This document shows, piece after piece, positions 1 to 64,000 of a stretch of 64,000 bases of DNA. The notes beneath the pieces are model-generated. The model was not told the DNA's origin. It made no database searches and was given only the letters and a program-made list of their open reading frames with translations. Positions within the stretch are counted from its first letter, which is position 1. Every line of letters starts with the position of its first letter. This DNA is from Pseudotabrizicola formosa. GTDB lineage: Bacteria; Pseudomonadota; Alphaproteobacteria; Rhodobacterales; Rhodobacteraceae. The translations under genes were made by a program, and so were the position numbers. Location: NCBI RefSeq assembly GCF_002900965.1, contig NZ_PJOM01000002.1, forward strand, positions 1 to 64,000, given 5' to 3'.

Positions 1-366
1 GGGTTCTGTGATGGGCCTTATGGGAAATGGGGGGGCCGCCGCGCGGTAGGGCGGGGTTCACCCCGCCTTTGCGACCAAGGGCGGGGTGAACCCCGCCCTA
101 CCGCAAAATCCATATCGTCTGGTCATTCCAAGGGCAGGGAGGGTCGTTCCACCCGGCACTGGCGAGTTGACCCACCAATGCGCATCGCTTGCCAAATCAA
201 TTGCCGCCCCAAATCTTAACAAATCATGAATTCCAGAATCCTAACGCCTTGAAATCATGAAGCCCAACAGCTTGTAACACAGGGGGAAACCCTCACCGCC
301 CTTGCCTGATCCCGGGGAAGCGGCTAACACCCTCGCGACCCCCTTTTCAGCGATAGGCCGCCCCAA
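1..366. other. Gene-free leader upstream of proS
   Basis: No convincing coding sequence is visible here. The segment holds one large inverted repeat (43-104, listed separately), then unique sequence that becomes AT-richer at about 190-260, where a proS promoter could lie. I could not assign clear -35 and -10 hexamers. The first 40 bases may be the tail of a feature that starts outside the window. Confidence 0.6.
43..104. repeat. Palindromic REP-like element, copy 1
   Basis: Two perfectly complementary 25-base arms (43-67 and 80-104) flank a 12-base spacer. Each arm carries its own smaller palindrome, GGCGGGGT-TC-ACCCCGCC, so the element can fold as one long hairpin or as a two-headed structure. 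A second copy with 22-base arms of the same core lies at 6955-7013. It is intergenic and encodes nothing. A REP-type element is the most likely identity. Confidence 0.85.
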
Positions 367-1707
367 ATGCGTCTCTCCCGATACTTCCTCCCCGTCCTCA
401 AGGAAAACCCAGCCGAGGCGCAGATTGTCAGCCACCGCTACATGCTGCGGGCCGGCATGATCAAGCAGCAGGCGGCAGGCATCTATTCCTGGCTGCCGCT
501 GGGCTACCGGGTTCTGAAGCGGATCGAGCAGATCGTGCACGAAGAACAGGCCCGCGCCGGGCACATCCCCTTGCTGATGCCCACCCTGCAACCCGCCGAC
601 CTGTGGCGCGAAAGCGGGCGCTATGATGATTACGGGCAGGAAATGCTGCGCATCAAGGACAGGCATGACCGCGACATGCTGTTCGGCCCCACCAATGAAG
701 AGATGATCACCGACATCTTCCGCGCCCATGTCGGCAGCTACAAAGACCTGCCGATGACGCTCTACCACATCCAGTGGAAGTTCCGCGACGAGATGCGCCC
801 CCGTTTCGGCGTCATGCGCGGCCGCGAATTCCTGATGAAGGACGGCTACAACTTCGACATCGACAAGGACGCGGCGCTGCACGCCTACAACCGCCACATG
901 GTCAGCTATCTGCGGACCTATGAACGCATGGGCCTGACCGCGATCCCGATGCGCGCAGCCTCGGGCCCCATCGGCGGCGACAACACTCATGAATTCCTGG
1001 TGCTGGCCAGCACCGGCGAGTCCGAGGTGTTCTATGATGCCGCCGTGACCGACCTGAAACTGGGCGAACGCGAGGTCGATTTCGACAACCGTGACGAGGT
1101 GGCAGGCATCTGCAAGGAATTCACCACGCTTTACGCCCGCACCGACGAGACGCACGACGCCGCCTTGTTCGACCAGATCCCCGAAGAGCGCCGCAAGGTG
1201 GGCCGTGGGATTGAGGTCGGCCAGATCTTCTACTTCGGCACCAAATATTCCGAAGCCATGGGGGCCACGGTGGTGACGCCCGAAGGCACCAAAGTCCCGG
1301 TCGAGATGGGCAGCCACGGCATCGGCGTCAGCCGGCTCTTGGGGGCGATCATCGAGGCCAGCCATGACGACAAGGGCATCATATGGCCCGAAGGCGTCAC
1401 GCCCTTCCCGGTGGGGATCGTCAACCTCAAGCAAGGCGATGCCAGCACCGATCTGGCCTGCGAGGGATTGTACAAGGCCCTGGCCGCCAAGGGGCTGGAC
1501 GCTTTGTATGACGACCGTGAAGAGCGGGCGGGGGCGAAGTTTGCCACCATGGACCTGATCGGCTTGCCCTGGCGCATCACCGTGGGTCCGCGCGGGCTGG
1601 CCAATGGCGTGGTGGAACTGACCAGCCGCCGCACGGGCGAGTCCGAGGAAATGTCGGCAGAGGCTGCGGTTGACCGGATCGTGCAGATCTACGAGGGTCA
1701 TCGCTGA
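367..1707 (+). CDS. proS: Prolyl-tRNA synthetase (short, alphaproteobacterial type)
   Basis: The 446-residue cytoplasmic class II aminoacyl-tRNA synthetase charges tRNA-Pro with proline. The catalytic core is clear: motif 2 around [17 protein letters not shown] and motif 3 around [13 protein letters not shown], followed by an anticodon-binding domain with [13 protein letters not shown]. It lacks the roughly 180-residue editing insertion of the E. coli type (about 570 residues), as expected for the alphaproteobacterial short form, so Ala-tRNA-Pro must be cleared by a separate factor. The ATG at 367 begins the conserved [15 protein letters not shown] stretch. It is followed by a GC hairpin (1719-1737) and the ThuA-like gene. 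Confidence 0.97.
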
Positions 1708-1718
1708 GGGCAACGGTC

Positions 1719-1806
1719 GGGGGGCTGTCGGCCCCCTAGCCCATCGGTCTCTCGACCTGATGGCGAAACCGACTGGCACCCCCGAAAGTATTTGGACCAA
1801 GATGAA
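1719..1806 (+). repeat. GC hairpin plus CCCCCGa..tATTTGGa intergenic element, copy 1
   Basis: A G6/C5 hairpin at 1719-1737 follows the proS stop. Some 40 bases later comes the block CACCCCCGAAAGTATTTGG (1777-1795), continuing as ACCAAGATGAA. Three degenerate relatives of the same two-part arrangement occur downstream of other genes, at 15731-15789, 31072-31124 and 62703-62752. The hairpin may help end proS transcription, but it has no T-tract. Confidence 0.5.
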
Positions 1807-1815
1807 GGGGCAAGG

Positions 1816-2466
1816 ATGGCACGCGCATTGATCACCTGGGGCGGATGGGACGGGCACCAGCCGGATGTTGTGGCAGCCTTGATCGCCGGGTGGCTGCGCG
1901 AGGCGGGGATGGAGGTGCAGGTCACCGACAGCCTGACCTGCTTTGACGATCCTGCTGCCTTGGCGGAACTGAGCCTGATTGTCCCGGTCTGGACCATGTC
2001 AGAGATCGGCAAGGAACAGGCAGAGCATGCCGCGGCGGCGGTGGCGGCGGGTGTGGGTCTGGCCGGCTGCCATGGCGGCATGTGCGACGCCTTCCGCACC
2101 TCCGTGACCTGGCAGTTCATGACCGGCGCGCAATGGGTGGCGCATCCGGGCGATGACGGGGTGCGCTATGCCGTGCGGATGGTCAGTGATGACGCGCTGG
2201 TGAAAGACATCGGCGATTTCGAGGTCGAGACCGAGCAATATTACCTGCACGTCGACCCGGCTGTGAAAGTGCATGCCGTCTGCGATTTCCCGGTGGTCGA
2301 GGGACCGCATTCCCCCAACGGGCCGGTGGCGATGCCGGTGGTCTATACCAAGCTCTGGGGGCAGGGGCGGGTGTATTACAATGCGCTGGGGCATCAGGCC
2401 AATGTCATCGACCATGGCCCGGCAGCCGAACTGATGAAGCGTGGCCTGCTCTGGGCCGCGCGCTGA
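1816..2466 (+). CDS. ThuA domain protein (trehalose-utilisation family)
   Basis: The 216-residue protein belongs to the ThuA/class I amidotransferase-like fold family. The features used are the N-terminal GGWDGHQPD segment, the central GLAGCHGGMCDAFR motif and a C-terminal region with VYTKLWGQGRVYYNALGHQ, typical of ThuA-like proteins tied to sugar metabolism. The biochemical reaction is not settled for the family. I chose the ATG at 1816 because conserved sequence starts there and an AAGG stretch lies just upstream; an in-frame ATG at 1792 only adds a non-conserved tail. No other sugar gene is adjacent, so context does not refine the role. Confidence 0.8.
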   Translation: MARALITWGGWDGHQPDVVAALIAGWLREAGMEVQVTDSLTCFDDPAALAELSLIVPVWTMSEIGKEQAEHAAAAVAAGVGLAGCHGGMCDAFRTSVTWQFMTGAQWVAHPGDDGVRYAVRMVSDDALVKDIGDFEVETEQYYLHVDPAVKVHAVCDFPVVEGPHSPNGPVAMPVVYTKLWGQGRVYYNALGHQANVIDHGPAAELMKRGLLWAAR

Positions 2467-2547
2467 CGCAACGTCAGACGCCGCACCGGATTGACCTTTC
2501 ACCCGGCAGGGCGATCTTGCAGCACTGCCTTTGCATCCGGACCCGTG

Positions 2548-3216
2548 ATGACCCTGCCGAGTGAACATCCCAGACTGATGAAGCGCCCTTTCACACTGGG
2601 GGAACTGGTGGCGGATGGGGTGGTGCATGCCCTTGCGCTGCTGGCCGGGATCATGGGATTTTCTGCCCTGCTGTATCACGTGCTGCGACAGGCCGACTTT
2701 GGCCTGTTTGCGGCGCTTGCTGTTTATGCCGCAGGATTTTTCCTGATGTTCGGCTTTTCACTGGCCTATAACATGGCCCCGCCTTCGGCCTTGAAATGGA
2801 TGCTGCGGCGGTTCGACCATTCGGCGATTTATGTCATGATTGCCGGGACCTACACCGCGATTTTGGCGCAGTTTGACCCTGGTGTGATGGTCTGGGTTCT
2901 GGGCGCGGTGGTCTGGGCCGGGGCGGTGCTGGGGGTGGTGGTCAAGCTGGCGCTGCCGGGGCGGTATGACCGGCTTTCGGTGGTGGCCTATATCGCCTTG
3001 GGATGGATGGGCGTCCTGGCGATCGGGCCTGCGCGGGCCTCCTTGCCGGATGTGTCGCTTTGGCTGATTGTGCTGGGTGGCATCACCTATGTCGGCGGGG
3101 TGGCGTTTTACAAATGGCACCGGCTGCGGTTTCACAATGCCATCTGGCATTTGTGCGTGGCGGTTGCAGCCGGGCTGCACTTTAGCGCGATTGCCATCGC
3201 TGTTGGCCAGGGCTGA
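2548..3216 (+). CDS. Hemolysin III family (YqfA/PAQR-like) membrane protein
   Basis: The 222-residue integral membrane protein has about seven hydrophobic segments. The family signature includes HALALLAGIMGFSALL near the N-terminus, FSLAYNM and RRFDHSAIYVMIAGTYT in the middle, and FYKWHRLRFHNAIWHL at the C-terminus. The conserved His and Asp residues of the PAQR/hemolysin III fold are present. Despite the name, most members are probably not toxins; membrane-fluidity sensing or hydrolase activity has been proposed. The ATG at 2548 starts closest to the conserved region; an upstream in-frame ATG at 2491 adds about 19 unconserved residues. Confidence 0.88.
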   Translation: MTLPSEHPRLMKRPFTLGELVADGVVHALALLAGIMGFSALLYHVLRQADFGLFAALAVYAAGFFLMFGFSLAYNMAPPSALKWMLRRFDHSAIYVMIAGTYTAILAQFDPGVMVWVLGAVVWAGAVLGVVVKLALPGRYDRLSVVAYIALGWMGVLAIGPARASLPDVSLWLIVLGGITYVGGVAFYKWHRLRFHNAIWHLCVAVAAGLHFSAIAIAVGQG

Positions 3217-3307
3217 TCCCGCCGAAGTGAGACCGGGTCATCTTGGCCTGGCTTGACGCGGGCAACGGCAACAGACACTGTCCGCGCAAAATACAAAGCG
3301 AGCAGAC

Positions 3308-4591
3308 ATGCCCCAGACCGCCCCCTTTTCCCGCTTTGAACGGATGATCGCCTGGCGCTATCTGCGCGCCAAACGCGCTGAAGGCGGGGTCAGCGTGATG
3401 ACCTGGATCAGCCTGATCGGCATCACCTTGGCGGTCTTTGCGCTGATCGCCACGCTGGCGGTGCGGGCGGGCTTTCGCGCGGAATTTGTCGATACCATTC
3501 TGGGGGCCAATGCCCATGTGACGGTCTATTCGGCAGGCCGGGCGGATGAAAATGGCAATCTGGTCAAGGGCTTTGCGGAATATGAGGCGCTGTCGCAGGC
3601 GCTTGCCGCCGTGCCGGGGGTGACTCGCGCCGCACCGATGATCCGCGGGCAGGTCATGGTGTCAAGCCAGGGGGCCACCAATGGGGCCGAGGTCTACGGG
3701 CTGTCGGAAGACGATCTGAAATCCATCCCGCGTATCGGCCTTGGCGCGCAGGCCGAAGGCGATATCGACCGGTTTGACGAAGGGATCGCCATCGGCTCGG
3801 TGCTGGCGCGCGAGTTGGGGGTGACAGTGGGCGACCGCATCCGCGTGATCTCGCCCGATGGGGTCAGGACGGCTTTTGGCACCAGCCCGAGGGTGAATGC
3901 CTATGAGGTGGTCTATGTCTTCACTGCCGGGCGCTATGACATAGATCGCACACGGCTTTACATGCCCTTTGCCGAGGCGCAGAGCTATTTCAACCGCGAA
4001 GGCCTGGCGGATGAATTCGAGGTGATGGTTGATCAGCCCGATGATGTGGACCGCTATGCAGCACCCTTGCTGCAGGCGGGGGGCGATGATGCGATTTTGT
4101 GGACATGGCGCGACTCGTCCGGGGCCTTCCTGCGGGCTTTGGATGTGGAGGACAACATCATGTTCGTGATCCTGTCCATTCTGGTCCTGATCGCCACGAT
4201 GAACATCATTTCCGGTCTGATCATGTTGGTAAAGAACAAGGGCCGCGACATCGGCATCCTGCGCACCATTGGCCTGACCGAAGGATCGGTTCTGCGGATT
4301 TTCTTTATGTGCGGGGCGTTTACCGGCATTGTCGGTACGGTGCTTGGCGTGGTTCTGGGGTGCCTGTTTGCGCTCTACATCGACCCGCTGTTTTCGGCGG
4401 TGAATTACCTTGCCGGGGGTGGGGTCTGGGACCCGTCGATCCGGGGGATCTATGCGTTGCCGGCCAAGCTGCAATGGGCGGATGTGCTGTCGGCCGTGTC
4501 CTTGTCGCTCGGGCTGTCGTTCATTGTCACGATCTTTCCGGCACGGCGCGCGGCCCGGATGAACCCGGTGGAGGCGCTTCGCTATGAGTGA
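3308..4591 (+). CDS. lolC: Lipoprotein-releasing ABC transporter permease LolC/LolE
   Basis: The 427-residue inner-membrane permease, with the adjacent ATPase, extracts outer-membrane lipoproteins and hands them to LolA. An N-terminal membrane segment (residues ~25-50, after [13 protein letters not shown]) is followed by a large periplasmic domain and three C-terminal FtsX-type helices (from about residue 280). The N-terminal [19 protein letters not shown] is typical of the LolC/E family. Only one permease gene is present, as in many alphaproteobacteria, so it probably works as a homodimer (LolF-like); the LolC versus LolE label is therefore nominal. It overlaps lolD by 8 bases. Confidence 0.93.
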
Positions 4592-5261
4592 TCTGGCGCT
4601 GGATCTGCAAGGCATCGAGAAGACCTATAACAAGGGCAAACCATCCGAGGTGATGGTGCTGCGCGGCGCAACGCTGTCGGTGAAACCGGGTGAGGTGGTG
4701 GCTTTGGTTGCCCCTTCGGGGGCGGGGAAATCGACCTTGCTGCATATTGCCGGGCTGCTGGACACGCCGGATGTGGGGCAGGTCCGGCTGAACGGGCGCG
4801 ATATGGACGGGCTGGCCGACAAGGCGCACACCGAAGTGCGGCGCGCGGATGTGGGCTTCATCTATCAGTTTCACCATCTGCTGCCCGAGTTTTCGGCGCT
4901 GGAAAATATCGTTATTCCTCAACTGGCTAATGGTGCCGACGAGGCCGCGGCGCGGGCGCGGGCGATGGATTTGCTGGCCCGCGTCGGGGTGGGGCCACGG
5001 GCAGATCACCGCCCCGCGGCGCTGTCGGGCGGTGAGCAGCAGCGGGTGGCCTTCTGCCGCGCCATGGCCAACGCGCCGCGCCTGTTGCTGGCGGATGAGC
5101 CGACGGGCAACCTTGACCCTGCAACCTCGGATCAGGTGTTTGCTGCGCTGATGGATCTGGTGCGTGCCACTGGCCTTTCGGCGCTGATCGCGACCCATAA
5201 CATGGAGTTGGCCGCGCGGATGGACCGGATTGTGCGGCTGGATCAGGGGCGGGTGGTCTAA
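4584..5261 (+). CDS. lolD: Lipoprotein-releasing system ATP-binding protein LolD
   Basis: The 225-residue ABC ATPase powers lipoprotein release. It shows Walker [10 protein letters not shown], a Q-loop at [10 protein letters not shown], the ABC signature [11 protein letters not shown], Walker [13 protein letters not shown] and the switch histidine in IATHNMEL. Its start lies inside the 3' end of the permease gene (8-base overlap), so the two are translationally coupled. The length matches the family. With lnt at 32705 the window holds both lipoprotein maturation and release functions. Confidence 0.95.
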
Positions 5262-5320
5262 GCGCTTGTGCCGGGGCGCGTGCCCTGTCACCATGCGGCA
5301 AAGTCCCAAAGGAGGCCGCC

Positions 5321-5734
5321 ATGGCGCAGCCCTTGCCCATTTTCTCGCTGTTTGCAGCCCTTGGTCTGGGGGCCTGCGTGTTTGCCACCGCGCCCGATCC
5401 GGTGCCGAGCGGGGCACAGGATTTTGCCGATTTTTGTGCGGGATGCCATGGGCTTAGTGGCAAGGGCGACGGGGAACTGGCTGGCAGATTGGCGCGGCGT
5501 CCGGCCGACCTGACCCTGCTGGCGCGCCGCAATGGCGGGACCTTCCCGACCACGCCGGTGATGGCCAAGATCTGGGGCTATACCGGTGGCAAGGGCAGTG
5601 ATGTGATGCCGAACTTCGGCCCGCTGCTGGACAGTGAGCTGGTTCCCTATGACGGTGGCGATGGCATCCAGACACCGACGCCGGTGCGGCTGGTGCAGAT
5701 TGCCGAGCATCTGAAAACCATTCAGATCAAGTAG
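5321..5734 (+). CDS. Class I-like c-type cytochrome, predicted lipoprotein
   Basis: The 137-residue exported protein has a single haem-binding motif CAGCH at about residue 43 and a downstream Met that could be the sixth ligand (DVMPNFGPLL). The signal sequence ends in LGLGAC, a lipobox, so the mature protein is probably lipid-anchored at Cys19 on the periplasmic side. The start has a perfect AGGAGG ribosome-binding site at 5310-5315. The redox partner cannot be told from context. The next gene is convergent with no spacer, the DUF1194 stop lying directly after this gene's stop. Confidence 0.85.
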   Translation: MAQPLPIFSLFAALGLGACVFATAPDPVPSGAQDFADFCAGCHGLSGKGDGELAGRLARRPADLTLLARRNGGTFPTTPVMAKIWGYTGGKGSDVMPNFGPLLDSELVPYDGGDGIQTPTPVRLVQIAEHLKTIQIK

Positions 5735-6427
5735 TTATGGGCCGGTTGCCTGCGCGGTTTGCGTGGCCACCGGCGCGCCCGCGATTTCCAGCACCAGCTT
5801 GCGGCGGACGGCTTCGGCGAAGGTGTCGCGGCTGGTGGCGGCGACCACAAAGGCACCGGGGCCGCCGATGATCTGATCCTCATAGGCCTGTGCCAGATCT
5901 TGGGCGCGGCCGTCGCGCAGGATGGGGAGGCCGTTGATGGTGATGCCCGCCGCCAGCACCTCGGCCCGCGCATCGCTGATGCGGGGGCCGGAGAAGTTTC
6001 CGACAGAATCCCCTGAAAAATCAATGACCTGACGCAGGCTGGTGATCTGGTTGTCCTCGATCAGGCGCTTGCCTTCCAAGAGTGCCGCACCAATGGCATT
6101 GCGGCCATAGGCCAGGCGCGGCGGTTCCAGCAGGCGGGCGGCGAAGGTCTGCGCCGCCGTCTCTCCGTCGATCACCGTCCAGTCGACCACCACCATCTGA
6201 TTGGCGGCCCATTCGACATAAGTGACCGCAATCGTGCCGGTGAGTGTGGAAGAAATCGCATATAAAACATCGGGATGCGTGATGGCAGTGGCATAGCCTT
6301 GACGCTGGAATTCCACCTCTTCCTGATCAATCGAGCCGGAGGCATCGGCCAAAAGCACCAGTTCCAGATCCACCTCTTGCGCGAGGGCGGGCAGGGGGAA
6401 GAACAGGAGGGGGAGGAACCATCGCAT
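5735..6427 (-). CDS. DUF1194 protein (von Willebrand A-like, exported)
   Basis: The 230-residue protein has a cleavable signal peptide (MRWFLPLLFFPLPALA) and a VWA-like domain starting at about residue 20. The metal-ion-dependent adhesion motif DASGSID (residues ~29-35) is followed by a conserved DFSGDSVGN segment. The DUF1194 family is common in Rhodobacterales and has no assigned function; a periplasmic binding or adhesion role is inferred from the VWA fold only. It is convergent with the cytochrome gene. A 33-bp repeat lies upstream at 6528-6560. Confidence 0.85.
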   Translation of the reverse strand: MRWFLPLLFFPLPALAQEVDLELVLLADASGSIDQEEVEFQRQGYATAITHPDVLYAISSTLTGTIAVTYVEWAANQMVVVDWTVIDGETAAQTFAARLLEPPRLAYGRNAIGAALLEGKRLIEDNQITSLRQVIDFSGDSVGNFSGPRISDARAEVLAAGITINGLPILRDGRAQDLAQAYEDQIIGGPGAFVVAATSRDTFAEAVRRKLVLEIAGAPVATQTAQATGP

Positions 6428-6506
6428 GGCAAAGCCTAGCGCGGATGGCGGACGGGTGGCATCACGATGGCGTGGGTGAAATGCGCGTCAAATGGCGCGA
6501 AAACGG

Positions 6507-6560
6507 GTCTGGTTTGCGTATGGCACGCGTCTGGTTTGCGTATGGCTTACGTCATGACGT
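6507..6560. repeat. 33-bp exact intergenic repeat, copy 1, with a partial duplicate
   Basis: The 33 bases at 6528-6560 are identical to 36329-36361, 30 kb away. The repeat ends in the perfect 12-base palindrome ACGTCATGACGT and contains CGTA-TGGCT-TACG. Just upstream, 6507-6524 repeats the first 18 bases (GTCTGGTTTGCGTATGGC). It sits between the starts and ends of two minus-strand genes. A regulator-binding site or a small mobile repeat is possible. Confidence 0.75.
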
Positions 6561-6601
6561 TGGCGCCGCTGGCGGGGACGCCCCCCGCCGGGGCGCCAAG
6601 G

Positions 6602-6736
6602 CTATTGCTTGACCCGTTTGCCGGCAATCGTGGTGCCATCCTTGGACAGCCCGGCATTGGCGGTGGCCAGCACCTTGACGACCTCTTTCTTCGGCTTCTT
6701 GGTTTCCTTGTTGCCCTTGTTCTTTTCCTTGCCCAT
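6602..6736 (-). CDS. Small lysine-rich protein, 44 residues, unknown function
   Basis: This short reading frame encodes a very basic protein: 14 of 44 residues are Lys, with clusters KEKNKGNKETKKPKKE near the N-terminus and KRVKQ at the end. The middle (VLATANAGLSKDGTTIAG) is not low-complexity. An AAAGGA ribosome-binding site lies about eight bases upstream of the ATG, which favours real translation. A nucleic-acid or ribosome-associated role is a guess from charge alone. The frame stays open upstream of this ATG, but the extra residues are proline-rich and look non-coding. Confidence 0.55.
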   Translation of the reverse strand: MGKEKNKGNKETKKPKKEVVKVLATANAGLSKDGTTIAGKRVKQ

Positions 6737-6954
6737 GGCGCGGTTCCTTTGTGCCGGGGTACCCGCCAGCCCATGCCGGGGGGATCGCTGCCTGCCAGGG
6801 GCCGGGGGCCACAGTGCGGAAGGCATCAGGGGCGGTCCCAATGGGGCGGAGCCTCTGGGGGCAGGATGGGCGCTTGGCGGGGGGAAGGCAAGGGGGGTGG
6901 GGAGCAGGTTGGGTGGATCGTTTGACCGGGGCACGCCCGGGCGAGGGGCATGAG

Positions 6955-7013
6955 GTAGGGCGGGGTTCACCCCGCCGATGTGGCGCGGGGCGGCGGGGTG
7001 AACCCCGCCCTAC
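6955..7013. repeat. Palindromic REP-like element, copy 2
   Basis: The two 22-base arms (6955-6976 and 6992-7013) are perfect complements, have the same core as 43-104 and flank a 15-base spacer of different sequence. The right arm contains the stop codon (7010-7012, minus strand) of the AT-rich PIN-like gene, so the repeat forms that gene's 3' end. Confidence 0.85.
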
Positions 7014-7849
7014 GCTTGAGCTGAAACTAACGCGCACTTTCGTTCGAGTTGCCAGTAATCATTGAGCAAGCGGAAACGTCGCAGAGTGGCCTTGTCGGTG
7101 GTTAAGAAATACTGGCAGTGCAATCCAAACATAACGTGCAGACAGTCAACATAGCCATTTACTGCGGCCTTTCTTGACTTGTCGTCATTCGTAGAAAGAA
7201 TTCCTTTGTCGCTCCCCATCTGAAGAACTCCAAGTAGCATTGCGGCTAGCTGAACTTGTTCTGGTCTTGGTACCTTGTCTGGGAAGTAGTATTTTAGTTC
7301 GAGGTAAAGGTCGGGATGCTGGTCGAATATTGACCGAAGTGTGAAATCTTGTTTCTGGCTCCAGCACTTCGTTGCCCTTTGCAGTTCGATGTGCCATTGC
7401 TCAGACTTCTGATACTTCAGTGGTTGAAGAGTTTGGTCCGATACCAAAGATTCGACAATAAGTTGGGTAGTGCCTGCATTGTCTTTGTCGGCATTAAGCA
7501 AAGCCGACAACTGATTATGCAACACGTCGAATAAACTTTGAGCACCACCTCCATTGACAAATCTATAGGCGCTCGCCATGATTTCTAGTTCAAGGGGCTC
7601 AATTTTTCTCATTAAATCAATTGCGTTAGCCTCGGTGGAGAGAATTCGATCTGAATCGCGGTAATAGTAGAGCGCCCGAATATCATTGAGCGTTCTCAAT
7701 TCTCCTTCACCTAGGTCGGTTCTATCATTTAGCAGATCAAACAACGTGGCTTCTGAATAGCAAATTTGGAAATAGTCGCTAAGACTGTTAAGGTCAAATG
7801 CCCCTAGCGCGCCCTTGTCAAGGTAAAGGGTCGGTTTTAATTCTATCAT
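7010..7849 (-). CDS. Putative PIN-like nuclease domain protein, AT-rich
   Basis: The 279-residue protein is not one I recognise by name. It reads like a PIN-type ribonuclease: an N-terminal LYLDKGALGAF with a candidate metal-binding Asp, an early acidic SEATLFDLL, and near the C-terminus YVDCLHVMFGLHCQYFLTTD, matching the usual D..H......C..F.T.D pattern of PIN domains. Base composition is visibly lower in GC than its neighbours and codon choice differs, which suggests recent transfer. Its stop codon lies inside a REP-like palindrome. It sits beside a HigBA-type pair, fitting a small defence or stress islet. Molecular function is inferred from motifs only. Confidence 0.6.
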   Translation of the reverse strand: MIELKPTLYLDKGALGAFDLNSLSDYFQICYSEATLFDLLNDRTDLGEGELRTLNDIRALYYYRDSDRILSTEANAIDLMRKIEPLELEIMASAYRFVNGGGAQSLFDVLHNQLSALLNADKDNAGTTQLIVESLVSDQTLQPLKYQKSEQWHIELQRATKCWSQKQDFTLRSIFDQHPDLYLELKYYFPDKVPRPEQVQLAAMLLGVLQMGSDKGILSTNDDKSRKAAVNGYVDCLHVMFGLHCQYFLTTDKATLRRFRLLNDYWQLERKCALVSAQA

Positions 7850-7907
7850 TCGGCACCTATCTTAAGAGATCACCATGCCACCACGTCCTGTCATCTTAGC
7901 ACGGCGC

Positions 7908-7964
7908 ATCCCTCACACAACTGTGCGTTCTCATGAATGTACTGCAACTTCCGTTCCGGTTTTT
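7908..7964 (-). pseudogene. Decayed copy of the 3' end of parE
   Basis: On the minus strand this stretch reads KPERKLQYIHENAQLCE, matching the ParE C-terminus KPELRFQYIQENARFVE (10 of 17 identical). At DNA level 7926-7965 matches 8688-8727 at 31 of 40 positions. The flanking CCCTCACACA (7909-7918), which spans the parE stop region, recurs at 8655-8664. The copy carries an approximately 16-base deletion relative to parE. It lies in the same orientation as parE, directly beyond the antitoxin gene. Confidence 0.65.
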
Positions 7965-7992
7965 GCAAATCAGAAGTTCGTCCACACCACTT

Positions 7993-8286
7993 CTAAACCA
8001 ACACCCGCTGCACAATCCCCGGCTCTTTCTCGATCAACGCGAGCAGCACGCGGGCCGGGCCGTCGGGTTTGCGGCGGTTGTGTTCCCAGTTCAGCAGGGT
8101 GGCTTTCTTGACGCCGATGGAGCGGGCGAAGTCGGCCTGGCTGAGACCGGTTTGGGCGCGGATGGCGCGGACATCGGGTGTGGGCACTTCGATGTGATGG
8201 ACAATTGCGCCGGTGTCTTCGCCCTGTGCATGGGCGATGGCTTCAAGGAGGCCCCGTTCGATCCGCTTGAACGCTTCGCTGGTCAT
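7993..8286 (-). CDS. HigA/NadS-like antitoxin, XRE-type helix-turn-helix
   Basis: The 97-residue DNA-binding antitoxin has a helix-turn-helix of the XRE type at about residues 38-92 (RAQTGLSQADFARSIGV, then KKATLLNWEHNRRKP), preceded by an N-terminal toxin-binding segment. It is encoded directly after the toxin gene with a 4-base ATGA overlap, the reversed order usual for HigBA-type systems. The complex probably represses its own operon through the inverted repeat at 8622-8651. The length is normal for the NadS/HigA family. Confidence 0.85.
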   Translation of the reverse strand: MTSEAFKRIERGLLEAIAHAQGEDTGAIVHHIEVPTPDVRAIRAQTGLSQADFARSIGVKKATLLNWEHNRRKPDGPARVLLALIEKEPGIVQRVLV

Positions 8287-8618
8287 GTCCGCTTTCCGTA
8301 ATGTGCGGCGAGCACGTCGCCGAGTTTCAACAGTGCTGCCAGTTCAGGGGCCGACAGGTTGGCCTTTTCGCTTTTGGCAGAGACCGCCAGCAGAATCACC
8401 GGGCCGGTGGTTGGGCGGTAGAAATGGATGGTTCGAAATCCGCCGCTCTTTCCCCCGCCAGCCCTGCCGAAGCGCAGTTTCCGAAGGCCGCCACCCAAGG
8501 ACACGCCAGCCTCTGGGTTTGCGGCGAGGGTGTCGACCAGTTCAGCACGTTCGGCGTCGGTGATGACACCTTTGGCCTGACGCAGAAATTCGTCCAGTTC
8601 GATAACCGTCGTCAGCAT
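8283..8618 (-). CDS. RelE/HigB-type toxin
   Basis: The 111-residue toxin of a type II toxin-antitoxin pair belongs to the RelE/HigB-like RNase fold, predicted to cut mRNA on the ribosome. Family features are GGLRKLRFGRAGGGKSGGFRTIHF in the centre and the following hydrophobic strand PVILLAVSAKSEK ahead of the C-terminal helix. It is transcribed first in the operon. The ATG at 8618 lies only a few bases from the operator-like repeat, so the leader is very short. Functional toxicity cannot be judged from sequence. Confidence 0.85.
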   Translation of the reverse strand: MLTTVIELDEFLRQAKGVITDAERAELVDTLAANPEAGVSLGGGLRKLRFGRAGGGKSGGFRTIHFYRPTTGPVILLAVSAKSEKANLSAPELAALLKLGDVLAAHYGKRT

Positions 8619-8621
8619 CTA

Positions 8622-8651
8622 TACGCCATTGGCCTATATGTCAATGGCATA
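8622..8651 (-). promoter_or_regulatory. Inverted repeat, candidate operator of the toxin-antitoxin operon
   Basis: TACGCCATTG (8622-8631) and CAATGGCATA (8642-8651) are complementary at 9 of 10 positions, with 10 bases between. The half-sites are therefore 20 bases, two helical turns, apart. The repeat lies immediately upstream of the toxin ATG and contains TTGACA on the minus strand. Autoregulation by an XRE antitoxin would fit. Confidence 0.6.
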
Positions 8652-8657
8652 CAGCCC

Positions 8658-10613
8658 TCACACATCCAGCTCCTCCACAAACCGGGCATTCTCCTGAATG
8701 TACTGGAACCGCAGTTCGGGTTTCTTCCCCATCAACCGCTCCACCAGATCGCCGGTCATGCCCGGTTCATCCTCGTCAATCGTGACGCGGATCAGTTTGC
8801 GTGACTTGGGGTCCATGGTGGTTTCCTTGAGGTCCTTGGCGTCCATCTCGCCCAGACCCTTGAAGCGTTGCACGTCGATCTTGCCTTTGCCGCCCAAGCC
8901 CTTGGCGAGCCAGAGGTCTTTTTCGACGTCGTCGGCCACATACATGCGGCGGGGGCCTTGCGTCAGGCGGTAGAGCGGGGGGCAGGCGAGGTAGAGGTGG
9001 CCCTTGTCGATCAGCGGGCGCATCTGGGTGAAGAAGAAGGTCATCAGCAGGCTGGCGATATGGGCACCGTCAACATCGGCGTCGGTCATGATGATGATCT
9101 TGTCATAGCGCAGGTCATCGACGTTGAACTTGGTGCCCATCGAGACGCCGAGCGCCTCGCAGATGTCGCGGATCTCGGAATTGTCGTTGAGCTTGTTGCT
9201 GGCGGCGCCCAGCACGTTGAGGATCTTGCCCTTGAGCGGCAGCAGGGCCTGGGTTTCGCGGGAGCGGGCCCCTTTGGCGGAGCCGCCGGCGGAGTCGCCT
9301 TCGACGATGAAGAGCTCGGTGCCTTCGCGGTTTTTCGCGGTGCAATCGGTGAGCTTGCCGGGCAGGCGCAGTTTCTTGGTGGCGGATTTGCGGGCGGTTT
9401 CCTTTTCCATCCGGCGGCGCAGGCGTTCTTCGGCGCGCAGGATCAGGAAATCGAGGATGGAGCCTGCGGATTTGGGATCGGCGGCAAGCCAGGTGTCGAA
9501 GTGGTCGCGCACGGCAAGTTCGACATAGCGGGCGGCTTCTTCGGTGGCCAAGCGGTCCTTGGTCTGGCCGACGAATTGCGGCTCACGAATGAAGCAGGAG
9601 ACCAACGCGCAACCGCCGGTGAGCAGGTCGTCGCGGGTGATCTGGTCGGCCTTGCGGTTCTTGACCCGCTCACCATAGGCGCGGATGCCCTTGAGGATGG
9701 CGGCCCAGAAGCCGCTCTCGTGGGTGCCGCCTTCGGGGGTGGGGACGGTGTTGCAATAGGACTGGATGAAGCCGTCGCGGGCGGGGGTCCAGTTGATGGC
9801 CCATTCGACCGAGCCGGGGACCTGGAATTTCTCGGTGAAGGCGACTTTGCCGGCAAAGGGGCGGTCGGCATAGGTGGTGGACTTCGCGAGGGTGTCGGTG
9901 AGATAGTCGGCGAGGCCGCCGGGGAAGTGGAACACCGCCTCCAGTGGCGTTTCCCCATCGTTGACGGCGGTTTTCCAGCGGATCTCCACCCCCGAGAACA
10001 GGTAGGCCTTGGAGCGGGCGGCCTTGAGCATGCGGGCGGGTTTCAGGGTGAGGGAGCCGAAGATCTCGGGATCGGGGTGGAAGGTGACGGTGGTGCCGCG
10101 CCGGTTGGGGGCAGGGCCAACCTTTTGTACCGGGCCCTGGGGGATGCCGCGGGAGAATTCCTGAACGTAAAGCTCGCGGTTGCGGGCGACCTCGACCCGC
10201 ATGTGGTCAGACAGGGCGTTCACGACGGAAGCGCCGACGCCGTGGAGGCCGCCGGAGGTGGCATAGGCGTCGCCGCCGAATTTGCCCCCCGCGTGAAGCG
10301 TGCAGAGGATGACTTCGAGCGCGGATTTGCCGGGGAATTTCGGGTGCGGGTCGATGGGGATGCCGCGGCCGTTGTCGCGGATGGTGACGGTGTTGCCGGC
10401 GTGAAGCTCGATTTCGATCCGGGTGGCGTGACCGGCCACCGCCTCATCCATCGCGTTGTCGAGGATCTCGGCGACAAGGTGGTGCAGGGCGCGCTCATCG
10501 GTGCCGCCGATATACATGCCGGGCCGTTTGCGGACCGGTTCCAGACCTTCGAGCACCTCGATCGAGGAGGCGTCATAGGTCGGGGTCGCGCCGGAGAGGA
10601 GGTCATTGGCCAT
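8658..10613 (-). CDS. parE: DNA topoisomerase IV subunit B
   Basis: The 651-residue ATPase subunit of topoisomerase IV decatenates daughter chromosomes with ParC. The GHKL ATP-binding site is seen in EILDNAMDEAV and DNGRGIPID, the transducer region follows, and the TOPRIM domain carries EGDSAGG and DADVDGAHI. The C-terminus EENARFVEELDV-type ending (QENARFVEELDV) is that of ParE rather than GyrB, and the length of about 650 fits ParE. Its 3' end abuts the toxin-antitoxin operator, and a decayed copy of the end lies 744 bases further on. Confidence 0.96.
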   Translation of the reverse strand: MANDLLSGATPTYDASSIEVLEGLEPVRKRPGMYIGGTDERALHHLVAEILDNAMDEAVAGHATRIEIELHAGNTVTIRDNGRGIPIDPHPKFPGKSALEVILCTLHAGGKFGGDAYATSGGLHGVGASVVNALSDHMRVEVARNRELYVQEFSRGIPQGPVQKVGPAPNRRGTTVTFHPDPEIFGSLTLKPARMLKAARSKAYLFSGVEIRWKTAVNDGETPLEAVFHFPGGLADYLTDTLAKSTTYADRPFAGKVAFTEKFQVPGSVEWAINWTPARDGFIQSYCNTVPTPEGGTHESGFWAAILKGIRAYGERVKNRKADQITRDDLLTGGCALVSCFIREPQFVGQTKDRLATEEAARYVELAVRDHFDTWLAADPKSAGSILDFLILRAEERLRRRMEKETARKSATKKLRLPGKLTDCTAKNREGTELFIVEGDSAGGSAKGARSRETQALLPLKGKILNVLGAASNKLNDNSEIRDICEALGVSMGTKFNVDDLRYDKIIIMTDADVDGAHIASLLMTFFFTQMRPLIDKGHLYLACPPLYRLTQGPRRMYVADDVEKDLWLAKGLGGKGKIDVQRFKGLGEMDAKDLKETTMDPKSRKLIRVTIDEDEPGMTGDLVERLMGKKPELRFQYIQENARFVEELDV

Positions 10614-10764
10614 GGCATGCTCGATTCTTGTTCTGGGTCAGGGCTGGCGCGCATTAGATCACCCAAGGGACCGGGGATGCAAGATGGGGGGGGCGCAAGA
10701 TCTGGGGGCATTGCCGTTGTCCCCCCCGCGCCCTAGGTTCGGCTGGCAAAATGGAGGAAATGCG

Positions 10765-11661
10765 ATGCGGGTGTTTTTCACGGGCGGATCGGGCAAGGCG
10801 GGCAAGCATGTGATCCCCTATCTGGTGGGGCAGGGGCACAGGGTGCTGAACTTTGACCGGGTGCCGCTGGGGGGCGCCGGCGTGCATGACCTGCTGGGCG
10901 ATATCACGGACGCGGGGCAGGTCTATTCGGCGATGCATTCCCATGCGGGCTATGACGAGCTGGAGACCGGGCAGGGGGCGCGGGCCTTTGATGCGGTTGT
11001 GCATTTCGCGGCCATCCCGCGGATGATGATGTGCCCGGATACCGAGACCTGGCGGGTCAATGTGGTGGGCACCTATAACGTGATCGAGGCGGCGGTGAAG
11101 CTGGGCATCGCCAAGGTGATCATCGCCTCTTCCGAGACCACCTATGGCATCTGCTTTGCCGATGGGGTGACCGACCCGCATAGCCTGCCGCTGACCGAAG
11201 ACTATGACATCGACCCGATGGACACCTATGGCACGTCAAAAAAGGTCAATGAGGTGACGGCGCGCAGTTTTGCGCAGCGGTCGGGGGCGGATATCTATGC
11301 GCTGCGGATCGGCAATGTGGTGGAGCCGCAGGAGTATGAGACGCTGTTCCCGCAGTATTTTGCCAAGCCCGAGCTGCGGCGCAGGAATGCGTTCAACTAT
11401 GTCGATGCGCGCGATCTGGGGCAGATTGTCGATCTGTGCCTGAAGAAGGACGGGTTGGGCTTTCAGGTGTTCAACGCCTGCAATTCGACCAATGGCATGA
11501 ATATTCCCAATGCCGAGCTTTTGGCGCGGTTCTTCCCGGATGTGCCGGTGACCGAAAAGCTGGGGCCTTGGGACAGCCTGATGTCGAACCGCAAGATCCG
11601 GGAGGTGCTGGGCTTTGCGGATGCGCATGACTGGCGTGGCATCCTGCCCGGCCATGGCTGA
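10765..11661 (+). CDS. NAD(P)-dependent epimerase/dehydratase family protein
   Basis: The 298-residue extended short-chain dehydrogenase has the N-terminal nucleotide-binding TGGSGKAGKHV, a catalytic-type SSETTYG followed by YGTSKKVNE (the YxxxK pair), and FNYVDARDLGQ in the substrate region. The likely substrate is a sugar or a nucleotide sugar, but neighbours give no hint. The ATG at 10765 has a GGAGG site ten bases upstream. It is divergent from parE with about 150 bases between the two starts. Confidence 0.85.
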   Translation: MRVFFTGGSGKAGKHVIPYLVGQGHRVLNFDRVPLGGAGVHDLLGDITDAGQVYSAMHSHAGYDELETGQGARAFDAVVHFAAIPRMMMCPDTETWRVNVVGTYNVIEAAVKLGIAKVIIASSETTYGICFADGVTDPHSLPLTEDYDIDPMDTYGTSKKVNEVTARSFAQRSGADIYALRIGNVVEPQEYETLFPQYFAKPELRRRNAFNYVDARDLGQIVDLCLKKDGLGFQVFNACNSTNGMNIPNAELLARFFPDVPVTEKLGPWDSLMSNRKIREVLGFADAHDWRGILPGHG

Positions 11662-11853
11662 TCAGCCCGGGCCAGAGCTGATCTGAAGGAGCGGCTGCGC
11701 CGCGCGGGTTTTACCTCGTCGCGCGGCTGCGCCGCGTCTCCTCAGGTGCGCGCGTTCCGCGCGGGGAGATTTGGCTGGCAGCATTCTCAGTTTGTTCAGG
11801 GCAGTGCTGCTTGGCAAAGCCTTTGGGGGAGGCGAAGCCGGGGGCTGGCCCCC
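11662..11853. other. Intergenic region with repeated GCGGCTGCGCCGCG hairpin units
   Basis: Between two convergent genes the sequence GCGGCTGCGCCGCG appears twice (11692-11705 and 11722-11735). Each is self-complementary and the two could pair with each other. Further GC-rich dyads follow (GCGCGCGTTCCGCGCG region), and GGGGGCTGGCCCCC lies next to the transferase stop. The region may act as a two-way terminator. No gene is visible. Confidence 0.4.
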
Positions 11854-12510
11854 CTATTCGGGTTCTGCATTGCGCTTTGACCAGACGGTTTTGAACGCCG
11901 GGCGGGCCTGCGCGGCAGAGAGCCAGCGCGCGGTTTTGGGGTAATCGCTGAGCAGGGCGGCATAGGATTGACCGTAGCGCAGGCATTCGGCCACCATGAT
12001 ATCAGCGACGGTGAAGCGGTTCAGCAACCAGTCATGGTTTGCCAGATGTTGTTCCAGCCGAGAAAGCGGGCGTTTGAGCTTTTCGGCGGCGAGCCGGATG
12101 ATGCCCTGGCCGGTGGGGGTGTCCGCATTGCCGTCACGGGTGGTGTAGAGGATTTCGATGGCGGCAGGTTCCACCGCCGTTGCGGCGAACAGGGCCCATT
12201 GTTCCATCACCGAGGCTTCGTCATCCGAGGCGGGCCCCAGGGGGCCGCCGTATTTGCGGGCGATGTGCAGGCAGATGGCGAGGGATTCGGTGAGCAGCAA
12301 GGCCCCGTCGCGCATGGCGGGCACCTGCCCCAGCGGGTTGATGGCAAGGTATTCGGGCATGGCGGTGTTCAGCGGCCCATCGGCAGCCGGGGTGCCGGCC
12401 AGGCGGTAGGCCTGAATCACCGGAACATGGGTGAAGGGGGCCTTGCATTCTTCGAGCACCCAGAGGGGCCGGATCGCGCGGGATCGGTAGACGCCGTAGA
12501 TGGTGAGCAT
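11854..12510 (-). CDS. Glutathione S-transferase family protein
   Basis: The 218-residue protein has an N-terminal thioredoxin-like domain (MLTIYGVYRSRAIRPLW, with Ser10 as candidate catalytic residue; NPLGQVPAMRDG and LTESLAIC bind glutathione in the family) and an all-helical C-terminal domain ending with FTVADIMVAECLRYG. The role is detoxification or thiol transfer with an unknown electrophile. The ATG at 12510 starts directly at the first strand. A longer frame upstream is not conserved-looking. It is convergent with the dehydrogenase gene and divergent from the DUF1007 gene. Confidence 0.88.
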   Translation of the reverse strand: MLTIYGVYRSRAIRPLWVLEECKAPFTHVPVIQAYRLAGTPAADGPLNTAMPEYLAINPLGQVPAMRDGALLLTESLAICLHIARKYGGPLGPASDDEASVMEQWALFAATAVEPAAIEILYTTRDGNADTPTGQGIIRLAAEKLKRPLSRLEQHLANHDWLLNRFTVADIMVAECLRYGQSYAALLSDYPKTARWLSAAQARPAFKTVWSKRNAEPE

Positions 12511-12711
12511 CGGGGTTGGTCCTTTTGTGGCTGGCCCGAGGAGGATCTGGCCCGAGTGCAGCACGGCGGCGCGGCGCGGGCAAGGGGGGAAGAGGACGGG
12601 GAGACGGGGGGCTGCCTGTGCCGGAACTGTGATGGCAATTCTGCGCCGGGGCCCGGGTCTGGCGCGCTGGGGGCCATGGCGGCGCGATTTGCTTTGGGTT
12701 AGGGTTGCCGC

Positions 12712-13365
12712 ATGCGAACCCTGTGGGCTGTCTGTTTTGCTGGTCTGGTGACGGCCCCGGTCGGGGCGGCGGCGCATCCGCATGTGTTTATCGACGCGAG
12801 CATCGAGGTGATTTTCGACGGGCAAGGCCGGGCCGAGGCGGTGCGGATCGGCTGGACCTATGATTCGCTGTTTTCCATGACCTATGTGGCCGAACAGGGG
12901 TTGGACCCGGATTTTGACGGGGTGCTGACGCCGGAGGAAGAGGCGGCGCTGGCCGGGTTTGACATGGAGTGGCATGCCGAGTTTGCGGGCGATACCTATG
13001 CCTTGCTGGGCGATATGCCGCTGGAGCTGTCGCGGCCGGTGGAGTCGACGGCGGCTTACCTGGACGGCTCTTTGGTTTCGACCCATCTGCGCCGTTTGTC
13101 GGAGCCGGTGGAACTGGGGGCGGGGGAGTTGGTGGTGCAGGTCTATGACCCGTCTTTCTTTACATCCTATCTGATCGCCGGGACGCCGGTGTTGACCGGG
13201 CGGGCGGGCTGCCGGGTGCAGGTTTATGAGCCGGACCGGGCCGCGGCGGATGCGCGGCTGGAGGCGGCGCTGGCAGAGCTGGCGGGCAGTGCCGATGCCG
13301 AGACCGAGTTTCCGGCCATCGGGGCCGCCTATGCCGAGGAGGCCCGGATTTCATGCGCGCCGTGA
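12712..13365 (+). CDS. DUF1007 family exported protein
   Basis: The 217-residue protein has a signal peptide (MRTLWAVCFAGLVTAPVGAAA) followed directly by HPHVFIDA, the typical mature start of DUF1007. An EF-hand-like acidic segment DPDFDGVLTPEE sits at about residues 64-75. DUF1007 genes commonly neighbour NicO-type nickel/cobalt or zinc-related transporters, and here the NicO gene overlaps by 13 bases. A periplasmic metal-handling role is inferred from this pairing and the His-led mature N-terminus. Confidence 0.85.
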   Translation: MRTLWAVCFAGLVTAPVGAAAHPHVFIDASIEVIFDGQGRAEAVRIGWTYDSLFSMTYVAEQGLDPDFDGVLTPEEEAALAGFDMEWHAEFAGDTYALLGDMPLELSRPVESTAAYLDGSLVSTHLRRLSEPVELGAGELVVQVYDPSFFTSYLIAGTPVLTGRAGCRVQVYEPDRAAADARLEAALAELAGSADAETEFPAIGAAYAEEARISCAP

Positions 13366-14300
13366 TGTTGGCGAGCGGCCTTGCGGTGGCGCTGGTGCTG
13401 GCGGGGCTGTGGGGCTTTGGCGGGCTGGAGCCGGTGGCGGCCTGGGCCGGGGCGCAGCAGCGCGCGGTGCAGGAGGCGCTGGCGGCGGCGGTGCGGGCCT
13501 TGCGCGGCGGGCAGCCGGGGGCATGGTCGGCGCTGCTGGCGGTGTGTTTTGCATATGGGTTTTTCCATGCGGTGGGGCCGGGGCATGGCAAGGCGGTGAT
13601 CGGCGGCTATGGTCTGGCGCGGCGGGTGCGGCTGATGCCGCTGGCCGGGCTGGCGCTGGCGTCATCGCTGGCGCAGGCGGCGGTTGCGGTGGCGCTGGTC
13701 GCGGGCGGGGCTTATGCGCTGGGCTGGACCCGCGCGCGGATGGAGGGCTTTGCCGAAACGGCGATGGTGCCGCTGTCGCATGGGCTGGTGGCCGGGCTGG
13801 GGCTGTGGCTGGTGTGGCGGGGTTTGCGCGGGCTGATGGCGGGGCGGCGGGGGGCGGAGCCTGAGCAGGGCCATCACCACCACCACCACGATCATGATCA
13901 TGGCAACGGGCCCCGACACGACCATGGCCCTGCCGACGCCTGTGGTTGCGGCCATGCGCATGGGCCGAGTGTGGAACAGGTGGCGCAGGTCACCTCGGCC
14001 CGCGATGCGGCGGTGCTGATCGGGGCGATTGCGCTTCGGCCCTGTTCGGGGGCGCTGTTTTTGCTGATCCTGACCTTTGCCATGGGGATCGGCTGGGCCG
14101 GGGTGGCGGGCACCTTTGCCATGGGTCTGGGCACCGCGAGCGTAACGGTTCTGGTTGCTGGGCTGGCGGTCTGGGCGCGCGAGGGGGCCTTTGCCGCGCT
14201 GCCCGGCGCGGGGCTGGCAAGGGTGTTGCCGGGGGTGGAACTGGTGGCGGGGGCGGTGATTGCGGCGGTCTCGCTGACGGTTTTGGCCGGGTCGCTGTGA
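13353..14300 (+). CDS. NicO-family nickel/cobalt transporter with His-rich loop
   Basis: The 315-residue membrane protein has about six to seven hydrophobic segments. GFFHAVGPGHGKAVIGGY is the conserved H-x-x-G-P-G-H-G-K motif of the NicO/RcnA family. The central cytoplasmic-type loop (about residues 175-205) is extremely His/Asp-rich and is predicted to bind metal. Later ALRPCSGALFLL is another family motif. Direction (uptake or efflux) cannot be decided. It is translationally coupled with the DUF1007 gene. Confidence 0.9.
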   Translation: MRAVMLASGLAVALVLAGLWGFGGLEPVAAWAGAQQRAVQEALAAAVRALRGGQPGAWSALLAVCFAYGFFHAVGPGHGKAVIGGYGLARRVRLMPLAGLALASSLAQAAVAVALVAGGAYALGWTRARMEGFAETAMVPLSHGLVAGLGLWLVWRGLRGLMAGRRGAEPEQGHHHHHHDHDHGNGPRHDHGPADACGCGHAHGPSVEQVAQVTSARDAAVLIGAIALRPCSGALFLLILTFAMGIGWAGVAGTFAMGLGTASVTVLVAGLAVWAREGAFAALPGAGLARVLPGVELVAGAVIAAVSLTVLAGSL

Positions 14301-14339
14301 CGCTTGCCTAAGGGCAGGCGGCGTCGTATCGGTTTGCCC

Positions 14340-15722
14340 ATGATTTCAGCATCTGCCCCCCCGCCAGCGTCGCAATCCGCGACCGATCATGTCCGCGCCA
14401 CGCTGGCGCTTGGTCTGCCGTTGATCGGCAGCCATGTTGCGCAATTCGGTCTGCATGTGACCGATACCATCATGCTGGGCTGGTATGGCGTGGTGCCGCT
14501 TGCGGCGGGGGTGCTGGGGGCGTCGAGCTTTTTCGTGATTTTCATCATGGGGTCCGGGTTTGCGAAGGCCGTGATGCCGATGGTGGCCAATGCGCAGTCG
14601 CAGGGCGATGAGGTGCAGGTGCGCCGGGTGGCGCGGATGGGGCTGTGGCTGTCGATCCTGTTCGGAGTGCTGATCTATCCGGTGTTCTGGTGGTCGGAGG
14701 CGATTCTGCTGGCGCTGGGGCAGGCCCCGGATGTGTCGGCGCTGGGGCAGGATTATCTGCGGGTGGTGGGCTTGGGGATGATTCCGGCGCTGCTGGTGAT
14801 GGTCTTGAAGAGCTATCTTGCGGCGCTGGAGCGGACGCAGGTGGTGCTGTGGGTCACGGTGGCGGCGGTGCCGTTGAATGTGGCGATCAACTGGGCGCTG
14901 ATCTTTGGCAACTGGGGTGCGCCCGAGCTGGGAGTGATGGGGGCGGCCATCGCGACGGTGACGATCCAGGTCTTGTCGCTGCTGTTCTTGTGCGGGTACG
15001 CGGCGCTGTTGCCCAGCTTGCGGCGGTATCAGCTGTTCTTGCGGTTCTGGCGGCCGGACTGGGGCGCCTTTGCTGCCGTGTTCCGGCTAGGCTGGCCGAT
15101 GGGGCTGACCGGGTTGGCGGAAAGCGGGTTGTTTCAGGCGTCGGCGCTGATGATGGGCTGGATCGGGACGGTGGAGCTGGCCGCGCACGGGATTGCGCTG
15201 GAGATCACCGCGCTGACCTTCATGGTGCATGTGGGCCTGTCGAATGCGGTGACGGTGCGGACGGGCGGCTTTGCCGGGGCGGGCAATTACGCGGCGATGC
15301 GGCTGGGGGCGAAGGTGGCGATTGCCCTGTCGGTGGCGGTGGCGGGGCTGACCATGGTGGTGTTCCTGACCCTGCCCGAGCCGCTGATTTCGGTGTTCAT
15401 CGACCCGGAGGAGCCGGCGCGCGGGGTGATCCTGGCGGTGGGGGCGTCGCTGCTGGCCTGTGCGGCGCTGTTCCAGATGGCGGATTCGATGCAGGTGATG
15501 GCGCTGGGGCTGCTGGCGGGGGTGCAGGACACCCGCGTGCCGATGATCTATGCCGCGATCAGCTATTGGCTGATCGGGATTCCGGCCAGCTATGTTCTGG
15601 CCTTCCCCTTGGGCTTTGGCGCGGTGGGGTTGTGGCTGGGGCTGGTGATCGGGCTGGCCTGTGCAGCGGTGAGCCTGATGCTGCGGTTCTGGTCGCGGCT
15701 GCCTGCGACATCTGCGGTCTGA
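14340..15722 (+). CDS. MATE family efflux transporter
   Basis: The 460-residue inner-membrane exporter has about twelve hydrophobic segments in two homologous halves. GLPLIGSHVAQFGLHVTDTIMLGWYG and GWPMGLTGLAESGLFQASALMMGWIG are the paired first and seventh helix regions typical of NorM-type MATE proteins. It probably exports cationic drugs or metabolites with Na+ or H+. I chose the ATG at 14340; an in-frame ATG at 14304 adds an arginine-rich tail. A G11 run and a hairpin follow the stop. Confidence 0.92.
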   Translation: MISASAPPPASQSATDHVRATLALGLPLIGSHVAQFGLHVTDTIMLGWYGVVPLAAGVLGASSFFVIFIMGSGFAKAVMPMVANAQSQGDEVQVRRVARMGLWLSILFGVLIYPVFWWSEAILLALGQAPDVSALGQDYLRVVGLGMIPALLVMVLKSYLAALERTQVVLWVTVAAVPLNVAINWALIFGNWGAPELGVMGAAIATVTIQVLSLLFLCGYAALLPSLRRYQLFLRFWRPDWGAFAAVFRLGWPMGLTGLAESGLFQASALMMGWIGTVELAAHGIALEITALTFMVHVGLSNAVTVRTGGFAGAGNYAAMRLGAKVAIALSVAVAGLTMVVFLTLPEPLISVFIDPEEPARGVILAVGASLLACAALFQMADSMQVMALGLLAGVQDTRVPMIYAAISYWLIGIPASYVLAFPLGFGAVGLWLGLVIGLACAAVSLMLRFWSRLPATSAV

Positions 15723-15730
15723 GGGCGGGG

Positions 15731-15789
15731 GGGGGGGCGTTGCCCCCCGCGCAGGCGCGTCCCGCCCGCGTATTTGGCAAAGGTGCAAA
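15731..15789 (+). repeat. GC hairpin plus ATTTGG intergenic element, copy 2
   Basis: The hairpin GGGGGGC-GTT-GCCCCCC-like (15732-15748), preceded by an 11-base G run (15727-15737), is followed by CCCGCCCGCGTATTTGGCAA (15761-15780). This is the same arrangement as at 1719-1806 and lies between the MATE gene and hisD. Confidence 0.45.
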
Positions 15790-15858
15790 CCCACTTGCCG
15801 GGTTGAGGGGGAGGCAGGGGCGCGCTATCTGGGGCGGGACCGTGGAAGGGATGCCGTG

Positions 15859-17160
15859 ATGCCTGTGTTTCTGAGCTGTGATGAGGCGGATTTCGAGGCG
15901 CGTTTTGCCGCGCTTCTGGGGATGAAGCGCGAAGAGGCGGAGGATGTGGATCAGGCGGTGGCGGAAATCATCGCCGATGTGCGGGCGCGGGGCGATGCCG
16001 CCGTGCTGGAGCTGACGGCGCGGTATGACCGGCTGAAGCTGGAGCCGTCGGGGCTGGCGTTTTCTGGGGCCGAGATTGCGGCGGAAGTGGCCAAGGTTTC
16101 GGCAGAGGATCGGGCGGCGCTGGAGCTGGCGGCAGAGCGTGTCCGCGCCTATCACGCGCGGCAGCGGCCCGAGGATGCGGCTTGGACCGATGATGCGGGC
16201 GCAACTTTGGGCTGGCGCTGGACGCCGGTTTCGGCAGCGGGGCTCTATGTGCCGGGGGGGTTGGCGTCCTATCCGTCAAGCGTGCTGATGAATGCGATTC
16301 CCGCCAAGGTGGCGGGGGTCGGGCGGCTGGTGGTGACCTGTCCCACGCCGGATGGGGTGGTGAACCCGCTGGTGCTGCTGGCGGCCCAGATTGCCGGGGT
16401 GGATGAGGTGTACCGGATTGGCGGTGCGCAGGCGATTGCGGCGCTCGCCTATGGCACGGCGACCATTGCGCCGGTGGACAAGATCACCGGGCCGGGCAAC
16501 GCCTATGTTGCGGCGGCCAAGCGGCGGGTGTTTGGCCGGGTGGGCATCGACATGATTGCCGGACCGTCGGAAATTCTGGTGATTGCCGATGCCGGGAACG
16601 ACCCGGACTGGATTGCCTTGGACCTGCTGTCACAGGCCGAGCATGACCAGAGCGCGCAGGCCATTCTGATCACCACCGATGCGGGGCTGGGCCGCGCGGT
16701 GATGGCGGCGGTCGAGCTGCGGTTGCAGACGCTGGAGCGGCGCGAGATTGCGGGCGCAAGCTGGCGCGACAATGGCGCGGTGATCGTGGTGGAGACCTTG
16801 GCGCAGGCCGCGGCACTGGCCAACCGGATCGCGCCCGAGCATCTGGAGATCATGGTGGAGGATTGCGAGGCGCTTGCCGCCCAGATCCTGCATGCCGGGG
16901 CGATCTTCCTTGGGCCGTGGACGCCCGAGGCGATTGGCGATTATATCGGCGGCCCGAACCATGTGCTGCCCACGGCACGCTCGGCGCGGTTTTCCAGTGG
17001 GCTCAATGTGCTCGATTTCATGAAGCGCACCACGATGGCGCGGATGACGCCGGAGGCGCTGAAGGCGATCGGGCCGAGTGCCGAGCGGCTGGCGATCAGC
17101 GAAAGCCTTGAGGCGCATGGCTTGAGCGTGCGGGCGCGGCTGGACCGGTTGAACGGCTAG
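15859..17160 (+). CDS. hisD: Histidinol dehydrogenase
   Basis: The 433-residue zinc enzyme catalyses the last two steps of histidine synthesis, L-histidinol to L-histidine with two NAD+. Family motifs seen are GLYVPGG, KITGPGNAYVAAAKR, the signature region GPSEILVIAD with DLLSQAEHD, and GGPNHVLPT near the C-terminus. The ATG at 15859 is preceded in frame by GTG at 15856; the ATG is preferred. It heads a row with UPF0262 and phosphatase genes, a neighbourhood familiar in Rhodobacterales. Confidence 0.97.
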   Translation: MPVFLSCDEADFEARFAALLGMKREEAEDVDQAVAEIIADVRARGDAAVLELTARYDRLKLEPSGLAFSGAEIAAEVAKVSAEDRAALELAAERVRAYHARQRPEDAAWTDDAGATLGWRWTPVSAAGLYVPGGLASYPSSVLMNAIPAKVAGVGRLVVTCPTPDGVVNPLVLLAAQIAGVDEVYRIGGAQAIAALAYGTATIAPVDKITGPGNAYVAAAKRRVFGRVGIDMIAGPSEILVIADAGNDPDWIALDLLSQAEHDQSAQAILITTDAGLGRAVMAAVELRLQTLERREIAGASWRDNGAVIVVETLAQAAALANRIAPEHLEIMVEDCEALAAQILHAGAIFLGPWTPEAIGDYIGGPNHVLPTARSARFSSGLNVLDFMKRTTMARMTPEALKAIGPSAERLAISESLEAHGLSVRARLDRLNG

Positions 17161-17232
17161 GCCAACGCCGCACTTGCACAGCGCCCTGCGGTCAGGCATC
17201 ACCTGTACATCCCCGCGCAAGGCCCGCCCATC

Positions 17233-17712
17233 ATGACGAACCGCATCTGCCATATCGAGATTGACGACAAGGGCCTTGCCCGCCCCACGGCGGAGATCGA
17301 GCAGGAGCGGCGGGTCGCGATTTTTGATCTGCTGGAAGACAATTCCTTTGATCTGCCGCCGCGCGACGGGCGGGCGGTGCCGGCGGGGCCGTACCGGCTG
17401 GGGCTGGCGATCCGTGAGGGGCGGCTGGTGTTTGATGTGGCCGCCGAGGACGGGGCGGCTGTGGGGGCGTTTCATTTGTCGCTTGGGCCGTTCCGGCAGG
17501 TAGTGAAGGATTATTTCCAGATCTGCGAGAGCTATTTCGAGGCCGTGAAGCGCCTGCCCCCCAGCCAGATCGAGGCGATCGACATGGCGCGGCGCGGCAT
17601 TCACAACGAGGGCGCGCGCATCTTGCAGGAACGGCTGGAGGGCAAGGCCAAGGTCGATACCGACACGGCGCGGCGGCTGTTCACGCTGATCTGCGTTCTG
17701 CACTGGGGGTAG
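17233..17712 (+). CDS. UPF0262 family protein
   Basis: The 159-residue protein of unknown function belongs to an alphaproteobacterial family. Recognisable segments are the N-terminal RICHIEIDDKGLARPTAE and the C-terminal DTARRLFTLICVLHWG. It appears soluble and lacks membrane segments. It lies between hisD and a low-molecular-weight phosphatase gene, whose start is three bases from its stop, so the two are co-transcribed. I cannot assign an activity. Confidence 0.9.
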   Translation: MTNRICHIEIDDKGLARPTAEIEQERRVAIFDLLEDNSFDLPPRDGRAVPAGPYRLGLAIREGRLVFDVAAEDGAAVGAFHLSLGPFRQVVKDYFQICESYFEAVKRLPPSQIEAIDMARRGIHNEGARILQERLEGKAKVDTDTARRLFTLICVLHWG

Positions 17713-17715
17713 GGT

Positions 17716-18183
17716 TTGGCTGATTTCCCCCAGTCTGTGTTGTTTTGTTGCGACCATAACGCGGTGCGTTCGCCGATGGCCGAGGCGTTGATGAAGAAGT
17801 TCTACGGCCAGCGCGCCTATGTGCAATCGGCCGGGGTGCGCAATGACATGGAGGTGGACGGGTTTTCCGTCGCCGTGTGCAAGGAGGTGGGGGTCGAGTT
17901 GGCCCGCCATCGCAGCCGCAGCTTTGAAGAGATGCAGGATTGGGGCGATGACCTGTCGCAGTTCGACCTGATCATCGCGCTGTCGCCCGCCAGCCAGCGG
18001 ATGGCGCTGGAGCTGACGCGGCATTGCCATCTGGAGATCGAGTATTGGCCGATCCTGGACCCGACCGGTCTGGGCGAATCGCGCGAGCACAAGCTTTCGG
18101 CCTACCGGCAGGCGCGTGATCAGATCCGCGAGCGGATGATCGCCCGCTTTGGCGCGCCGACCGAGGAGCCGGCGGCGGTCTAG
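17716..18183 (+). CDS. Low-molecular-weight protein tyrosine phosphatase family protein
   Basis: The 155-residue protein has the family P-loop near the N-terminus, FCCDHNAVRSPMAEAL. The classical motif is CxxNxxRS; here the second Cys of FCCDHNAVRS is followed by D-H-N-A-V-R-S, which keeps the Cys-x5-Arg geometry. The C-terminal WPILDPTGLGESREH supplies the general-acid Asp pair region. The start is TTG at 17716, three bases after the UPF0262 stop. The substrate is unknown; arsenate reductase-like activity is an alternative. Confidence 0.87.
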   Translation: MADFPQSVLFCCDHNAVRSPMAEALMKKFYGQRAYVQSAGVRNDMEVDGFSVAVCKEVGVELARHRSRSFEEMQDWGDDLSQFDLIIALSPASQRMALELTRHCHLEIEYWPILDPTGLGESREHKLSAYRQARDQIRERMIARFGAPTEEPAAV

Positions 18184-18189
18184 CGGCGC

Positions 18190-18588
18190 TCAACGCTCGG
18201 CTTGCGGTCGGGGCAAGGGGGGGCCCAGTCTGGGCAGGTTGGTTTCGATCCAGGCGGTGAGTGCGACGACATGGGCTGCCGCTTCGACCCCGAGGGGCGT
18301 CAGGCTGTAGCTGACATGCGGCGGCACCACATCGCGCGCGACGCGCAGGACAAAGCCATCTGCTTCAAGCTGTTGCAGGGTCTGCGCCAGCATCCGCTCG
18401 CTGACCCCGGCGATCCGGCGGCGCAGTTCGGCAAAGCGGTGCGGGCCGGTGGCCAGGGTGACCATCACAAGCGTGCCCCATTTGCTGGTCAGGTGCTGGA
18501 GGATGCCGCGCGACGGGCAACCGGCCGCCAGAACATTGCCGCGCTCCCACGCGCCGATCAGATCCTGTGCTGTGGTGGAAAGGGTCAT
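18190..18588 (-). CDS. HxlR family transcriptional regulator (YtfH/QorR-like)
   Basis: The 132-residue winged-helix regulator has the family core SKWGTLVMVTLATGPHRFAELRRRI and ISERMLAQTLQQLE-type recognition helix (VSERMLAQTLQQLEADGFV). A Cys in AAGCPSRGIL at about residue 23 is at the position used for thiol redox sensing in QorR-type members. It is divergent from a quinone oxidoreductase gene, the arrangement of ytfH and ytfG in E. coli, and probably represses it through the repeat at 18604-18625. The ATG at 18588 begins the conserved part. Confidence 0.88.
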   Translation of the reverse strand: MTLSTTAQDLIGAWERGNVLAAGCPSRGILQHLTSKWGTLVMVTLATGPHRFAELRRRIAGVSERMLAQTLQQLEADGFVLRVARDVVPPHVSYSLTPLGVEAAAHVVALTAWIETNLPRLGPPLPRPQAER

Positions 18589-18603
18589 GTGCGCCTCTGT
18601 GGT

Positions 18604-18643
18604 GTACTTACAAAAATGTAGGTACTTACGATTCGGAAGTAAA
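18604..18643. promoter_or_regulatory. Inverted and direct repeats between HxlR regulator and qorB, candidate operator
   Basis: GTACTTACA (18604-18612) and TGTAGGTAC (18617-18625) form an inverted repeat with 8 of 9 pairs around AAAA. GTACTTAC recurs at 18622-18629 and pairs imperfectly with GGAAGTA at 18635-18641. The cluster fills the short divergent promoter region and is AT-richer than its surroundings, as expected for an HxlR operator. Confidence 0.6.
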
Positions 18644-18682
18644 CCCGGTATTCCGGTGCCATCGCAATCGCAGGAGACGATC

Positions 18683-19525
18683 ATGACAACCATTGCCATC
18701 ACCGGGGCCACTGGCCAGTTGGGGCGCCTGGCGATCAAGGCGCTTGTCGGGCGGGGGGAAAGCCCCATCGCGCTTGCCCGCAGCCCGGACAAGGCCGCCG
18801 ATCTGGGGGTGGAGGTGCGCGGGTTTGACTATACCGCGCCGGACCGTGCCGCGCTTGCGGGGGTGGATGTGCTGGTGCTGATTTCATCCAATGATTTCAA
18901 TGATCGTGCCGGTCAGCATGGCAAGGTGATCGCGGCGGCGCAGGCGGCGGGTGTGGGGCGGGTGGTCTATACGTCGCTGCTCAAGGGCGAGGCGTCACCG
19001 ATGCTGCTGGCGCAGGATCATGTCGCGACCGAGGCGGCGCTGCGGGCATCGGGCCTGTCTTATACTCTGCTGCGCAATGGCTGGTATCTGGAGAACCTGA
19101 CCGGAACGCTGGGGGCGGCACTGGCGCATGGTGCCGTGATCGGCGCGGCGGGGGAGGGCCTGATCTCGGCGGCGGCGCGCGCCGATTTCGCCGAAGCGAT
19201 TGCGGTGACGGCCAGCAGCGAAGGTCATGAGAACGCCACCCTTGAGCTGGCGGGTGACATCAGTTTCACCATGGCAGAATTTGCCGCCGAACTGGGGCGG
19301 CAGTCGGGCAAGGCGATGCGCTATGACAGCCTGCCCGAGGCGACCTATGCCGAGATCCTGATCGGTTTCGGCCTGCCCGAAGGCTTTGCCCGCATTCTGG
19401 CCGACAGCGATGCCAAGGCTGCCGAAGGGGCTTTGCAAGATGACAGTGGCACGCTGTCGCGCCTGATCGGGCGGCCGACCACGCCGATGGCAGAGGGGAT
19501 CGCACAGGCGCTCAAAGCGCTCTGA
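18683..19525 (+). CDS. qorB: NAD(P)H:quinone oxidoreductase, NmrA-like (QorB/YtfG family)
   Basis: The 280-residue protein of the atypical short-chain dehydrogenase group has the N-terminal dinucleotide motif TGATGQLGRLAI and the conserved LRNGWYLEN and YTSLLKG segments of the QorB/YtfG family. It is predicted to reduce quinones with NAD(P)H in the cytoplasm, protecting against quinone stress. The ATG at 18683 has an AGGAG site seven bases upstream. It is divergent from an HxlR regulator that likely controls it. The pair interrupts the row between the phosphatase gene and infA. Confidence 0.87.
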   Translation: MTTIAITGATGQLGRLAIKALVGRGESPIALARSPDKAADLGVEVRGFDYTAPDRAALAGVDVLVLISSNDFNDRAGQHGKVIAAAQAAGVGRVVYTSLLKGEASPMLLAQDHVATEAALRASGLSYTLLRNGWYLENLTGTLGAALAHGAVIGAAGEGLISAAARADFAEAIAVTASSEGHENATLELAGDISFTMAEFAAELGRQSGKAMRYDSLPEATYAEILIGFGLPEGFARILADSDAKAAEGALQDDSGTLSRLIGRPTTPMAEGIAQALKAL

Positions 19526-19683
19526 CAGGTGCAGCTTTCCCAGATACTGCAGGGCGCAAGCGTTTCGCCACGGGTTCGGGAACCGTATGGGCTTGCGGAC
19601 GGGTCCCCCCTGCGCCTTTGGCCAAAAGGACTGGCCATCCGGCGGTTTGCCGCTATCGTGCGGTCAAAACCCCGGAGCCTGTC

Positions 19684-20100
19684 ATGTCCAAAGCCGATGC
19701 CACTGCCCAAGCCACGATTGCCGCCTATTACGCCGCCTTCAATGCGGGCGACCCCGCCGGAATGCTGGCGTTGGTCACCGAGGATGTGGAGCACCGGGTG
19801 AATGAGGGCGGCATCCGGCGCGGGCGGGAAAAGTTTGCAGAGTTCTGCGCGCATATGGGCGTCAGCTACCGGGAAGAGTTGCAGGATCTGGTGATCTTCA
19901 CGTCGCCCGATGGCACGCGCGGGGCGGCAGAGTTTACCGTGCATGGGGAATATCTGAAGACCGACCCCGGCCTGCCCGAAGCGCGGGGGCAGCGCTATGT
20001 GTTGCCGGCGGGGGCTTTTTTCGATCTGCGCGACGGGAAAATCGCCCGGATCACCACATTCTACAACCTGTCGGACTGGGTGGCGATGGTGTCGGCATGA
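19684..20100 (+). CDS. SnoaL/NTF2-like protein (ketosteroid isomerase fold)
   Basis: The 138-residue protein has the cone-shaped NTF2-like fold signature: TIAAYYAAFNAGDPAGMLALV in helix 1, VEHRVNEGGIRRGREKFAEF, and C-terminal strands ending FDLRDGKIARITTFYNL. Members can be isomerases, hydrolases or simply binding proteins, so the activity is open. The stop overlaps the start of the acetyltransferase gene by 4 bases, which argues for a shared pathway. Start at 19684; an upstream in-frame ATG at 19618 adds an unconserved stretch. Confidence 0.85.
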   Translation: MSKADATAQATIAAYYAAFNAGDPAGMLALVTEDVEHRVNEGGIRRGREKFAEFCAHMGVSYREELQDLVIFTSPDGTRGAAEFTVHGEYLKTDPGLPEARGQRYVLPAGAFFDLRDGKIARITTFYNLSDWVAMVSA

Positions 20101-20720
20101 GCGCGCCTGACGCCGCGCGGCCCGACCTGCCGGATGGCATCCATGTCCGCGCCCTGCAGGGGGCGGAGCTGGAGGCGCATCTGGAGGCGGTGGCGGGCCT
20201 GCGCATTGCGGTGTTCCGCGACTGGCCCTATCTGTATGATGGCGCGCTGGAGTATGAACGCGACTATTTGCAGACCTACCGTGATGCGCCGCAGGCGTTG
20301 CTGGTGGGGGCGTTTGACGGCGACCGGCTGATCGGGGCCTCGACCTCGACCCCGATGGAGGATCATGCGGCGGAATTCGCCGCGCCTTTTGCCGGGCTGG
20401 GGCTGCCGCTGAGCTCTATCCTGTACGGCGCGGAGTCGGTGCTGTTGCCCGACTATCGCGGCCTGGGGTTGGGGCACAGGTTCTTTGACCTGCGCGAAGA
20501 GCATGCGCGCAGGCTTGGGCGCAGCCATGTGGCCTATTGCGCGGTCCAGCGGCCCGAGGATCATCCGTTGCGCCCCGCACATCACCGCAGCAATGATGCG
20601 TTCTGGCTGGGGCGCGGCTATGCGCCGCTGCCGGGGGTGATCGCCGAGTTTTCATGGCGCGATGTGGGCCATGATGCCGAGACCAAGAAACCCCTGCAAT
20701 TCTGGATGCGCGCGCTATGA
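20097..20720 (+). CDS. GNAT family N-acetyltransferase
   Basis: The 207-residue predicted acetyl-CoA-dependent acyltransferase has its acetyl-CoA pyrophosphate-binding loop at YRGLGLGHRFFDLREEHAR (about residue 119). It is preceded by the beta strand LYGAESVLLP. The gene overlaps both neighbours by 4 bases, so it is translationally coupled with the NTF2-like protein upstream and the nitrilase-type hydrolase downstream. Substrate unknown; a small amine or amino-acid derivative is the natural guess next to an amidase. Confidence 0.87.
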   Translation: MSAPDAARPDLPDGIHVRALQGAELEAHLEAVAGLRIAVFRDWPYLYDGALEYERDYLQTYRDAPQALLVGAFDGDRLIGASTSTPMEDHAAEFAAPFAGLGLPLSSILYGAESVLLPDYRGLGLGHRFFDLREEHARRLGRSHVAYCAVQRPEDHPLRPAHHRSNDAFWLGRGYAPLPGVIAEFSWRDVGHDAETKKPLQFWMRAL

Positions 20721-21598
20721 CCAGCCCGACCACAGCCTTCACTCTGGCCGCAGCGGCCTATGATCTGACCTGGTTTGACCATTTCGACGACCATGCCGCC
20801 AAGCTGGGGGTCTGGGTGGCCGGGGCAGCGGCGCAGGGGGCCAAGCTGCTGGTGTTTCCGGAATATGGCGCGATGGAGCTGAGCAGTCTGGGCGGGCGCG
20901 ATGTGGCCGCCGATCTGGAGGCCGGTCTGCATGAGGTGGCGCGGCACGGGGCGGCCACTGATGCGCTGCATCTGGAGCTGGCGCGGGCGCATGATTGCCT
21001 GATCCTGGGCGCGTCACGCCCCTTTTTCATCGGGCCGCGCCCGGTGAACCGGGCCACGCTCTATGGGCCGGACGGAATTGTCGGGCATCAGGACAAGCAG
21101 ATCATGACCCGGTTTGAACGCGAGGAATGGGATGTGGTCGCGGGCCGGGGTCTGACGCCGTTTGACACCGATCTGGGCCGCATCGGGGTGATCATCTGCT
21201 ATGACAGTGAATTCCCGCTGTTGGGGCGGCATCTGGTGGATCAGGGGGCCGAGATTTTGCTGGCCCCGTCCTGTACCGAAACCTATGCCGGGTTCAACCG
21301 CGTGCGGATCGGGTCGATGGCGCGGTCGCTGGAAAATCAATGTGTTGTGGCCCATGCGCCCACCGTTGGGCCCTGCGATTTTTGTCCGGCGGTGGATATG
21401 AACACCGGATCGGCCTCGATTTACGGCCCGCCGGATACCGGCTTTCCGCCCAATGGGATACTGGCTGAAACCGCGCTGAACGTGCCGGGCTGGGCGGTGG
21501 CGGAGGTGAGCCTGGAGGCGATCCGCCATGTGCGGCGCGATGGCCGGGTGTTGAACCATTTGCACTGGGACGAGCAGAAGGCGCGCACCGGCGCATAA
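20717..21598 (+). CDS. Carbon-nitrogen hydrolase (nitrilase superfamily) protein
   Basis: The 293-residue nitrilase-fold hydrolase shows the catalytic triad: Glu in LLVFPEYGAMEL, Lys in GHQDKQIMTRFE and Cys in GVIICYDSEFP. It probably cleaves an amide or N-carbamoyl bond in the cytoplasm. Being last in a three-gene unit with an acetyltransferase and an NTF2-like protein, it may act on the product of acetylation or remove an amide from a related amine. The substrate cannot be predicted from sequence alone. Confidence 0.9.
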   Translation: MTSPTTAFTLAAAAYDLTWFDHFDDHAAKLGVWVAGAAAQGAKLLVFPEYGAMELSSLGGRDVAADLEAGLHEVARHGAATDALHLELARAHDCLILGASRPFFIGPRPVNRATLYGPDGIVGHQDKQIMTRFEREEWDVVAGRGLTPFDTDLGRIGVIICYDSEFPLLGRHLVDQGAEILLAPSCTETYAGFNRVRIGSMARSLENQCVVAHAPTVGPCDFCPAVDMNTGSASIYGPPDTGFPPNGILAETALNVPGWAVAEVSLEAIRHVRRDGRVLNHLHWDEQKARTGA

Positions 21599-21686
21599 GG
21601 CGGGCTGCATCGCCTGGCTGCGGGCGCGGGCCGCCCCGGGCTGTTGCGTCTGGGCCGTGGTGCGGGGCGAGGGGCGGAGAATCCTC

Positions 21687-21719
21687 TTGAAAACCCGGGG
21701 AATCAGGCGCATATGCGCC
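21687..21719 (+). promoter_or_regulatory. Candidate infA promoter with a 14-bp palindrome at the -10 region
   Basis: TTGAAA (21687-21692) is followed after 17 bases by CATATG (21710-21715). The -10 candidate lies inside the perfect palindrome GGCGCATATGCGCC (21706-21719). An own promoter makes sense because infA is separated here from the genes it usually follows. Confidence 0.4.
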
Positions 21720-21765
21720 GCACATGGCCTGCGGTTCCCGCGGGCTCATATTTATTGGAGTGACC

Positions 21766-21984
21766 ATGGCCAAGGAAGACATTCTCGAATTCCCCGGTGT
21801 CGTCAAGGAACTCCTGCCGAACGCGACATTCAAGGTTGAACTCGACAATGGCCATGAATTGATTGCAGTGATGGCAGGCAAGATGCGCAAGAACCGCATC
21901 CGCGTTCTGGCTGGCGACAAGGTACAGGTGGAAATGACCCCCTATGACCTGTCGAAGGGCCGTATCAACTATCGTTTCAAGTAA
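21766..21984 (+). CDS. infA: Translation initiation factor IF-1
   Basis: The 72-residue single OB-fold protein binds the 30S A site during initiation. The sequence [19 protein letters not shown] through [12 protein letters not shown] is canonical in composition and length. The ATG at 21766 has a TGGAGT ribosome-binding site. Its stop is one base from the TTG start of maf, so infA, maf, rng and yacG form one coupled unit. Confidence 0.98.
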
Positions 21985-21985
21985 G

Positions 21986-22561
21986 TTGCGGCTGATTCTA
22001 GGTTCTGCCAGCCCGCGCCGGAAGGATCTTCTGGCGCAGATCGGGCTGGTGCCGGACGCCATCCTGCCCCCCGATATCGATGAGGACCCGCGCCCGCGTG
22101 AATTGCCGCGGCCCTATTGCGCGCGGCTTGCGCGGGAAAAGGTGCTTGCGGTGGCGGCTGGCCCCGATGATGTGGTGATCTGCGCCGATACCACGGTGGC
22201 CCTGGGCCGCCGGATTCTGGGCAAGCCTGCAAACGCGGGCGAGGCTGCGGCCTTCCTGACCCTGCTGGGCGGCCGCCGGCATGAGGTGATCACCGCCGTT
22301 GCCGTGCGCCGCGGCGACCGGATTCTGACCCGCGAGTCGGTGAGCACGGTCAAGATGAAGCGGCTGTCGGATGCCGAGTTGAACGGCTATCTTGCCTCGG
22401 GCGACTGGCAGGGCAAGGCGGGCGGTTACGGGATTCAGGGGCTTGCAGGCGCGCTGATCCCCTGGATTCAGGGCAGCTACACCGGCATCATGGGCTTGCC
22501 GGTGGCGGAAACCGCAGTTTTGCTGGAGGCCATCGGCTATCCGGTCTGGAGGCAGGCATGA
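21986..22561 (+). CDS. maf: Maf family nucleoside triphosphate pyrophosphatase
   Basis: The 191-residue Maf-type house-cleaning pyrophosphatase hydrolyses non-canonical or surplus NTPs to NMPs. Family motifs are [12 protein letters not shown] at the N-terminus, [17 protein letters not shown] in the centre, and [25 protein letters not shown] near the end. The start is TTG at 21986, immediately after the infA stop; the frame is open further upstream through infA, but that is an overlap artefact. It overlaps rng by 4 bases. Confidence 0.93.
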
Positions 22562-23607
22562 TTGGTCGGGTGGTGATCCTCGATGAGATGGGCGACCGGC
22601 AGATGGCGGCGCTGGTGGTGGACGGGCGGCTGGAAGAGCTGTCGGTGGACCCGGCTGGCGATACGGTGCTGCCGGGCGCGATCTACCGTGCCGTGGCCGA
22701 CCGGCCGGTGAAAGGGCAGGGCGGGATTTTCGTCAAGCTGCCGGGCGGGTCAGGCTTTCTGCGCCAGATCAGCGGCATCGCCCCCGGTCAGCGTCTGCTG
22801 GTGCAGGTGACAGGACCGGCAGAGCCCGGCAAGGCCGTTCCGGTGACGGCGCGGCTGTTGTTCAAATCGCGCTTTGCGATTGTGACGCCGGATGCGCCGG
22901 GGTTGAACATCAGCCGCCGCATCCGGGATGAGGATGCGCGGGTGGAATTGGATGCTTTGGCCAGGGCCGGGATGGCGGGGGCGGCGCAAACGCTGGGGCT
23001 GATCCTGCGATCGTCCTGTGACGGGGCCGAGCCCGAGGCCATCGCCGAAGACATTGCGGCGATGCGCGGGCTGGCCGAGGCGGTGCTGGTGGACCTGAAG
23101 GGGGATGCGGAGCTGCTGGTCGATGGTCCGGGCGCGCATGACATCGCGTTTCGGGACTGGCTGGACCCGGTGCCGGATGAGGTGGTGACAGAGCCGGGCG
23201 GCTTTGCCACGCAGGGCGTGGATGCGATGGTGGCCGACCTGCTGACCCCGCGCGTCGATCTGCCGGGGGGCGGCCATATGATGGTGGAGCCGACGCGGGC
23301 CTTGGTGGCTGTGGATGTGAACACCGGGCCCGATACCAGCCCGGCCGCCAGCCTGAAGGTGAATATCGCCGCCGCCCGTGATCTGCCGCGACAGTTGCGG
23401 CTGCGCGGGCTTGGCGGGCAGGTGGTGGTGGATTTCGCGCCGATGTCAAAGAAGGATCGCGCGATACTGGATCAGGTGATCAAGGCCGCCTTCAAGGGGG
23501 ACGGCGAGGCCAATCTGGCAGGTTGGACCACGCTGGGCCTGTACGAGCTGACCCGCAAGCGCGACCGGCTGCCGCTGGCCGAGGTGGCGGGGGGGCTGTT
23601 CGCATGA
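22558..23607 (+). CDS. rng: Ribonuclease E/G family protein (RNase G-like)
   Basis: The 349-residue protein is shorter than typical RNase G (about 490), but carries the core: an S1-like N-terminal region with [14 protein letters not shown], and the DNase I-like catalytic subdomain with [10 protein letters not shown] (first acidic residue) and [13 protein letters not shown] (second). It lacks the C-terminal CPxC zinc link and scaffold of RNase E. It may act in RNA turnover or rRNA maturation; the shortened form seems usual next to maf and yacG in this group. It overlaps both neighbours by 4 bases. Confidence 0.85.
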
Positions 23608-23783
23608 CCTGCCCGATCTGCAAGAAGCCCACCGATGCGAAATACCGTCCGTTCTGCTCGCGCCGCTGCGCCGATGTGGATCTGGGCCGCTGGCTGACCG
23701 AAAGCTATGTGATTCCCGCAGCCGAGGGCGAGGAAGAAACACCGGCCGAGGGCGACGACGACGGCGGTTTGCCGCGGTCCTGA
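23604..23783 (+). CDS. yacG: DNA gyrase inhibitor YacG, zinc-binding
   Basis: The 59-residue zinc-finger protein has two Cys pairs, CPICKK near the N-terminus and CSRRCADVDLGRWL, the C4 motif of YacG, then an acidic C-terminal tail. It binds GyrB and inhibits gyrase in E. coli. It overlaps the RNase gene by 4 bases (ATGA) and closes the infA operon, with tRNA-Phe 116 bases downstream. Confidence 0.94.
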   Translation: MTCPICKKPTDAKYRPFCSRRCADVDLGRWLTESYVIPAAEGEEETPAEGDDDGGLPRS

Positions 23784-23899
23784 GCCGGGACCGGCTGGCG
23801 GAGGATGGTGCGGCAAAAAGGCGAAAAAGCCTCTGGACAGCCCCGCCGCCCTGACGTATCACCCGCCAACCGAAGGTGGCCTTGCTGCAACGGTGCAGT

Positions 23900-23975
23900 G
23901 CCCGGATAGCTCAGTTGGTAGAGCAGCGGATTGAAAATCCGCGTGTCGGCGGTTCAAATCCGTCTCCGGGCACCA
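23900..23975 (+). tRNA. tRNA-Phe (GAA anticodon)
   Basis: The 76 bases fold as a standard cloverleaf: acceptor arms GCCCGGA and TCCGGGC, D-arm GCTC-AGTTGGTA-GAGC, anticodon stem GCGGA/TCCGC around TTGAAAA, T-arm GGCGG-TTCAAAT-CCGTC. The 3' CCA is encoded. The anticodon GAA occupies 23933-23935. Confidence 0.97.
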
Positions 23976-24175
23976 TTTCATCTCCCCCGAAATTGCTGTG
24001 CGGTTTTTACCCTGTGGCGTCGTTTGCGCTGAGGGCGACGTCTGCGCTGCGTGCTGAGTCTGAGCGCCCTGCGACCGATCGGGGGGCAGGGACTTCTGCC
24101 CTGGTTTCGATAATCTCTTTTTCACGCTTGGATGTCTATTTTCCGCAGAGTGTCCAAGGATAGGGGGCTGACGGA
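23976..24175. other. Intergenic region after tRNA-Phe
   Basis: No gene is visible. It contains one clear hairpin, GGGCAG-GGACTT-CTGCCC (24085-24102), followed by T-rich sequence (AATCTCTTTTTCACG), possibly the tRNA transcript's terminator. CTTGGA ... TCCAAG dyad halves flank 24127-24160 just ahead of the chemoreceptor gene. Confidence 0.35.
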
Positions 24176-25312
24176 ATGTTGCAGGGGTTTCGGCATGGCA
24201 AAAGGGGAACCTCTTCCGCCCTGTTGCACAGCGCTGTTGCGCAGGCGATTGATGCGGTGGTGCTGATCGACGAGACGAACGCTGTCACCTATTTCAATGA
24301 TTCGGCGGAGCAGTTGTGGGGCTATCGCCGCGACGAGGTGTTGGGCAAAAACGTGTCGATGCTGGTTCCGGAAGCGCACCGGCACAATCATGACGCCCTG
24401 ATCGACGCCAATCGCACAACCGGGATCAACAAGATCGTCGGCACCAGCCGCGAGGTCACCATTCCCCGCAAGGATGGCTCGACCGTGCCGGCAAGTCTGG
24501 CATTGTCGAAGATGAAGGTGCGGGGGTCGTGGCAATATGCCGCCTTCATTCGGGACATGTCCAAGGAGATTGCAACCCGCAACGACATTCTTGACCGGGC
24601 GGGGCAAAGTGTCGATCTGGTTGTCGTGGATTGCGAAAAGGTCGCCGCCCTTTCCACCCAGATCAGCGAGGGGGCCGCGCGTCAGGCCTCCTCGGCCCAG
24701 CAGGCAACCGCCGCGATGGAAGAGATCACGGCGTCGTTGCGCAACTGCGCAACCAATGCCGCAACCACCGAAAGGATTGCAACGGGGTGTTCCAGGGATG
24801 CGCAACGCGCCGGCGATTCCGTATCGCGTGCGGTTCAGGCGATGGCGGAAATTGCCGACAAGATCCGGATCGTGCAGGAAATTTCGCGTCAGACAGATCT
24901 GCTGGCGCTGAACGCGGCGATCGAGGCGGCGCGGGCGGGGGTGCATGGCAAGGGTTTTGCAGTGGTGGCCTCGGAGGTGCGCAAGCTGGCCGAGCGCAGC
25001 CAGGCGGCGGCGCTTGAAATCAGCCGTCTGTCATCCGAGACCCGGGCAGCTTCGCAGGAAGCCGGACAGGAGATTGCCGCCCTTGTGCCCGAAATCGCCA
25101 AGACGGCTGATCTGGTTCGGGAAATATCGGCGGCCACGCGGGAGCAGCAGGTGGGCGGCGAACAGGTCAATCAGGCGATCCGCGATCTGGACCGGGTGAT
25201 CCAGAACAGTGCGGCCACCGCACATTCCGCAAGCCAAACCAGTGCCTCGCTCAAAAGCCGGTCAACCGACCTGAGCGCGCTGATCGGGGCGATGCGCAGC
25301 GGCAAGCTGTAG
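24176..25312 (+). CDS. PAS-domain methyl-accepting chemotaxis protein, soluble
   Basis: The 378-residue protein has a PAS domain at about residues 15-130 ([45 protein letters not shown]) and a methyl-accepting signalling domain from about 155. The hairpin tip reads [17 protein letters not shown], with a Asp where Asn is common, followed by [18 protein letters not shown]. There is no membrane segment, so it is a cytoplasmic receptor, perhaps sensing oxygen, redox or a small molecule through PAS. No che genes are adjacent. The ATG at 24176 lacks a strong ribosome-binding site. Confidence 0.9.
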
Positions 25313-25422
25313 GGCGACGGATGGGGCAGGGGCCAGTGCGCCGGTCTGCACCCATGAGGTATCAGGGCGACCCTAGCGGTGCGGGCGGGCCTTGCACGGA
25401 TGGTCTGGCCCGCCCGAAAGCG

Positions 25423-26214
25423 TCAGATTCCGGTCTGCCGGCGCAGTTCGCGCAGTTGGTCGGCGGTCATGTAGCCGGTGGCACGCAGGCCTTCGTCGCG
25501 TTGCCAGCTGGACAGGGCGCTGCGGGTGTTGGTCCCAAAGACCCCGTCGACGCCACCGGTGCGATAGCCCAGGGTCGTCAGCCTGCGCTGGATTTCGCGC
25601 CGTTCTGCCAGGGTAAGGCCCAGCAGGCGTTCCTCGGTGCGGTCATCCACGGCGTCCGGGTCTGGCGTCGCCGGTGCGGGGCCGGCCACGGGGCCAGCCT
25701 GGCGGGCGATCAGCGTGACCTGTCCTTGCGTGACATAACCGGTCGAGGTCTGGTCATTGGCGGTTTGCCAGCGGCGGATCGCCGTGCGGGTGTTCGCGCC
25801 CCACAGCCCGTCGGCCACGCCGGTGGGGTAGCCCAGCCTGGTCAGCTGCGTCTGCAGCTGCACGCGTTGGCTGCGGGTCAGGCCAAGGGCGGCCTCGGCC
25901 GCGGCGGCGCGGGCGGGGCCGCTGACGGGCGGTGCCGGCTCCACCGGGGCGGGCTGCCCGACAGATACCCCCAGCCGCCGCAGCGCGCGTTCGGCATTGG
26001 CGCGGTAGGCCCCTTCCGGGTGTTGCGACAGATAGCTGCGATAGGCCTCGGCGGTGTTCTGGCTTTGCGCCTGTGAGAAAGCGGTCTTGTCCAGCTCTTG
26101 TGTGACCAGCGATTTCGCGACACCGGACAGGATGTCGCCAAGATCCTGTGCCGTCGCGGGGGCAGCGGTGCCCAGACCGGCGATCAGCAGCAGCGGAAGA
26201 GTGAGGGTGCGCAT
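25423..26214 (-). CDS. Exported protein with two peptidoglycan-binding domains
   Basis: The 263-residue periplasmic protein has a signal peptide (MRTLTLPLLLIAGLGTAAPATA), then a helical region with a TPR-like piece (YRSYLSQHPEGAYRANAERAL). Two PG_binding_1 repeats follow at about residues 135-195 and 205-262, each with the pattern LxxLGYxTGxxDGxxGxNTRxA. It likely anchors to peptidoglycan; no catalytic domain is attached. It is monocistronic, with a gap on both sides. Confidence 0.88.
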   Translation of the reverse strand: MRTLTLPLLLIAGLGTAAPATAQDLGDILSGVAKSLVTQELDKTAFSQAQSQNTAEAYRSYLSQHPEGAYRANAERALRRLGVSVGQPAPVEPAPPVSGPARAAAAEAALGLTRSQRVQLQTQLTRLGYPTGVADGLWGANTRTAIRRWQTANDQTSTGYVTQGQVTLIARQAGPVAGPAPATPDPDAVDDRTEERLLGLTLAERREIQRRLTTLGYRTGGVDGVFGTNTRSALSSWQRDEGLRATGYMTADQLRELRRQTGI

Positions 26215-26362
26215 GGCATGGTTCCTTTCGGACGAAGTGATTGTCGCGACGCAGGAATTTCGTCGGGTCCGTCCATGGCTTTAACGCATGTGGCCGCGCA
26301 TGGTTCCGCAGGCCCCGCGGTTTGGTCTGGGGGGCGGCGCGCGGATGGGGGCCGTCAGCCGG

Positions 26363-27232
26363 TCAGAACCATTGCCCGGGTTCCATCAGGCCAAGGTCCA
26401 TCAGCTGTTGGCTGTGCCAGTCAAAGGGGGTGGAGTTGCGCCAGCGGAAATCCTGGATGTCGAAGCGTGAGCCGGGGTTGGTGCGCAGGGCCTTGGCGGT
26501 GCGGAAAGACACCAGCGCCGTGGTGATGTTGTTGTGCCAGGGACAGGCATAGGTGTTCATCTCTTCATCCGAGAGGGTGAAGTCGGGGCGCAGGGTCAGG
26601 CCCGGGCGGGTCTTGAACAGGCAGATCCGGTCGATCTTGCGACGCTGGGGCGAGATATGTTCCTCAAACCGCCAGCGCAGACCGCCAAAGAAATCAAGCT
26701 GCCGCTCCTTGGGGTGATTGTGGTTCAACGGATCGGGGCGACCAAGGGCGTAATAGCCCGACCGGTCCAGATGGGCATCGGACAGCGAGACGGCATTGGG
26801 AAAGCGATTGAGATCGCCTGCATAGAGGTCGATGGTGTAGGTCAGAATGGCGTCGCGGCGTTCTTCGCTGTGAAAAGCCAGCAGTTCCAGCACATTGCGA
26901 GTTTCGCAAAACGGGTAGAACAGATATTCGGCATTGTAGCCATAAAACAGCCAAACCCCCGGCACCGCCGCGATGAGGCGGTTGACGGCGGTGATCAGCG
27001 CGCCTTCGGCATGCACGTCATGGTCCACGCGGTGGATCTTGTCTTCGACGCTGGCGGGCAGGGTAAGCCCGGGCGACGCGAGCAGCACAATCGTGGGAAA
27101 GCCGGCGGTCTGGTGGTGGCGCAGGGTGGTGTCCACCTCGACCTCGTCTTCGGCCAGGATCACGGCGACCGGGCCCGTGCCGATGAGGGCGCGGGCGCCT
27201 GCCAGAAAAGCGTTCAGTCCGCTGTGGCGCAT
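26363..27232 (-). CDS. Glycosyltransferase-like protein of unknown function
   Basis: The 289-residue protein is not one I recognise with certainty. The N-terminus VAVILAEDEVEVDTTLRHH followed by FPTIVLL resembles the start of GT-A (family 2/92-like) glycosyltransferases. The central part contains FYGYNAEYLFYPF, ETRNVLELLAFHSEERRDA and TYTIDLYAGDL, and a C-terminal CPWHNNITTALVSFRTAKALR. No membrane segment is obvious. The ATG at 27232 follows GGGACCAAG and starts the conserved-looking part. It is divergent from miaB. Treat the family call as tentative. Confidence 0.5.
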   Translation of the reverse strand: MRHSGLNAFLAGARALIGTGPVAVILAEDEVEVDTTLRHHQTAGFPTIVLLASPGLTLPASVEDKIHRVDHDVHAEGALITAVNRLIAAVPGVWLFYGYNAEYLFYPFCETRNVLELLAFHSEERRDAILTYTIDLYAGDLNRFPNAVSLSDAHLDRSGYYALGRPDPLNHNHPKERQLDFFGGLRWRFEEHISPQRRKIDRICLFKTRPGLTLRPDFTLSDEEMNTYACPWHNNITTALVSFRTAKALRTNPGSRFDIQDFRWRNSTPFDWHSQQLMDLGLMEPGQWF

Positions 27233-27362
27233 GTCTCGCTTGGTCCCTCCCTGCTGATCTGGGCAGACTCGGCGATGGGGGGGCGTTTGGCAAGGGGGGC
27301 TTCGCGTTGCGCCCGGTTGCGGTTCGCGGTAGAACACGCGCTGATCCACGGCGGGGTAGCCC

Positions 27363-28673
27363 ATGTCTGATGCCAAGAAGCTGTTCATCAAGACCTATGG
27401 CTGTCAGATGAACGTCTATGACAGCGAGCGCATGGCCGAGGCCATGGGCGCGGATGGCTATACGCTGACCGATGTGGTGGAAGACGCCGATATGGTGCTG
27501 CTCAACACCTGCCACATCCGCGAAAAGGCGAGTGAAAAGCTGTTCTCCGACCTTGGCCGTCTGCGCCCGTTGAAGGACGCCAAGCCTGACCTGAAGATCG
27601 GGGTGGCGGGTTGCGTGGCACAGGCGGAGGGGGCAGAGATTCAGCGGCGCATGCCGCTGGTGGATATTGTGGTGGGGCCGCAGGCCTATCACCGGCTGCC
27701 CGCCCTGGCCCGGGCCAGCGGCCCGCAGGTGGACACCGAATTTCCCGCCGAAGACAAGTTTGACCATCTGCCAGAGCGCAAGGCGTTGCGCGGGCCGACG
27801 GCGTTTCTGACAGTGCAGGAAGGCTGCGACAAGTTTTGCGCCTTTTGCGTGGTGCCCTATACCCGGGGGGCCGAGGTCAGCCGCCCGGTGGAGCGCATCT
27901 TGCGCGAAACCCGTGATCTGGTGTCGCGCGGGGTGCGTGAGGTGACGTTGCTGGGGCAGAACGTGAATGGCTATCACGGCGCAGGCGAGGGCGGGGCCTG
28001 GACGCTGGGCCGGTTGATCCGGGCCTTGGCGGGCATCGACGGTCTGGAGCGGGTGCGCTACATGACCAGCCATCCCAATGACATGGACGACGATCTGATC
28101 GCGGCGCATGGCGATGTGCCGCAGTTGATGCCCTATCTGCATCTGCCGGTGCAGTCGGGGTCAGACCGCATTCTGAAGGCGATGAACCGCAAGCACACGC
28201 GGGATGATTATTTCCGGGTGATCGACAAGATCCGCGCCGTTCGGCCCGATACGCTGTTTTCGTCCGATTTCATCGTGGGCTTTCCGGGTGAAACCGACGC
28301 CGATTTTGCCGATACGCTGGATCTGGTGCGGCGGGTGGGGTACGGCCAGTCCTATTCGTTCAAGTATTCGGCGCGGCCCGGCACGCCGGCGGCAGAGAAA
28401 CCTGCGGTCGAGGCTGCGGTCGCGGACGCCCGCTTGCAAGCGTTGCAGGCCTTGATCCTTGACCAGCAGCGCGCGGGCCAGGAGGCGATGGTGGGGCGCG
28501 AGGTGACGGTGCTTTATGAAAAGGCCGGACGCCAGCCGGGGCAGATGGTGGGCAAGTCTGACCACCTGCATGCGGTGCATGTCGATGATGCGACGGGTCG
28601 GGTAGGCGAGCTGGCGCGGGTGCGGGTGGTGGCCTCTGCCGCCAATTCGCTCTCGGCGGTCAGGGTTTCCTGA
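27363..28673 (+). CDS. miaB: tRNA-2-methylthio-N6-dimethylallyladenosine synthase
   Basis: The 436-residue radical-SAM methylthiotransferase adds the 2-methylthio group to i6A37 of tRNAs reading UNN codons. Domains in order are the UPF0004 domain with Cys in [21 protein letters not shown] and GVAGCVAQ (auxiliary cluster); the radical-SAM domain with [15 protein letters not shown] (Cx3CxxC); and a C-terminal TRAM domain. Length is normal. It is followed by the OmpA-like/lipoprotein pair and then phoH. Confidence 0.97.
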
Positions 28674-28887
28674 GGCTGATCAGTCGGCCCGCAGGGGGCG
28701 CTTTGTTTGGCTGATCGCGACAATGGCGCAGGATGCTGCGGGAAGGGCAGGGTTTTTGCCCTGACTTCGCCGCATAAATGCCCTGATTTATTCAAATTTC
28801 GCTTTACTTCACTTTGCCCGGTCGTCAATCCTTGGGGCATAATTTTGCATGTGAATGGTTAACAAGGGGGTTGCGGCTGTGGAGCGG

Positions 28888-29448
28888 ATGTCCAAAGCGG
28901 TACGGATGATCCTGGGGGGCGCAGCGCTTGCTGTCGGGCTTTCAGGCGTGACGCCGGTCCTGGCACAGGGGGCCCCCGAAGTTGTCGGCAAGATCGAATG
29001 GGGCGTCTGGATCGACGATGACGGCTGCATGCACTGGTGGGCCGATGGCGGGCTTGAAGGCTATATGGTGCCGCGCCGCAACCCCAAGGATGGCAAGCCG
29101 GTCTGCCTGAAGCGCAACACCTGTCTGGTGGAAAACACCGATCAGCTGTTTGCGACCGACAGCGCCCGGCTGACAGCGCAGGGGCGGTCGCGGTTGCAAT
29201 CCTTTTTCCGGAATGCCGGGGCCTTTGGCTATGCGATCTATGGCCATACCGACAGCCGCGCATCGGATGAATACAACATGGGCCTGTCAGAGCGTCGCGC
29301 CGCCGCCGTTGCCAATGTGGCGCGTTCGGTCGGCGCGCATGTGGAGCGGGAAATCGGCTATGGCGAACGTCAGCCTGTCGCCTCGAACAGGTCTGCTGCC
29401 GGCATGCAGAAGAACCGTCGGGTCGAAGTTGTCTGCTACCGGTGGTGA
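28888..29448 (+). CDS. OmpA-domain protein with an N-terminal Cys-containing module
   Basis: The 186-residue exported protein has a signal peptide ending APVLAQ-like (TPVLAQGA), a short module at residues 42-73 (DDDGCMHWW, GLEGYMVPRRNPKDGKPVC) and a C-terminal OmpA-like peptidoglycan-binding domain (YGHTDSRASDEYNMGLSERRA). The module has a close relative in the next gene, so the pair probably work together at the outer membrane. I chose the ATG at 28888 for its GGAG site; an in-frame ATG at 28855 has none. The stop overlaps the next start by one base. Confidence 0.85.
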   Translation: MSKAVRMILGGAALAVGLSGVTPVLAQGAPEVVGKIEWGVWIDDDGCMHWWADGGLEGYMVPRRNPKDGKPVCLKRNTCLVENTDQLFATDSARLTAQGRSRLQSFFRNAGAFGYAIYGHTDSRASDEYNMGLSERRAAAVANVARSVGAHVEREIGYGERQPVASNRSAAGMQKNRRVEVVCYRW

Positions 29449-29828
29449 TGAACATGAAGATTAGTTTCAAATTCGGCGCGGCCCTGGCAGTCTTGTTCCT
29501 GAGCGGCTGTGTCAGTGATGGTCTGACCCCCTATCAGGGCCCCGACTCTGTGATCGCGACCGGGGTGGACAAGGGCCGCGACTCCGGCGTCCTGCGCCAT
29601 GGCCATGCGGCCATTGCCTATGATCCTGACGGGTGCCAGAACTGGATCATGGATGACGGGGTGGAGGGGTATTCCAGCCCGCGTTTTGACCCGAAATCGG
29701 GCCTGCCCGTCTGCAACGATCACTTTCCGCCGGGAACGGTGATCAGAAACTACCAGACCGACTCGCCGGGCCTGCGCGATTATGTGCCCGGTCCCGGCAT
29801 TCGCACGGTGGTGCGCCGGTCGAACTGA
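29448..29828 (+). CDS. Lipoprotein sharing a module with the preceding OmpA-like protein
   Basis: The 126-residue predicted lipoprotein has the signal peptide lipobox LSGC with Cys21. Residues 56-89 (DPDGCQNWIMDDGVEGY, SPRFDPKSGLPVC) match the module of the preceding protein: DGC-x2-W-x3-D-G-x-EGY-x2-PR-x2-PK-x-G-x-PVC. There is no known domain and no OmpA part. Coupled translation and the shared module suggest the two proteins were made by duplication of one segment. The function is unknown. Confidence 0.72.
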   Translation: MNMKISFKFGAALAVLFLSGCVSDGLTPYQGPDSVIATGVDKGRDSGVLRHGHAAIAYDPDGCQNWIMDDGVEGYSSPRFDPKSGLPVCNDHFPPGTVIRNYQTDSPGLRDYVPGPGIRTVVRRSN

Positions 29829-29853
29829 CAGACCGCTTTGGCGGCATATTCCG

Positions 29854-29881
29854 GGGGCCACGGGGAACCGGGCCCCCTTTG
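29854..29881 (+). terminator. Likely terminator after the lipoprotein gene
   Basis: GGGGGCC (29854-29860) pairs with GGCCCCC (29872-29878) around an 11-base loop and is followed by a short T run. It sits 26 bases past the lipoprotein stop and well before phoH. The T-tract is weak. Confidence 0.45.
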
Positions 29882-30043
29882 TCGTGGTTGGGGTGACAGA
29901 CCAATCGCTGCCTGGGTTTTGGGCGGATGTCACAATTCCGTGCGGTGGCTGGATATAAACTCGGACTGACACGAAATCGATGCTTGCCAGATCATGTGAC
30001 GCGGCGCACGATACATACAGGCCCTAGCATCAAGGAGACCTCA

Positions 30044-31051
30044 TTGGGCATCAGCGCGCTGACCCCCCCGACCAAGCCCGAGGACATCATCGAGACTGTT
30101 CTCGAATTTCCAGACAATCGTTTGCTGATTGACCTGTGCGGCGAGTTTGACCGCAATCTGGCGCAGGTGGAGCACCAGATGGGCGTTCACATCCTGCGGC
30201 GCGGAAACCGCCTTGCGGTGATCGGGGATAAGGGCGCGCGGGAGCAGGCGGCCGCCGTGCTGCGCAGCCTCTATGCCCGGCTCGAATCCGGTCGCACGGT
30301 CGCCGCAGGCGATATTGACGGTGCGATGCGTCTGGGTCAGGCCACGATGAGCGCCGAGGGCGAGCAGATCGAACTGTTCAACCCCGGCATGGAAATCCGC
30401 ACCCGCAAGAAACCGGTGGAGCCGCGGACCGAGGCGCAGAAGGCCTATGTCGCCAACCTGTTCAGCCATGAACTTGGTTTTGGCATCGGGCCTGCGGGCA
30501 CTGGCAAGACCTATCTGGCAGTGGCGGTCGGCGTGACCATGCTGGTGTCAGGGGCGGTCGAAAAGATCATCCTGTCGCGCCCGGCGGTGGAGGCGGGGGA
30601 GCGTTTGGGCTTCCTTCCTGGTGACATGAAGGAGAAGGTCGATCCCTACATGCAGCCGCTCTATGATGCGCTGAATGATTTCCTGCCTGCCAAGCAGGTG
30701 CAAAAGCTGATGGAGGAGAAGCGCATCGAGATCGCGCCCTTGGCCTTCATGCGCGGGCGCACGCTGTCGAATGCCTTTGTGGTGCTGGACGAGGCCCAGA
30801 ACGCCACGACCATGCAGATGAAGATGTTCCTGACCCGGTTGGGCCAGGGGTCGCGCATGGTGATCACCGGCGACCGCACCCAGGTGGACCTGCCGCGCGG
30901 CATGCCCTCGGGGTTGGCCGATGCAGAACGCATACTGAAGGGGGTGCGTGGGGTGACGTTCAATTACTTCACATCCAAGGATGTGGTGCGCCATCCGCTG
31001 GTGGCGCGGATCATCGAGGCTTACGAATCGGACGAGACGCCGCAGACCTGA
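30044..31051 (+). CDS. phoH: PhoH family ATPase (YbeZ-like)
   Basis: The 335-residue cytoplasmic P-loop ATPase has Walker A GPAGTGKTYLA, Walker B FVVLDEAQNATT and a downstream sensor GDRTQVDLPRG. Family members act with YbeY in RNA handling, and ybeY follows directly. I chose the TTG at 30044 because AAGGAG lies seven bases upstream (30032-30037). An ATG at 29927 is in frame but has no ribosome-binding site and adds an unconserved segment. Confidence 0.93.
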   Translation: MGISALTPPTKPEDIIETVLEFPDNRLLIDLCGEFDRNLAQVEHQMGVHILRRGNRLAVIGDKGAREQAAAVLRSLYARLESGRTVAAGDIDGAMRLGQATMSAEGEQIELFNPGMEIRTRKKPVEPRTEAQKAYVANLFSHELGFGIGPAGTGKTYLAVAVGVTMLVSGAVEKIILSRPAVEAGERLGFLPGDMKEKVDPYMQPLYDALNDFLPAKQVQKLMEEKRIEIAPLAFMRGRTLSNAFVVLDEAQNATTMQMKMFLTRLGQGSRMVITGDRTQVDLPRGMPSGLADAERILKGVRGVTFNYFTSKDVVRHPLVARIIEAYESDETPQT

Positions 31052-31071
31052 GAGTTGGGCCGATCAAGGCA

Positions 31072-31124
31072 CCGGGGGGCTGTCTGCCCCCCGGTCCCCC
31101 CGTCGAGGATGTTTAAAGACTGAA
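31072..31124 (+). repeat. GC hairpin plus GATGTTTAAAG-type intergenic element, copy 3
   Basis: CCGGGGGGC-TGTCT-GCCCCCCGG (31072-31094) is a perfect 9-bp stem. It is followed by CCCCCCGTCGAGGATGTTTA (31095-31114) and AAGACTGAA. This is a degenerate member of the element also seen at 1719-1806, and lies between phoH and ybeY. Confidence 0.5.
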
Positions 31125-31195
31125 AACAGGCGGGCCGTCCAGGCTGGGCCTTCGTTTCTCTTGCCCGACCTGTCCAGTTGGGATAGGGCGCGCGG

Positions 31196-31699
31196 ATGGA
31201 CCCGCTGGTGGAGTGTGTGATCGAGGATGCCCGTTGGGAGAGGCTGGGGCTGGAGCCCCTGTCCTTGCGTGCGGCGTCGGCGGTGCTTGCGGGGTTGGAG
31301 CTGCCGCAGACGGGGTTTACCCTATGCGTGATGGGCTGCGATGATGCGCGGATATCGGTGCTGAATGCGGAATTCCGTGGCAAGCCCACCCCCACCAATG
31401 TGCTGAGCTGGCCGACGGAAGATCTGTCGGAAGACCTGCCCGGTGCCGTGCCGGCGCGGCCCTTGGCGGGTGAGGCGGCAGAGCCCTGGTCGCTGGGCGA
31501 TATCGCGATTTCCTATGACACCTGCGCGCGCGAGGCCGAGGTGGCGGGCAAGCCGCTGGCGGATCATGTCACCCATCTGGTCGTGCATGGCGTGTTACAT
31601 TTGCTGGGATATGATCACATTCATGATGCCGATGCGGATCTGATGGAAAAACATGAGGTGGCCATACTTGCCACGCTTGGGGTTGATGACCCATATTGA
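31196..31699 (+). CDS. ybeY: rRNA maturation endoribonuclease YbeY
   Basis: The 167-residue zinc metalloprotein is involved in 16S rRNA 3'-end processing and ribosome quality control. The metal-binding motif HGVLHLLGYDHIHD (H-x3-H-x5-H) is near the C-terminus, and the N-terminal half holds the NAEFRGKPTPTNVLSWP family segment. It lies between phoH and corC, the standard order. Start is ATG at 31196. Confidence 0.96.
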   Translation: MDPLVECVIEDARWERLGLEPLSLRAASAVLAGLELPQTGFTLCVMGCDDARISVLNAEFRGKPTPTNVLSWPTEDLSEDLPGAVPARPLAGEAAEPWSLGDIAISYDTCAREAEVAGKPLADHVTHLVVHGVLHLLGYDHIHDADADLMEKHEVAILATLGVDDPY

Positions 31700-31739
31700 A
31701 GCCGCACCCATGACAGGGTGCTTTTCTGGATAAGGACTG

Positions 31740-32708
31740 ATGGGCAGTAGTAACGACGGGTCTACGGCGGCGCAGCGCGCGCCGTCTGGTGTACAGGCCG
31801 AAGGCGATCAACCTCCGAGTAGGGGCCTGTTCGGACGTTTGTTGGGTGTGTTTTCGGGGGCTGACAGCCCGCCGGGCGGCCGGTCGGATGCTCCGGCGCC
31901 GGTGGTGACAAGCGGAGGCGCTTCGGTGCCGGGGCTTGGAAACCTGCGGCGGTTGCGGGTGGATGATGTGGCGATTCCCAAGGTGGATATCGTTGCCGTG
32001 CCCGTCGATATCGGTCGAGATGATCTGGTCGAAGTGTTCCGCGAGCAGGGGTTTTCGCGCCTGCCGGTGTACAAGGGCACGCTGGACCATCCGCAGGGCC
32101 TTGTTTTGCTGAAGGATCTGGCGCTGCAGCACGGCTTTGGCACCTCAGGGAGGTTTTCCCTGCGCAAACTGCTGCGCCCCTTGCTCTATGCGCCGCCGTC
32201 GATGCCCATCGGCGTTTTGTTGCAGAAGATGCAGCGCGAACGGGTGCATATGGCACTGGTGATCGATGAATACGGTGGCGTTGACGGTTTGGTAACCATT
32301 GAAGACCTGATCGAGACCGTGATCGGCGAGATCGAGGACGAGCATGACGAGGATGAAAGCCTGTTGTGGAAAGAGGAAAAGCCCGGCGTGTTCCTGGCGC
32401 AATCCACTGCCCCGCTGGAGGAGTTCGAGGCCGTCATCGGAATGAAGCTGCGCAACGGCGAGGATGATGACGAGATCGACACGCTGGGCGGCCTGGTCTT
32501 TGTGCGCATCGGCCGGGTGCCGGTGCGGGGCGAGATCGTGCCGCACGAATCGGGGGCCGAGTTCGAGGTGGTGGATGCCGATCCACGGCGGATCAAGCGG
32601 CTTCGCGTGCGCCTGCCGGGGAGCAAGCGCGATCCGGTGACCGAAACCGAGACGCCAGCAGCCGCTGCGGCACCCGTATCTTCAATCATGGAGAAGGTCG
32701 CGTCTTGA
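31740..32708 (+). CDS. CorC/HlyC family CBS-domain protein
   Basis: The 322-residue soluble CorC-like protein has no transmembrane DUF21 domain. Two CBS motifs span about residues 75-200 (PKVDIVAVPVDIGRDDLVEVFREQGFSRLPVYKG and ALVIDEYGGVDGLVTIEDLIE), followed by the CorC_HlyC domain. It has been linked to Mg2+/Co2+ homeostasis and membrane integrity. A disordered Gly/Ser/Pro-rich N-terminal 55 residues precedes the first CBS motif. It overlaps lnt by 4 bases. Confidence 0.9.
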   Translation: MGSSNDGSTAAQRAPSGVQAEGDQPPSRGLFGRLLGVFSGADSPPGGRSDAPAPVVTSGGASVPGLGNLRRLRVDDVAIPKVDIVAVPVDIGRDDLVEVFREQGFSRLPVYKGTLDHPQGLVLLKDLALQHGFGTSGRFSLRKLLRPLLYAPPSMPIGVLLQKMQRERVHMALVIDEYGGVDGLVTIEDLIETVIGEIEDEHDEDESLLWKEEKPGVFLAQSTAPLEEFEAVIGMKLRNGEDDDEIDTLGGLVFVRIGRVPVRGEIVPHESGAEFEVVDADPRRIKRLRVRLPGSKRDPVTETETPAAAAAPVSSIMEKVAS

Positions 32709-34201
32709 GCCTGCGCCACCGGCTGTTTGCCGCCGCTCCGGTCCGGCGGCAGGCAGGGCTTGACGTGCTGGCGGGGGCGGCGGTTGCCTTGGGGCAGGCG
32801 CCGATCTCGGCCTGGTATCTGGCCTTTCCGGCGCTGATCTGGGCGATGGCGCGCATGCTGCGGCCAGCATCGGCGGCGGGGGCGGGCTGGGCCGGTTTGC
32901 TGGTGGGGGCGGGGTATTTCGGGGCCTCGCTCACCTGGATCGTTTCGCCGTTTTTCATCGATCCTTGGGTCTATGGCTGGATGGCCCCGTTTGCGGTGGT
33001 GCTGATGGCCTTTGGCTTTGGGCTGTTCTGGGCGGGGGCTGCGGCGGCGGCCAGCCGGTTTGCGGTCAGACCACTGGCGCTTGCCGCCAGCCTTGGCGCG
33101 GTGGAACTGCTGCGCGGCTATGTCTTTACCGGCTTTCCCTGGGCGTTGGTCGGGCACATGTGGCACGCCTGGCCGCTGGTGCAGACGGTGGCGCTGTGGG
33201 GAGCGACGGGGCTGACGGCGGCGACCCTCGGGGCCGCCGCGCTGCCGCTGATGCACCGCTGGTGGGGGGCTGCGGCGGCGGGTGCCCTGCTGCTGGCGGG
33301 CACGGGCTTTGGCCTGTGGCAGTTGGACCAGCCAGAGCCCGGCGCGCGGGCGGCGAGCCTGCGGCTGGTGCAGCCCAATGCCGAGCAGCATCTGAAATGG
33401 GACCCGGATCAGGCCCGCATGCTGTTTCAGCGCCAGCTGGCGTTCACGCGGGAGGGCACGCCTGCCACGCTGACGATCTGGCCCGAAACCGCGGTGCCTT
33501 ATCTGCTGGAATATTCGCCCGAGGTGGCACCGATGATCACCGATGCCTCGGCTGGCAATCGGGTGGCGATCGGCATTCAGCGGGTGGAGGGTGACCGGGG
33601 TTGGAACGCGCTGCGCGTTCTGGAGGGCGAAGGCCGGGTCAGCGCCACCTATGACAAGTTCCATCTGGTGCCCTTTGGCGAATACATGCCGATGGGCGAT
33701 CTGTTGCAGGACTGGTTCGGCATCGGCGCTTTTGCCGCGCAGGTGGGAAACGGCTATTCGGCCGGCACCGGGCCGCAGGTCATTGATCTGGGCGAGGCGC
33801 TTGGCCGCGTGTTGCCGCTGATCTGTTATGAGGCGGTGTTTCCGCAGATCCCGCGCGGCGCGCCGGAGCGGCCCGACTGGATGTTGCAGATCACCAATGA
33901 CGCATGGTTTGGCACGCTGACCGGGCCGTTCCAGCATTTCGAACAGGCGCGGTTGCGGGCCATTGAACAGGGCTTGCCGCTGATCCGCGTGGCCAATACC
34001 GGGGTGACGGCGGTGATCGATGCGCGGGGGCGGGTTTTGCAGGCGCTGCCCTTTGGCACGGCGGGCTATCTGGATGTGGCGCAGGTGCCCGGGGCGCTGC
34101 CGACCCCGTTTTATGCAAGGTGGGGCGAGGGGCCGGTGCTGGTGCTGCTGGTCGTTCTAATTGCAGGGTCTTTCCTGCGCCGCAGGCCCCGGGTTGCTTG
34201 A
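32705..34201 (+). CDS. lnt: Apolipoprotein N-acyltransferase
   Basis: The 498-residue inner-membrane enzyme adds the third acyl chain to lipoproteins using phospholipid. Several N-terminal membrane segments (residues ~15-200) precede a nitrilase-like periplasmic domain with the catalytic triad: Glu in TIWPETAVPY, Lys in YDKFHLVPFGEY and Cys in LPLICYEAVFP. A terminal helix re-enters the membrane. The start is TTG at 32705, overlapping corC by 4 bases. Together with lolC/D it covers lipoprotein maturation. Confidence 0.96.
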   Translation: MSLRHRLFAAAPVRRQAGLDVLAGAAVALGQAPISAWYLAFPALIWAMARMLRPASAAGAGWAGLLVGAGYFGASLTWIVSPFFIDPWVYGWMAPFAVVLMAFGFGLFWAGAAAAASRFAVRPLALAASLGAVELLRGYVFTGFPWALVGHMWHAWPLVQTVALWGATGLTAATLGAAALPLMHRWWGAAAAGALLLAGTGFGLWQLDQPEPGARAASLRLVQPNAEQHLKWDPDQARMLFQRQLAFTREGTPATLTIWPETAVPYLLEYSPEVAPMITDASAGNRVAIGIQRVEGDRGWNALRVLEGEGRVSATYDKFHLVPFGEYMPMGDLLQDWFGIGAFAAQVGNGYSAGTGPQVIDLGEALGRVLPLICYEAVFPQIPRGAPERPDWMLQITNDAWFGTLTGPFQHFEQARLRAIEQGLPLIRVANTGVTAVIDARGRVLQALPFGTAGYLDVAQVPGALPTPFYARWGEGPVLVLLVVLIAGSFLRRRPRVA

Positions 34202-34236
34202 CGCCTTGCGCCATTGGGCTTACGCACCACACTGAA

Positions 34237-34283
34237 CTGCCACAACGGCTTCCTGGCGTGGCAGGGATCATTCAAATGGAGCA
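34237..34283 (+). promoter_or_regulatory. SAM/SAH riboswitch upstream of metK
   Basis: A perfect 7-bp stem CTGCCAC (34237-34243) / GTGGCAG (34258-34264) encloses AACGGCTTCCTGGC. An unpaired linker and ATGGAGCA (34276-34283) follow, the two conserved parts of the SAM/SAH riboswitch found before metK in Rhodobacterales. ATGGAGCA contains the GGAG ribosome-binding site, and metK starts at 34292, so ligand-induced pseudoknot formation would block translation when SAM is plentiful. Confidence 0.93.
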
Positions 34284-34291
34284 CTACCCCA

Positions 34292-35458
34292 ATGAGCCGC
34301 AAGAATTACGTATTTACCTCGGAATCCGTTTCCGAGGGGCATCCTGACAAGGTGTGTGATCGTGTGTCGGATGCCATTCTGGACGCCTTTCTGACCGAAG
34401 AGCCCAATGCCCGCGTCGCCTGCGAGACCTTTGCGACGACCGGCCGGGTTGTGGTTGGCGGCGAGGTGGGGTTGTCAAGCAAGGCCGCCACCGACGCCAT
34501 GCTGGAGCGGGTCGAGGGCATTGTGCGCGACTGCGTGCGCGACATCGGTTACGAACAAGAGGCGTTTCACTGGAACACGCTGAAAGTGCAGAACTATCTG
34601 CACGGGCAATCGGCCCATATCGCGCAGGGCGTCGACAAGGACGGTGCGGGCGATCAGGGCATCATGTTCGGCTATGCCTGCCGCGAAACCGCCGAGCTGA
34701 TGCCGGCCCCGCTGCAATATGCGCAGGCCATCCTGCGGCGTCTCGCGCAGGTGCGCAAATCGGGCGAACAGCCGACGCTGGGGCCGGATGCCAAATCGCA
34801 GCTGTCGCTGCGCTATGAAGACGGTATGCCGGTGGAGGTGACCTCTATCGTTCTGTCGACCCAGCATGCGCTGGACACCCAGACCTCTGCCGATATCCGC
34901 GCCATTGTAGAGCCTTATATTCGTGAGGTTTTACCGGATGGCTGGCTGACCGAGGCGACGAAATGGCACGTCAATCCCACGGGTATTTTCGTGATCGGCG
35001 GCCCCGATGGCGATGCCGGGCTGACCGGGCGCAAGATCATTGTGGATACCTATGGGGGGGCTGCCCCGCATGGGGGGGGCGCGTTTTCCGGCAAGGACCC
35101 GACCAAGGTGGACCGCTCGGCGGCCTATGCCGCGCGCTATCTGGCCAAGAATGTGGTGGCCGCCGGGCTGGCTGATCGCTGCACCTTGCAGGTGTCTTAT
35201 GCCATTGGCGTGGCAGAGCCGCTGTCGATCTATGTCGATACCCATGGCACCGGGCAGGTGGAGGCGGCGCAGATCGAGCGCGCCGTTGCCGCCTGCATGG
35301 ATCTGACGCCGCGTGGCATTCGCACCCATCTGAACCTGAACCGCCCGATCTATGCCCGCACCAGTGCCTATGGCCATTTTGGCCGCACACCGGATGCAGA
35401 TGGCGGATTCAGTTGGGAAAAAACCGATCTGGTTGAGGCTTTGAAGGCCGCTGTCTGA
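34292..35458 (+). CDS. metK: S-adenosylmethionine synthase
   Basis: The 388-residue cytoplasmic enzyme makes SAM from methionine and ATP. The signature segments are [20 protein letters not shown] at the N-terminus, [12 protein letters not shown] (ATP-binding), and [19 protein letters not shown] (the glycine-rich P-loop-like motif). Length is normal. Expression is controlled by the SAM/SAH riboswitch directly upstream. The ATG at 34292 is the only start compatible with the ribosome-binding site within the riboswitch. Confidence 0.98.
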
Positions 35459-35470
35459 GGGTTTGGGCGC

Positions 35471-35489
35471 GCCCGGGCTTGACCCGGGC
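35471..35489. repeat. GCCCGGG stem-loop between metK and trmB
   Basis: GCCCGGG-CTTGA-CCCGGGC is a perfect 7-bp stem 12 bases after the metK stop. It has no T-tract. It could be an attenuator or a short repeat of the kind common in GC-rich Proteobacteria. Confidence 0.5.
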
Positions 35490-35539
35490 GTCCCAGCCTG
35501 ACACGAGGCGCGGCAAACCCGCGAACAGGACCACATTCC

Positions 35540-36238
35540 ATGACCGAGCCATCCGAACGCCGCAATTTCTATGGTCGCGTGCATGGTAAGACCCTGCGCG
35601 CGAGCCAGAAGGATTATCTGGAAAACGACCTGGAAGCGCTGCGGATTCAGGGGGTTACGGTTGAGGAGAACCCCGACCGCAGGCCGCTGGACATCGCCAC
35701 GCTGTTTCCCACCCCGCGCCCTGTGTGGGTGGAGGTTGGCTTTGGCGGCGGCGAGCATCTGGTGCATATGGCGGCGCGCTATCCGCAAGTGGGCATCATC
35801 GGCTGTGAGCCGTTTGTGAACGGTATTGCCATGCTGCTGGGCAAGATCCGTCAGGCGGGGGTGACCAACCTGTGCATCCATCCCGGAGATGTACGCGACC
35901 TGTTTGACGTGCTGCCAACCGCTTGTGTGGACAAGGTTTTTCTGAACTATCCCGACCCCTGGCCCAAGGCGCGCCACCATCGCCGCCGCTTTGTGACGCC
36001 GGGATATCTGGCACTGCTGGCCCAGGTGATGAAGCCGGGGGCGGAGTTCCGGGTGGCGACGGATATTCCCGATTACGTGCGCCAGACGCTGGAAGAGGTG
36101 CCGCAGGCCGGGTTTGAGCTGCTGGCCCAGACCGGGGAGGGCGAGGCATGGGAAGATTGGATTTCCACCCGCTATGAACAAAAGGCGCTGCGCGAGGGGC
36201 GGGCGCCGCATTATCTGACGTTCCGGCGTCTGGGGTAG
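35540..36238 (+). CDS. trmB: tRNA (guanine-N7-)-methyltransferase
   Basis: The 232-residue class I methyltransferase makes m7G46 in tRNA, using SAM from the preceding gene's product. Seen are the SAM motif VEVGFGGGEHLVHMA, the family motif NYPDPWPKARHHRRR with its catalytic Asp, and the C-terminal segment TRYEQKALREGR. An alphaproteobacterial N-terminal extension carries RNFYGRVHGKTLR. Length is normal. Confidence 0.96.
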   Translation: MTEPSERRNFYGRVHGKTLRASQKDYLENDLEALRIQGVTVEENPDRRPLDIATLFPTPRPVWVEVGFGGGEHLVHMAARYPQVGIIGCEPFVNGIAMLLGKIRQAGVTNLCIHPGDVRDLFDVLPTACVDKVFLNYPDPWPKARHHRRRFVTPGYLALLAQVMKPGAEFRVATDIPDYVRQTLEEVPQAGFELLAQTGEGEAWEDWISTRYEQKALREGRAPHYLTFRRLG

Positions 36239-36509
36239 CTGTCTGCCTGCCATCAGGGCTTGCCCCCGGCGAGGGGCGTAAGCATCTGAAAATCAGTGAA
36301 ATTTATGGTATGGTTCGGGTCTGATCCACGTCTGGTTTGCGTATGGCTTACGTCATGACGTGGGTGCGGATCACGGCGGCTGCGCAGACCGGATGGCGAC
36401 GGCGGTCCGGCGGTTGCGGTGCAGGCCAGCTTGGGGGGCCTTGGCATCCCCCATGGACCGCCACGGTTGCTTGCGCTATCAGGCGGGCGTTCACATTCGG
36501 GAGATGATG
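36239..36509. other. Intergenic region upstream of aroA
   Basis: The 271 bases have no convincing gene. They hold an AT-rich stretch (36285-36315) that may contain the aroA promoter, the 33-bp repeat at 36329-36361, and a GGGGG...CCCCC hairpin around 36434-36455. Confidence 0.5.
36329..36361. repeat. 33-bp exact intergenic repeat, copy 2
   Basis: It is identical over 33 bases to 6528-6560 and ends in the palindrome ACGTCATGACGT. Both copies are preceded by CGGGTCTG (here at 36316-36323). It lies about 150 bases upstream of aroA. Confidence 0.75.
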
Positions 36510-37856
36510 ATGTCCGGCCATGGCGAAGCGCAACCGATGACTTCTGCGAAATGCGGACCGCTGCGGGGGACGGCGGCGGTGCCGGGCGACAAGTCGATCT
36601 CGCACCGCGCGCTGCTGTTCGGCGCAATGGCGGTGGGGGAGACCAAGATCACCGGGCTGCTGGAAGGGCAGGATGTGCTGGACACGGCGCGGGCGATGCG
36701 CGCCTTCGGGGCCGAGGTGGTGCAGCACGGGGCCGGGGACTGGTCTGTGCATGGCGTGGGTGTGGGCGGCTTTCGCGAGCCGGCGGATGTGATTGATTGT
36801 GGCAATTCCGGCACCGGCGTGCGGCTGATCATGGGCTGCATGGCGACCACGGCGATGACGGTGACCTTTACCGGCGATGCGAGTTTGCGCAAGCGCCCGA
36901 TGGCGCGGGTGACGGACCCGCTTTCGCTGTTTGGCGCGCAATCCTATGGCCGCAAGGGCGGCCGGCTGCCGATGACGGTGGTGGGGGCCGCCAACCCGGT
37001 GCCGGTGCGCTATGCGCTGCCGGTGGCGAGTGCGCAGGTAAAGTCGGCGGTGCTGCTGGCGGGGCTGAACGCGCCGGGCCAGACGGTGGTGATCGAGCGC
37101 GAACCGACGCGGGACCATTCGGAGCGGATGCTGCTGGGGTTCGGGGCCGAGCTTTCGGTGGAGCACAGCGCCGAGGGCCATGTGATCACCCTGACGGGCC
37201 AGCCAGAGCTGCGCCCGCAGACGGTGGCGGTGCCGCGTGACCCAAGCTCTGCCGCCTTTCCGACCTGTGCGGCGCTGATTGTCGAAGGGTCAGATATTCT
37301 GGTGCCGGGTGTGAGCCAGAACCTGACGCGCAACGGGCTGTATCTCACGCTGGCCGAGATGGGCGCGCAGATTGAGTTCCTCAACCCGCGGACTGAGGGC
37401 GGCGAGCCGGTGGCCGACCTGCGGGTGCGGTTTTCGGACACTATGCAAGGCATCGAGGTGCCGCCCGAGCGCGCGCCCAGCATGATTGACGAATATCCGA
37501 TCCTGTCGGTGGTCGCGGCCTTTGCCACCGGGCGCACGGTGATGCGCGGGGTCAAGGAATTGCGGGTCAAGGAATCCGACCGGATTGACGCGATGGCGCG
37601 CGGGCTGGAGGCCTGCGGCGTGACCATCGAGGAAGACGAGGATACGCTGATCGTGCATGGGATGGGCGCGGGCGGAATGCCGGGGGGGGCGGTCTGCGCC
37701 ACCCATCTGGACCACCGGATTGCCATGTCCTTCCTGATTGCCGGGATGGCGGCACGGGCAGCGGTGTCGGTGGATGACGCCTCGCCGATCGTCACGTCCT
37801 TCCCGATCTTCGAAGATTTGATGAATGGTCTTGGCGGCGCGATCCGGCGCGGATGA
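36510..37856 (+). CDS. aroA: 3-phosphoshikimate 1-carboxyvinyltransferase (EPSP synthase)
   Basis: The 448-residue cytoplasmic enzyme of the shikimate pathway joins shikimate-3-phosphate and PEP. N-terminal [17 protein letters not shown], the [12 protein letters not shown] segment (class II enzymes often carry this GNSGT-R pattern) and the C-terminal [17 protein letters not shown] and DHRIAMSF motifs are all present. Of clustered ATGs at 36504, 36507 and 36510 I chose 36510, six bases from GGGAG at 36499-36503. It is followed by cmk 19 bases on. Confidence 0.95.
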
Positions 37857-37875
37857 GCGGCACGAGAAGGCAGGC

Positions 37876-38487
37876 ATGATCTTTACAGTCGCCATCGACG
37901 GGCCCGCTGCTGCGGGGAAGGGTACGATCAGCCGCGCGGTGGCCGAGGCCTTTGGCTTTGCCCATCTGGATACCGGGGCGCTGTACCGGGCGGTGGGTGT
38001 CAAGGGCGGCGATCCGGTGCTGGCGGCGCAAAGCCTGATGCCCGAGGATCTGGCGCGCGACGATCTGCGCACGCTGGGGGCCGGGCAGGCGGCGAGCCGG
38101 GTGGCGGTGATCCCCGAGGTGCGGGCGGCCTTGCTGGACTTTCAGCGCCGCTTTGCCCGGCGGGAGGGGGGGGCCGTGCTGGACGGGCGCGACATCGGCA
38201 CGGTGATCTGCCCCGAGGCCGAGGTGAAGCTGTTCGTGACCGCCAGCCCGGAGGTGCGGGCCGGGCGGCGCTGGCTGGAACTGGGCGCAGAGGCGGGGGC
38301 GCGGTCGCTGGCCGAGGTGCTGGCCGAGGTGCGCGAGCGCGACGACCGCGACATGAACCGCGCCGATGCGCCGCTTCGACCGGCGGCAGAGGCGGTGATG
38401 CTGGACACGTCAGATCTGGCGGTGACGGCGGCGATTGACCGTGCGGTGGCCGTGGTGCGGGCGCGGCTGGATCTCTTGCGCGGGTGA
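37876..38487 (+). CDS. cmk: Cytidylate kinase
   Basis: The 203-residue P-loop kinase phosphorylates CMP and dCMP. The features are Walker [16 protein letters not shown] at the N-terminus, [11 protein letters not shown] (NMP-binding), [19 protein letters not shown], and the lid region with [16 protein letters not shown]. It is a few residues shorter than the E. coli enzyme. It follows aroA as expected; in related genomes rpsA usually comes next, but here two genes intervene. Confidence 0.96.
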
Positions 38488-38600
38488 ACAAGTCTTGTGC
38501 GCGGGTATGCGATGGTTCTGCGCCGAAAGGGGACTTACATCGGGAGCAGATGATCACAAGACGGTCCGATCAAGGGCCGGTCAGAAAGAAGGCTTGTCCG

Positions 38601-39233
38601 ATGCTGAACGAAAAACTGAACTGGCGTTACGCTGTCAAGAAGATGGACCCGTCCAAGGCCGTGCCGCAGGACAAGGTAGACCGCATTCTGGAGGCGATTC
38701 AGCTTGCCCCCACCTCGAGCGGGTTGCAGCCGTTCGAAGTGATCGTGGTCACCAATCCGGAGATCAAGGCCAAGCTGCGCGAGGTGGGCTATAATCAGGC
38801 CCAGATCACCGATGCGAGCCATGTGCTGGTGTTCGCGGCCTGGGACAATTACACCGCCGCGCGCGTTGATGCGGTGGTGGACCTGCTGGTGGAAGAGCGC
38901 GGCATTCCGCGGTCTGCCGTGTCGGACTATTATGACAACCTCAAGTCGATGCTGCTGCCGCGCGACGCGGAGGTGAATTTTGAGCATGCCGCGCGTCAGG
39001 CTTATATTGCCTTTGGCATCGGCCTGACTGCCGCCGCCTTTGAAGAGGTGGACTCGACCCCGATGGAAGGGTTTGATCCGGCCGCCGTGGATGAGATCCT
39101 GGGTCTGCGCGCGCGCGGGCTGCGGTCTGTCACGCTGATGCCGCTGGGCTACCGCGCGGCGGAAGGCGACTGGCTGCAGGGCATGAAGAAGGTGCGCAAG
39201 CCCTTGGCCGAGATGGTGCGCGAGGTCGCCTGA
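38601..39233 (+). CDS. Nitroreductase family NAD(P)H-dependent oxidoreductase
   Basis: The 210-residue FMN-dependent nitroreductase of the NfsB/FRase I type has the N-terminal RYAVKKMDPSKAVPQDKVDRILE, the FMN-binding LAPTSSGLQPFEV segment, and the C-terminal VTLMPLGYRAAEGDWL. It probably reduces quinones or nitro compounds in the cytoplasm. I chose the ATG at 38601, where conserved sequence starts; earlier in-frame ATGs add an unconserved stretch. It is inserted between cmk and rpsA. Confidence 0.88.
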   Translation: MLNEKLNWRYAVKKMDPSKAVPQDKVDRILEAIQLAPTSSGLQPFEVIVVTNPEIKAKLREVGYNQAQITDASHVLVFAAWDNYTAARVDAVVDLLVEERGIPRSAVSDYYDNLKSMLLPRDAEVNFEHAARQAYIAFGIGLTAAAFEEVDSTPMEGFDPAAVDEILGLRARGLRSVTLMPLGYRAAEGDWLQGMKKVRKPLAEMVREVA

Positions 39234-39408
39234 TCCGGGTGGCCCCTGGGGCTGGCGGAGCATTGTGACCTTTGGCAGGCGCGGCATCCCCGGGATGTCG
39301 CGCCTGTGTCTGTGTGGGGCCGGGGTGTTGCGGTTTTCGGCTGTGCAGGGGCCGCCCATCTGCGCTACTGCTGGCGCGACGGGGATCGCGGCAAGGGACG
39401 GACCGGCC

Positions 39409-40392
39409 ATGGCGCAGGCGCGCATCGTGTTTCATCTGCCGGCACGCTATCTGGACGAGTGGCGCGAGGCGCGGCATCTGCTGCTGTTTCGCCGGATTGA
39501 AGAGCTGTTCGCACCGCTTGGCGCGCAGATCGTGGTGCGTGACCGGCGGGACGGGCCGTTTCAGGACGGGGCAACGCGGGCCTATGATGACGGCGATCTG
39601 CATATTCTGGAAACCGGGCGGGCGCGGGGGCCGGGGGTTCTGAATGCCTCCGTCGCCTATCTGCATCCGTTCTGGCATCTGGACCCGGTGGGCGTGCTGG
39701 CGGAAAGCAGCATCGGGGCGCGGGCGTTCGACGCGTCGCGGATCAGGACCAAGCCGGCACGGGCGTTCTATGAGCGGATGCAGGCGCGATTTCCGGCGCG
39801 GCGGCAGTCGCGCCGCGAGCAGGAGATGCAGGTGACCCGGTTTCCGGCCGGGGCGATATCGGTGTTCCTGCAAGGGCCGCTGCCGGAGGCGTATGGCCTG
39901 ACCTATGCCAGCGGCGAGGCGATGCTGCGCGCGGTGGCGCAAGGGGCCGGGGGCCGGGCGGTTCTGGTCAAGGCCCATCCGCTGGCGGTGGAGCATGACA
40001 CCGAGGTGATCGCGCGGGTGCTGGCCGATGGTGTGGCGGTGACCCCGACCCAAGCCAATGTGAATGACATGATTGCCGCCTCGGTGGCGACGGTCAGCGC
40101 CAATTCCGCCTGTGCGATCGAGGGGTTTTTGCAGCGAAAGCCCGCGCTTTTGTTCGGGCGTTCGGATTTTCACCATCTGGCGGAAACGGTCCGGCATCCG
40201 GGAGGGTTTCCGCAGGCGCTGGCCAGGGTGCTGGCCGCGCCGGAGCCTGACTATGCGCGGTTCCTGTTCTGGTATTTCGCGCGCAATTGTCTGAACGTCT
40301 CGGGGTCGGGGTTTGCGCAAAAGGTGCTGCGCATCTTTGCACAGGCCGGATTTGCGCCGGACCGGTTGGGCATCCGCGCCGATCTGGGCTGA
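39409..40392 (+). CDS. Capsule polysaccharide synthesis-like protein
   Basis: The 327-residue protein resembles KpsC/KpsS-type (Capsule_synth) glycosyltransferases in its C-terminal half: AVLVKAHPLA (about residues 184-193) and VATVSANSACAIEGFLQRKPALLFG (about 226-250), where an NS..-E segment and a following kP..FG pattern are typical. The N-terminal half is less conserved. No other capsule genes are nearby, so the product is unknown. I chose the ATG at 39409; a longer frame to 39265 looks non-coding. Confidence 0.62.
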   Translation: MAQARIVFHLPARYLDEWREARHLLLFRRIEELFAPLGAQIVVRDRRDGPFQDGATRAYDDGDLHILETGRARGPGVLNASVAYLHPFWHLDPVGVLAESSIGARAFDASRIRTKPARAFYERMQARFPARRQSRREQEMQVTRFPAGAISVFLQGPLPEAYGLTYASGEAMLRAVAQGAGGRAVLVKAHPLAVEHDTEVIARVLADGVAVTPTQANVNDMIAASVATVSANSACAIEGFLQRKPALLFGRSDFHHLAETVRHPGGFPQALARVLAAPEPDYARFLFWYFARNCLNVSGSGFAQKVLRIFAQAGFAPDRLGIRADLG

Positions 40393-40407
40393 TTGCCCGT
40401 GTTTGTC

Positions 40408-40436
40408 TTGCCCTTGGCGTGATCTTTGGATATAGG
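40408..40436 (+). promoter_or_regulatory. Candidate rpsA promoter
   Basis: TTGCCC (40408-40413) and TATAGG (40431-40436) are separated by the optimal 17 bases. It lies 126 bases before the rpsA start and 16 bases after the stop of the preceding gene, so rpsA can be transcribed independently of the inserted genes. Confidence 0.55.
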
Positions 40437-40561
40437 CCGCCCATCCTGACAGGAGTCTTGATGGCCGCAACTGCGGGCCATGCGCGGTGTCCTGCAGGCG
40501 GATCACAGACCGGCGGAGCCAACCGCATGGCCAGAAAACCACGAAAAAGGACAAACTGCAT

Positions 40562-42244
40562 ATGTGCGCTAAAGCTACCATGGAAGACTTTGAAGCCCTG
40601 TTGAAGGAAAGCTTCGAAATTGACACGCCCGAAGAGGGTTCGGTTGTCAAAGGCAAGGTCATCGCGATTGAAGCGGGCCAGGCCATCATCGACGTCGGCT
40701 ACAAGATGGAAGGCCGCATCGATCTGAAAGAATTTGCCAACCCCGGCGAGCAGCCTGACATCAATGTCGGCGACGAAGTCGAGGTCTATCTGGACCGCGT
40801 GGAAAACTCGCGCGGGGAAGCCCAGATCAGCCGTGAAAAGGCCAAGCGCGAAGAAGCCTGGGACCGTCTGGAAAAAGCCTATGCCGCCGAGACCCGCGTC
40901 GATGGCGCGATCTTTGGCCGTGTCAAAGGTGGCTTTACCGTCGATCTGGGGGGCGCTGTTGCCTTCCTTCCCGGCAGCCAGGTTGACGTGCGCCCGGTGC
41001 GTGACGCCGGCCCGCTGATGGGTCTGAAGCAGCCGTTCCAGATTCTGAAAATGGACCGTCGCCGTGGCAACATCGTTGTGTCGCGCCGCGCCATCCTTGA
41101 AGAATCGCGGGCCGAACAGCGTGCTGAAGTCATCGGCAACCTGACCGAAGGCCAGACCGTTGACGGTGTGGTCAAGAACATCACCGAATACGGTGCTTTC
41201 GTGGATCTGGGCGGCGTTGACGGCCTGCTGCACGTGACCGACATGGCCTGGCGCCGTGTGAACCACCCGTCGGAAATCCTTGCCATTGGTGAGACTGTCA
41301 AAGTGCAGGTCATCAAGATCAACAAGGAAACCCATCGTATCTCCCTCGGCATGAAGCAGCTGCAGGAAGATCCGTGGGATGCGGTGGAACGCGCCTATCC
41401 GCTGAACTCGGTCCACAAGGGCCGTGTCACCAACATCACCGATTACGGCGCATTTGTTGAGCTGGAAGCCGGTGTTGAAGGTCTGGTTCACGTCTCGGAA
41501 ATGTCCTGGACCAAGAAGAACGTGCACCCCGGCAAGATCGTTTCGACCAGCCAGGAAGTGGATGTCATGGTGCTGGAGATCGATTCCGCCAAGCGCCGTG
41601 TGTCGCTCGGCCTCAAGCAGACCCAGCGCAACCCGTGGGAAGTGTTCGCCGAGAACAACCCTGTGGGCTCGACCATCGAAGGCGAAGTCAAGAACATCAC
41701 CGAATTCGGTCTGTTCATCGGTCTGGAAAACGACATCGACGGCATGGTTCACCTGTCCGACCTGTCGTGGGACCAGCGCGGCGAGGATGCCATTGCGAAC
41801 TACCGCAAGGGCGATACCGTCAAGGCGGCTGTGTCGGAAGTTGACGTCGAGAAAGAGCGTATCTCTCTCTCGGTCAAGGCTTTGGGCGAAGACACCTTTA
41901 CCGATGCGGTTGATGGCGTGAAGCGTGGCTCGGTGATCACGGTTGAAGTGACCGCGATCGAAGAGGGTGGCGTCGAGGTGGAGTATAACGGCGCCAAGTC
42001 GTTCATCCGCCGCAGCGACCTGAGCCGTGACCGTGGCGACCAGCGCCCCGAGCGGTTCCAGGTTGGCGACAAGGTGGATGTGCGCGTCACCAACATCGAC
42101 GCCAAGACCCGCCGCATGGGTCTGTCGATCAAGGCACGCGAGATCGCCGAAGAGAAAGAAGCGGTTGAGCAGTATGGCTCGTCCGATTCGGGTGCGTCCT
42201 TGGGCGATATCCTTGGTGCGGCGCTGAAAGGCGACAAGAACTGA
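40562..42244 (+). CDS. rpsA: 30S ribosomal protein S1
   Basis: The 560-residue RNA-binding protein, with six S1 OB-fold repeats, helps bring mRNA to the 30S subunit. Repeats are recognised by recurring GxVxxIxxxGAFVxL-type segments (VVKNITEYGAFVDLGG, VTNITDYGAFVELEA, VKNITEFGLFIGLE). The N-terminus MEDFEALLKESFE is conserved. I used the ATG at 40562, with AAGGA ten bases upstream; the ATG at 40580 is an alternative. Codon use is strongly biased toward C-ending codons, as expected for a highly expressed gene. Confidence 0.97.
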   Translation: MCAKATMEDFEALLKESFEIDTPEEGSVVKGKVIAIEAGQAIIDVGYKMEGRIDLKEFANPGEQPDINVGDEVEVYLDRVENSRGEAQISREKAKREEAWDRLEKAYAAETRVDGAIFGRVKGGFTVDLGGAVAFLPGSQVDVRPVRDAGPLMGLKQPFQILKMDRRRGNIVVSRRAILEESRAEQRAEVIGNLTEGQTVDGVVKNITEYGAFVDLGGVDGLLHVTDMAWRRVNHPSEILAIGETVKVQVIKINKETHRISLGMKQLQEDPWDAVERAYPLNSVHKGRVTNITDYGAFVELEAGVEGLVHVSEMSWTKKNVHPGKIVSTSQEVDVMVLEIDSAKRRVSLGLKQTQRNPWEVFAENNPVGSTIEGEVKNITEFGLFIGLENDIDGMVHLSDLSWDQRGEDAIANYRKGDTVKAAVSEVDVEKERISLSVKALGEDTFTDAVDGVKRGSVITVEVTAIEEGGVEVEYNGAKSFIRRSDLSRDRGDQRPERFQVGDKVDVRVTNIDAKTRRMGLSIKAREIAEEKEAVEQYGSSDSGASLGDILGAALKGDKN

Positions 42245-42267
42245 GGCTTTCCCCTCGAATGTTGATG

Positions 42268-42297
42268 AAAGGCCCCGCCGAAAGGTGGGGCCTTTTT
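42268..42297 (+). terminator. Rho-independent terminator of rpsA
   Basis: AAAGGCCCCGCC (42268-42279) pairs with GGTGGGGCCTTTT (42284-42296) around a GAAA tetraloop and runs into a T5 tract. It starts 24 bases after the rpsA stop. Confidence 0.9.
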
Positions 42298-42326
42298 GTA
42301 TCTTACGGGGATTCCTGCCTTTTCGT

Positions 42327-42356
42327 TTGTGTGGTGCGATTTTTTTTGCCTATAGT
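42327..42356 (+). promoter_or_regulatory. Candidate ihfB promoter
   Basis: TTGTGT (42327-42332) and TATAGT (42351-42356) are 18 bases apart, directly downstream of the rpsA terminator. A T8 run lies in the spacer. ihfB starts 76 bases further on. Confidence 0.45.
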
Positions 42357-42431
42357 CGGGTCACAATAATTAACGTGGCGGCAGCATTTGCGTGATCGAA
42401 GCGCGAGCCGGCCACAGGGGGGACACTTCGG

Positions 42432-42716
42432 ATGATCCGTTCGGAACTGATCCAGAAAATTGCGGATGAAAACCCGCATCTGACGCAGCGCCATGTCGAG
42501 CGCATCGTGAACACGGTGTTTGAGGAAATCATCGAGGCCCTGGCCAAGGGCGATCGGGTAGAGCTGCGCGGCTTTGGCGCGTTCTCGGTCAAGTCGCGTG
42601 ATGCGCGCGTGGGCCGCAACCCCCGGACCGGCGAGGCGGTGGAGGTTGAGGACAAGAAGGTGCCGTTCTTCAAGACCGGCAAGCTGCTGCGCGACCGGCT
42701 GAACGGGAAAAGCTGA
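42432..42716 (+). CDS. ihfB: Integration host factor subunit beta
   Basis: The 94-residue DNA-bending protein of the HU/IHF family works as a heterodimer with IHF alpha. The signature [22 protein letters not shown] is intact, including the R-N-P tip that intercalates into DNA. The N-terminal [17 protein letters not shown] and the C-terminal [15 protein letters not shown] fit the beta subunit. It follows rpsA, the common order. Confidence 0.96.
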
Positions 42717-42821
42717 GGGCCGCCTTTTGCCGCATGAGGCGCGCGCCCCTTGCGCCGGGAAGCTGCAGCGCCGATACTCGGGATCAGACCTGCACAAGAG
42801 ATGCTCCGGGGGAGTTTGCCC

Positions 42822-43181
42822 ATGATCCGTTACCTGCGCTATCTGTGGCTGGCCGTGCTGGCCATCACCCTGCTGACGGTGGCGCTGGCCAACCGGGCCC
42901 CCGTGACGCTGCGCGCGCTGCCCGATGATCTGGCGGCCTTTGCCGGCTTTGGCTGGCAGATCGACCTGCCGCTTTATGCGGTGATCTTTGCCAGCATTCT
43001 GGCGGGCGTGTTGATCGGGTTTGTCTGGGAATGGTTCCGCGAACACAAGTACCGCGCCGAGATGACCACCAAGTCGCGCGAAGTGTCCAAGCTGGAGCGC
43101 GAGCTTGCGGTGATGCGCGACACCAAGCCGGAACAGCGCGATGACGTGCTGGCGATTCTGGACCAGCGCAAGGCGGGCTGA
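42822..43181 (+). CDS. LapA domain-containing membrane protein
   Basis: The 119-residue small inner-membrane protein has two hydrophobic segments (about residues 8-25 and 48-68) separated by a short loop, then a charged coiled-coil-like tail (SREVSKLERELAVMRD). The LapA (YciS) family acts in lipopolysaccharide assembly control with LapB in E. coli. No lapB is visible nearby. The ATG at 42822 sits seven bases after a GGGGGAG site. Confidence 0.87.
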   Translation: MIRYLRYLWLAVLAITLLTVALANRAPVTLRALPDDLAAFAGFGWQIDLPLYAVIFASILAGVLIGFVWEWFREHKYRAEMTTKSREVSKLERELAVMRDTKPEQRDDVLAILDQRKAG

Positions 43182-43187
43182 TTTTTC

Positions 43188-43850
43188 ATGGCGGATATCA
43201 GGGTCAAGATCTGCGGTCTGCGGACCGTGGAGGATGTGGCGGCTGTCGCGGCGGCGGGGGCGGCCTATGCGGGGTTTGTGTTCTTTCCCAAAAGCCCCCG
43301 GCACCTGACGATTGCGCAGGCCCGGGTGCTGGCATTGGCGGCTCCGGTCGGGCTGGCCAAGGTGGCGCTGGTGGTGGACGCCGATGATGCGACGCTGGAC
43401 GAAATTACCGAGGCGATGCCGCTGGATATGCTGCAACTGCATGGCCATGAAAGCCCGGAGCGGGTGGCCGAGATCCGCGCGCGCTATGGCCTGCCGGTGA
43501 TGAAGGCGGTGGGGGTTGCCGATGAGGGCGATCTGGCCGCGGTGCTGGAGTATTCGCTGGCGGCGGATCAGATTCTGGTCGATGCCAAGCCCCCGAAAAA
43601 TGCCGATCTGCCGGGCGGCAACGGACTGTCCTTTGACTGGCGGCTGGTGGCGCAGCGGCGCTGGTTGCGGCCGTGGATGCTGGCGGGCGGGCTGACGCCC
43701 GGGAATGTGGCGCAAGCGATCCGGCTGACCAATGCGCGGCAGGTGGATGTGTCGTCAGGGGTGGAGTCTGCGCCCGGGATCAAGGATGCGGGAAAGATTG
43801 CGGGGTTTGTCGCGGCAACCCGGGACCCTGTGGTGCCGATGTTGCGCTGA
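43188..43850 (+). CDS. trpF: Phosphoribosylanthranilate isomerase
   Basis: The 220-residue TIM-barrel enzyme isomerises N-(5-phosphoribosyl)anthranilate in tryptophan synthesis. The N-terminal [11 protein letters not shown] holds the catalytic Cys, and ILVDAKPP the catalytic Asp; the C-terminal phosphate-binding motifs are [10 protein letters not shown] and [11 protein letters not shown]. It lies 6 bases after lapA. trpB comes 1.1 kb downstream, after an inserted convergent gene. Confidence 0.96.
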
Positions 43851-43891
43851 CCCGGCCAACGGCTTGCGCGCAGGGCCAAGGGCAGATTGGA

Positions 43892-43921
43892 AGAAGGGGG
43901 GCAATGACTTGCCCCCCTTCT
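43892..43921. terminator. Bidirectional hairpin between trpF and the DUF4394 gene
   Basis: A perfect 13-bp stem, AGAAGGGGGGCAA/TTGCCCCCCTTCT, closes a TGAC loop. It lies between convergent genes, 41 bases after the trpF stop. No long T-tract follows in either direction, but stem strength and position favour a shared terminator. Confidence 0.7.
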
Positions 43922-43954
43922 GTCGTTCCCAGCATAGATGGTCGGACTGTCCGC

Positions 43955-44734
43955 TTACATGGCGGGCAGGATGGTCAGGTCGCGCAGCGCCTCATCCGTG
44001 CCGGTGATGGCCCAGGTGCCGGTCAGCGCGCCGGTGGCGAGATCCACCGTGTGCAGCCCGCCGTTTGCGGCCAGCCATGCGGTGTTGGTGCCATCTTCGG
44101 TGGTGTAGACATCCAGAGCAACCGGGCCTTCGAGTGTGACGCCAAGCATGCCGATGGTGGCATTGGTGCCATCATTCGGGGCAGTCTGTTGCAGCAGGGC
44201 CGACATGCCGGTGTCGATGTTGTACATCGCGGTCTTTTCCGGCTTGCCGAAGCTGTTGGTATAGGCGGTGGCGGCGACCATCAGACCGCTGCCGGCATTG
44301 GCATCCGCGCCATCCCAGTTCAGCGCGCCGTCCACGGTGACTTCGCCGGTGTCCATGTTGATGCGGTGGTTGGTGCTGCCCGACATGAAGCGCAGACGGT
44401 CTGCCGCCGGGTTCACATCGACGATGACCGGCGCGCCATCGGCAATTTCCATCATGGTGTTCATGGTTGACAGGGGCGTGGTTTCACCCGTCATCGGGTC
44501 GATGACCACGATGGCCTGTTCATCCGTCACGCCGATCACGGTCTGGTTGCCGGGGCGGTAGTCGATGCCGTGCAGGCGGGTGACGCCCTGCACCTCGACC
44601 GTGCCGGTCACGGCGGCGGTTTCCGTGTCGATCATCACAAGGGTCTTGTCGCCGGTCAGGCCCAGGGCGGTTTCGGCATGGGCCGGTGCTGTCAGGGCGG
44701 CGGTTGCCAGAAGGGCGGTAAGAAGGCGGGTCAT
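43955..44734 (-). CDS. DUF4394 exported protein
   Basis: The 259-residue secreted protein has a signal peptide (MTRLLTALLATAALTAPAHA) and a beta-propeller-like repeat region. Recurring elements such as GVTRLHGIDYRPGNQTVIGV, NPAADRLRFMSG and NWDGADANAG match DUF4394, a family of predicted extracellular or periplasmic proteins with no known activity. GGAG lies upstream of two adjacent ATGs (44737 and 44734); I chose the second. It is inverted between trpF and trpB, an unusual place. Confidence 0.82.
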   Translation of the reverse strand: MTRLLTALLATAALTAPAHAETALGLTGDKTLVMIDTETAAVTGTVEVQGVTRLHGIDYRPGNQTVIGVTDEQAIVVIDPMTGETTPLSTMNTMMEIADGAPVIVDVNPAADRLRFMSGSTNHRINMDTGEVTVDGALNWDGADANAGSGLMVAATAYTNSFGKPEKTAMYNIDTGMSALLQQTAPNDGTNATIGMLGVTLEGPVALDVYTTEDGTNTAWLAANGGLHTVDLATGALTGTWAITGTDEALRDLTILPAM

Positions 44735-44795
44735 CATGTCACTCCGTTTTGTCAGGAAGGCCGTGTTGGCCATTGCACAGAGGATACGTATGGGT

Positions 44796-44836
44796 TTGGG
44801 GCAGAGTTTCAGGCGGTGTCATAACGAAACCGTTAT
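44796..44836 (+). promoter_or_regulatory. Inverted repeat and candidate promoter upstream of trpB
   Basis: ATAACG-AAAC-CGTTAT (44821-44836) is a perfect 6-bp inverted repeat. It overlaps a possible -10 (CATAAC, 44820-44825) placed 18 bases after TTGGGG (44796-44801). It lies in the divergent gap between the DUF4394 gene and trpB and could be an operator. Confidence 0.4.
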
Positions 44837-44935
44837 CTGTGGCCCGCCGCGCGGCTTTACCAGACCGGGGGAGCGCGCTAGGTAGGCGAGGACAGCCGGA
44901 CCGGGACTGGTCTGGGCAGGAGAGGGACGCGCGCC

Positions 44936-46168
44936 ATGGCCGAGGACGGAATCAACAGCTTTATGACGGGGCCGGATGAGGCCGGGCGTTTTGGCATCTT
45001 TGGCGGACGCTTTGTGTCGGAAACGCTGATGCCGCTGATCCTGGAGCTGGAAGAGCGCTATGAGTTCGCCAAGACCGATCCGGCGTTCTGGGCCGAGATG
45101 GAGGATCTGTGGACGCATTATGTGGGGCGCCCGTCGCCGCTGTATTATGCGGAGCGGATGACCAAGCATCTGGGTGGTGCCAAGATCTACATGAAGCGCG
45201 ACGAGCTGAACCACACCGGCGCGCATAAGATCAACAATGTGCTGGGCCAGATCATTCTGGCGCGGCGCATGGGCAAGACCCGGATCATCGCGGAAACCGG
45301 GGCTGGGCAGCATGGGGTGGCCACGGCCACGGTCTGTGCCAAGTTCGGGCTGAAATGCGTGGTCTATATGGGCGCGCATGATGTGGAGCGGCAGGCCCCC
45401 AACGTGTTCCGCATGAAGCTGCTGGGGGCCGAGGTGGTGCCGGTGACATCGGGGCGCGGCACGTTGAAGGACGCGATGAACGACGCGCTGCGCGACTGGG
45501 TGACCAATGTGCGCGACACGTTCTATTGCATCGGCACGGTCGCGGGGCCGCATCCTTATCCGGCGATGGTGCGCGATTTTCAAAGCATCATCGGGAAAGA
45601 GGTCCGCTGGCAGCTTGCCGAGCAGGAGGGCGAGGGGCGCCTGCCAGATACGGTGATTGCGGCCATTGGCGGCGGGTCGAATGCGATGGGGCTGTTCTAT
45701 CCGTTCTTGGATGACCCGTCGGTGGGCATCATCGGGGTGGAAGCGGGCGGCAAGGGCGTCGATGACCGGATGGAGCATTGCGCGTCCTTGACCGGCGGGC
45801 GGCCCGGCGTGCTGCACGGCAACCGCACCTATCTGCTGCAGGATGAAGACGGGCAGATTTTGGAAGGGTTCAGCATCAGTGCGGGGTTGGATTATCCGGG
45901 GATCGGGCCGGAACATGCCTGGCTGCATGATGTGGGCCGGGCGAAATACGTCAGCATCACCGATGCCGAGGCACTGGAGGCGTTTCAGCTGTCCTGCGCG
46001 CTGGAGGGGATCATCCCGGCGCTGGAGCCAAGCCATGCCCTGGCGCATGTGATGAAGATCGCGCCCGGCTTGCCTGCCGACCATATCATCGTGATGAACA
46101 TGTGTGGCCGGGGCGACAAGGACATCTTCACTGTGGCCAAGCACTTAGGCTTTGACATGAAGATCTGA
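44936..46168 (+). CDS. trpB: Tryptophan synthase beta chain
   Basis: The 410-residue PLP enzyme condenses indole with serine, working with TrpA. The PLP lysine lies in [15 protein letters not shown], the phosphate-binding loop is GGGSNAMG, and ETGAGQHG and CGRGDKD are conserved further along. Length matches TrpB1. An AGGAGAGGG ribosome-binding site precedes the ATG at 44936. trpA is not in the window. Confidence 0.97.
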
Positions 46169-46193
46169 CCGGGCCTTTCCGGTTGCAACGCAT

Positions 46194-46225
46194 CCCCGCA
46201 GGCGATGGCTTGCGGGGGTTTTTTT
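46194..46225 (+). terminator. Rho-independent terminator of trpB
   Basis: CCCCGCA (46194-46200) pairs with TGCGGGG (46211-46217) and is followed by T7 (46219-46225). It lies 25 bases after the trpB stop, just before the convergent DUF2237 gene. Confidence 0.9.
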
Positions 46226-46231
46226 ATCTGG

Positions 46232-46618
46232 TCACTCGGGTTTGCCCGCCGGATCGGTCGCATAGGTCTGCAACACTTCGAGCGGCACGACTTGCAGCGT
46301 GATGGCATGGGTGGCGGCAAGGTTGACCTGCGGGGCGGCCCCTTCCTCATGCGCTTGCAGGAAGCGCCCGGCGCAGAGGCACCAGCGGTCGCCGGGTTTG
46401 AGGCCGGCAAAGCCGTATTCGGGGCGCGGGGTGGACAGGTCATTGCCAAGGTATTTCGACAGGGCCAGAAATTCTGCCGTCATCACCGCGCAGACCGTGT
46501 GCAGGCCCCGGTCCATCGGGCCGGTGTCGCAGCAGCCGTTGCGGAAAAATCCGGTCATGGGCGCGGTGGAGCAGGGCTGCAGCGGCAGGCCCAGCACGTT
46601 GACGGAGGGTTCTTTCAT
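46232..46618 (-). CDS. DUF2237 family protein
   Basis: The 128-residue protein belongs to DUF2237. The conserved segments are NVLGLPLQPCSTAPMTGFFRNGCC at the N-terminus, HTVCAVMTAEFLAFSK-like HTVCAVMTAEFLALSKYLGNDL, and GLKPGDRWCLCAGRFLQAHEEG. Cys-rich motifs suggest metal or thiol chemistry, but no activity is known. I chose the ATG at 46618, where conservation starts; the open frame upstream is non-coding in character. Confidence 0.88.
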   Translation of the reverse strand: MKEPSVNVLGLPLQPCSTAPMTGFFRNGCCDTGPMDRGLHTVCAVMTAEFLALSKYLGNDLSTPRPEYGFAGLKPGDRWCLCAGRFLQAHEEGAAPQVNLAATHAITLQVVPLEVLQTYATDPAGKPE

Positions 46619-46804
46619 GGCGCATTCCTTTTTGTCGATGATAGGCACTGGGGCGGGACTGTCCACCCTGTGCCTGGAGCGCGGCCCTGCGGCACAGCGC
46701 GCGGCGCTGCCATACCGTGTGATCTGGACCGCCGCCGATCCGGCGCGTATAAGGCGGGTCATGTGGATGATCCGTATCATAGCGCGAATTAGCCGCCCGG
46801 CGTT

Positions 46805-46820
46805 TTGACGGTAGCGTCAA
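46805..46820. promoter_or_regulatory. 16-bp palindrome upstream of ileS
   Basis: TTGACG-GTAG-CGTCAA is a perfect 6-bp inverted repeat, 79 bases before the ileS start. TTGACG could double as a -35 element. No second copy was found in the window. Confidence 0.35.
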
Positions 46821-46898
46821 GGCGTCCGGGACGCGTTCTGCCTGCTGCGCGACCTGCGTTGGTCGCCGATCCACTCCCCCTTTCCAAGGATTCCGCCG

Positions 46899-49805
46899 AT
46901 GTGCGCCGATACGCCTGACACCACTTTGCCAGATTACCGCGAGACCGTGTTCCTGCCCGAAACCAGCTTTGCCATGCGGGCGGGACTGCCCGCGCGGGAG
47001 CCGGAGTGGCTGGCTAAGTGGCAGCGGCTGGGGGTCTATGACCGGCTGCGCGCGGGTGGCAAGGGGCGCGCGCCCTTTGTGCTGCATGACGGGCCTCCTT
47101 ATGCCAACGGGCACCTGCACATCGGGCACGCACTGAACAAGGTGCTCAAGGACATGGTGGTGCGCAGCCAGCAGATGATGGGCCGCGACGCCCGCTATGT
47201 GCCGGGCTGGGATTGCCACGGTCTGCCGATCGAGTGGAAGATCGAGGAACAGTACCGCGCCAAGGGGTTGGACAAGGATGATGTGGACATCGTCACCTTC
47301 CGTCAGGAGTGCCGCCGTTTTGCCGAAGGCTGGATCGACATCCAGCGTGAGGAGTTCAAGCGGCTGGGCATCACCGGCAAATGGGACAAGCCTTACCTCA
47401 CGATGGATTACCACGCCGAGGCGGTGATCGCGGATGAGTTCATGAAGTTCGTCATGAACGGGTCGCTCTATCAGGGGTCAAAGCCCGTGATGTGGTCGCC
47501 GGTGGAGAAAACGGCGCTGGCCGAGGCCGAGGTGGAGTATCACGACCATACCAGCCATACGATCTGGGTGCGGTTCGTGCCGCAGGCGGGGGCGCTGGAC
47601 GGGGCGTCGGTCGTGATCTGGACCACGACGCCCTGGACCATCCCGCAGAACCGCGCTGTCGCCTTCAACCCCGGTATTGCCTATGGGGTGTATTCGGTCG
47701 ATGCGGTGGTCGAAGGTGCGACCGCCAAAGCCGGTGAAAAGATTGTCGTGGCCGATGCCTTGGCCGAGGGGGTGATGAAATCGGCCAAGGTCGAGGGCTT
47801 TACCCGTCTGCGCGATGTGACGGCGGCAGAGATGGGCGGCGTGTTCCTTGCCCACCCCTACCGTGGGATTGCGGAGGGCAACGGCGAGTGGGACTTTGAC
47901 GTTCCCCTCCTCCCCGGCGATCATGTGACCGATGACGCGGGCACCGGGTTTGTGCACACCGCGCCAAGCCATGGCGATGACGACTATCAGTTGGGGCTGA
48001 AATTCGGCCTGCCGATGACCTATAATGTCGAGGCCGATGGCAGCTATCGCGCCGATCTGCCGGTGTTTGGCGGGCAGGCGATCCTGACGGCGGAGGGCAA
48101 GGAAGGCCCGGCCAATGTGTCCAACATCAAGGCGCTGCACGCGCAGGGCGCGCTGCTGGCCAAGGGCAAGCTGAAGCACTCCTACCCGCATTCCTGGCGG
48201 TCCAAGGCGCCGCTGATCTTTCGCAACACCGCGCAGTGGTTTGTCGCCATCGACAAGCCGCTGGACGATGGGATGGCGACCTATGGTGAGAGCATCCGCA
48301 GCCGGGCGCTGAATTCCATCAACCAACTGGTGCAATGGACCCCGCAAACCGGGCGCAACCGGTTGCATTCGATGATCGAGGCCCGGCCCGACTGGGTGCT
48401 CTCGCGCCAGCGCGCCTGGGGGGTGCCGCTGACCTGCTTTGTGAAGAAGGGGGCCAAGCCGACCGATGCGGACTTCCTGCTGCGCAATGCGGAGGTGAAC
48501 GCCCGGATCACGGCGGCCTTCGAGGCCGAGGGCGCGGATGTCTGGTATGTGCAAGGATTCAAGGAGCGGGTGCTGGGTGGCATCGTCGATCCGTTGGAAT
48601 ATGAACAGGTCTTTGACGTGCTGGATGTGTGGTTCGACTCTGGCTCGACCCATGCTTTCGTGCTGCGTGACCGGGAGGATGGGGCCAGCGACGGCATTGC
48701 CGACCTTTATCTGGAAGGCACCGACCAGCATCGCGGCTGGTTCCATTCGTCGATGCTGCAAGCCTGCGGCACCAAGGGCCGCGCGCCCTATCGCGGGGTG
48801 CTGACCCACGGTTTCACGCTGGATGAAAAGGGCATGAAGATGTCCAAGTCCTTGGGCAATACCGTTGCCCCGGAAGAGGTGATCAAGGAATATGGTGCCG
48901 ATATCCTGCGGCTGTGGGTGGCGCAGTCCGACTATACGGTTGACCTGCGGATCGGGAAGGAAATCCTGAAAGGCGTTGCCGACAGCTATCGCCGCCTGCG
49001 CAACACCATGCGCTATATGCTGGGCGCCTTGCATGGGTTTGATGAGGCCGAACGGCTGCCGGTCGACCAGATGCCGGAACTGGACCGCTGGGTGCTGCAC
49101 CGGCTGGCCGAGCTGGATGCCGAGGTGCGGGCGGGCTATGCGCGCTATGATTTCCAGGGCGTGTTCCGAGAGGTGTTCACCTTTGCCACCACCGACCTGT
49201 CGGCGTTTTACTTCGATGTGATCAAGGACACGCTCTATTGCGACGCGCCCGATGCGGTGACCCGCCGCGCGGCGCGCACCGTGCTGGATCTTTTGTATCA
49301 CCGGCTGACCGGCTGGCTTGCGCCGATCCTGGTGTTCACGATGGAGGAAGTCTGGCTGGAGCGCTTCCCCGGCGAGGACTCCTCGGTGCATCTGACCGAT
49401 TTCCCGGAAACCCCCGCCAGCTGGCGTGATGATGCGCTTGGCGCGAAATGGGCGCAGGTGCGGCAGGTGCGCCGGGTGGTGACGGCGGCGCTGGAAGTGC
49501 AGCGCACGGCAAAGGTGATCGGCTCGTCGCTGGAGGCGGCACCGGAGGTCTATGTCGAGTCGGCCGCGCTGCAAGCGGCGCTGACCAAGGTTGATATGGC
49601 GCAGGTCGCCATCACCTCGGCGCTTGCCCTGTCCAGCGGGGCTGCACCGGCGGGGGCCTTTACCATGGCGGATGTGCCGGGGGTCGCCGTGGTCTTTGCC
49701 CCGGCTGCGGGCCAGAAATGTCAGCGCTGCTGGCAGATTTTGCCCGATGTTGGCACCCACAGCCACCCGGGCGTCTGCCAGCGCTGCGACACCGTGCTGG
49801 GCTGA
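46899..49805 (+). CDS. ileS: Isoleucyl-tRNA synthetase
   Basis: The 968-residue class I aminoacyl-tRNA synthetase has the HIGH motif in YANGHLHIGHAL, the CP1 editing domain (TTTPWTIPQNRAVAF, with THR-rich threonine patch), the KMSKS loop in GMKMSKSLGNT, and a C-terminal zinc finger CQRCW ... CQRCDTV. The length is slightly longer than E. coli IleS (938). An AAGGA ribosome-binding site precedes the ATG at 46899. Confidence 0.98.
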   Translation: MCADTPDTTLPDYRETVFLPETSFAMRAGLPAREPEWLAKWQRLGVYDRLRAGGKGRAPFVLHDGPPYANGHLHIGHALNKVLKDMVVRSQQMMGRDARYVPGWDCHGLPIEWKIEEQYRAKGLDKDDVDIVTFRQECRRFAEGWIDIQREEFKRLGITGKWDKPYLTMDYHAEAVIADEFMKFVMNGSLYQGSKPVMWSPVEKTALAEAEVEYHDHTSHTIWVRFVPQAGALDGASVVIWTTTPWTIPQNRAVAFNPGIAYGVYSVDAVVEGATAKAGEKIVVADALAEGVMKSAKVEGFTRLRDVTAAEMGGVFLAHPYRGIAEGNGEWDFDVPLLPGDHVTDDAGTGFVHTAPSHGDDDYQLGLKFGLPMTYNVEADGSYRADLPVFGGQAILTAEGKEGPANVSNIKALHAQGALLAKGKLKHSYPHSWRSKAPLIFRNTAQWFVAIDKPLDDGMATYGESIRSRALNSINQLVQWTPQTGRNRLHSMIEARPDWVLSRQRAWGVPLTCFVKKGAKPTDADFLLRNAEVNARITAAFEAEGADVWYVQGFKERVLGGIVDPLEYEQVFDVLDVWFDSGSTHAFVLRDREDGASDGIADLYLEGTDQHRGWFHSSMLQACGTKGRAPYRGVLTHGFTLDEKGMKMSKSLGNTVAPEEVIKEYGADILRLWVAQSDYTVDLRIGKEILKGVADSYRRLRNTMRYMLGALHGFDEAERLPVDQMPELDRWVLHRLAELDAEVRAGYARYDFQGVFREVFTFATTDLSAFYFDVIKDTLYCDAPDAVTRRAARTVLDLLYHRLTGWLAPILVFTMEEVWLERFPGEDSSVHLTDFPETPASWRDDALGAKWAQVRQVRRVVTAALEVQRTAKVIGSSLEAAPEVYVESAALQAALTKVDMAQVAITSALALSSGAAPAGAFTMADVPGVAVVFAPAAGQKCQRCWQILPDVGTHSHPGVCQRCDTVLG

Positions 49806-49857
49806 TCCGGAACGGGCAGTCCCGGCGTGCGGGACGGGTGCCCGCGCGAGGGGTTGG

Positions 49858-52071
49858 TCAGTAAAAGCTTTGCGGGTCGATGTCGATCGCCAGCCGCAGA
49901 TTGGCGGGCAGCTTCACCTGTGCGACCCATTCGGTCAGGGCGGCTTGCAGGGTGCTGCCCTTGTCGGCCTTGACCAGCAGCCGCACCCGGTGGCGGCCGC
50001 GCACCCGGGCGATGGGGGCGGGGGCCGGGCCGAAGACCTGCGCGCCGATGCGGCGCAGGGGGGCGTCGCGGCGGGCGAGCTCTGCGCCCAGATCGAACAC
50101 CTGCGCCACATCGGGGCCAGAGAGGATGATGCCCGCCATCCGGCCATAGGGCGGCACGCCAGCGGCCTGCCGCTCGGCGGCTTCGGCCTTCCAGAACGCC
50201 TCTTCATCGCCGCCCAGGATGGCGCGGATCACCGGATGGTCGGGCTGGTGGGTCTGCAACAGGGCGGTGCCGCGCAGCTCGGCCCGGCCCGCGCGGCCCG
50301 CGACCTGACGCATCAGCTGAAAGGTGCGTTCGGCGGCGCGCAGGTCTGACCCTTGTAGCCCAAGGTCGGCGTCGATGACGCCAACGAGGGTGAGGAGGGG
50401 GAAATTATGGCCCTTGGCAACGATCTGGGTGCCGATGATGATATCGGCGCCGCCAGAGGCGATGGTTTCTATCTGGGCTTTCAGCGCGCGGGCCGATCCG
50501 AACAGGTCGGACGACAGCACCGCCACGCGGGCACCCGGAAAACGGGCGGTGACCTCTTCGGCCAGACGTTCGACGCCGGGGCCGACGGCGGCCATCTTGC
50601 CCTCGACCTTGCAGGCGGGGCAGGTGGTGGGCACCGGTTTGGTGGCCCCGCATTGGTGGCAGACTAGGCGTTTGAGGAAGCGGTGTTCCACCATCCGCGC
50701 GTCGCAATCGTCGCAGCCGACCTGATGGCCGCAGGCGCGGCACAGCGTGATGGGCGCATAGCCGCGGCGGTTGAGGAACAACAGGGACTGTTCGCCGCGT
50801 GCCACGCGGGCGGTGACGGCGGCGGCGAGGCTGGGAGAGATGAAACGGTCGTTTGACAGCGCCTCCGCGCGCATGTCGATGGCCTGCATGGCGGGCATTT
50901 CCGCCGCGCCATAGCGCGCGCCAAGGTCAAGGCGCAGGTATTTGCCGGCGTCGGCATTGGCCCAGCTTTCCAGACTTGGCGTGGCAGAGGCCAGCACCAC
51001 CGGGCAGCCCTGAATCGCGCCGCGCAGCACCGCCATGTCGCGGGCGTTGTAGAGCACCCCTTCCTCCTGCTTGTAGGAGGTGTCGTGTTCTTCATCGACC
51101 ACGATCAGGCCAAGATCCTGAAACGGCAGGAACAGGGCCGAGCGTGCCCCCACGACAAAAGACGCACCACCTTCGGCCACCATGCGCCACAGGCGGCGGC
51201 GTTCGGTCATGGTGACGCCCGAGTGCCATTCGGCGGGGCGGGCGCCGAAGCGGGCCTGAACGCGGGTGAGGAAATCGGCGGTCAGGGCGATTTCGGGGAG
51301 CAGCACGAGGGCCTGGCGTCTTTGGCGCAGGCATTCGGCGACGGCTTCCAGATAGACTTCGGTCTTGCCTGATCCGGTCACGCCCTTGAGCAGGGTGCAG
51401 GAATACTCCCCTCGGTCCACCGCCGCGACCAGTGCATCGCCTGCGGCGATCTGGTCGCCGGCCAGACGGCCATCGGCCTGGGCGTTCAGCGGCGGGTAGG
51501 GGGTATCCTTGGGCGCGTCCTCTTCGGCCAGCACGCCTTTGGCCACAAGGCCCTTGACCACCGAGGCCGTGCAGCCTGCCGCTTCGGTCAGTTCGGCAAG
51601 GGTGACCGCGGCCCCGCCGTAGCTGCGCAGCGCCTCGATCACGCGGAAGCGGGCGTCGGTCAGCTGGTTGGGCACCGGCCCGGCAAGCCGGTAGACGCGG
51701 CGGGTCGCGGTGCCGGCCATCAGCCCCGGCGCGCGGGTGGCAAGGCGCAGCATGGCGGGCAGGGGGGTCAGGGTATAATCGGCGGCGCGGGTCAGAAAGC
51801 TGCGCAGCTCGGCCCGCATCGGGCGGGCGTCGAGCACGCGGGTCACAGGGCGCAGCTTGGCCGGGTCATAGCTGCCTTCCCCCGGGCCCCAGACCACGCC
51901 CAAAATCTTGCGCGGGCCCAGCGGCACCTCGACCAGATCGCCATCGCCGCAGCCGCCCTCGGGCGCGCGGTAGTCGAGCACGCCAGGACCAGCCCGGCCC
52001 AAGGCTTCGGTGATCAGCACTCCCACGGTCTGGCCCGGCGCATATGTCCGGTCTGTGACTGTTTGCGCCAT
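49858..52071 (-). CDS. priA: Primosomal protein N' (replication restart helicase)
   Basis: The 737-residue 3'-5' superfamily 2 helicase restarts stalled forks. Walker A is GVTGSGKTEVYL, Walker B is IVVDEEHD, and eight Cys in CRACGHQVGCDDC and CHQCG ... CPAC form the two zinc sites. The N-terminal 3'-end DNA-binding domain contains GPRKILGVVWG. I chose the ATG at 52071, where the conserved sequence begins. It is divergent from the transaldolase gene. Confidence 0.95.
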   Translation of the reverse strand: MAQTVTDRTYAPGQTVGVLITEALGRAGPGVLDYRAPEGGCGDGDLVEVPLGPRKILGVVWGPGEGSYDPAKLRPVTRVLDARPMRAELRSFLTRAADYTLTPLPAMLRLATRAPGLMAGTATRRVYRLAGPVPNQLTDARFRVIEALRSYGGAAVTLAELTEAAGCTASVVKGLVAKGVLAEEDAPKDTPYPPLNAQADGRLAGDQIAAGDALVAAVDRGEYSCTLLKGVTGSGKTEVYLEAVAECLRQRRQALVLLPEIALTADFLTRVQARFGARPAEWHSGVTMTERRRLWRMVAEGGASFVVGARSALFLPFQDLGLIVVDEEHDTSYKQEEGVLYNARDMAVLRGAIQGCPVVLASATPSLESWANADAGKYLRLDLGARYGAAEMPAMQAIDMRAEALSNDRFISPSLAAAVTARVARGEQSLLFLNRRGYAPITLCRACGHQVGCDDCDARMVEHRFLKRLVCHQCGATKPVPTTCPACKVEGKMAAVGPGVERLAEEVTARFPGARVAVLSSDLFGSARALKAQIETIASGGADIIIGTQIVAKGHNFPLLTLVGVIDADLGLQGSDLRAAERTFQLMRQVAGRAGRAELRGTALLQTHQPDHPVIRAILGGDEEAFWKAEAAERQAAGVPPYGRMAGIILSGPDVAQVFDLGAELARRDAPLRRIGAQVFGPAPAPIARVRGRHRVRLLVKADKGSTLQAALTEWVAQVKLPANLRLAIDIDPQSFY

Positions 52072-52160
52072 CACCTGTCTTTCGCTTTTGATGGTCTTGG
52101 GGTAAACCCCCCCGGAACCTGTCGCAACCCCCTGCCGCACTTACCCGAAGGACGCGCCCC

Positions 52161-52814
52161 ATGAGATTTTTCGTAGATACCGCCGATGTCGCGGCGATTG
52201 CCGAGCTGAACGACCTGGGCATGGTCGATGGTGTGACCACCAACCCGTCGCTGATCCTGAAATCCGGTCGCAATATTCTGGAGGTGACCAAAGAGATCTG
52301 CGGCATCGTCTCGGGCCCGGTGTCTGCCGAAGTGGTGGCGATGAAGGCCGAGGACATGATCGCCGAGGGCCGCAAGCTGGCCGATATTGCCGAGAATATC
52401 GCCGTCAAGGTGCCGCTGACCTGGGACGGGCTGAAGACCTGCAAGGTGCTGTCGGATGATGGGCTGATGGTCAACGTGACCCTGTGCTTTTCCGCCAATC
52501 AGGCGCTGTTGGCCGCCAAGGCGGGCGCGACCTTCATCAGCCCCTTCATCGGGCGGCTGGATGACATCAACCTGGATGGTCTGGAGCTGATCAGCGACAT
52601 CCGCCAGATCTATGACAACTATGGCTTTGACACCCAGATCCTGGCGGCGTCGATCCGCACCGCGAACCATGTCACGCAATGCGCGCTGATCGGGGCCGAT
52701 GTGATGACCGCACCGCCAGCGGTGATCAAGGCCCTGGCGACCCATGTGCTGACCGACAAGGGGCTGGACCAGTTCAACAAGGACTGGGCGCAGACCGGCC
52801 AGAAGATCCTGTAA
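52161..52814 (+). CDS. fsa: Fructose-6-phosphate aldolase / transaldolase family protein
   Basis: The 217-residue TIM-barrel protein of the short (type 3B) transaldolase subfamily has the Schiff-base Lys in [14 protein letters not shown], the N-terminal [14 protein letters not shown], and [18 protein letters not shown]. Short members can be transaldolases or fructose-6-phosphate aldolases; sequence alone does not separate them. It acts in the pentose phosphate pathway. A CCCCCTCC...GGAGGGGG hairpin follows the stop. Confidence 0.92.
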
Positions 52815-52831
52815 TTTCAGGACAGAAACTG

Positions 52832-52851
52832 CCCCCTCCTGCAGGAGGGGG
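52832..52851. terminator. Palindromic hairpin between convergent fsa and asparaginase genes
   Basis: CCCCCTCCTGCAGGAGGGGG is a perfect 20-base palindrome without a loop. It is 17 bases after the fsa stop and 4 bases from the asparaginase stop. There is no T-tract, so termination is inferred from position and stability. Confidence 0.5.
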
Positions 52852-52855
52852 AGGT

Positions 52856-53707
52856 TCAGGACAGGGCCAGCCAGAGCCGTGCGAGCGCCAGCTCTGCCGT
52901 TTCGGCCCCGCCGTTTTCCACTCCGGCAGACCACAGCGCCGCTCCGGCGGCATAGGCGGCGGGCTCCAGCCCGCCGTTTTCGCATTGGCTCACCGCGCGC
53001 AGGCGGCAGCCACGGGCGGTGGCGCTGTGCAGGGCGTCGATGATCGCCGGATCGTTCATCATGGTGCCGGCACCGTAAACCCGCAGCACCGCGCCATCCA
53101 GCTCCGCCAGAACGGCGCGCAGGGCTGACGCTGGCAGGCCGGGGGAGAGCGAGAGGATGGCCAGCCTGCGGTCGGCGAAGCGGCGGGCGGCTGTGGGGGC
53201 GGCGGTCTGCGGGGTGCTGCGGAAGGCATCTGCCGCGTGGCTGTGCTGCTTGACCAGCCCGGCGGCAGGCAGCAGGCGGCCAGCAAAGGCCAGCCAGACC
53301 CCGGGCGGGGCGGTCAGGGCCGAAGCCAGCGCCAGCGACAGGTTGGCTTCGGCATCGCCCCCCGTGTTCAGGGGGGCCATGGAGCCGCACAGGATGACCG
53401 GCAGGCGCAGGTCTGCCAAGGCGCAGGACAGGGCGGCCCCCGTGTAGGCCATGGTGTCGGTGCCATGGACGATGACCACGGCATCGCCCTGCCACGCCGC
53501 GATCCGGTCGAGCATGTGGTTCCAGTCTGACGGGCGGATATTGGCGCTGTCGATCAGGGGGGTGAGCTGTTCCACCGTAAGCCGGGCCCCCGCCGGGGTC
53601 AGGGCGGGCAGGGCAGACTCGAGCACGCCCGCGCCGGGGTGCAGGCCAGTGGGACCGGGCACCATGCCGATGGTGCCGCCGGTGTACAGGATCAGAACAT
53701 GGGTCAT
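52856..53707 (-). CDS. Asparaginase (bacterial type I/II fold)
   Basis: The 283-residue protein has the catalytic N-terminal TGGTIGM and the second Thr motif VIVHGTDTMAYTG. It lacks a signal peptide and so is probably cytoplasmic. It hydrolyses asparagine to aspartate. The length is shorter than E. coli AnsA (338), but the C-terminal domain with YGAGTMMNDPAI is retained. The ATG at 53707 has the conserved HVLILYTGGT directly behind it. Confidence 0.9.
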   Translation of the reverse strand: MTHVLILYTGGTIGMVPGPTGLHPGAGVLESALPALTPAGARLTVEQLTPLIDSANIRPSDWNHMLDRIAAWQGDAVVIVHGTDTMAYTGAALSCALADLRLPVILCGSMAPLNTGGDAEANLSLALASALTAPPGVWLAFAGRLLPAAGLVKQHSHAADAFRSTPQTAAPTAARRFADRRLAILSLSPGLPASALRAVLAELDGAVLRVYGAGTMMNDPAIIDALHSATARGCRLRAVSQCENGGLEPAAYAAGAALWSAGVENGGAETAELALARLWLALS

Positions 53708-53857
53708 GGCAATGGTCCTCAGCACGACATCCGCGCGACATATCAGATACAGGGCCGTTGCGGAATGCAGCGGGCAAGGGCGGAAACCCGTCGCCATGCT
53801 TTGCATTTTCCGCTAGGGTCGCGGCCAAATCACCGAAAAAAACCGGGCAGTGCCATC

Positions 53858-54550
53858 ATGATCGAACAAGACCTGCGTGACCGCATCCTTGCGGAACCCG
53901 AGACGATTCTGGAGGACCGCGATCTAATGGCGGCGCTGATCGGGGCCAATGAGCGGGCGATGGGCAGCAATATCGTCGATCTGCGCGGGATCGCGATGGA
54001 GCGGCTGGAAAACCGGCTGGACCGGCTGGAAGACACCCATCGCACGGTGATTGCGGCGGCCTATGAAAACCTGGCCGGGACCAATCAGGTTCACCGGGCG
54101 ATTCTGCAGATGCTGGACCCGCTGAGCTTTGAGGATTTTCTGAAAAACCTGTCCAGCGACGTGGCGGCCACCTTGCGGGTCGATTGCATCCGGCTGGTGC
54201 TGGAATCGGTGCAGGATGCGGAAGACCCGGCGCTGCGCAAGCTGGGCGAGGTGCTGTTCGTGGCCGAGCCGGGGTTTGTCGGCGAGTATCTGACGGGGGG
54301 GCGCAATGTGTCGCTGCGCCCGGTGACGCTGCGCCAGACGATTCCCTCTTCGGATCTGATTTATGGCGACCGGTCGGGGTGGATCCGGTCCGAGGCGCTG
54401 CTGAAGCTGGATTTCGGCAAGGGTCGGCTGCCGGGGATGCTGGTGCTGGGGGCGGAAGACCCGCATCAGTTCAAGCCGACGCATGGCACCGATCTGCTGG
54501 CCTTCTTTGCCGGTGTGTTCGAGCGGACGATGCGGAGATGGTTGTCGTGA
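53858..54550 (+). CDS. DUF484 family protein
   Basis: The 230-residue protein has an N-terminal helical region (DRILAEPETILEDRDLMAAL, IVDLRGIAMERLENRL) and a GAF-like C-terminal domain. DUF484 is found upstream of xerC in many Proteobacteria and its function is unknown. Here the xerC start is 11 bases after the stop. No membrane segment is visible. Confidence 0.88.
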   Translation: MIEQDLRDRILAEPETILEDRDLMAALIGANERAMGSNIVDLRGIAMERLENRLDRLEDTHRTVIAAAYENLAGTNQVHRAILQMLDPLSFEDFLKNLSSDVAATLRVDCIRLVLESVQDAEDPALRKLGEVLFVAEPGFVGEYLTGGRNVSLRPVTLRQTIPSSDLIYGDRSGWIRSEALLKLDFGKGRLPGMLVLGAEDPHQFKPTHGTDLLAFFAGVFERTMRRWLS

Positions 54551-54560
54551 GCCTGACGGC

Positions 54561-55481
54561 ATGACCGCAATATCGCCGCAGGTGCGCGAGGCTTTGGCGA
54601 CCTGGAGCCAGCAGCTTTCGGCCATTCACGGGGCGGCGCGGAATACGGTGACGGCCTATCTGCGCGATGTGACCGGCTATCTGAATTTTCTGGCGGTCCA
54701 TCGGGGGGGCGCCGAGGGGCTGGCGGGGTTGGCCAGCCTGCCGCAGGGCGATCTGCGGGCCTGGATGGCGCATGAGCGGGCGCGCGGCGTGTCGGCGCGG
54801 TCGCTGGCGCGGGCCCTGAGTGCGGTGAAGAACTTCACCGCCTGGGTGGCCGACCGGGCCGGCGTGGATGCGACCACGGTGCTGTCGGCGCGCGGCCCGC
54901 GCTTCACGCGCAAGCTGCCGCGCCCGCTGTCGGTTACGGGCGCGCAAGACATGATCGACACGGTGGCCGAGCAGGGGCGCGAGGACTGGGTCGGCGCGCG
55001 CGACCGGGCAGTGCTGACGCTGCTTTATGGCTGCGGCTTGCGGATTTCCGAAGCGCTGGGTCTGACCGGGGCGGCGCATCCGCTGGCCGAGGTGTTGCGG
55101 ATCACCGGCAAGGGCAACAAGACCCGGCTGGTGCCGGTGTTGCCGGTGGCGCGGGCGGCGGTGGCCGATTATGTGCGGCTGTGCCCGTTTGATCTGGAGG
55201 CCAAGGGCCCGCTGTTTCGCGGGGCGCGCGGGGGGCCGCTGAACCCAAGGCTGATATCTGGCGTGATGGAGACGGCGCGGATGCAGCTTGGCCTACCCGC
55301 GACCGCCACGCCACATGCCATGCGCCACAGCTTTGCCACGCATCTGCTGTCTGCGGGGGGGGATCTGCGCGCGATCCAGGATTTGCTGGGCCATGCCTCG
55401 CTGTCGACAACGCAGGTTTATACGGCAGTTGATGCCGCGAGGCTGATGGAAGTCTATGAAAAGGCACATCCGCGTGCCTGA
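54561..55481 (+). CDS. xerC: Site-specific tyrosine recombinase XerC
   Basis: The 306-residue recombinase resolves chromosome dimers at dif with XerD. The SAM-like N-terminal core-binding domain is followed by the catalytic domain with Arg in GCGLRISEALGL, Lys in GKGNKTRLVPV, HAMRHSFATHLL (HxxR), LGHASLSTTQ (His) and the nucleophilic Tyr in QVYTAVD. The pairing with DUF484 supports XerC over XerD. The ATG at 54561 lies 11 bases past the DUF484 stop. Confidence 0.93.
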   Translation: MTAISPQVREALATWSQQLSAIHGAARNTVTAYLRDVTGYLNFLAVHRGGAEGLAGLASLPQGDLRAWMAHERARGVSARSLARALSAVKNFTAWVADRAGVDATTVLSARGPRFTRKLPRPLSVTGAQDMIDTVAEQGREDWVGARDRAVLTLLYGCGLRISEALGLTGAAHPLAEVLRITGKGNKTRLVPVLPVARAAVADYVRLCPFDLEAKGPLFRGARGGPLNPRLISGVMETARMQLGLPATATPHAMRHSFATHLLSAGGDLRAIQDLLGHASLSTTQVYTAVDAARLMEVYEKAHPRA

Positions 55482-55520
55482 TTGGTTGCACTGCCCGGCG
55501 GATTGCGCCATCAAAACCTG

Positions 55521-56222
55521 ATGCAATTGCGATACAAAGCCCTGTCCGTCCATCTGCTGACCGCCACCGGCGCGGTTTTGTCGATGTTTGCCATGCTGGC
55601 CGCCGTCGAAGAGAACTGGAGCCTGATGTTCCTGTGGCTGGTGGTGGCGCTGATCGTCGATGGCATCGACGGGCCCTTGGCGCGGCGCTATGATGTTGAA
55701 CAGAACTGGCCGACCTATGACGGCGTTCTGATGGACCTCATCATCGACTTCATGACCTATGTGTTCATTCCGGCCTATGCGCTGTTCAAATCCGGGTTGC
55801 TGCCCGGCTGGACCGGGTGGATCGCCATCATCGTGATCGTCTACGGATCGGTGATCTATTTTGCCGATACCCGCATGAAGACCAAGGACAAGTCCTTTGC
55901 CGGGTTTCCGGCCTGCTGGAACATGGTGGTGCTGGTGCTGTTTGCGGTGGCCCCCGGAACGGCGCTGGTCTTGGCGATTGTGATCGCGCTGACGGTGGCG
56001 ATGTTCTGCAACCTGAAATTCATTCACCCTGTCCGCACCAAACGCTGGCGCAGCGTGTCGCTGCCGATGTCATTGCTGTGGGTGGTGTTTGCCGGCTGGG
56101 CCGCTTTTGTGGACTTTCATCCGGCCTCCTGGGCGCATTGGGGGTTGGTCATCACCTCGCTCTACCTGACCTTTGCCGGGATCGCGCAGCAGGTGATCCC
56201 CGAGCGTTTGGGCGCCCGCTAA
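55521..56222 (+). CDS. pcs: Phosphatidylcholine synthase (CDP-alcohol phosphatidyltransferase)
   Basis: The 233-residue membrane enzyme joins choline with CDP-diacylglycerol to make phosphatidylcholine. The CDP-alcohol motif DGIDGPLARRY with following DGVLMDLIIDFMTY has the Pcs-type Asp spacing. About seven hydrophobic segments are seen. Its presence implies membrane phosphatidylcholine made from choline. It converges with the DMT transporter gene, with a 4-base overlap. The ATG at 55521 is preferred over an in-frame ATG at 55482. Confidence 0.9.
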   Translation: MQLRYKALSVHLLTATGAVLSMFAMLAAVEENWSLMFLWLVVALIVDGIDGPLARRYDVEQNWPTYDGVLMDLIIDFMTYVFIPAYALFKSGLLPGWTGWIAIIVIVYGSVIYFADTRMKTKDKSFAGFPACWNMVVLVLFAVAPGTALVLAIVIALTVAMFCNLKFIHPVRTKRWRSVSLPMSLLWVVFAGWAAFVDFHPASWAHWGLVITSLYLTFAGIAQQVIPERLGAR

Positions 56223-57055
56223 AGCCGCGTCAGCAGAACCCCGGCGACGATGATGGTGGCGGCGAGGGCTTTTTCACCGCTCATCCGTTCGCCAAAGGCA
56301 ATCCAGCCGATCAGTACGGCAAACAGGATCGAGGTTTCGCGCAGCGCTGCGACCACGGCGATGGGGGCGATGGTCATGGCCCAGATCGACACCGCATAGG
56401 CCCCGTAGCTGGCAACCGAGGCCACCGAGCCGAGGCCCCAGGCACGGGCATCGCGCGGCAGGACCGATCTGCCGCGCAGGGCCAGCATGCCAAGGGTGAA
56501 GATAAGGCCATCGGCCACAAAGACCCAGGCCACATAGGCCGCAGGCGCGCCGGATATGCGCGCGCCCATGCCGTCGATCATCGTATAGGTGGCGGTGGCT
56601 GCGGCAGAGCCGAGGGCAAAGGGCAGCAGGCGCCGGTCCTCGCCACTGGAAAACACGCCCCGCGCCATCAGCAGGATGCCAAGGCCCAGCACCGCAATGG
56701 CGATATACTGCCGCCCGCTGACCGCATCGGGCAGCAGCAGCGCGCCTGCAAGGGCCACCAGCATCGGGGCCGCCCCGCGCGCAATGGGGTAGACCCGACT
56801 CAGATCGCCCCGGTCATAGGCGTAGGTCAGAAAGAACTTGTAGGCGAAATGCGTGCAGCCTGCGGCGATGACCCAAGGGATCGCGGCGGGGTCGATGGGG
56901 GGCGACAGCGCCACCACGGCGAGGCCGATGGGCACCTCGATCACCGACAGGATCACCATCGTGCCGACCTTCGAGGTGCCAAGCTTGATCAGCGCATTCC
57001 ACAGCGCATGCAGGAAGGCCGCCCCGAGGACCGCCAGAAACACACCAAGGCTCAC
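56219..57055 (-). CDS. EamA/DMT superfamily transporter
   Basis: The 278-residue inner-membrane protein has about ten hydrophobic helices in two EamA halves, for example LGAAFLHALWNALIKLG at the start and ETSILFAVLIGWIAFGERM near the end. It is probably a metabolite exporter with unknown substrate. The GTG at 57055 is preferred because it directly precedes the first helix; an ATG at 57127 would add a hydrophilic leader. It is divergent from the MFS gene. Confidence 0.85.
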   Translation of the reverse strand: MSLGVFLAVLGAAFLHALWNALIKLGTSKVGTMVILSVIEVPIGLAVVALSPPIDPAAIPWVIAAGCTHFAYKFFLTYAYDRGDLSRVYPIARGAAPMLVALAGALLLPDAVSGRQYIAIAVLGLGILLMARGVFSSGEDRRLLPFALGSAAATATYTMIDGMGARISGAPAAYVAWVFVADGLIFTLGMLALRGRSVLPRDARAWGLGSVASVASYGAYAVSIWAMTIAPIAVVAALRETSILFAVLIGWIAFGERMSGEKALAATIIVAGVLLTRL

Positions 57056-57174
57056 CCGACCGCCCCCGTTTTTCCTATGGTTAGGCGGGGGGTCGGCGGC
57101 GCGCAAGGCCGGGCCTGTATCCCACACAATCGCGCGCTTGGCGGATTGCGCGCTTCGGGTGTAGGAGGTTTGGG

Positions 57175-58419
57175 ATGTTCGAGCGCATGTCCCTTGATGA
57201 CGCCCCCAGATTGCCCCGCTGGCGCAGGCCGGAGGCGCTGCTTTATGTGATGGCGGCGGCGATGCCGCTGGCCTTTGCCACCTGGTCGGCGGTGCTGAAC
57301 AACTTCGTCATCGAAATGGCCGGGTTCACCGGGGTGGAGATCGGCTGGCTGCACACGGTGCGCGAGATTCCGGGGCTGCTGGCGGTGGGGGTGATTGCGC
57401 TCTTGCTGGTGTTCCGCGAACAGATGCTGGCGCTGTGCAGCCTGCTGCTGCTGGGAATGGCGACGGTGGTGACGGCCTGGTTTCCCAGCTTTGGCGGTTT
57501 GCTGATCGTCACCTTGCTGTCGTCGATCGGATTTCATTATTTTGAGACGGTGAACCAGTCCTTGCAACTGCAATGGGTGGAAAAGGGCCGCGCGCCGCAG
57601 GTGCTGGGCCGCATCGTGGCGGTGGGGTCGGGGGCGGCCCTGTTGGCCTATGGCCTGCTGATGCTGCTGTGGGACCGGTTCAGCCTGACCTATGACACCG
57701 TCTATATGGTGGCGGGCGGGGCGACGATTGCGCTGACCCTGTTTGCGGCGGTCGCCTATCCGCAGTTCGTGAACCCGGTCAAGCAGCGCAATTCCATTGT
57801 GCTGCGCCGCCGCTACTGGCTGTTTTATGCGCTGCAATTCATGGCCGGGTCGCGGCGGCAGATCTTTGTGGTCTTTGCCGGGTTCATGATGGTGGAACGC
57901 TTCGGCATGAAAGTGTCAGAGATGACGGCGCTTCTGCTCATCAACTACATCCTCCAGATGGTCGCCGCCCCAGCCATGGGCCGTGCCTTGGGGCGGTTTG
58001 GCGAGCGGTCGGTGATGGCCTTCGAATATGTCGGGCTGACGCTGGTGTTTCTGTTCTATGGCGGGATCTACTGGTTTGGCTGGGGGCTGGTGATTGCGGG
58101 CGCGCTCTATATCGCGGATCAGATGTTTTTTGCGCTGTCCTTTGCCCTGCGCACCTATTTCCAGAAGATCGCCGATCCGGCAGACATTGCCCCCACGGCG
58201 GCGGTGGCCTTTACCATCAACCATATCGCGGCGGTGTTTTTGCCAGCGGGGATGGGGTATCTGTGGGCGACCTCGCCCGATTATGTGTTCCTGCTGGGGG
58301 CGGGGATGGCGCTGGTGGCGCTGGGGCTGGTCTTGCTGATCCCGCGGCACCCGGAGCCGGGCTATGAGACGATTTTTGCCCGGGGTCTGCCGCAGCCTGC
58401 CCAAGAACCGGCGGAGTGA
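57175..58419 (+). CDS. Major facilitator superfamily transporter
   Basis: The 414-residue membrane protein has about twelve hydrophobic helices. The N-terminal ALLYVMAAAMPLAFATWSAVLNNFVIEMAGFTGVEIGWLHT and the second-half RRQIFVVFAGFMMVERFGMKV look like typical MFS halves. A GGAGG site at 57164-57168 precedes the ATG. The substrate is unknown. Confidence 0.85.
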   Translation: MFERMSLDDAPRLPRWRRPEALLYVMAAAMPLAFATWSAVLNNFVIEMAGFTGVEIGWLHTVREIPGLLAVGVIALLLVFREQMLALCSLLLLGMATVVTAWFPSFGGLLIVTLLSSIGFHYFETVNQSLQLQWVEKGRAPQVLGRIVAVGSGAALLAYGLLMLLWDRFSLTYDTVYMVAGGATIALTLFAAVAYPQFVNPVKQRNSIVLRRRYWLFYALQFMAGSRRQIFVVFAGFMMVERFGMKVSEMTALLLINYILQMVAAPAMGRALGRFGERSVMAFEYVGLTLVFLFYGGIYWFGWGLVIAGALYIADQMFFALSFALRTYFQKIADPADIAPTAAVAFTINHIAAVFLPAGMGYLWATSPDYVFLLGAGMALVALGLVLLIPRHPEPGYETIFARGLPQPAQEPAE

Positions 58420-58476
58420 GTGGCGATTTGCGCAAGCCCACCTATATATCCTGTCTGACCTCAGGGGAGTTTCAAG

Positions 58477-59133
58477 ATGTTCTTCATGAACCGCGCCAAA
58501 TCGCAGATGGTTGATCCGAAAGATGCGCTGCCGGGCCGGGCAGAGCCGTTGCCGACCGCCGAGACCCATTTCATTTCCGGCATCCCGCTGAAATCGCCGG
58601 TGCCCGAGGGTATGGAACAGGCGATGTTCGGCATGGGCTGTTTCTGGGGGGTGGAGCGCAAGTTCTGGCAGACCCCCGGCGTCTGGCTGACCATGGTGGG
58701 CTATGCGGGCGGCTATACGCCGAACCCGACCTACAAGGAAACCTGCACCCAGTTGACCGGCCATAACGAAGTGGTGCGGGTGATCTATGACCCGAAAGTG
58801 GTCGGCTATGAGCAGTTGTTGAAACTGTTCTGGGAAGGGCATGACCCGACCCAAGGCATGCGGCAGGGCAATGATGTGGGGTCCACCTATCGGTCGGGGA
58901 TCTATACCTATACCGACGCGCAGGCGCAGGCTGCCGAGGCGTCGCGCGGCGTCTATCAAGAGGCGTTGAGCCGCGCCGGAAAAGGGACGATCACCACCGA
59001 AATCCTGCCGGTGCCCGAGTTCTTCTTTGCCGAGGATTACCACCAGCAATATTTGCGAAAGAACCCCAACGGCTATTGCGGCATTGGCGGCACCGGCGTG
59101 ACTTGCCCGATCGGCACCGGCGTTACGGCCTGA
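58477..59133 (+). CDS. msrA: Peptide-methionine (S)-S-oxide reductase
   Basis: The 218-residue repair enzyme reduces methionine-S-sulfoxide. The catalytic Cys is in [14 protein letters not shown], and resolving Cys are near the C-terminus in [31 protein letters not shown] is the family signature. It is somewhat longer than average because of an N-terminal 45-residue lead. Start has AGGGGAG upstream. No msrB is adjacent. Confidence 0.95.
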
Positions 59134-59241
59134 TCCGGCTTTTGCGGGCGGGGGTCTGATGATCACCGCCCGCCAGTCGGCTTGACGTGACGGGCAGCGG
59201 CGGCTAGGGCCAAGGGCGCAGCTGCCAGAGGTTTTTTTGCC

Positions 59242-60357
59242 ATGCCCACATTCACCGCCCTGACCACCATCGCAGGCGATGACGCCGCCGAAAGTCTGGC
59301 ACAGGCGCTGGAGCGGATGCAGCCCGAACCGCTGGAGGTCGAGATCTACGACGACCCCGAGGTTCCTGATCTGGCGCGCGTCATTGCCCTGTTTGCCAAG
59401 GCCCCTGACGCGACCCTGCTGGATGTGCTGGCCCAGGCATTTTGCGCGACCCCCTTTACGGTGACCGAAGCTGCGCAACGCACCTTTACCGCGCTGACGA
59501 CGCTGCCCGGTGAGGCGGCGGCGAAGGCCCTGGCCGAGGCGATCGAGGCGATGGAACCCGCCCCTTATGGCGTGGGTGCCTTCGAGATCGAGGACGATTC
59601 CGGGCTCTGGGAGGTGGGGGCCTATTTCCTTGAGCAGCCCGATGTCGGGATGCTGGACGCTTTGGGGGCGGCGCAGGGGGCAAAGCCCTTTGCCGTGTCG
59701 GAATTGCCCGAAATCGACTGGGTGGCCAAGGTGCGGCGCGAGCTGGCCCCGGTCGAGGCGGGCCGGTTCTTTGTGTTCGGCAGTCATGATGCGGAGCGCG
59801 CGGCGGATCTGGGGCCGGATCGTGTGGCCTTGCAGATCGAGGCGACGGTGGCCTTTGGCACCGGCCATCATGGCACCACGCTGGGCTGCCTGCGGGCCTT
59901 TGACCGGCTGTTCAGCGCGGGCTTTGCGCCGGGCAAGGTGGCCGACATTGGCTGTGGCACAGCCGTTCTGGCCATGGCGGCGGCGGCGGTGCTGCCCGAA
60001 GCGCTGGTGCTGGCCAGTGACATTGATCAGGTCGCGGTGGATGTGGCCCGCGCCAATGTGGCGATCAATGCGCTGGAGGGCCGGATCGAATGCCTGGAGG
60101 CGGCGGGTTTTGCCCATCCGCGTCTGGCCGAGGCGGCGCCATTTGATCTGGTGTTTGCCAATATCCTGAAAGGCCCGCTGATCGAACTGGCCCCGCCGAT
60201 GGCGGCGCATCTGGTGCCGGGGGGGCTGTGCATCCTGTCGGGGCTGCTGGTGGTGCAGGCCGAAGCCGTGACGGCGGCCTATGCTGCCGCCGGCTTTGAT
60301 CTGGCCGGGCGCGAAGACATTGGCGAATGGTCGACGCTGGTTATGCGCCGTCTGTAG
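59242..60357 (+). CDS. prmA: Ribosomal protein L11 methyltransferase with duplicated N-terminal domain
   Basis: The 371-residue SAM-dependent enzyme methylates L11. The C-terminal catalytic part is standard: ATVAFGTGHHGTTLG, SAM motif VADIGCGTAVLAM and FANILKGPLIEL. The usual length is about 290 residues; the excess is an extra copy of the N-terminal substrate-recognition domain. Residues 4-76 and 82-154 align in tandem, starting FTALTTIAGDDAA and FTALTTLPGEAAA and ending ATPFTVTE and AKPFAVSE. The second copy joins the catalytic domain in the normal way. The ATG at 59242 is the only good start. Confidence 0.93.
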   Translation: MPTFTALTTIAGDDAAESLAQALERMQPEPLEVEIYDDPEVPDLARVIALFAKAPDATLLDVLAQAFCATPFTVTEAAQRTFTALTTLPGEAAAKALAEAIEAMEPAPYGVGAFEIEDDSGLWEVGAYFLEQPDVGMLDALGAAQGAKPFAVSELPEIDWVAKVRRELAPVEAGRFFVFGSHDAERAADLGPDRVALQIEATVAFGTGHHGTTLGCLRAFDRLFSAGFAPGKVADIGCGTAVLAMAAAAVLPEALVLASDIDQVAVDVARANVAINALEGRIECLEAAGFAHPRLAEAAPFDLVFANILKGPLIELAPPMAAHLVPGGLCILSGLLVVQAEAVTAAYAAAGFDLAGREDIGEWSTLVMRRL

Positions 60358-60464
60358 GACAACGCCCGGCGATTGTTGCCGGGACGCTGCCTTTATTGCC
60401 CAAAACATGCCACATTTTCGCCCTATGCTTTTTGCGTGGGGCGTTTGAGTGTGGAGGCTGGTCA

Positions 60465-60836
60465 ATGACTGATCCAGGCATCGCTGAATTCAAGACCCGC
60501 ATCGCGCGCATTCACAAGGCGCATGCCAATGGCCATGGCTTTGAGGCCGAAGGCACGTTGGGTCGGTCGTTCTACACCCGCTCTCACCCCCGGTATCGTC
60601 GCAGGCGGCGGCTGCAGGTGCCGGTGCTGCGCCCCCTGTTGATTGCGGTCTGTGTCGGCACCCTGATGAAGGCGGGCTTGCTGTATCAATTGGGCAGTGT
60701 GGCCTATGGGGAGCGGGTGGCCGATCTGATGGCGGGGCAGGCGGTTGATCGGCTTGGCGGCTGGGTGATGCAGGCCGATCCGGTCACCGTGGCGGTGGCG
60801 CGGCAGATTGCGCTGTTCGCGCGGCTTGACGGCTGA
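60465..60836 (+). CDS. Small single-span membrane protein, unknown function
   Basis: The 123-residue protein has a basic, disordered N-terminal half (RYRRRRRLQVPVL) and one hydrophobic segment at about residues 58-76 (RPLLIAVCVGTLMKAGLLYQL), so it is likely a membrane-anchored protein. I do not recognise a domain. A GGAGG site 8 bases before the ATG at 60465 supports translation. It lies between prmA and a convergent DUF1127 gene. Confidence 0.65.
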   Translation: MTDPGIAEFKTRIARIHKAHANGHGFEAEGTLGRSFYTRSHPRYRRRRRLQVPVLRPLLIAVCVGTLMKAGLLYQLGSVAYGERVADLMAGQAVDRLGGWVMQADPVTVAVARQIALFARLDG

Positions 60837-60878
60837 ACGAACCGGGCCGAGAGCGTCAGGCCCGGCATGTCAAACAAG

Positions 60879-60908
60879 AAGGCCGCCAGAGCGATGCTCG
60901 GCGGCCTT
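60879..60908. terminator. Long hairpin between convergent genes
   Basis: AAGGCCGCC (60879-60887) pairs with GGCGGCCTT (60900-60908), with GAGC-GAT-GCTC stacking inside, giving a 13-bp nearly continuous stem. It lies between the small membrane protein and the DUF1127 gene. A lesser dyad CGGGCC/GGCCCG lies just upstream (60843-60864). Confidence 0.6.
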
Positions 60909-60965
60909 ATGTCATTCGGCTGATCCTTTTGCGGAACCGGGACGGCCTTGGGGCCGGGGACCGGT

Positions 60966-61169
60966 TCAGCGGGTCAAAGTCTCGATGTCGCCGCGGCACA
61001 GGCCGATATCGTCAAGTTCCCGGTCCGACAGGCGGGACAGGGCTTTACGGGTCATACGGGCATCGTTCCAGGCGGAAACGGCGGCAAACATGCTGCCGAC
61101 GCCCTGAACGGCGCGGAAAATCGAGATGGCGCCGAACGGCGCCGTACGGGTCGTTTCAAAAGCGGCCAT
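60966..61169 (-). CDS. DUF1127 domain small protein
   Basis: The 67-residue protein ends with the DUF1127 core RMTRKALSRLSDRELDDIGLCRGDIE. Such short Arg-rich proteins in alphaproteobacteria have been linked to RNA metabolism and stress or phosphate responses. AAGGAT lies seven bases upstream of the ATG at 61169. A moderately AT-rich leader of over 100 bases lies behind it, suggesting a regulated promoter. Confidence 0.9.
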   Translation of the reverse strand: MAAFETTRTAPFGAISIFRAVQGVGSMFAAVSAWNDARMTRKALSRLSDRELDDIGLCRGDIETLTR

Positions 61170-61512
61170 TGCGGTTATCCTTTTTAAACTGCTTATGTGA
61201 GAGGCGTTTTTGCCCTCGCTGTGCCAGATAACGATGCTGCATGTGCAAAGCAAGATGGCGGCTTGGCATGGCTGCCATGCAGCAATTGCATGGACGTCAG
61301 GCCAATTTTCGCCTTTGTTTTAAGGATTTGACGCAAGCCGTCGCCTTTCGCCTGCAAGGTGTCGCAATCGGCCGCAAGGTGTAACAGCGCTGTGACCAGC
61401 GGGCTGATCCTGGCACCGGTTGATCCCCGCATCTGGAATTGGCTTGGCCAATGTTCCCCTTTCGTGCTAACCCTTGGAAAAGGGCCGGACAAAAAAGGGG
61501 CTGTGGGCAGGG
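61170..61512. other. Intergenic region between DUF1127 and ruvC
   Basis: These 343 bases lie between divergent genes and have no open frame of coding character. They hold the inverted repeat GCATGG-CTG-CCATGC (61266-61280) and, on the minus strand, TTGCTT-N16-TTATCT as a possible DUF1127 promoter (about 61227-61254). The ruvC side is GC-rich with no clear hexamers. Confidence 0.4.
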
Positions 61513-62025
61513 ATGCGGGTGGTGGGAATCGATCCGGGGTTGCGAAACCTGGGCTGGGGCGTGATCGACGTGGCCGGCGCGCGTATCACCCATGTCGCCA
61601 ATGGCATCTGCCATTCCGACGGGGCCGAGGGCTCGCTGGCAGAGCGCCTGCGCAGTCTGCACGCGCAACTGACCGAGGTGATCCGGCTCTGGCAGCCCGA
61701 GGCAGCGGCGGTGGAGCATACCTTTGTGAACAAGGACGCGGTGGCCACGCTGAAACTGGGGCAGGCGCGGGGGATTGCGCTGCTGGTGCCGGCGCAGTTC
61801 GGGCTGGAAGTGGGGGAATATGCCCCCAATGCGGTGAAGAAATGCGTGGTGGGGGTCGGCCATGCCGCCAAGGTTCAGGTCGACCATATGGTGCGGCTGC
61901 AATTGCCCGGGGTGGTGATTGCGGGGGCGGATGCGGCGGACGCCCTGGCCATTGCGATCTGCCATGCGCATCATCTGCAATCGGCGGGCCGGCTGGAGTC
62001 TGCATTGAAAAGGGCGGCAGGATGA
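61513..62025 (+). CDS. ruvC: Crossover junction endodeoxyribonuclease RuvC
   Basis: The 170-residue Holliday-junction resolvase has the catalytic acidic residues Asp in [10 protein letters not shown], Glu in [10 protein letters not shown], and Asp in the C-terminal [16 protein letters not shown]. The length is normal. The start at 61513 directly precedes the conserved strand. It overlaps ruvA by 4 bases. Confidence 0.97.
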
Positions 62026-62702
62026 TCGGGAAAATTTCGGGCCGGTTGGACTGGCGGGGCACCGGCGAAGTGCTGATCGACGTGCGCGGCGTGGGCTATA
62101 TCGTGCATGTGTCAGACCGCACCATGGCCGCGCTGCCGCTGCTGGGGGAGCCGGTGGCGCTTTATACCGAATTGCTGGTGCGCGAGGATCTGCTGCAACT
62201 GTTCGGCTTTCCCACCATGCTGGAAAAGGAATGGCACCGGCTGCTGGTCACGGTGCAGGGCGTGGGGGCCAAGGCGGCGCTGTCGATTTTGGGCGCTTTG
62301 GGGGCTGAAGGTGTGGCGCGCGCCATCACGCTGGGCGATGCGCGGGCGGTGCAGGCGGCCCCCGGTGTGGGGCCGAAACTGGCGCAGCGGGTTATTCTGG
62401 AGTTGAAGGCCAAGGCCCCGGCGGTGATGGCGGCTGGGGTCAGCCTGTCGGCCCGGGCCGAGGTGGACGACTCTGTGATCGAGGATGCCGCCCCGGTGCC
62501 CGCCCCGAAAAAGCCCGCAAAGCCCGATGCAGGCCCGGCAAGGCGCGCCGGGGCCACTGCCGATGCGCTGTCGGCCCTGCTGAACCTGGGCTATGGCCAT
62601 GGCGACGCCGCGCAGGCGGTGGCCACTGTGGCGGGTGAGGAGCCCGAGGCCGAAACGGCCGCCATCATCCGCAAGGCCTTGCGCCTGCTGGCACCCAAGT
62701 AG
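62022..62702 (+). CDS. ruvA: Holliday junction branch migration protein RuvA
   Basis: The 226-residue junction-binding subunit has the N-terminal OB fold ([26 protein letters not shown]), two helix-hairpin-helix motifs around [13 protein letters not shown] and [15 protein letters not shown], an Ala/Pro-rich flexible linker and a C-terminal RuvB-binding domain ([16 protein letters not shown]). It is translationally coupled with ruvC. Confidence 0.97.
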
Positions 62703-62752
62703 GGGGCGCTGTCCCCGCCTTCGGCCTGCCCCCGGAATATTTGGAAAAGCTG
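62703..62752 (+). repeat. GC hairpin plus ATATTTGG intergenic element, copy 4
   Basis: GGGGGC-GCTG-TCCCC (62703-62716) is followed by TGCCCCCGGAATATTTGG (62727-62744), continuing AAAAGCTG. It matches the arrangement of the copy at 1719-1806 and lies between ruvA and htpX. Confidence 0.5.
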
Positions 62753-62836
62753 CGATGCACAGAGCAATCTGGCCCATTGCCCTTTTCAAGCGCGCCGGGG
62801 TTTCCCATATCCTTGCGAGGAAACGTGAGGGGACCA

Positions 62837-63760
62837 ATGGGCGGCTACGTCAAGACATTCATGCTGATGGCGGCGCTGACCGCGCTGTTCATGGGGTTGG
62901 GCGCGATGCTGGGCGGGGCCAGTGGCGCGGCGATTGCGCTTGCCATTGCGGCGGTGATGAACCTCTTTGCCTATTGGAACTCGGACAAGGCCGTGCTGTC
63001 GATGACCGGGGCCAAGGCGGTGGACGAGTCCAGCGCGCCCGGTCTGGTGCGGATGGTGAACCAGATGGCCGATGGTGCGGGCATGCCGCGCCCCAAGGTC
63101 TATGTCATCGACACCGACCAGCCGAATGCCTTTGCCACCGGGCGCAACCCGCAGAATGCGGCGGTGGCGGCGACCACCGGGCTGTTGCGCCGCCTGACCG
63201 AGGAGGAAGTGGCGGCGGTGATGGCGCATGAACTGGCGCATATCCGCAACCATGACACGCTGATCATGACCGTCACCGCGACCTTTGCCGGTGCCATTTC
63301 GATGCTCGCCAATTTCGCGCTGTTCTTTGGCGGTGACCGGGAAAGGCCGGGCGGGATGATCGGGACCATCGCGTTGATGATCCTTGCACCCCTTGCGGCG
63401 GCACTGGTGCAGATGGCGATTTCGCGGTCACGCGAGTATGAGGCGGATCGGGTGGGGGCCGAGATCTGTGGCGAGCCGTCCTGGCTGGCGAGCGCCTTGC
63501 GCAAGATCGAGGCCTTTGCCAAGGGCATCGACAACAATGCGGCTGAGCGCAATCCGGCCATTGCACATATGTTCATCATCAATCCGTTGCATGCCCATGC
63601 GCATGACAAGCTGTTTTCCACCCATCCCAACACTGCCAACCGGATTGCCGCATTGGAGAAGATGGTGGTGACGCGGCAGCCGGTGGCGCGGAGCTCGATC
63701 CCGCGCGCGGGCGGGCGGCCCCTGTCTGGATCAGCACCGAAGTCGGGGCCGTGGGTCTGA
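62837..63760 (+). CDS. htpX: Membrane zinc metalloprotease HtpX
   Basis: The 307-residue M48 peptidase removes damaged membrane proteins. Two N-terminal helices (residues ~5-50) precede the active site [10 protein letters not shown] (HExxH); two further helices follow around residue 150-200, and the third zinc ligand Glu lies in [12 protein letters not shown]. The C-terminal tail is Ser/Gly/Pro-rich. The ATG at 62837 has GAGGGGA upstream. It separates ruvA from ruvB. Confidence 0.94.
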
Positions 63761-63818
63761 GGCTTTCGGTCTGATCTGACGGCTTGCAAAAGCCTGCGCG
63801 TTCGGGGATTGTTCTGCC

Positions 63819-64000
63819 ATGTTGCAGCCAGACCCCGCCTTGCGCCCCGAGCGCCTGCCCGAAGACACGGACCGCGCCCTGCGCCCGCAGGGGTTGGACG
63901 AATTCATTGGTCAGGCCGAGGCGCGGGCCAATCTGCGCGTGTTCATCGAAGCCGCAAGGATGCGGGGCGAGGCGATGGACCACACGCTGTTCCACGGCCC
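63819..64000 (+). CDS. ruvB: Holliday junction ATPase RuvB, 5' part (cut by window end)
   Basis: Only the first 60 codons are present. They encode the typical N-terminal lead [19 protein letters not shown] followed by [18 protein letters not shown], the conserved start of RuvB, which drives branch migration with RuvA. The Walker motifs lie beyond the window. The ATG at 63819 fits the family start. Confidence 0.93.

Follow-up and report, generated by a model that had tools for sequence, protein, structure and literature searches.

The prmA gene of Pseudotabrizicola formosa encodes an L11 methyltransferase of 371 amino acids in which the N-terminal recognition domain is present twice in tandem. 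The gene lies on the forward strand at 59242..60357 of the window (the whole stretch of 64,000 nucleotides analysed here), as an open reading frame with an ATG start. Copy 1 of the N-domain spans residues 1–78 (59242..59475, forward strand) and is supported by profile match, predicted fold and dN/dS; copy 2, residues 81–155 (59482..59706, forward strand), is supported by profile match and predicted fold and occupies the canonical place before the linker. The linker and the SAM-dependent catalytic domain, with FGTGHH at residues 205–210, make up residues 156–371 (59707..60354, forward strand), as judged from matches to PrmA structures by sequence and by fold. The protein seems to be a rare form of an enzyme already known, not a new system.

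A second copy of the PrmA N-domain

The extra N-terminal segment is a second copy of the PrmA N-domain. Residues 3–76 align with the stretch beginning at residue 81 without a gap over 74 residues, with a score of 146, and none of 2000 shuffles of the second stretch reached this value (mean 26.7, maximum 56). Profile comparison using hhalign matched copy 1 (n = 19) to 29 single-domain PrmA N-domains at 99.8% (E 6e-28, 78 columns) and to copy 2 at 99.3% with 44% identity (residues 3–77 and 81–155), and copy 2 matched the single N-domains at 100% (E 1.9e-44). An unrelated extension is ruled out by these matches and by the control, in which copy 1 against an L11 profile of four sequences gave 0.1% (E 0.61). 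The copy-1 profile also matched the designed repeat proteins 4yy2 and 4yy5 over 26 residues, which was taken as chance. Within the genome itself, the single-N-domain profile matches twice, at 59242-59469 (E 3.7e-20) and 59482-59709 (E 1.3e-36), and 59242-60357 is the sole full match for PrmA.

The structure of the doubled protein was predicted with AlphaFold2 from an alignment of 72 sequences (19 doubled and 53 single), giving a mean pLDDT of 89.2. Both copies were modelled as strand-helix-strand-strand-helix-strand (residues 2–78 and 81–155, DSSP), an order of elements that occurs once in the model of a single-domain relative (L011). The pTM of 0.61 leaves the placement of the domains relative to each other uncertain. 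The tandem duplication had been proposed in a first-pass annotation of this DNA, with correct coordinates, from the elements FTALTT-x2-G, PD-x3-LD-x-L and PF-x-V-x-E, which indeed recur in the same order in both copies. Its comparison of 371 residues with about 290 in the family agrees with the 288–303 amino acids measured for single-domain relatives (n = 93), and neither profile comparison nor predicted structure made the segment unrelated to the N-domain, the outcome that it had named as refuting.

Copy 1 looks translated, as indicated by several features. A putative Shine-Dalgarno-like AGAGG (59227..59231, forward strand), recognised by sequence reading, stands 10 bases 5′ of the copy-1 ATG; copy 2 starts with Thr and never with Met in 19/19 doubled proteins; at one further locus (L114) the reading frame begins just four residues ahead of copy 1; and the dN/dS of copy 1 is low (see below). 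Taken alone, copy 1 is named by no Pfam or NCBIfam model and copy 2 reaches merely 23.8 bits with one NCBIfam model, so that the doubling is invisible to these libraries.

Membership in the PrmA family rests on the rest of the chain. Pfam PF06325 scores 174.2 bits against a cut-off of 22 over residues 123–370, the recognition domain ahead of the linker is present as copy 2, and FGTGHH is invariant in 72 aligned PrmA sequences; the histidine here would correspond to the one described as the base of the catalytic motif in the excerpted text of PMC3347575. The two N-domains and the length of 371 residues depart from the one-domain form of about 290 residues, and membership does not depend on them. 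NCBIfam TIGR00406 gave 114.1 bits against a cut-off of 183.15, and NF001784 gave 226.5 against 244, a cut-off that is non-discriminating here since three ordinary single-domain relatives fall short as well (241.4, 238.1 and 240.3; n = 3).

The best PDB match by sequence, from residue 153 onward, is PrmA of Thermus thermophilus (1ufk, 2nxe, 3cjq and others). By fold, the likeness extends over N-domain, linker and catalytic domain (289–296 columns, about 30% identity, target TM-score 0.64–0.70); however, the Thermus enzyme has one N-domain in chains of 244–254 residues, against two in 371 here. Closer at hand, the single-domain Rhodobacteraceae PrmA proteins (about 290 amino acids), 53 of which were aligned, are 60–81% identical to the window protein but lack copy 1. 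No catalytic-domain column separated the 19 doubled proteins from the 71 nearer single ones at the thresholds used. Among the open-licence papers listed for PrmA and L11 methyltransferases, no title or abstract opening mentions a doubled N-domain.

Occurrence and origin of the doubled form

The homologue search that the first-pass annotation had suggested found doubled PrmA in 5/394 genomes of the family among the matches listed (379 matched), from four genera; the genomes had been drawn over the family and are nearly all of different genera. In the ordered list of matches the fifth whole-pair match has an E of 3.6e-52 and is followed by partial matches alone. In a set made up of the window's genome plus the 60 closest relatives available (58/61 matched), 10 carry a full-length doubled PrmA, all belonging to the window's genus, in which 5/16 genomes are single-domain and in one the gene is interrupted where the contig stops. 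Two adjacent matches of the single-N-domain profile occur in 1/148 genomes of the order (all 148 belonging to the same family), namely the window's own; in another genome a second, stray match lies on a different contig (E 0.002). Across 24 other families of the class, represented by one genome each and searched with the whole protein, no match covers copy 1, a search in which a diverged copy could be missed.

Doubled PrmA was found at 16 of the 80 loci kept (337 confirmed), in a set biased by the query, and the comparison set after dropping identical catalytic domains held 19 doubled and 94 single proteins. Carriers include Pseudotabrizicola sediminis, P. algicola and P. alkalilacus, Pseudorhodobacter sp. 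MZDSW-24AT, Tabrizicola sp. SY72, T. oligotrophica; others are metagenome-assembled genomes, including one labelled Gemmobacter nectariphilus. The gene neighbourhood is constant. The peptide methionine sulfoxide reductase gene msrA (58477..59133, forward strand; Pfam PMSR, 205 bits) lies upstream at 19/19 doubled loci and ruvC (61513..62025, forward strand; Pfam RuvC, 135 bits) downstream at 18/19, the remaining locus being short; both neighbours are outside the system itself.

In a quick tree of 129 domains over 75 columns (19 copy 1, 19 copy 2 and 91 single), copy-1 and copy-2 domains each group in a clade of their own (support 100 and 99.9, respectively). Copy 1 contributes 80 residues before copy 2 in 16/19 proteins and 84 in 3/19, with Gln79 invariant. 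One clade per copy, together with this common register, indicates that the doubling likely arose by a single duplication.

The trees of the housekeeping genes place the carriers differently. With several rows partial in the rpoB and gyrB trees, the doubled state requires five changes on rpoB (36 rows, 14 carriers; single carrier clade rejected, p 5e-5), six on gyrB (35 rows, 15 carriers; rejected, p 9e-6) and five on the two combined (39 rows, 16 carriers; rejected, p 4e-5). Of 44 genomes searched for rpoB, 37 matched and 36 entered the tree, G010 being excluded because it is in two fragments; for gyrB, 36/36 matched and 35 were used, excluding the fragmented G438. For the catalytic domain, a carrier clade was not rejected with protein sequences (101 rows, 12 long rows excluded; p 0.479) or with DNA (92 rows; p 0.351), and was marginally rejected with 38 rows (G008 excluded; p-AU 0.030, p-SH 0.08); with all 113 rows the doubled/single label needs four changes.

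The scatter over the rpoB and gyrB trees and the marginal 38-row result could be taken to mean that doubling took place more than once and that the likeness came about by convergence. We regard this as very improbable. The copies cluster by copy and are not paired by species, register and junction are shared, and a DNA tree of copy 2 with the single domains unites the carriers in one clade (support 99.8), all of which disfavours independent duplications. Scattered carriers that share the same locus point instead to exchange in place or to frequent replacement: probably, either the doubled allele, as the whole of prmA or as its 5′ part, has been exchanged by in-place recombination, or an ancestral doubled gene has often been replaced. 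The single-domain relatives are unlikely to have come about by simply losing copy 1, because 0/91 single domains have the Ala113 of copy 2.

Selection and reciprocal divergence of the copies

Copy 1 evolves faster yet is under purifying selection. Over 45 pairs of 10 genomes, median dN was 0.123 for copy 1 versus 0.062 for copy 2, and median dN/dS came to 0.118 (copy 1), 0.079 (copy 2) and 0.083 (catalytic domain); figures for Tabrizicola-type rows, which differ in length and had been compared ungapped, were set aside. Across 19 sequences, 18 columns of copy 1 are invariant, Asp37 and Arg25 among them. In the domain tree copy 2 has a long stem of its own (0.45), and the copy-1 branch, which spans the root as drawn, measures 0.74 + 0.36.

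The first-pass annotation had described the first copy as drifted, relaxed and the added one. Drift of copy 1 is borne out by its lost hairpin residues and faster dN, but the drift is not one-sided, copy 2 having changed too. A relaxed or decaying copy 1 is not borne out, given a dN/dS near those of copy 2 and the catalytic domain. As for the order of addition, the tree of the copies does not single out either one: constraining both copies as one group was not rejected (p 0.757) and gave a likelihood above that of the free search.

The divergence differs between segments of the domain. Compared with the 91 single domains, copy 2 is the closer copy in strand 1, the hairpin and strand 4 (19/19 each), copy 1 is the closer in helix 2 (18/19), and in helix 1, where copy 1 is the closer in 7/19, the two are almost level and show no division. 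In the hairpin, which is conserved in copy 2 (residues 108–130; 59563..59631, forward strand; from conserved-column comparison with the single domains), 19 columns are conserved in the singles; of these, copy 2 alone keeps 16, copy 1 alone 0, both keep 2 and neither keeps 1. Conversely, helix 2 of copy 1 (residues 57–66; 59410..59439, forward strand; DSSP on the model and segment comparison) keeps single-domain features, whereas helix 2 of copy 2 (residues 135–144; 59644..59673, forward strand; DSSP on the model and column comparison) has drifted: over eight columns, copy 1 alone keeps three and copy 2 alone none.

Copy 2 has in addition acquired fixed residues. Tyr109 and Ala113 are present in 19/19 copy-2 domains, compared with Tyr in 2 and Ala in 0 of the 91 single domains, which have mostly Thr or Val at position 109 and Val at position 113 in 89/91. 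Phe145 is kept in 19/19 of copy 1 and 1/19 of copy 2; since His is also found there in 5/91 single domains, the change from Phe145 to His need not mean lost function. Counts of 19/19 represent few independent events, because the doubled sequences are related to one another. Taken together, the two copies appear to have divided the features of the old domain between them.

Three loci of one lineage differ within copy 1 itself. At L038:2004-2255, L040:2001-2252 and L041:1876-2127, copy 1 has four extra residues where helix 1 begins, and its hairpin, YDEEDGSGNLRV, is nearer to the single-domain form (identity 0.39, against 0.23–0.29 in other copy-1 sequences).

The L11 substrate and the possible roles of the two copies

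The substrate was examined for a change accompanying the doubling. The genome has one L11, with Ala1, Lys3 and Lys39 in mature numbering (sites numbered as in the excerpt of PMC3347575). A carrier-specific L11 column was sought between 13 carriers and 43 other genomes and none was found; four columns flagged by script have the same residue in 11 to 16 rows labelled single. The 44 rows with that label include L171, a copy from the window's own genome, which does not count among the 43. In this comparison G010, whose state is unknown, was in neither group, 4/62 rows at ≤55% identity were dropped, and the assemblies of six carriers gave no match for L11 (G004, G013, G015, G433, G434 and G439). 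L11 would still be the substrate of the doubled enzyme.

What the computation shows is homology, predicted fold, one clade per copy and purifying selection on both copies, along with reciprocal loss of features and the lack of a corresponding change in L11 and in the catalytic domain. In the excerpted text of PMC3347575, the PrmA N-domain binds L11 with specificity, the catalytic domain lacks specificity of its own, and the flexible linker allows the latter to reach several groups. We tentatively favour, at a little below an even chance, a reading in which the protein is still an L11 methyltransferase with copy 2 docking L11 and copy 1 serving as a co-adapted accessory, the copies having diverged reciprocally. 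A single in-frame duplication of the recognition domain would have taken place in a group of Rhodobacteraceae, and both copies would have been retained while diverging reciprocally. Copy 2, which adjoins the linker and catalytic domain, would most likely dock L11, as suggested by its canonical position and the conserved columns it keeps, and the linker would swing the catalytic domain across the several methylated groups. Copy 1, with fold and helix 2 kept and the hairpin lost, would most likely pack beside copy 2 and so complete or steady one composite recognition unit, which would amount to complementary degeneration inside one chain.

Copy 1 may alternatively have taken on a new job, its changed hairpin binding a different partner such as a further substrate protein, an assembly factor or a second PrmA. 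The replaced hairpin, the fixing of some positions (Asp37 and Arg25), the long copy-1 stem, the purifying selection and an L11 without co-change are all consistent with this. However, there is no candidate partner, the catalytic domain has no matching change, and the copy-1 hairpin differs much among carrier lineages, which does not suggest one fixed ligand; we consider such a role unlikely, if a serious contender. It is similarly doubtful that copy 1 is a passive passenger that folds, does little and is kept since a misfolded or truncated domain ahead of copy 2 would harm the enzyme. Its faster evolution fits a passenger, as do the presence of the single form in the same genus and the absence of a clear phenotype in E. 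coli prmA mutants (excerpt of PMC3347575), but its low dN/dS and 18 invariant columns speak against one, and the changes that became fixed in copy 2 suggest that the copies adjusted to each other. A further proposal joins the history of the locus to the division of features: a module of single origin would have passed from genus to genus as recombination at prmA replaced single-domain alleles, and docking would be split between the hairpin of copy 2 and helix 2 of copy 1, both copies now being needed to dock L11 or else altering the order or extent of its methylation. As a whole, this appears quite unlikely.

PrmA is described as a model of how one enzyme carries out many methylations by means of a docking domain and a mobile linker; what the methylations are for is described as unclear (both in the excerpt of PMC3347575). 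A natural variant with two docking domains, beside one-domain relatives in the same genus, offers a ready-made comparison for studying the way docking governs multiple methylation. Moreover, the case looks like complementary degeneration of tandem copies in one chain, with the allele scattered over the species tree.

Two variations in length were observed in doubled and single genomes alike. In the catalytic domain, the loop before FGTGHH (residues 184–194, window 59791-59823) varies by several residues among close relatives. In L11 of these Rhodobacteraceae (L164 and many others), eight extra residues around PPVGKRNRA follow the N-terminal part, in comparison with L11 of most other aligned relatives.
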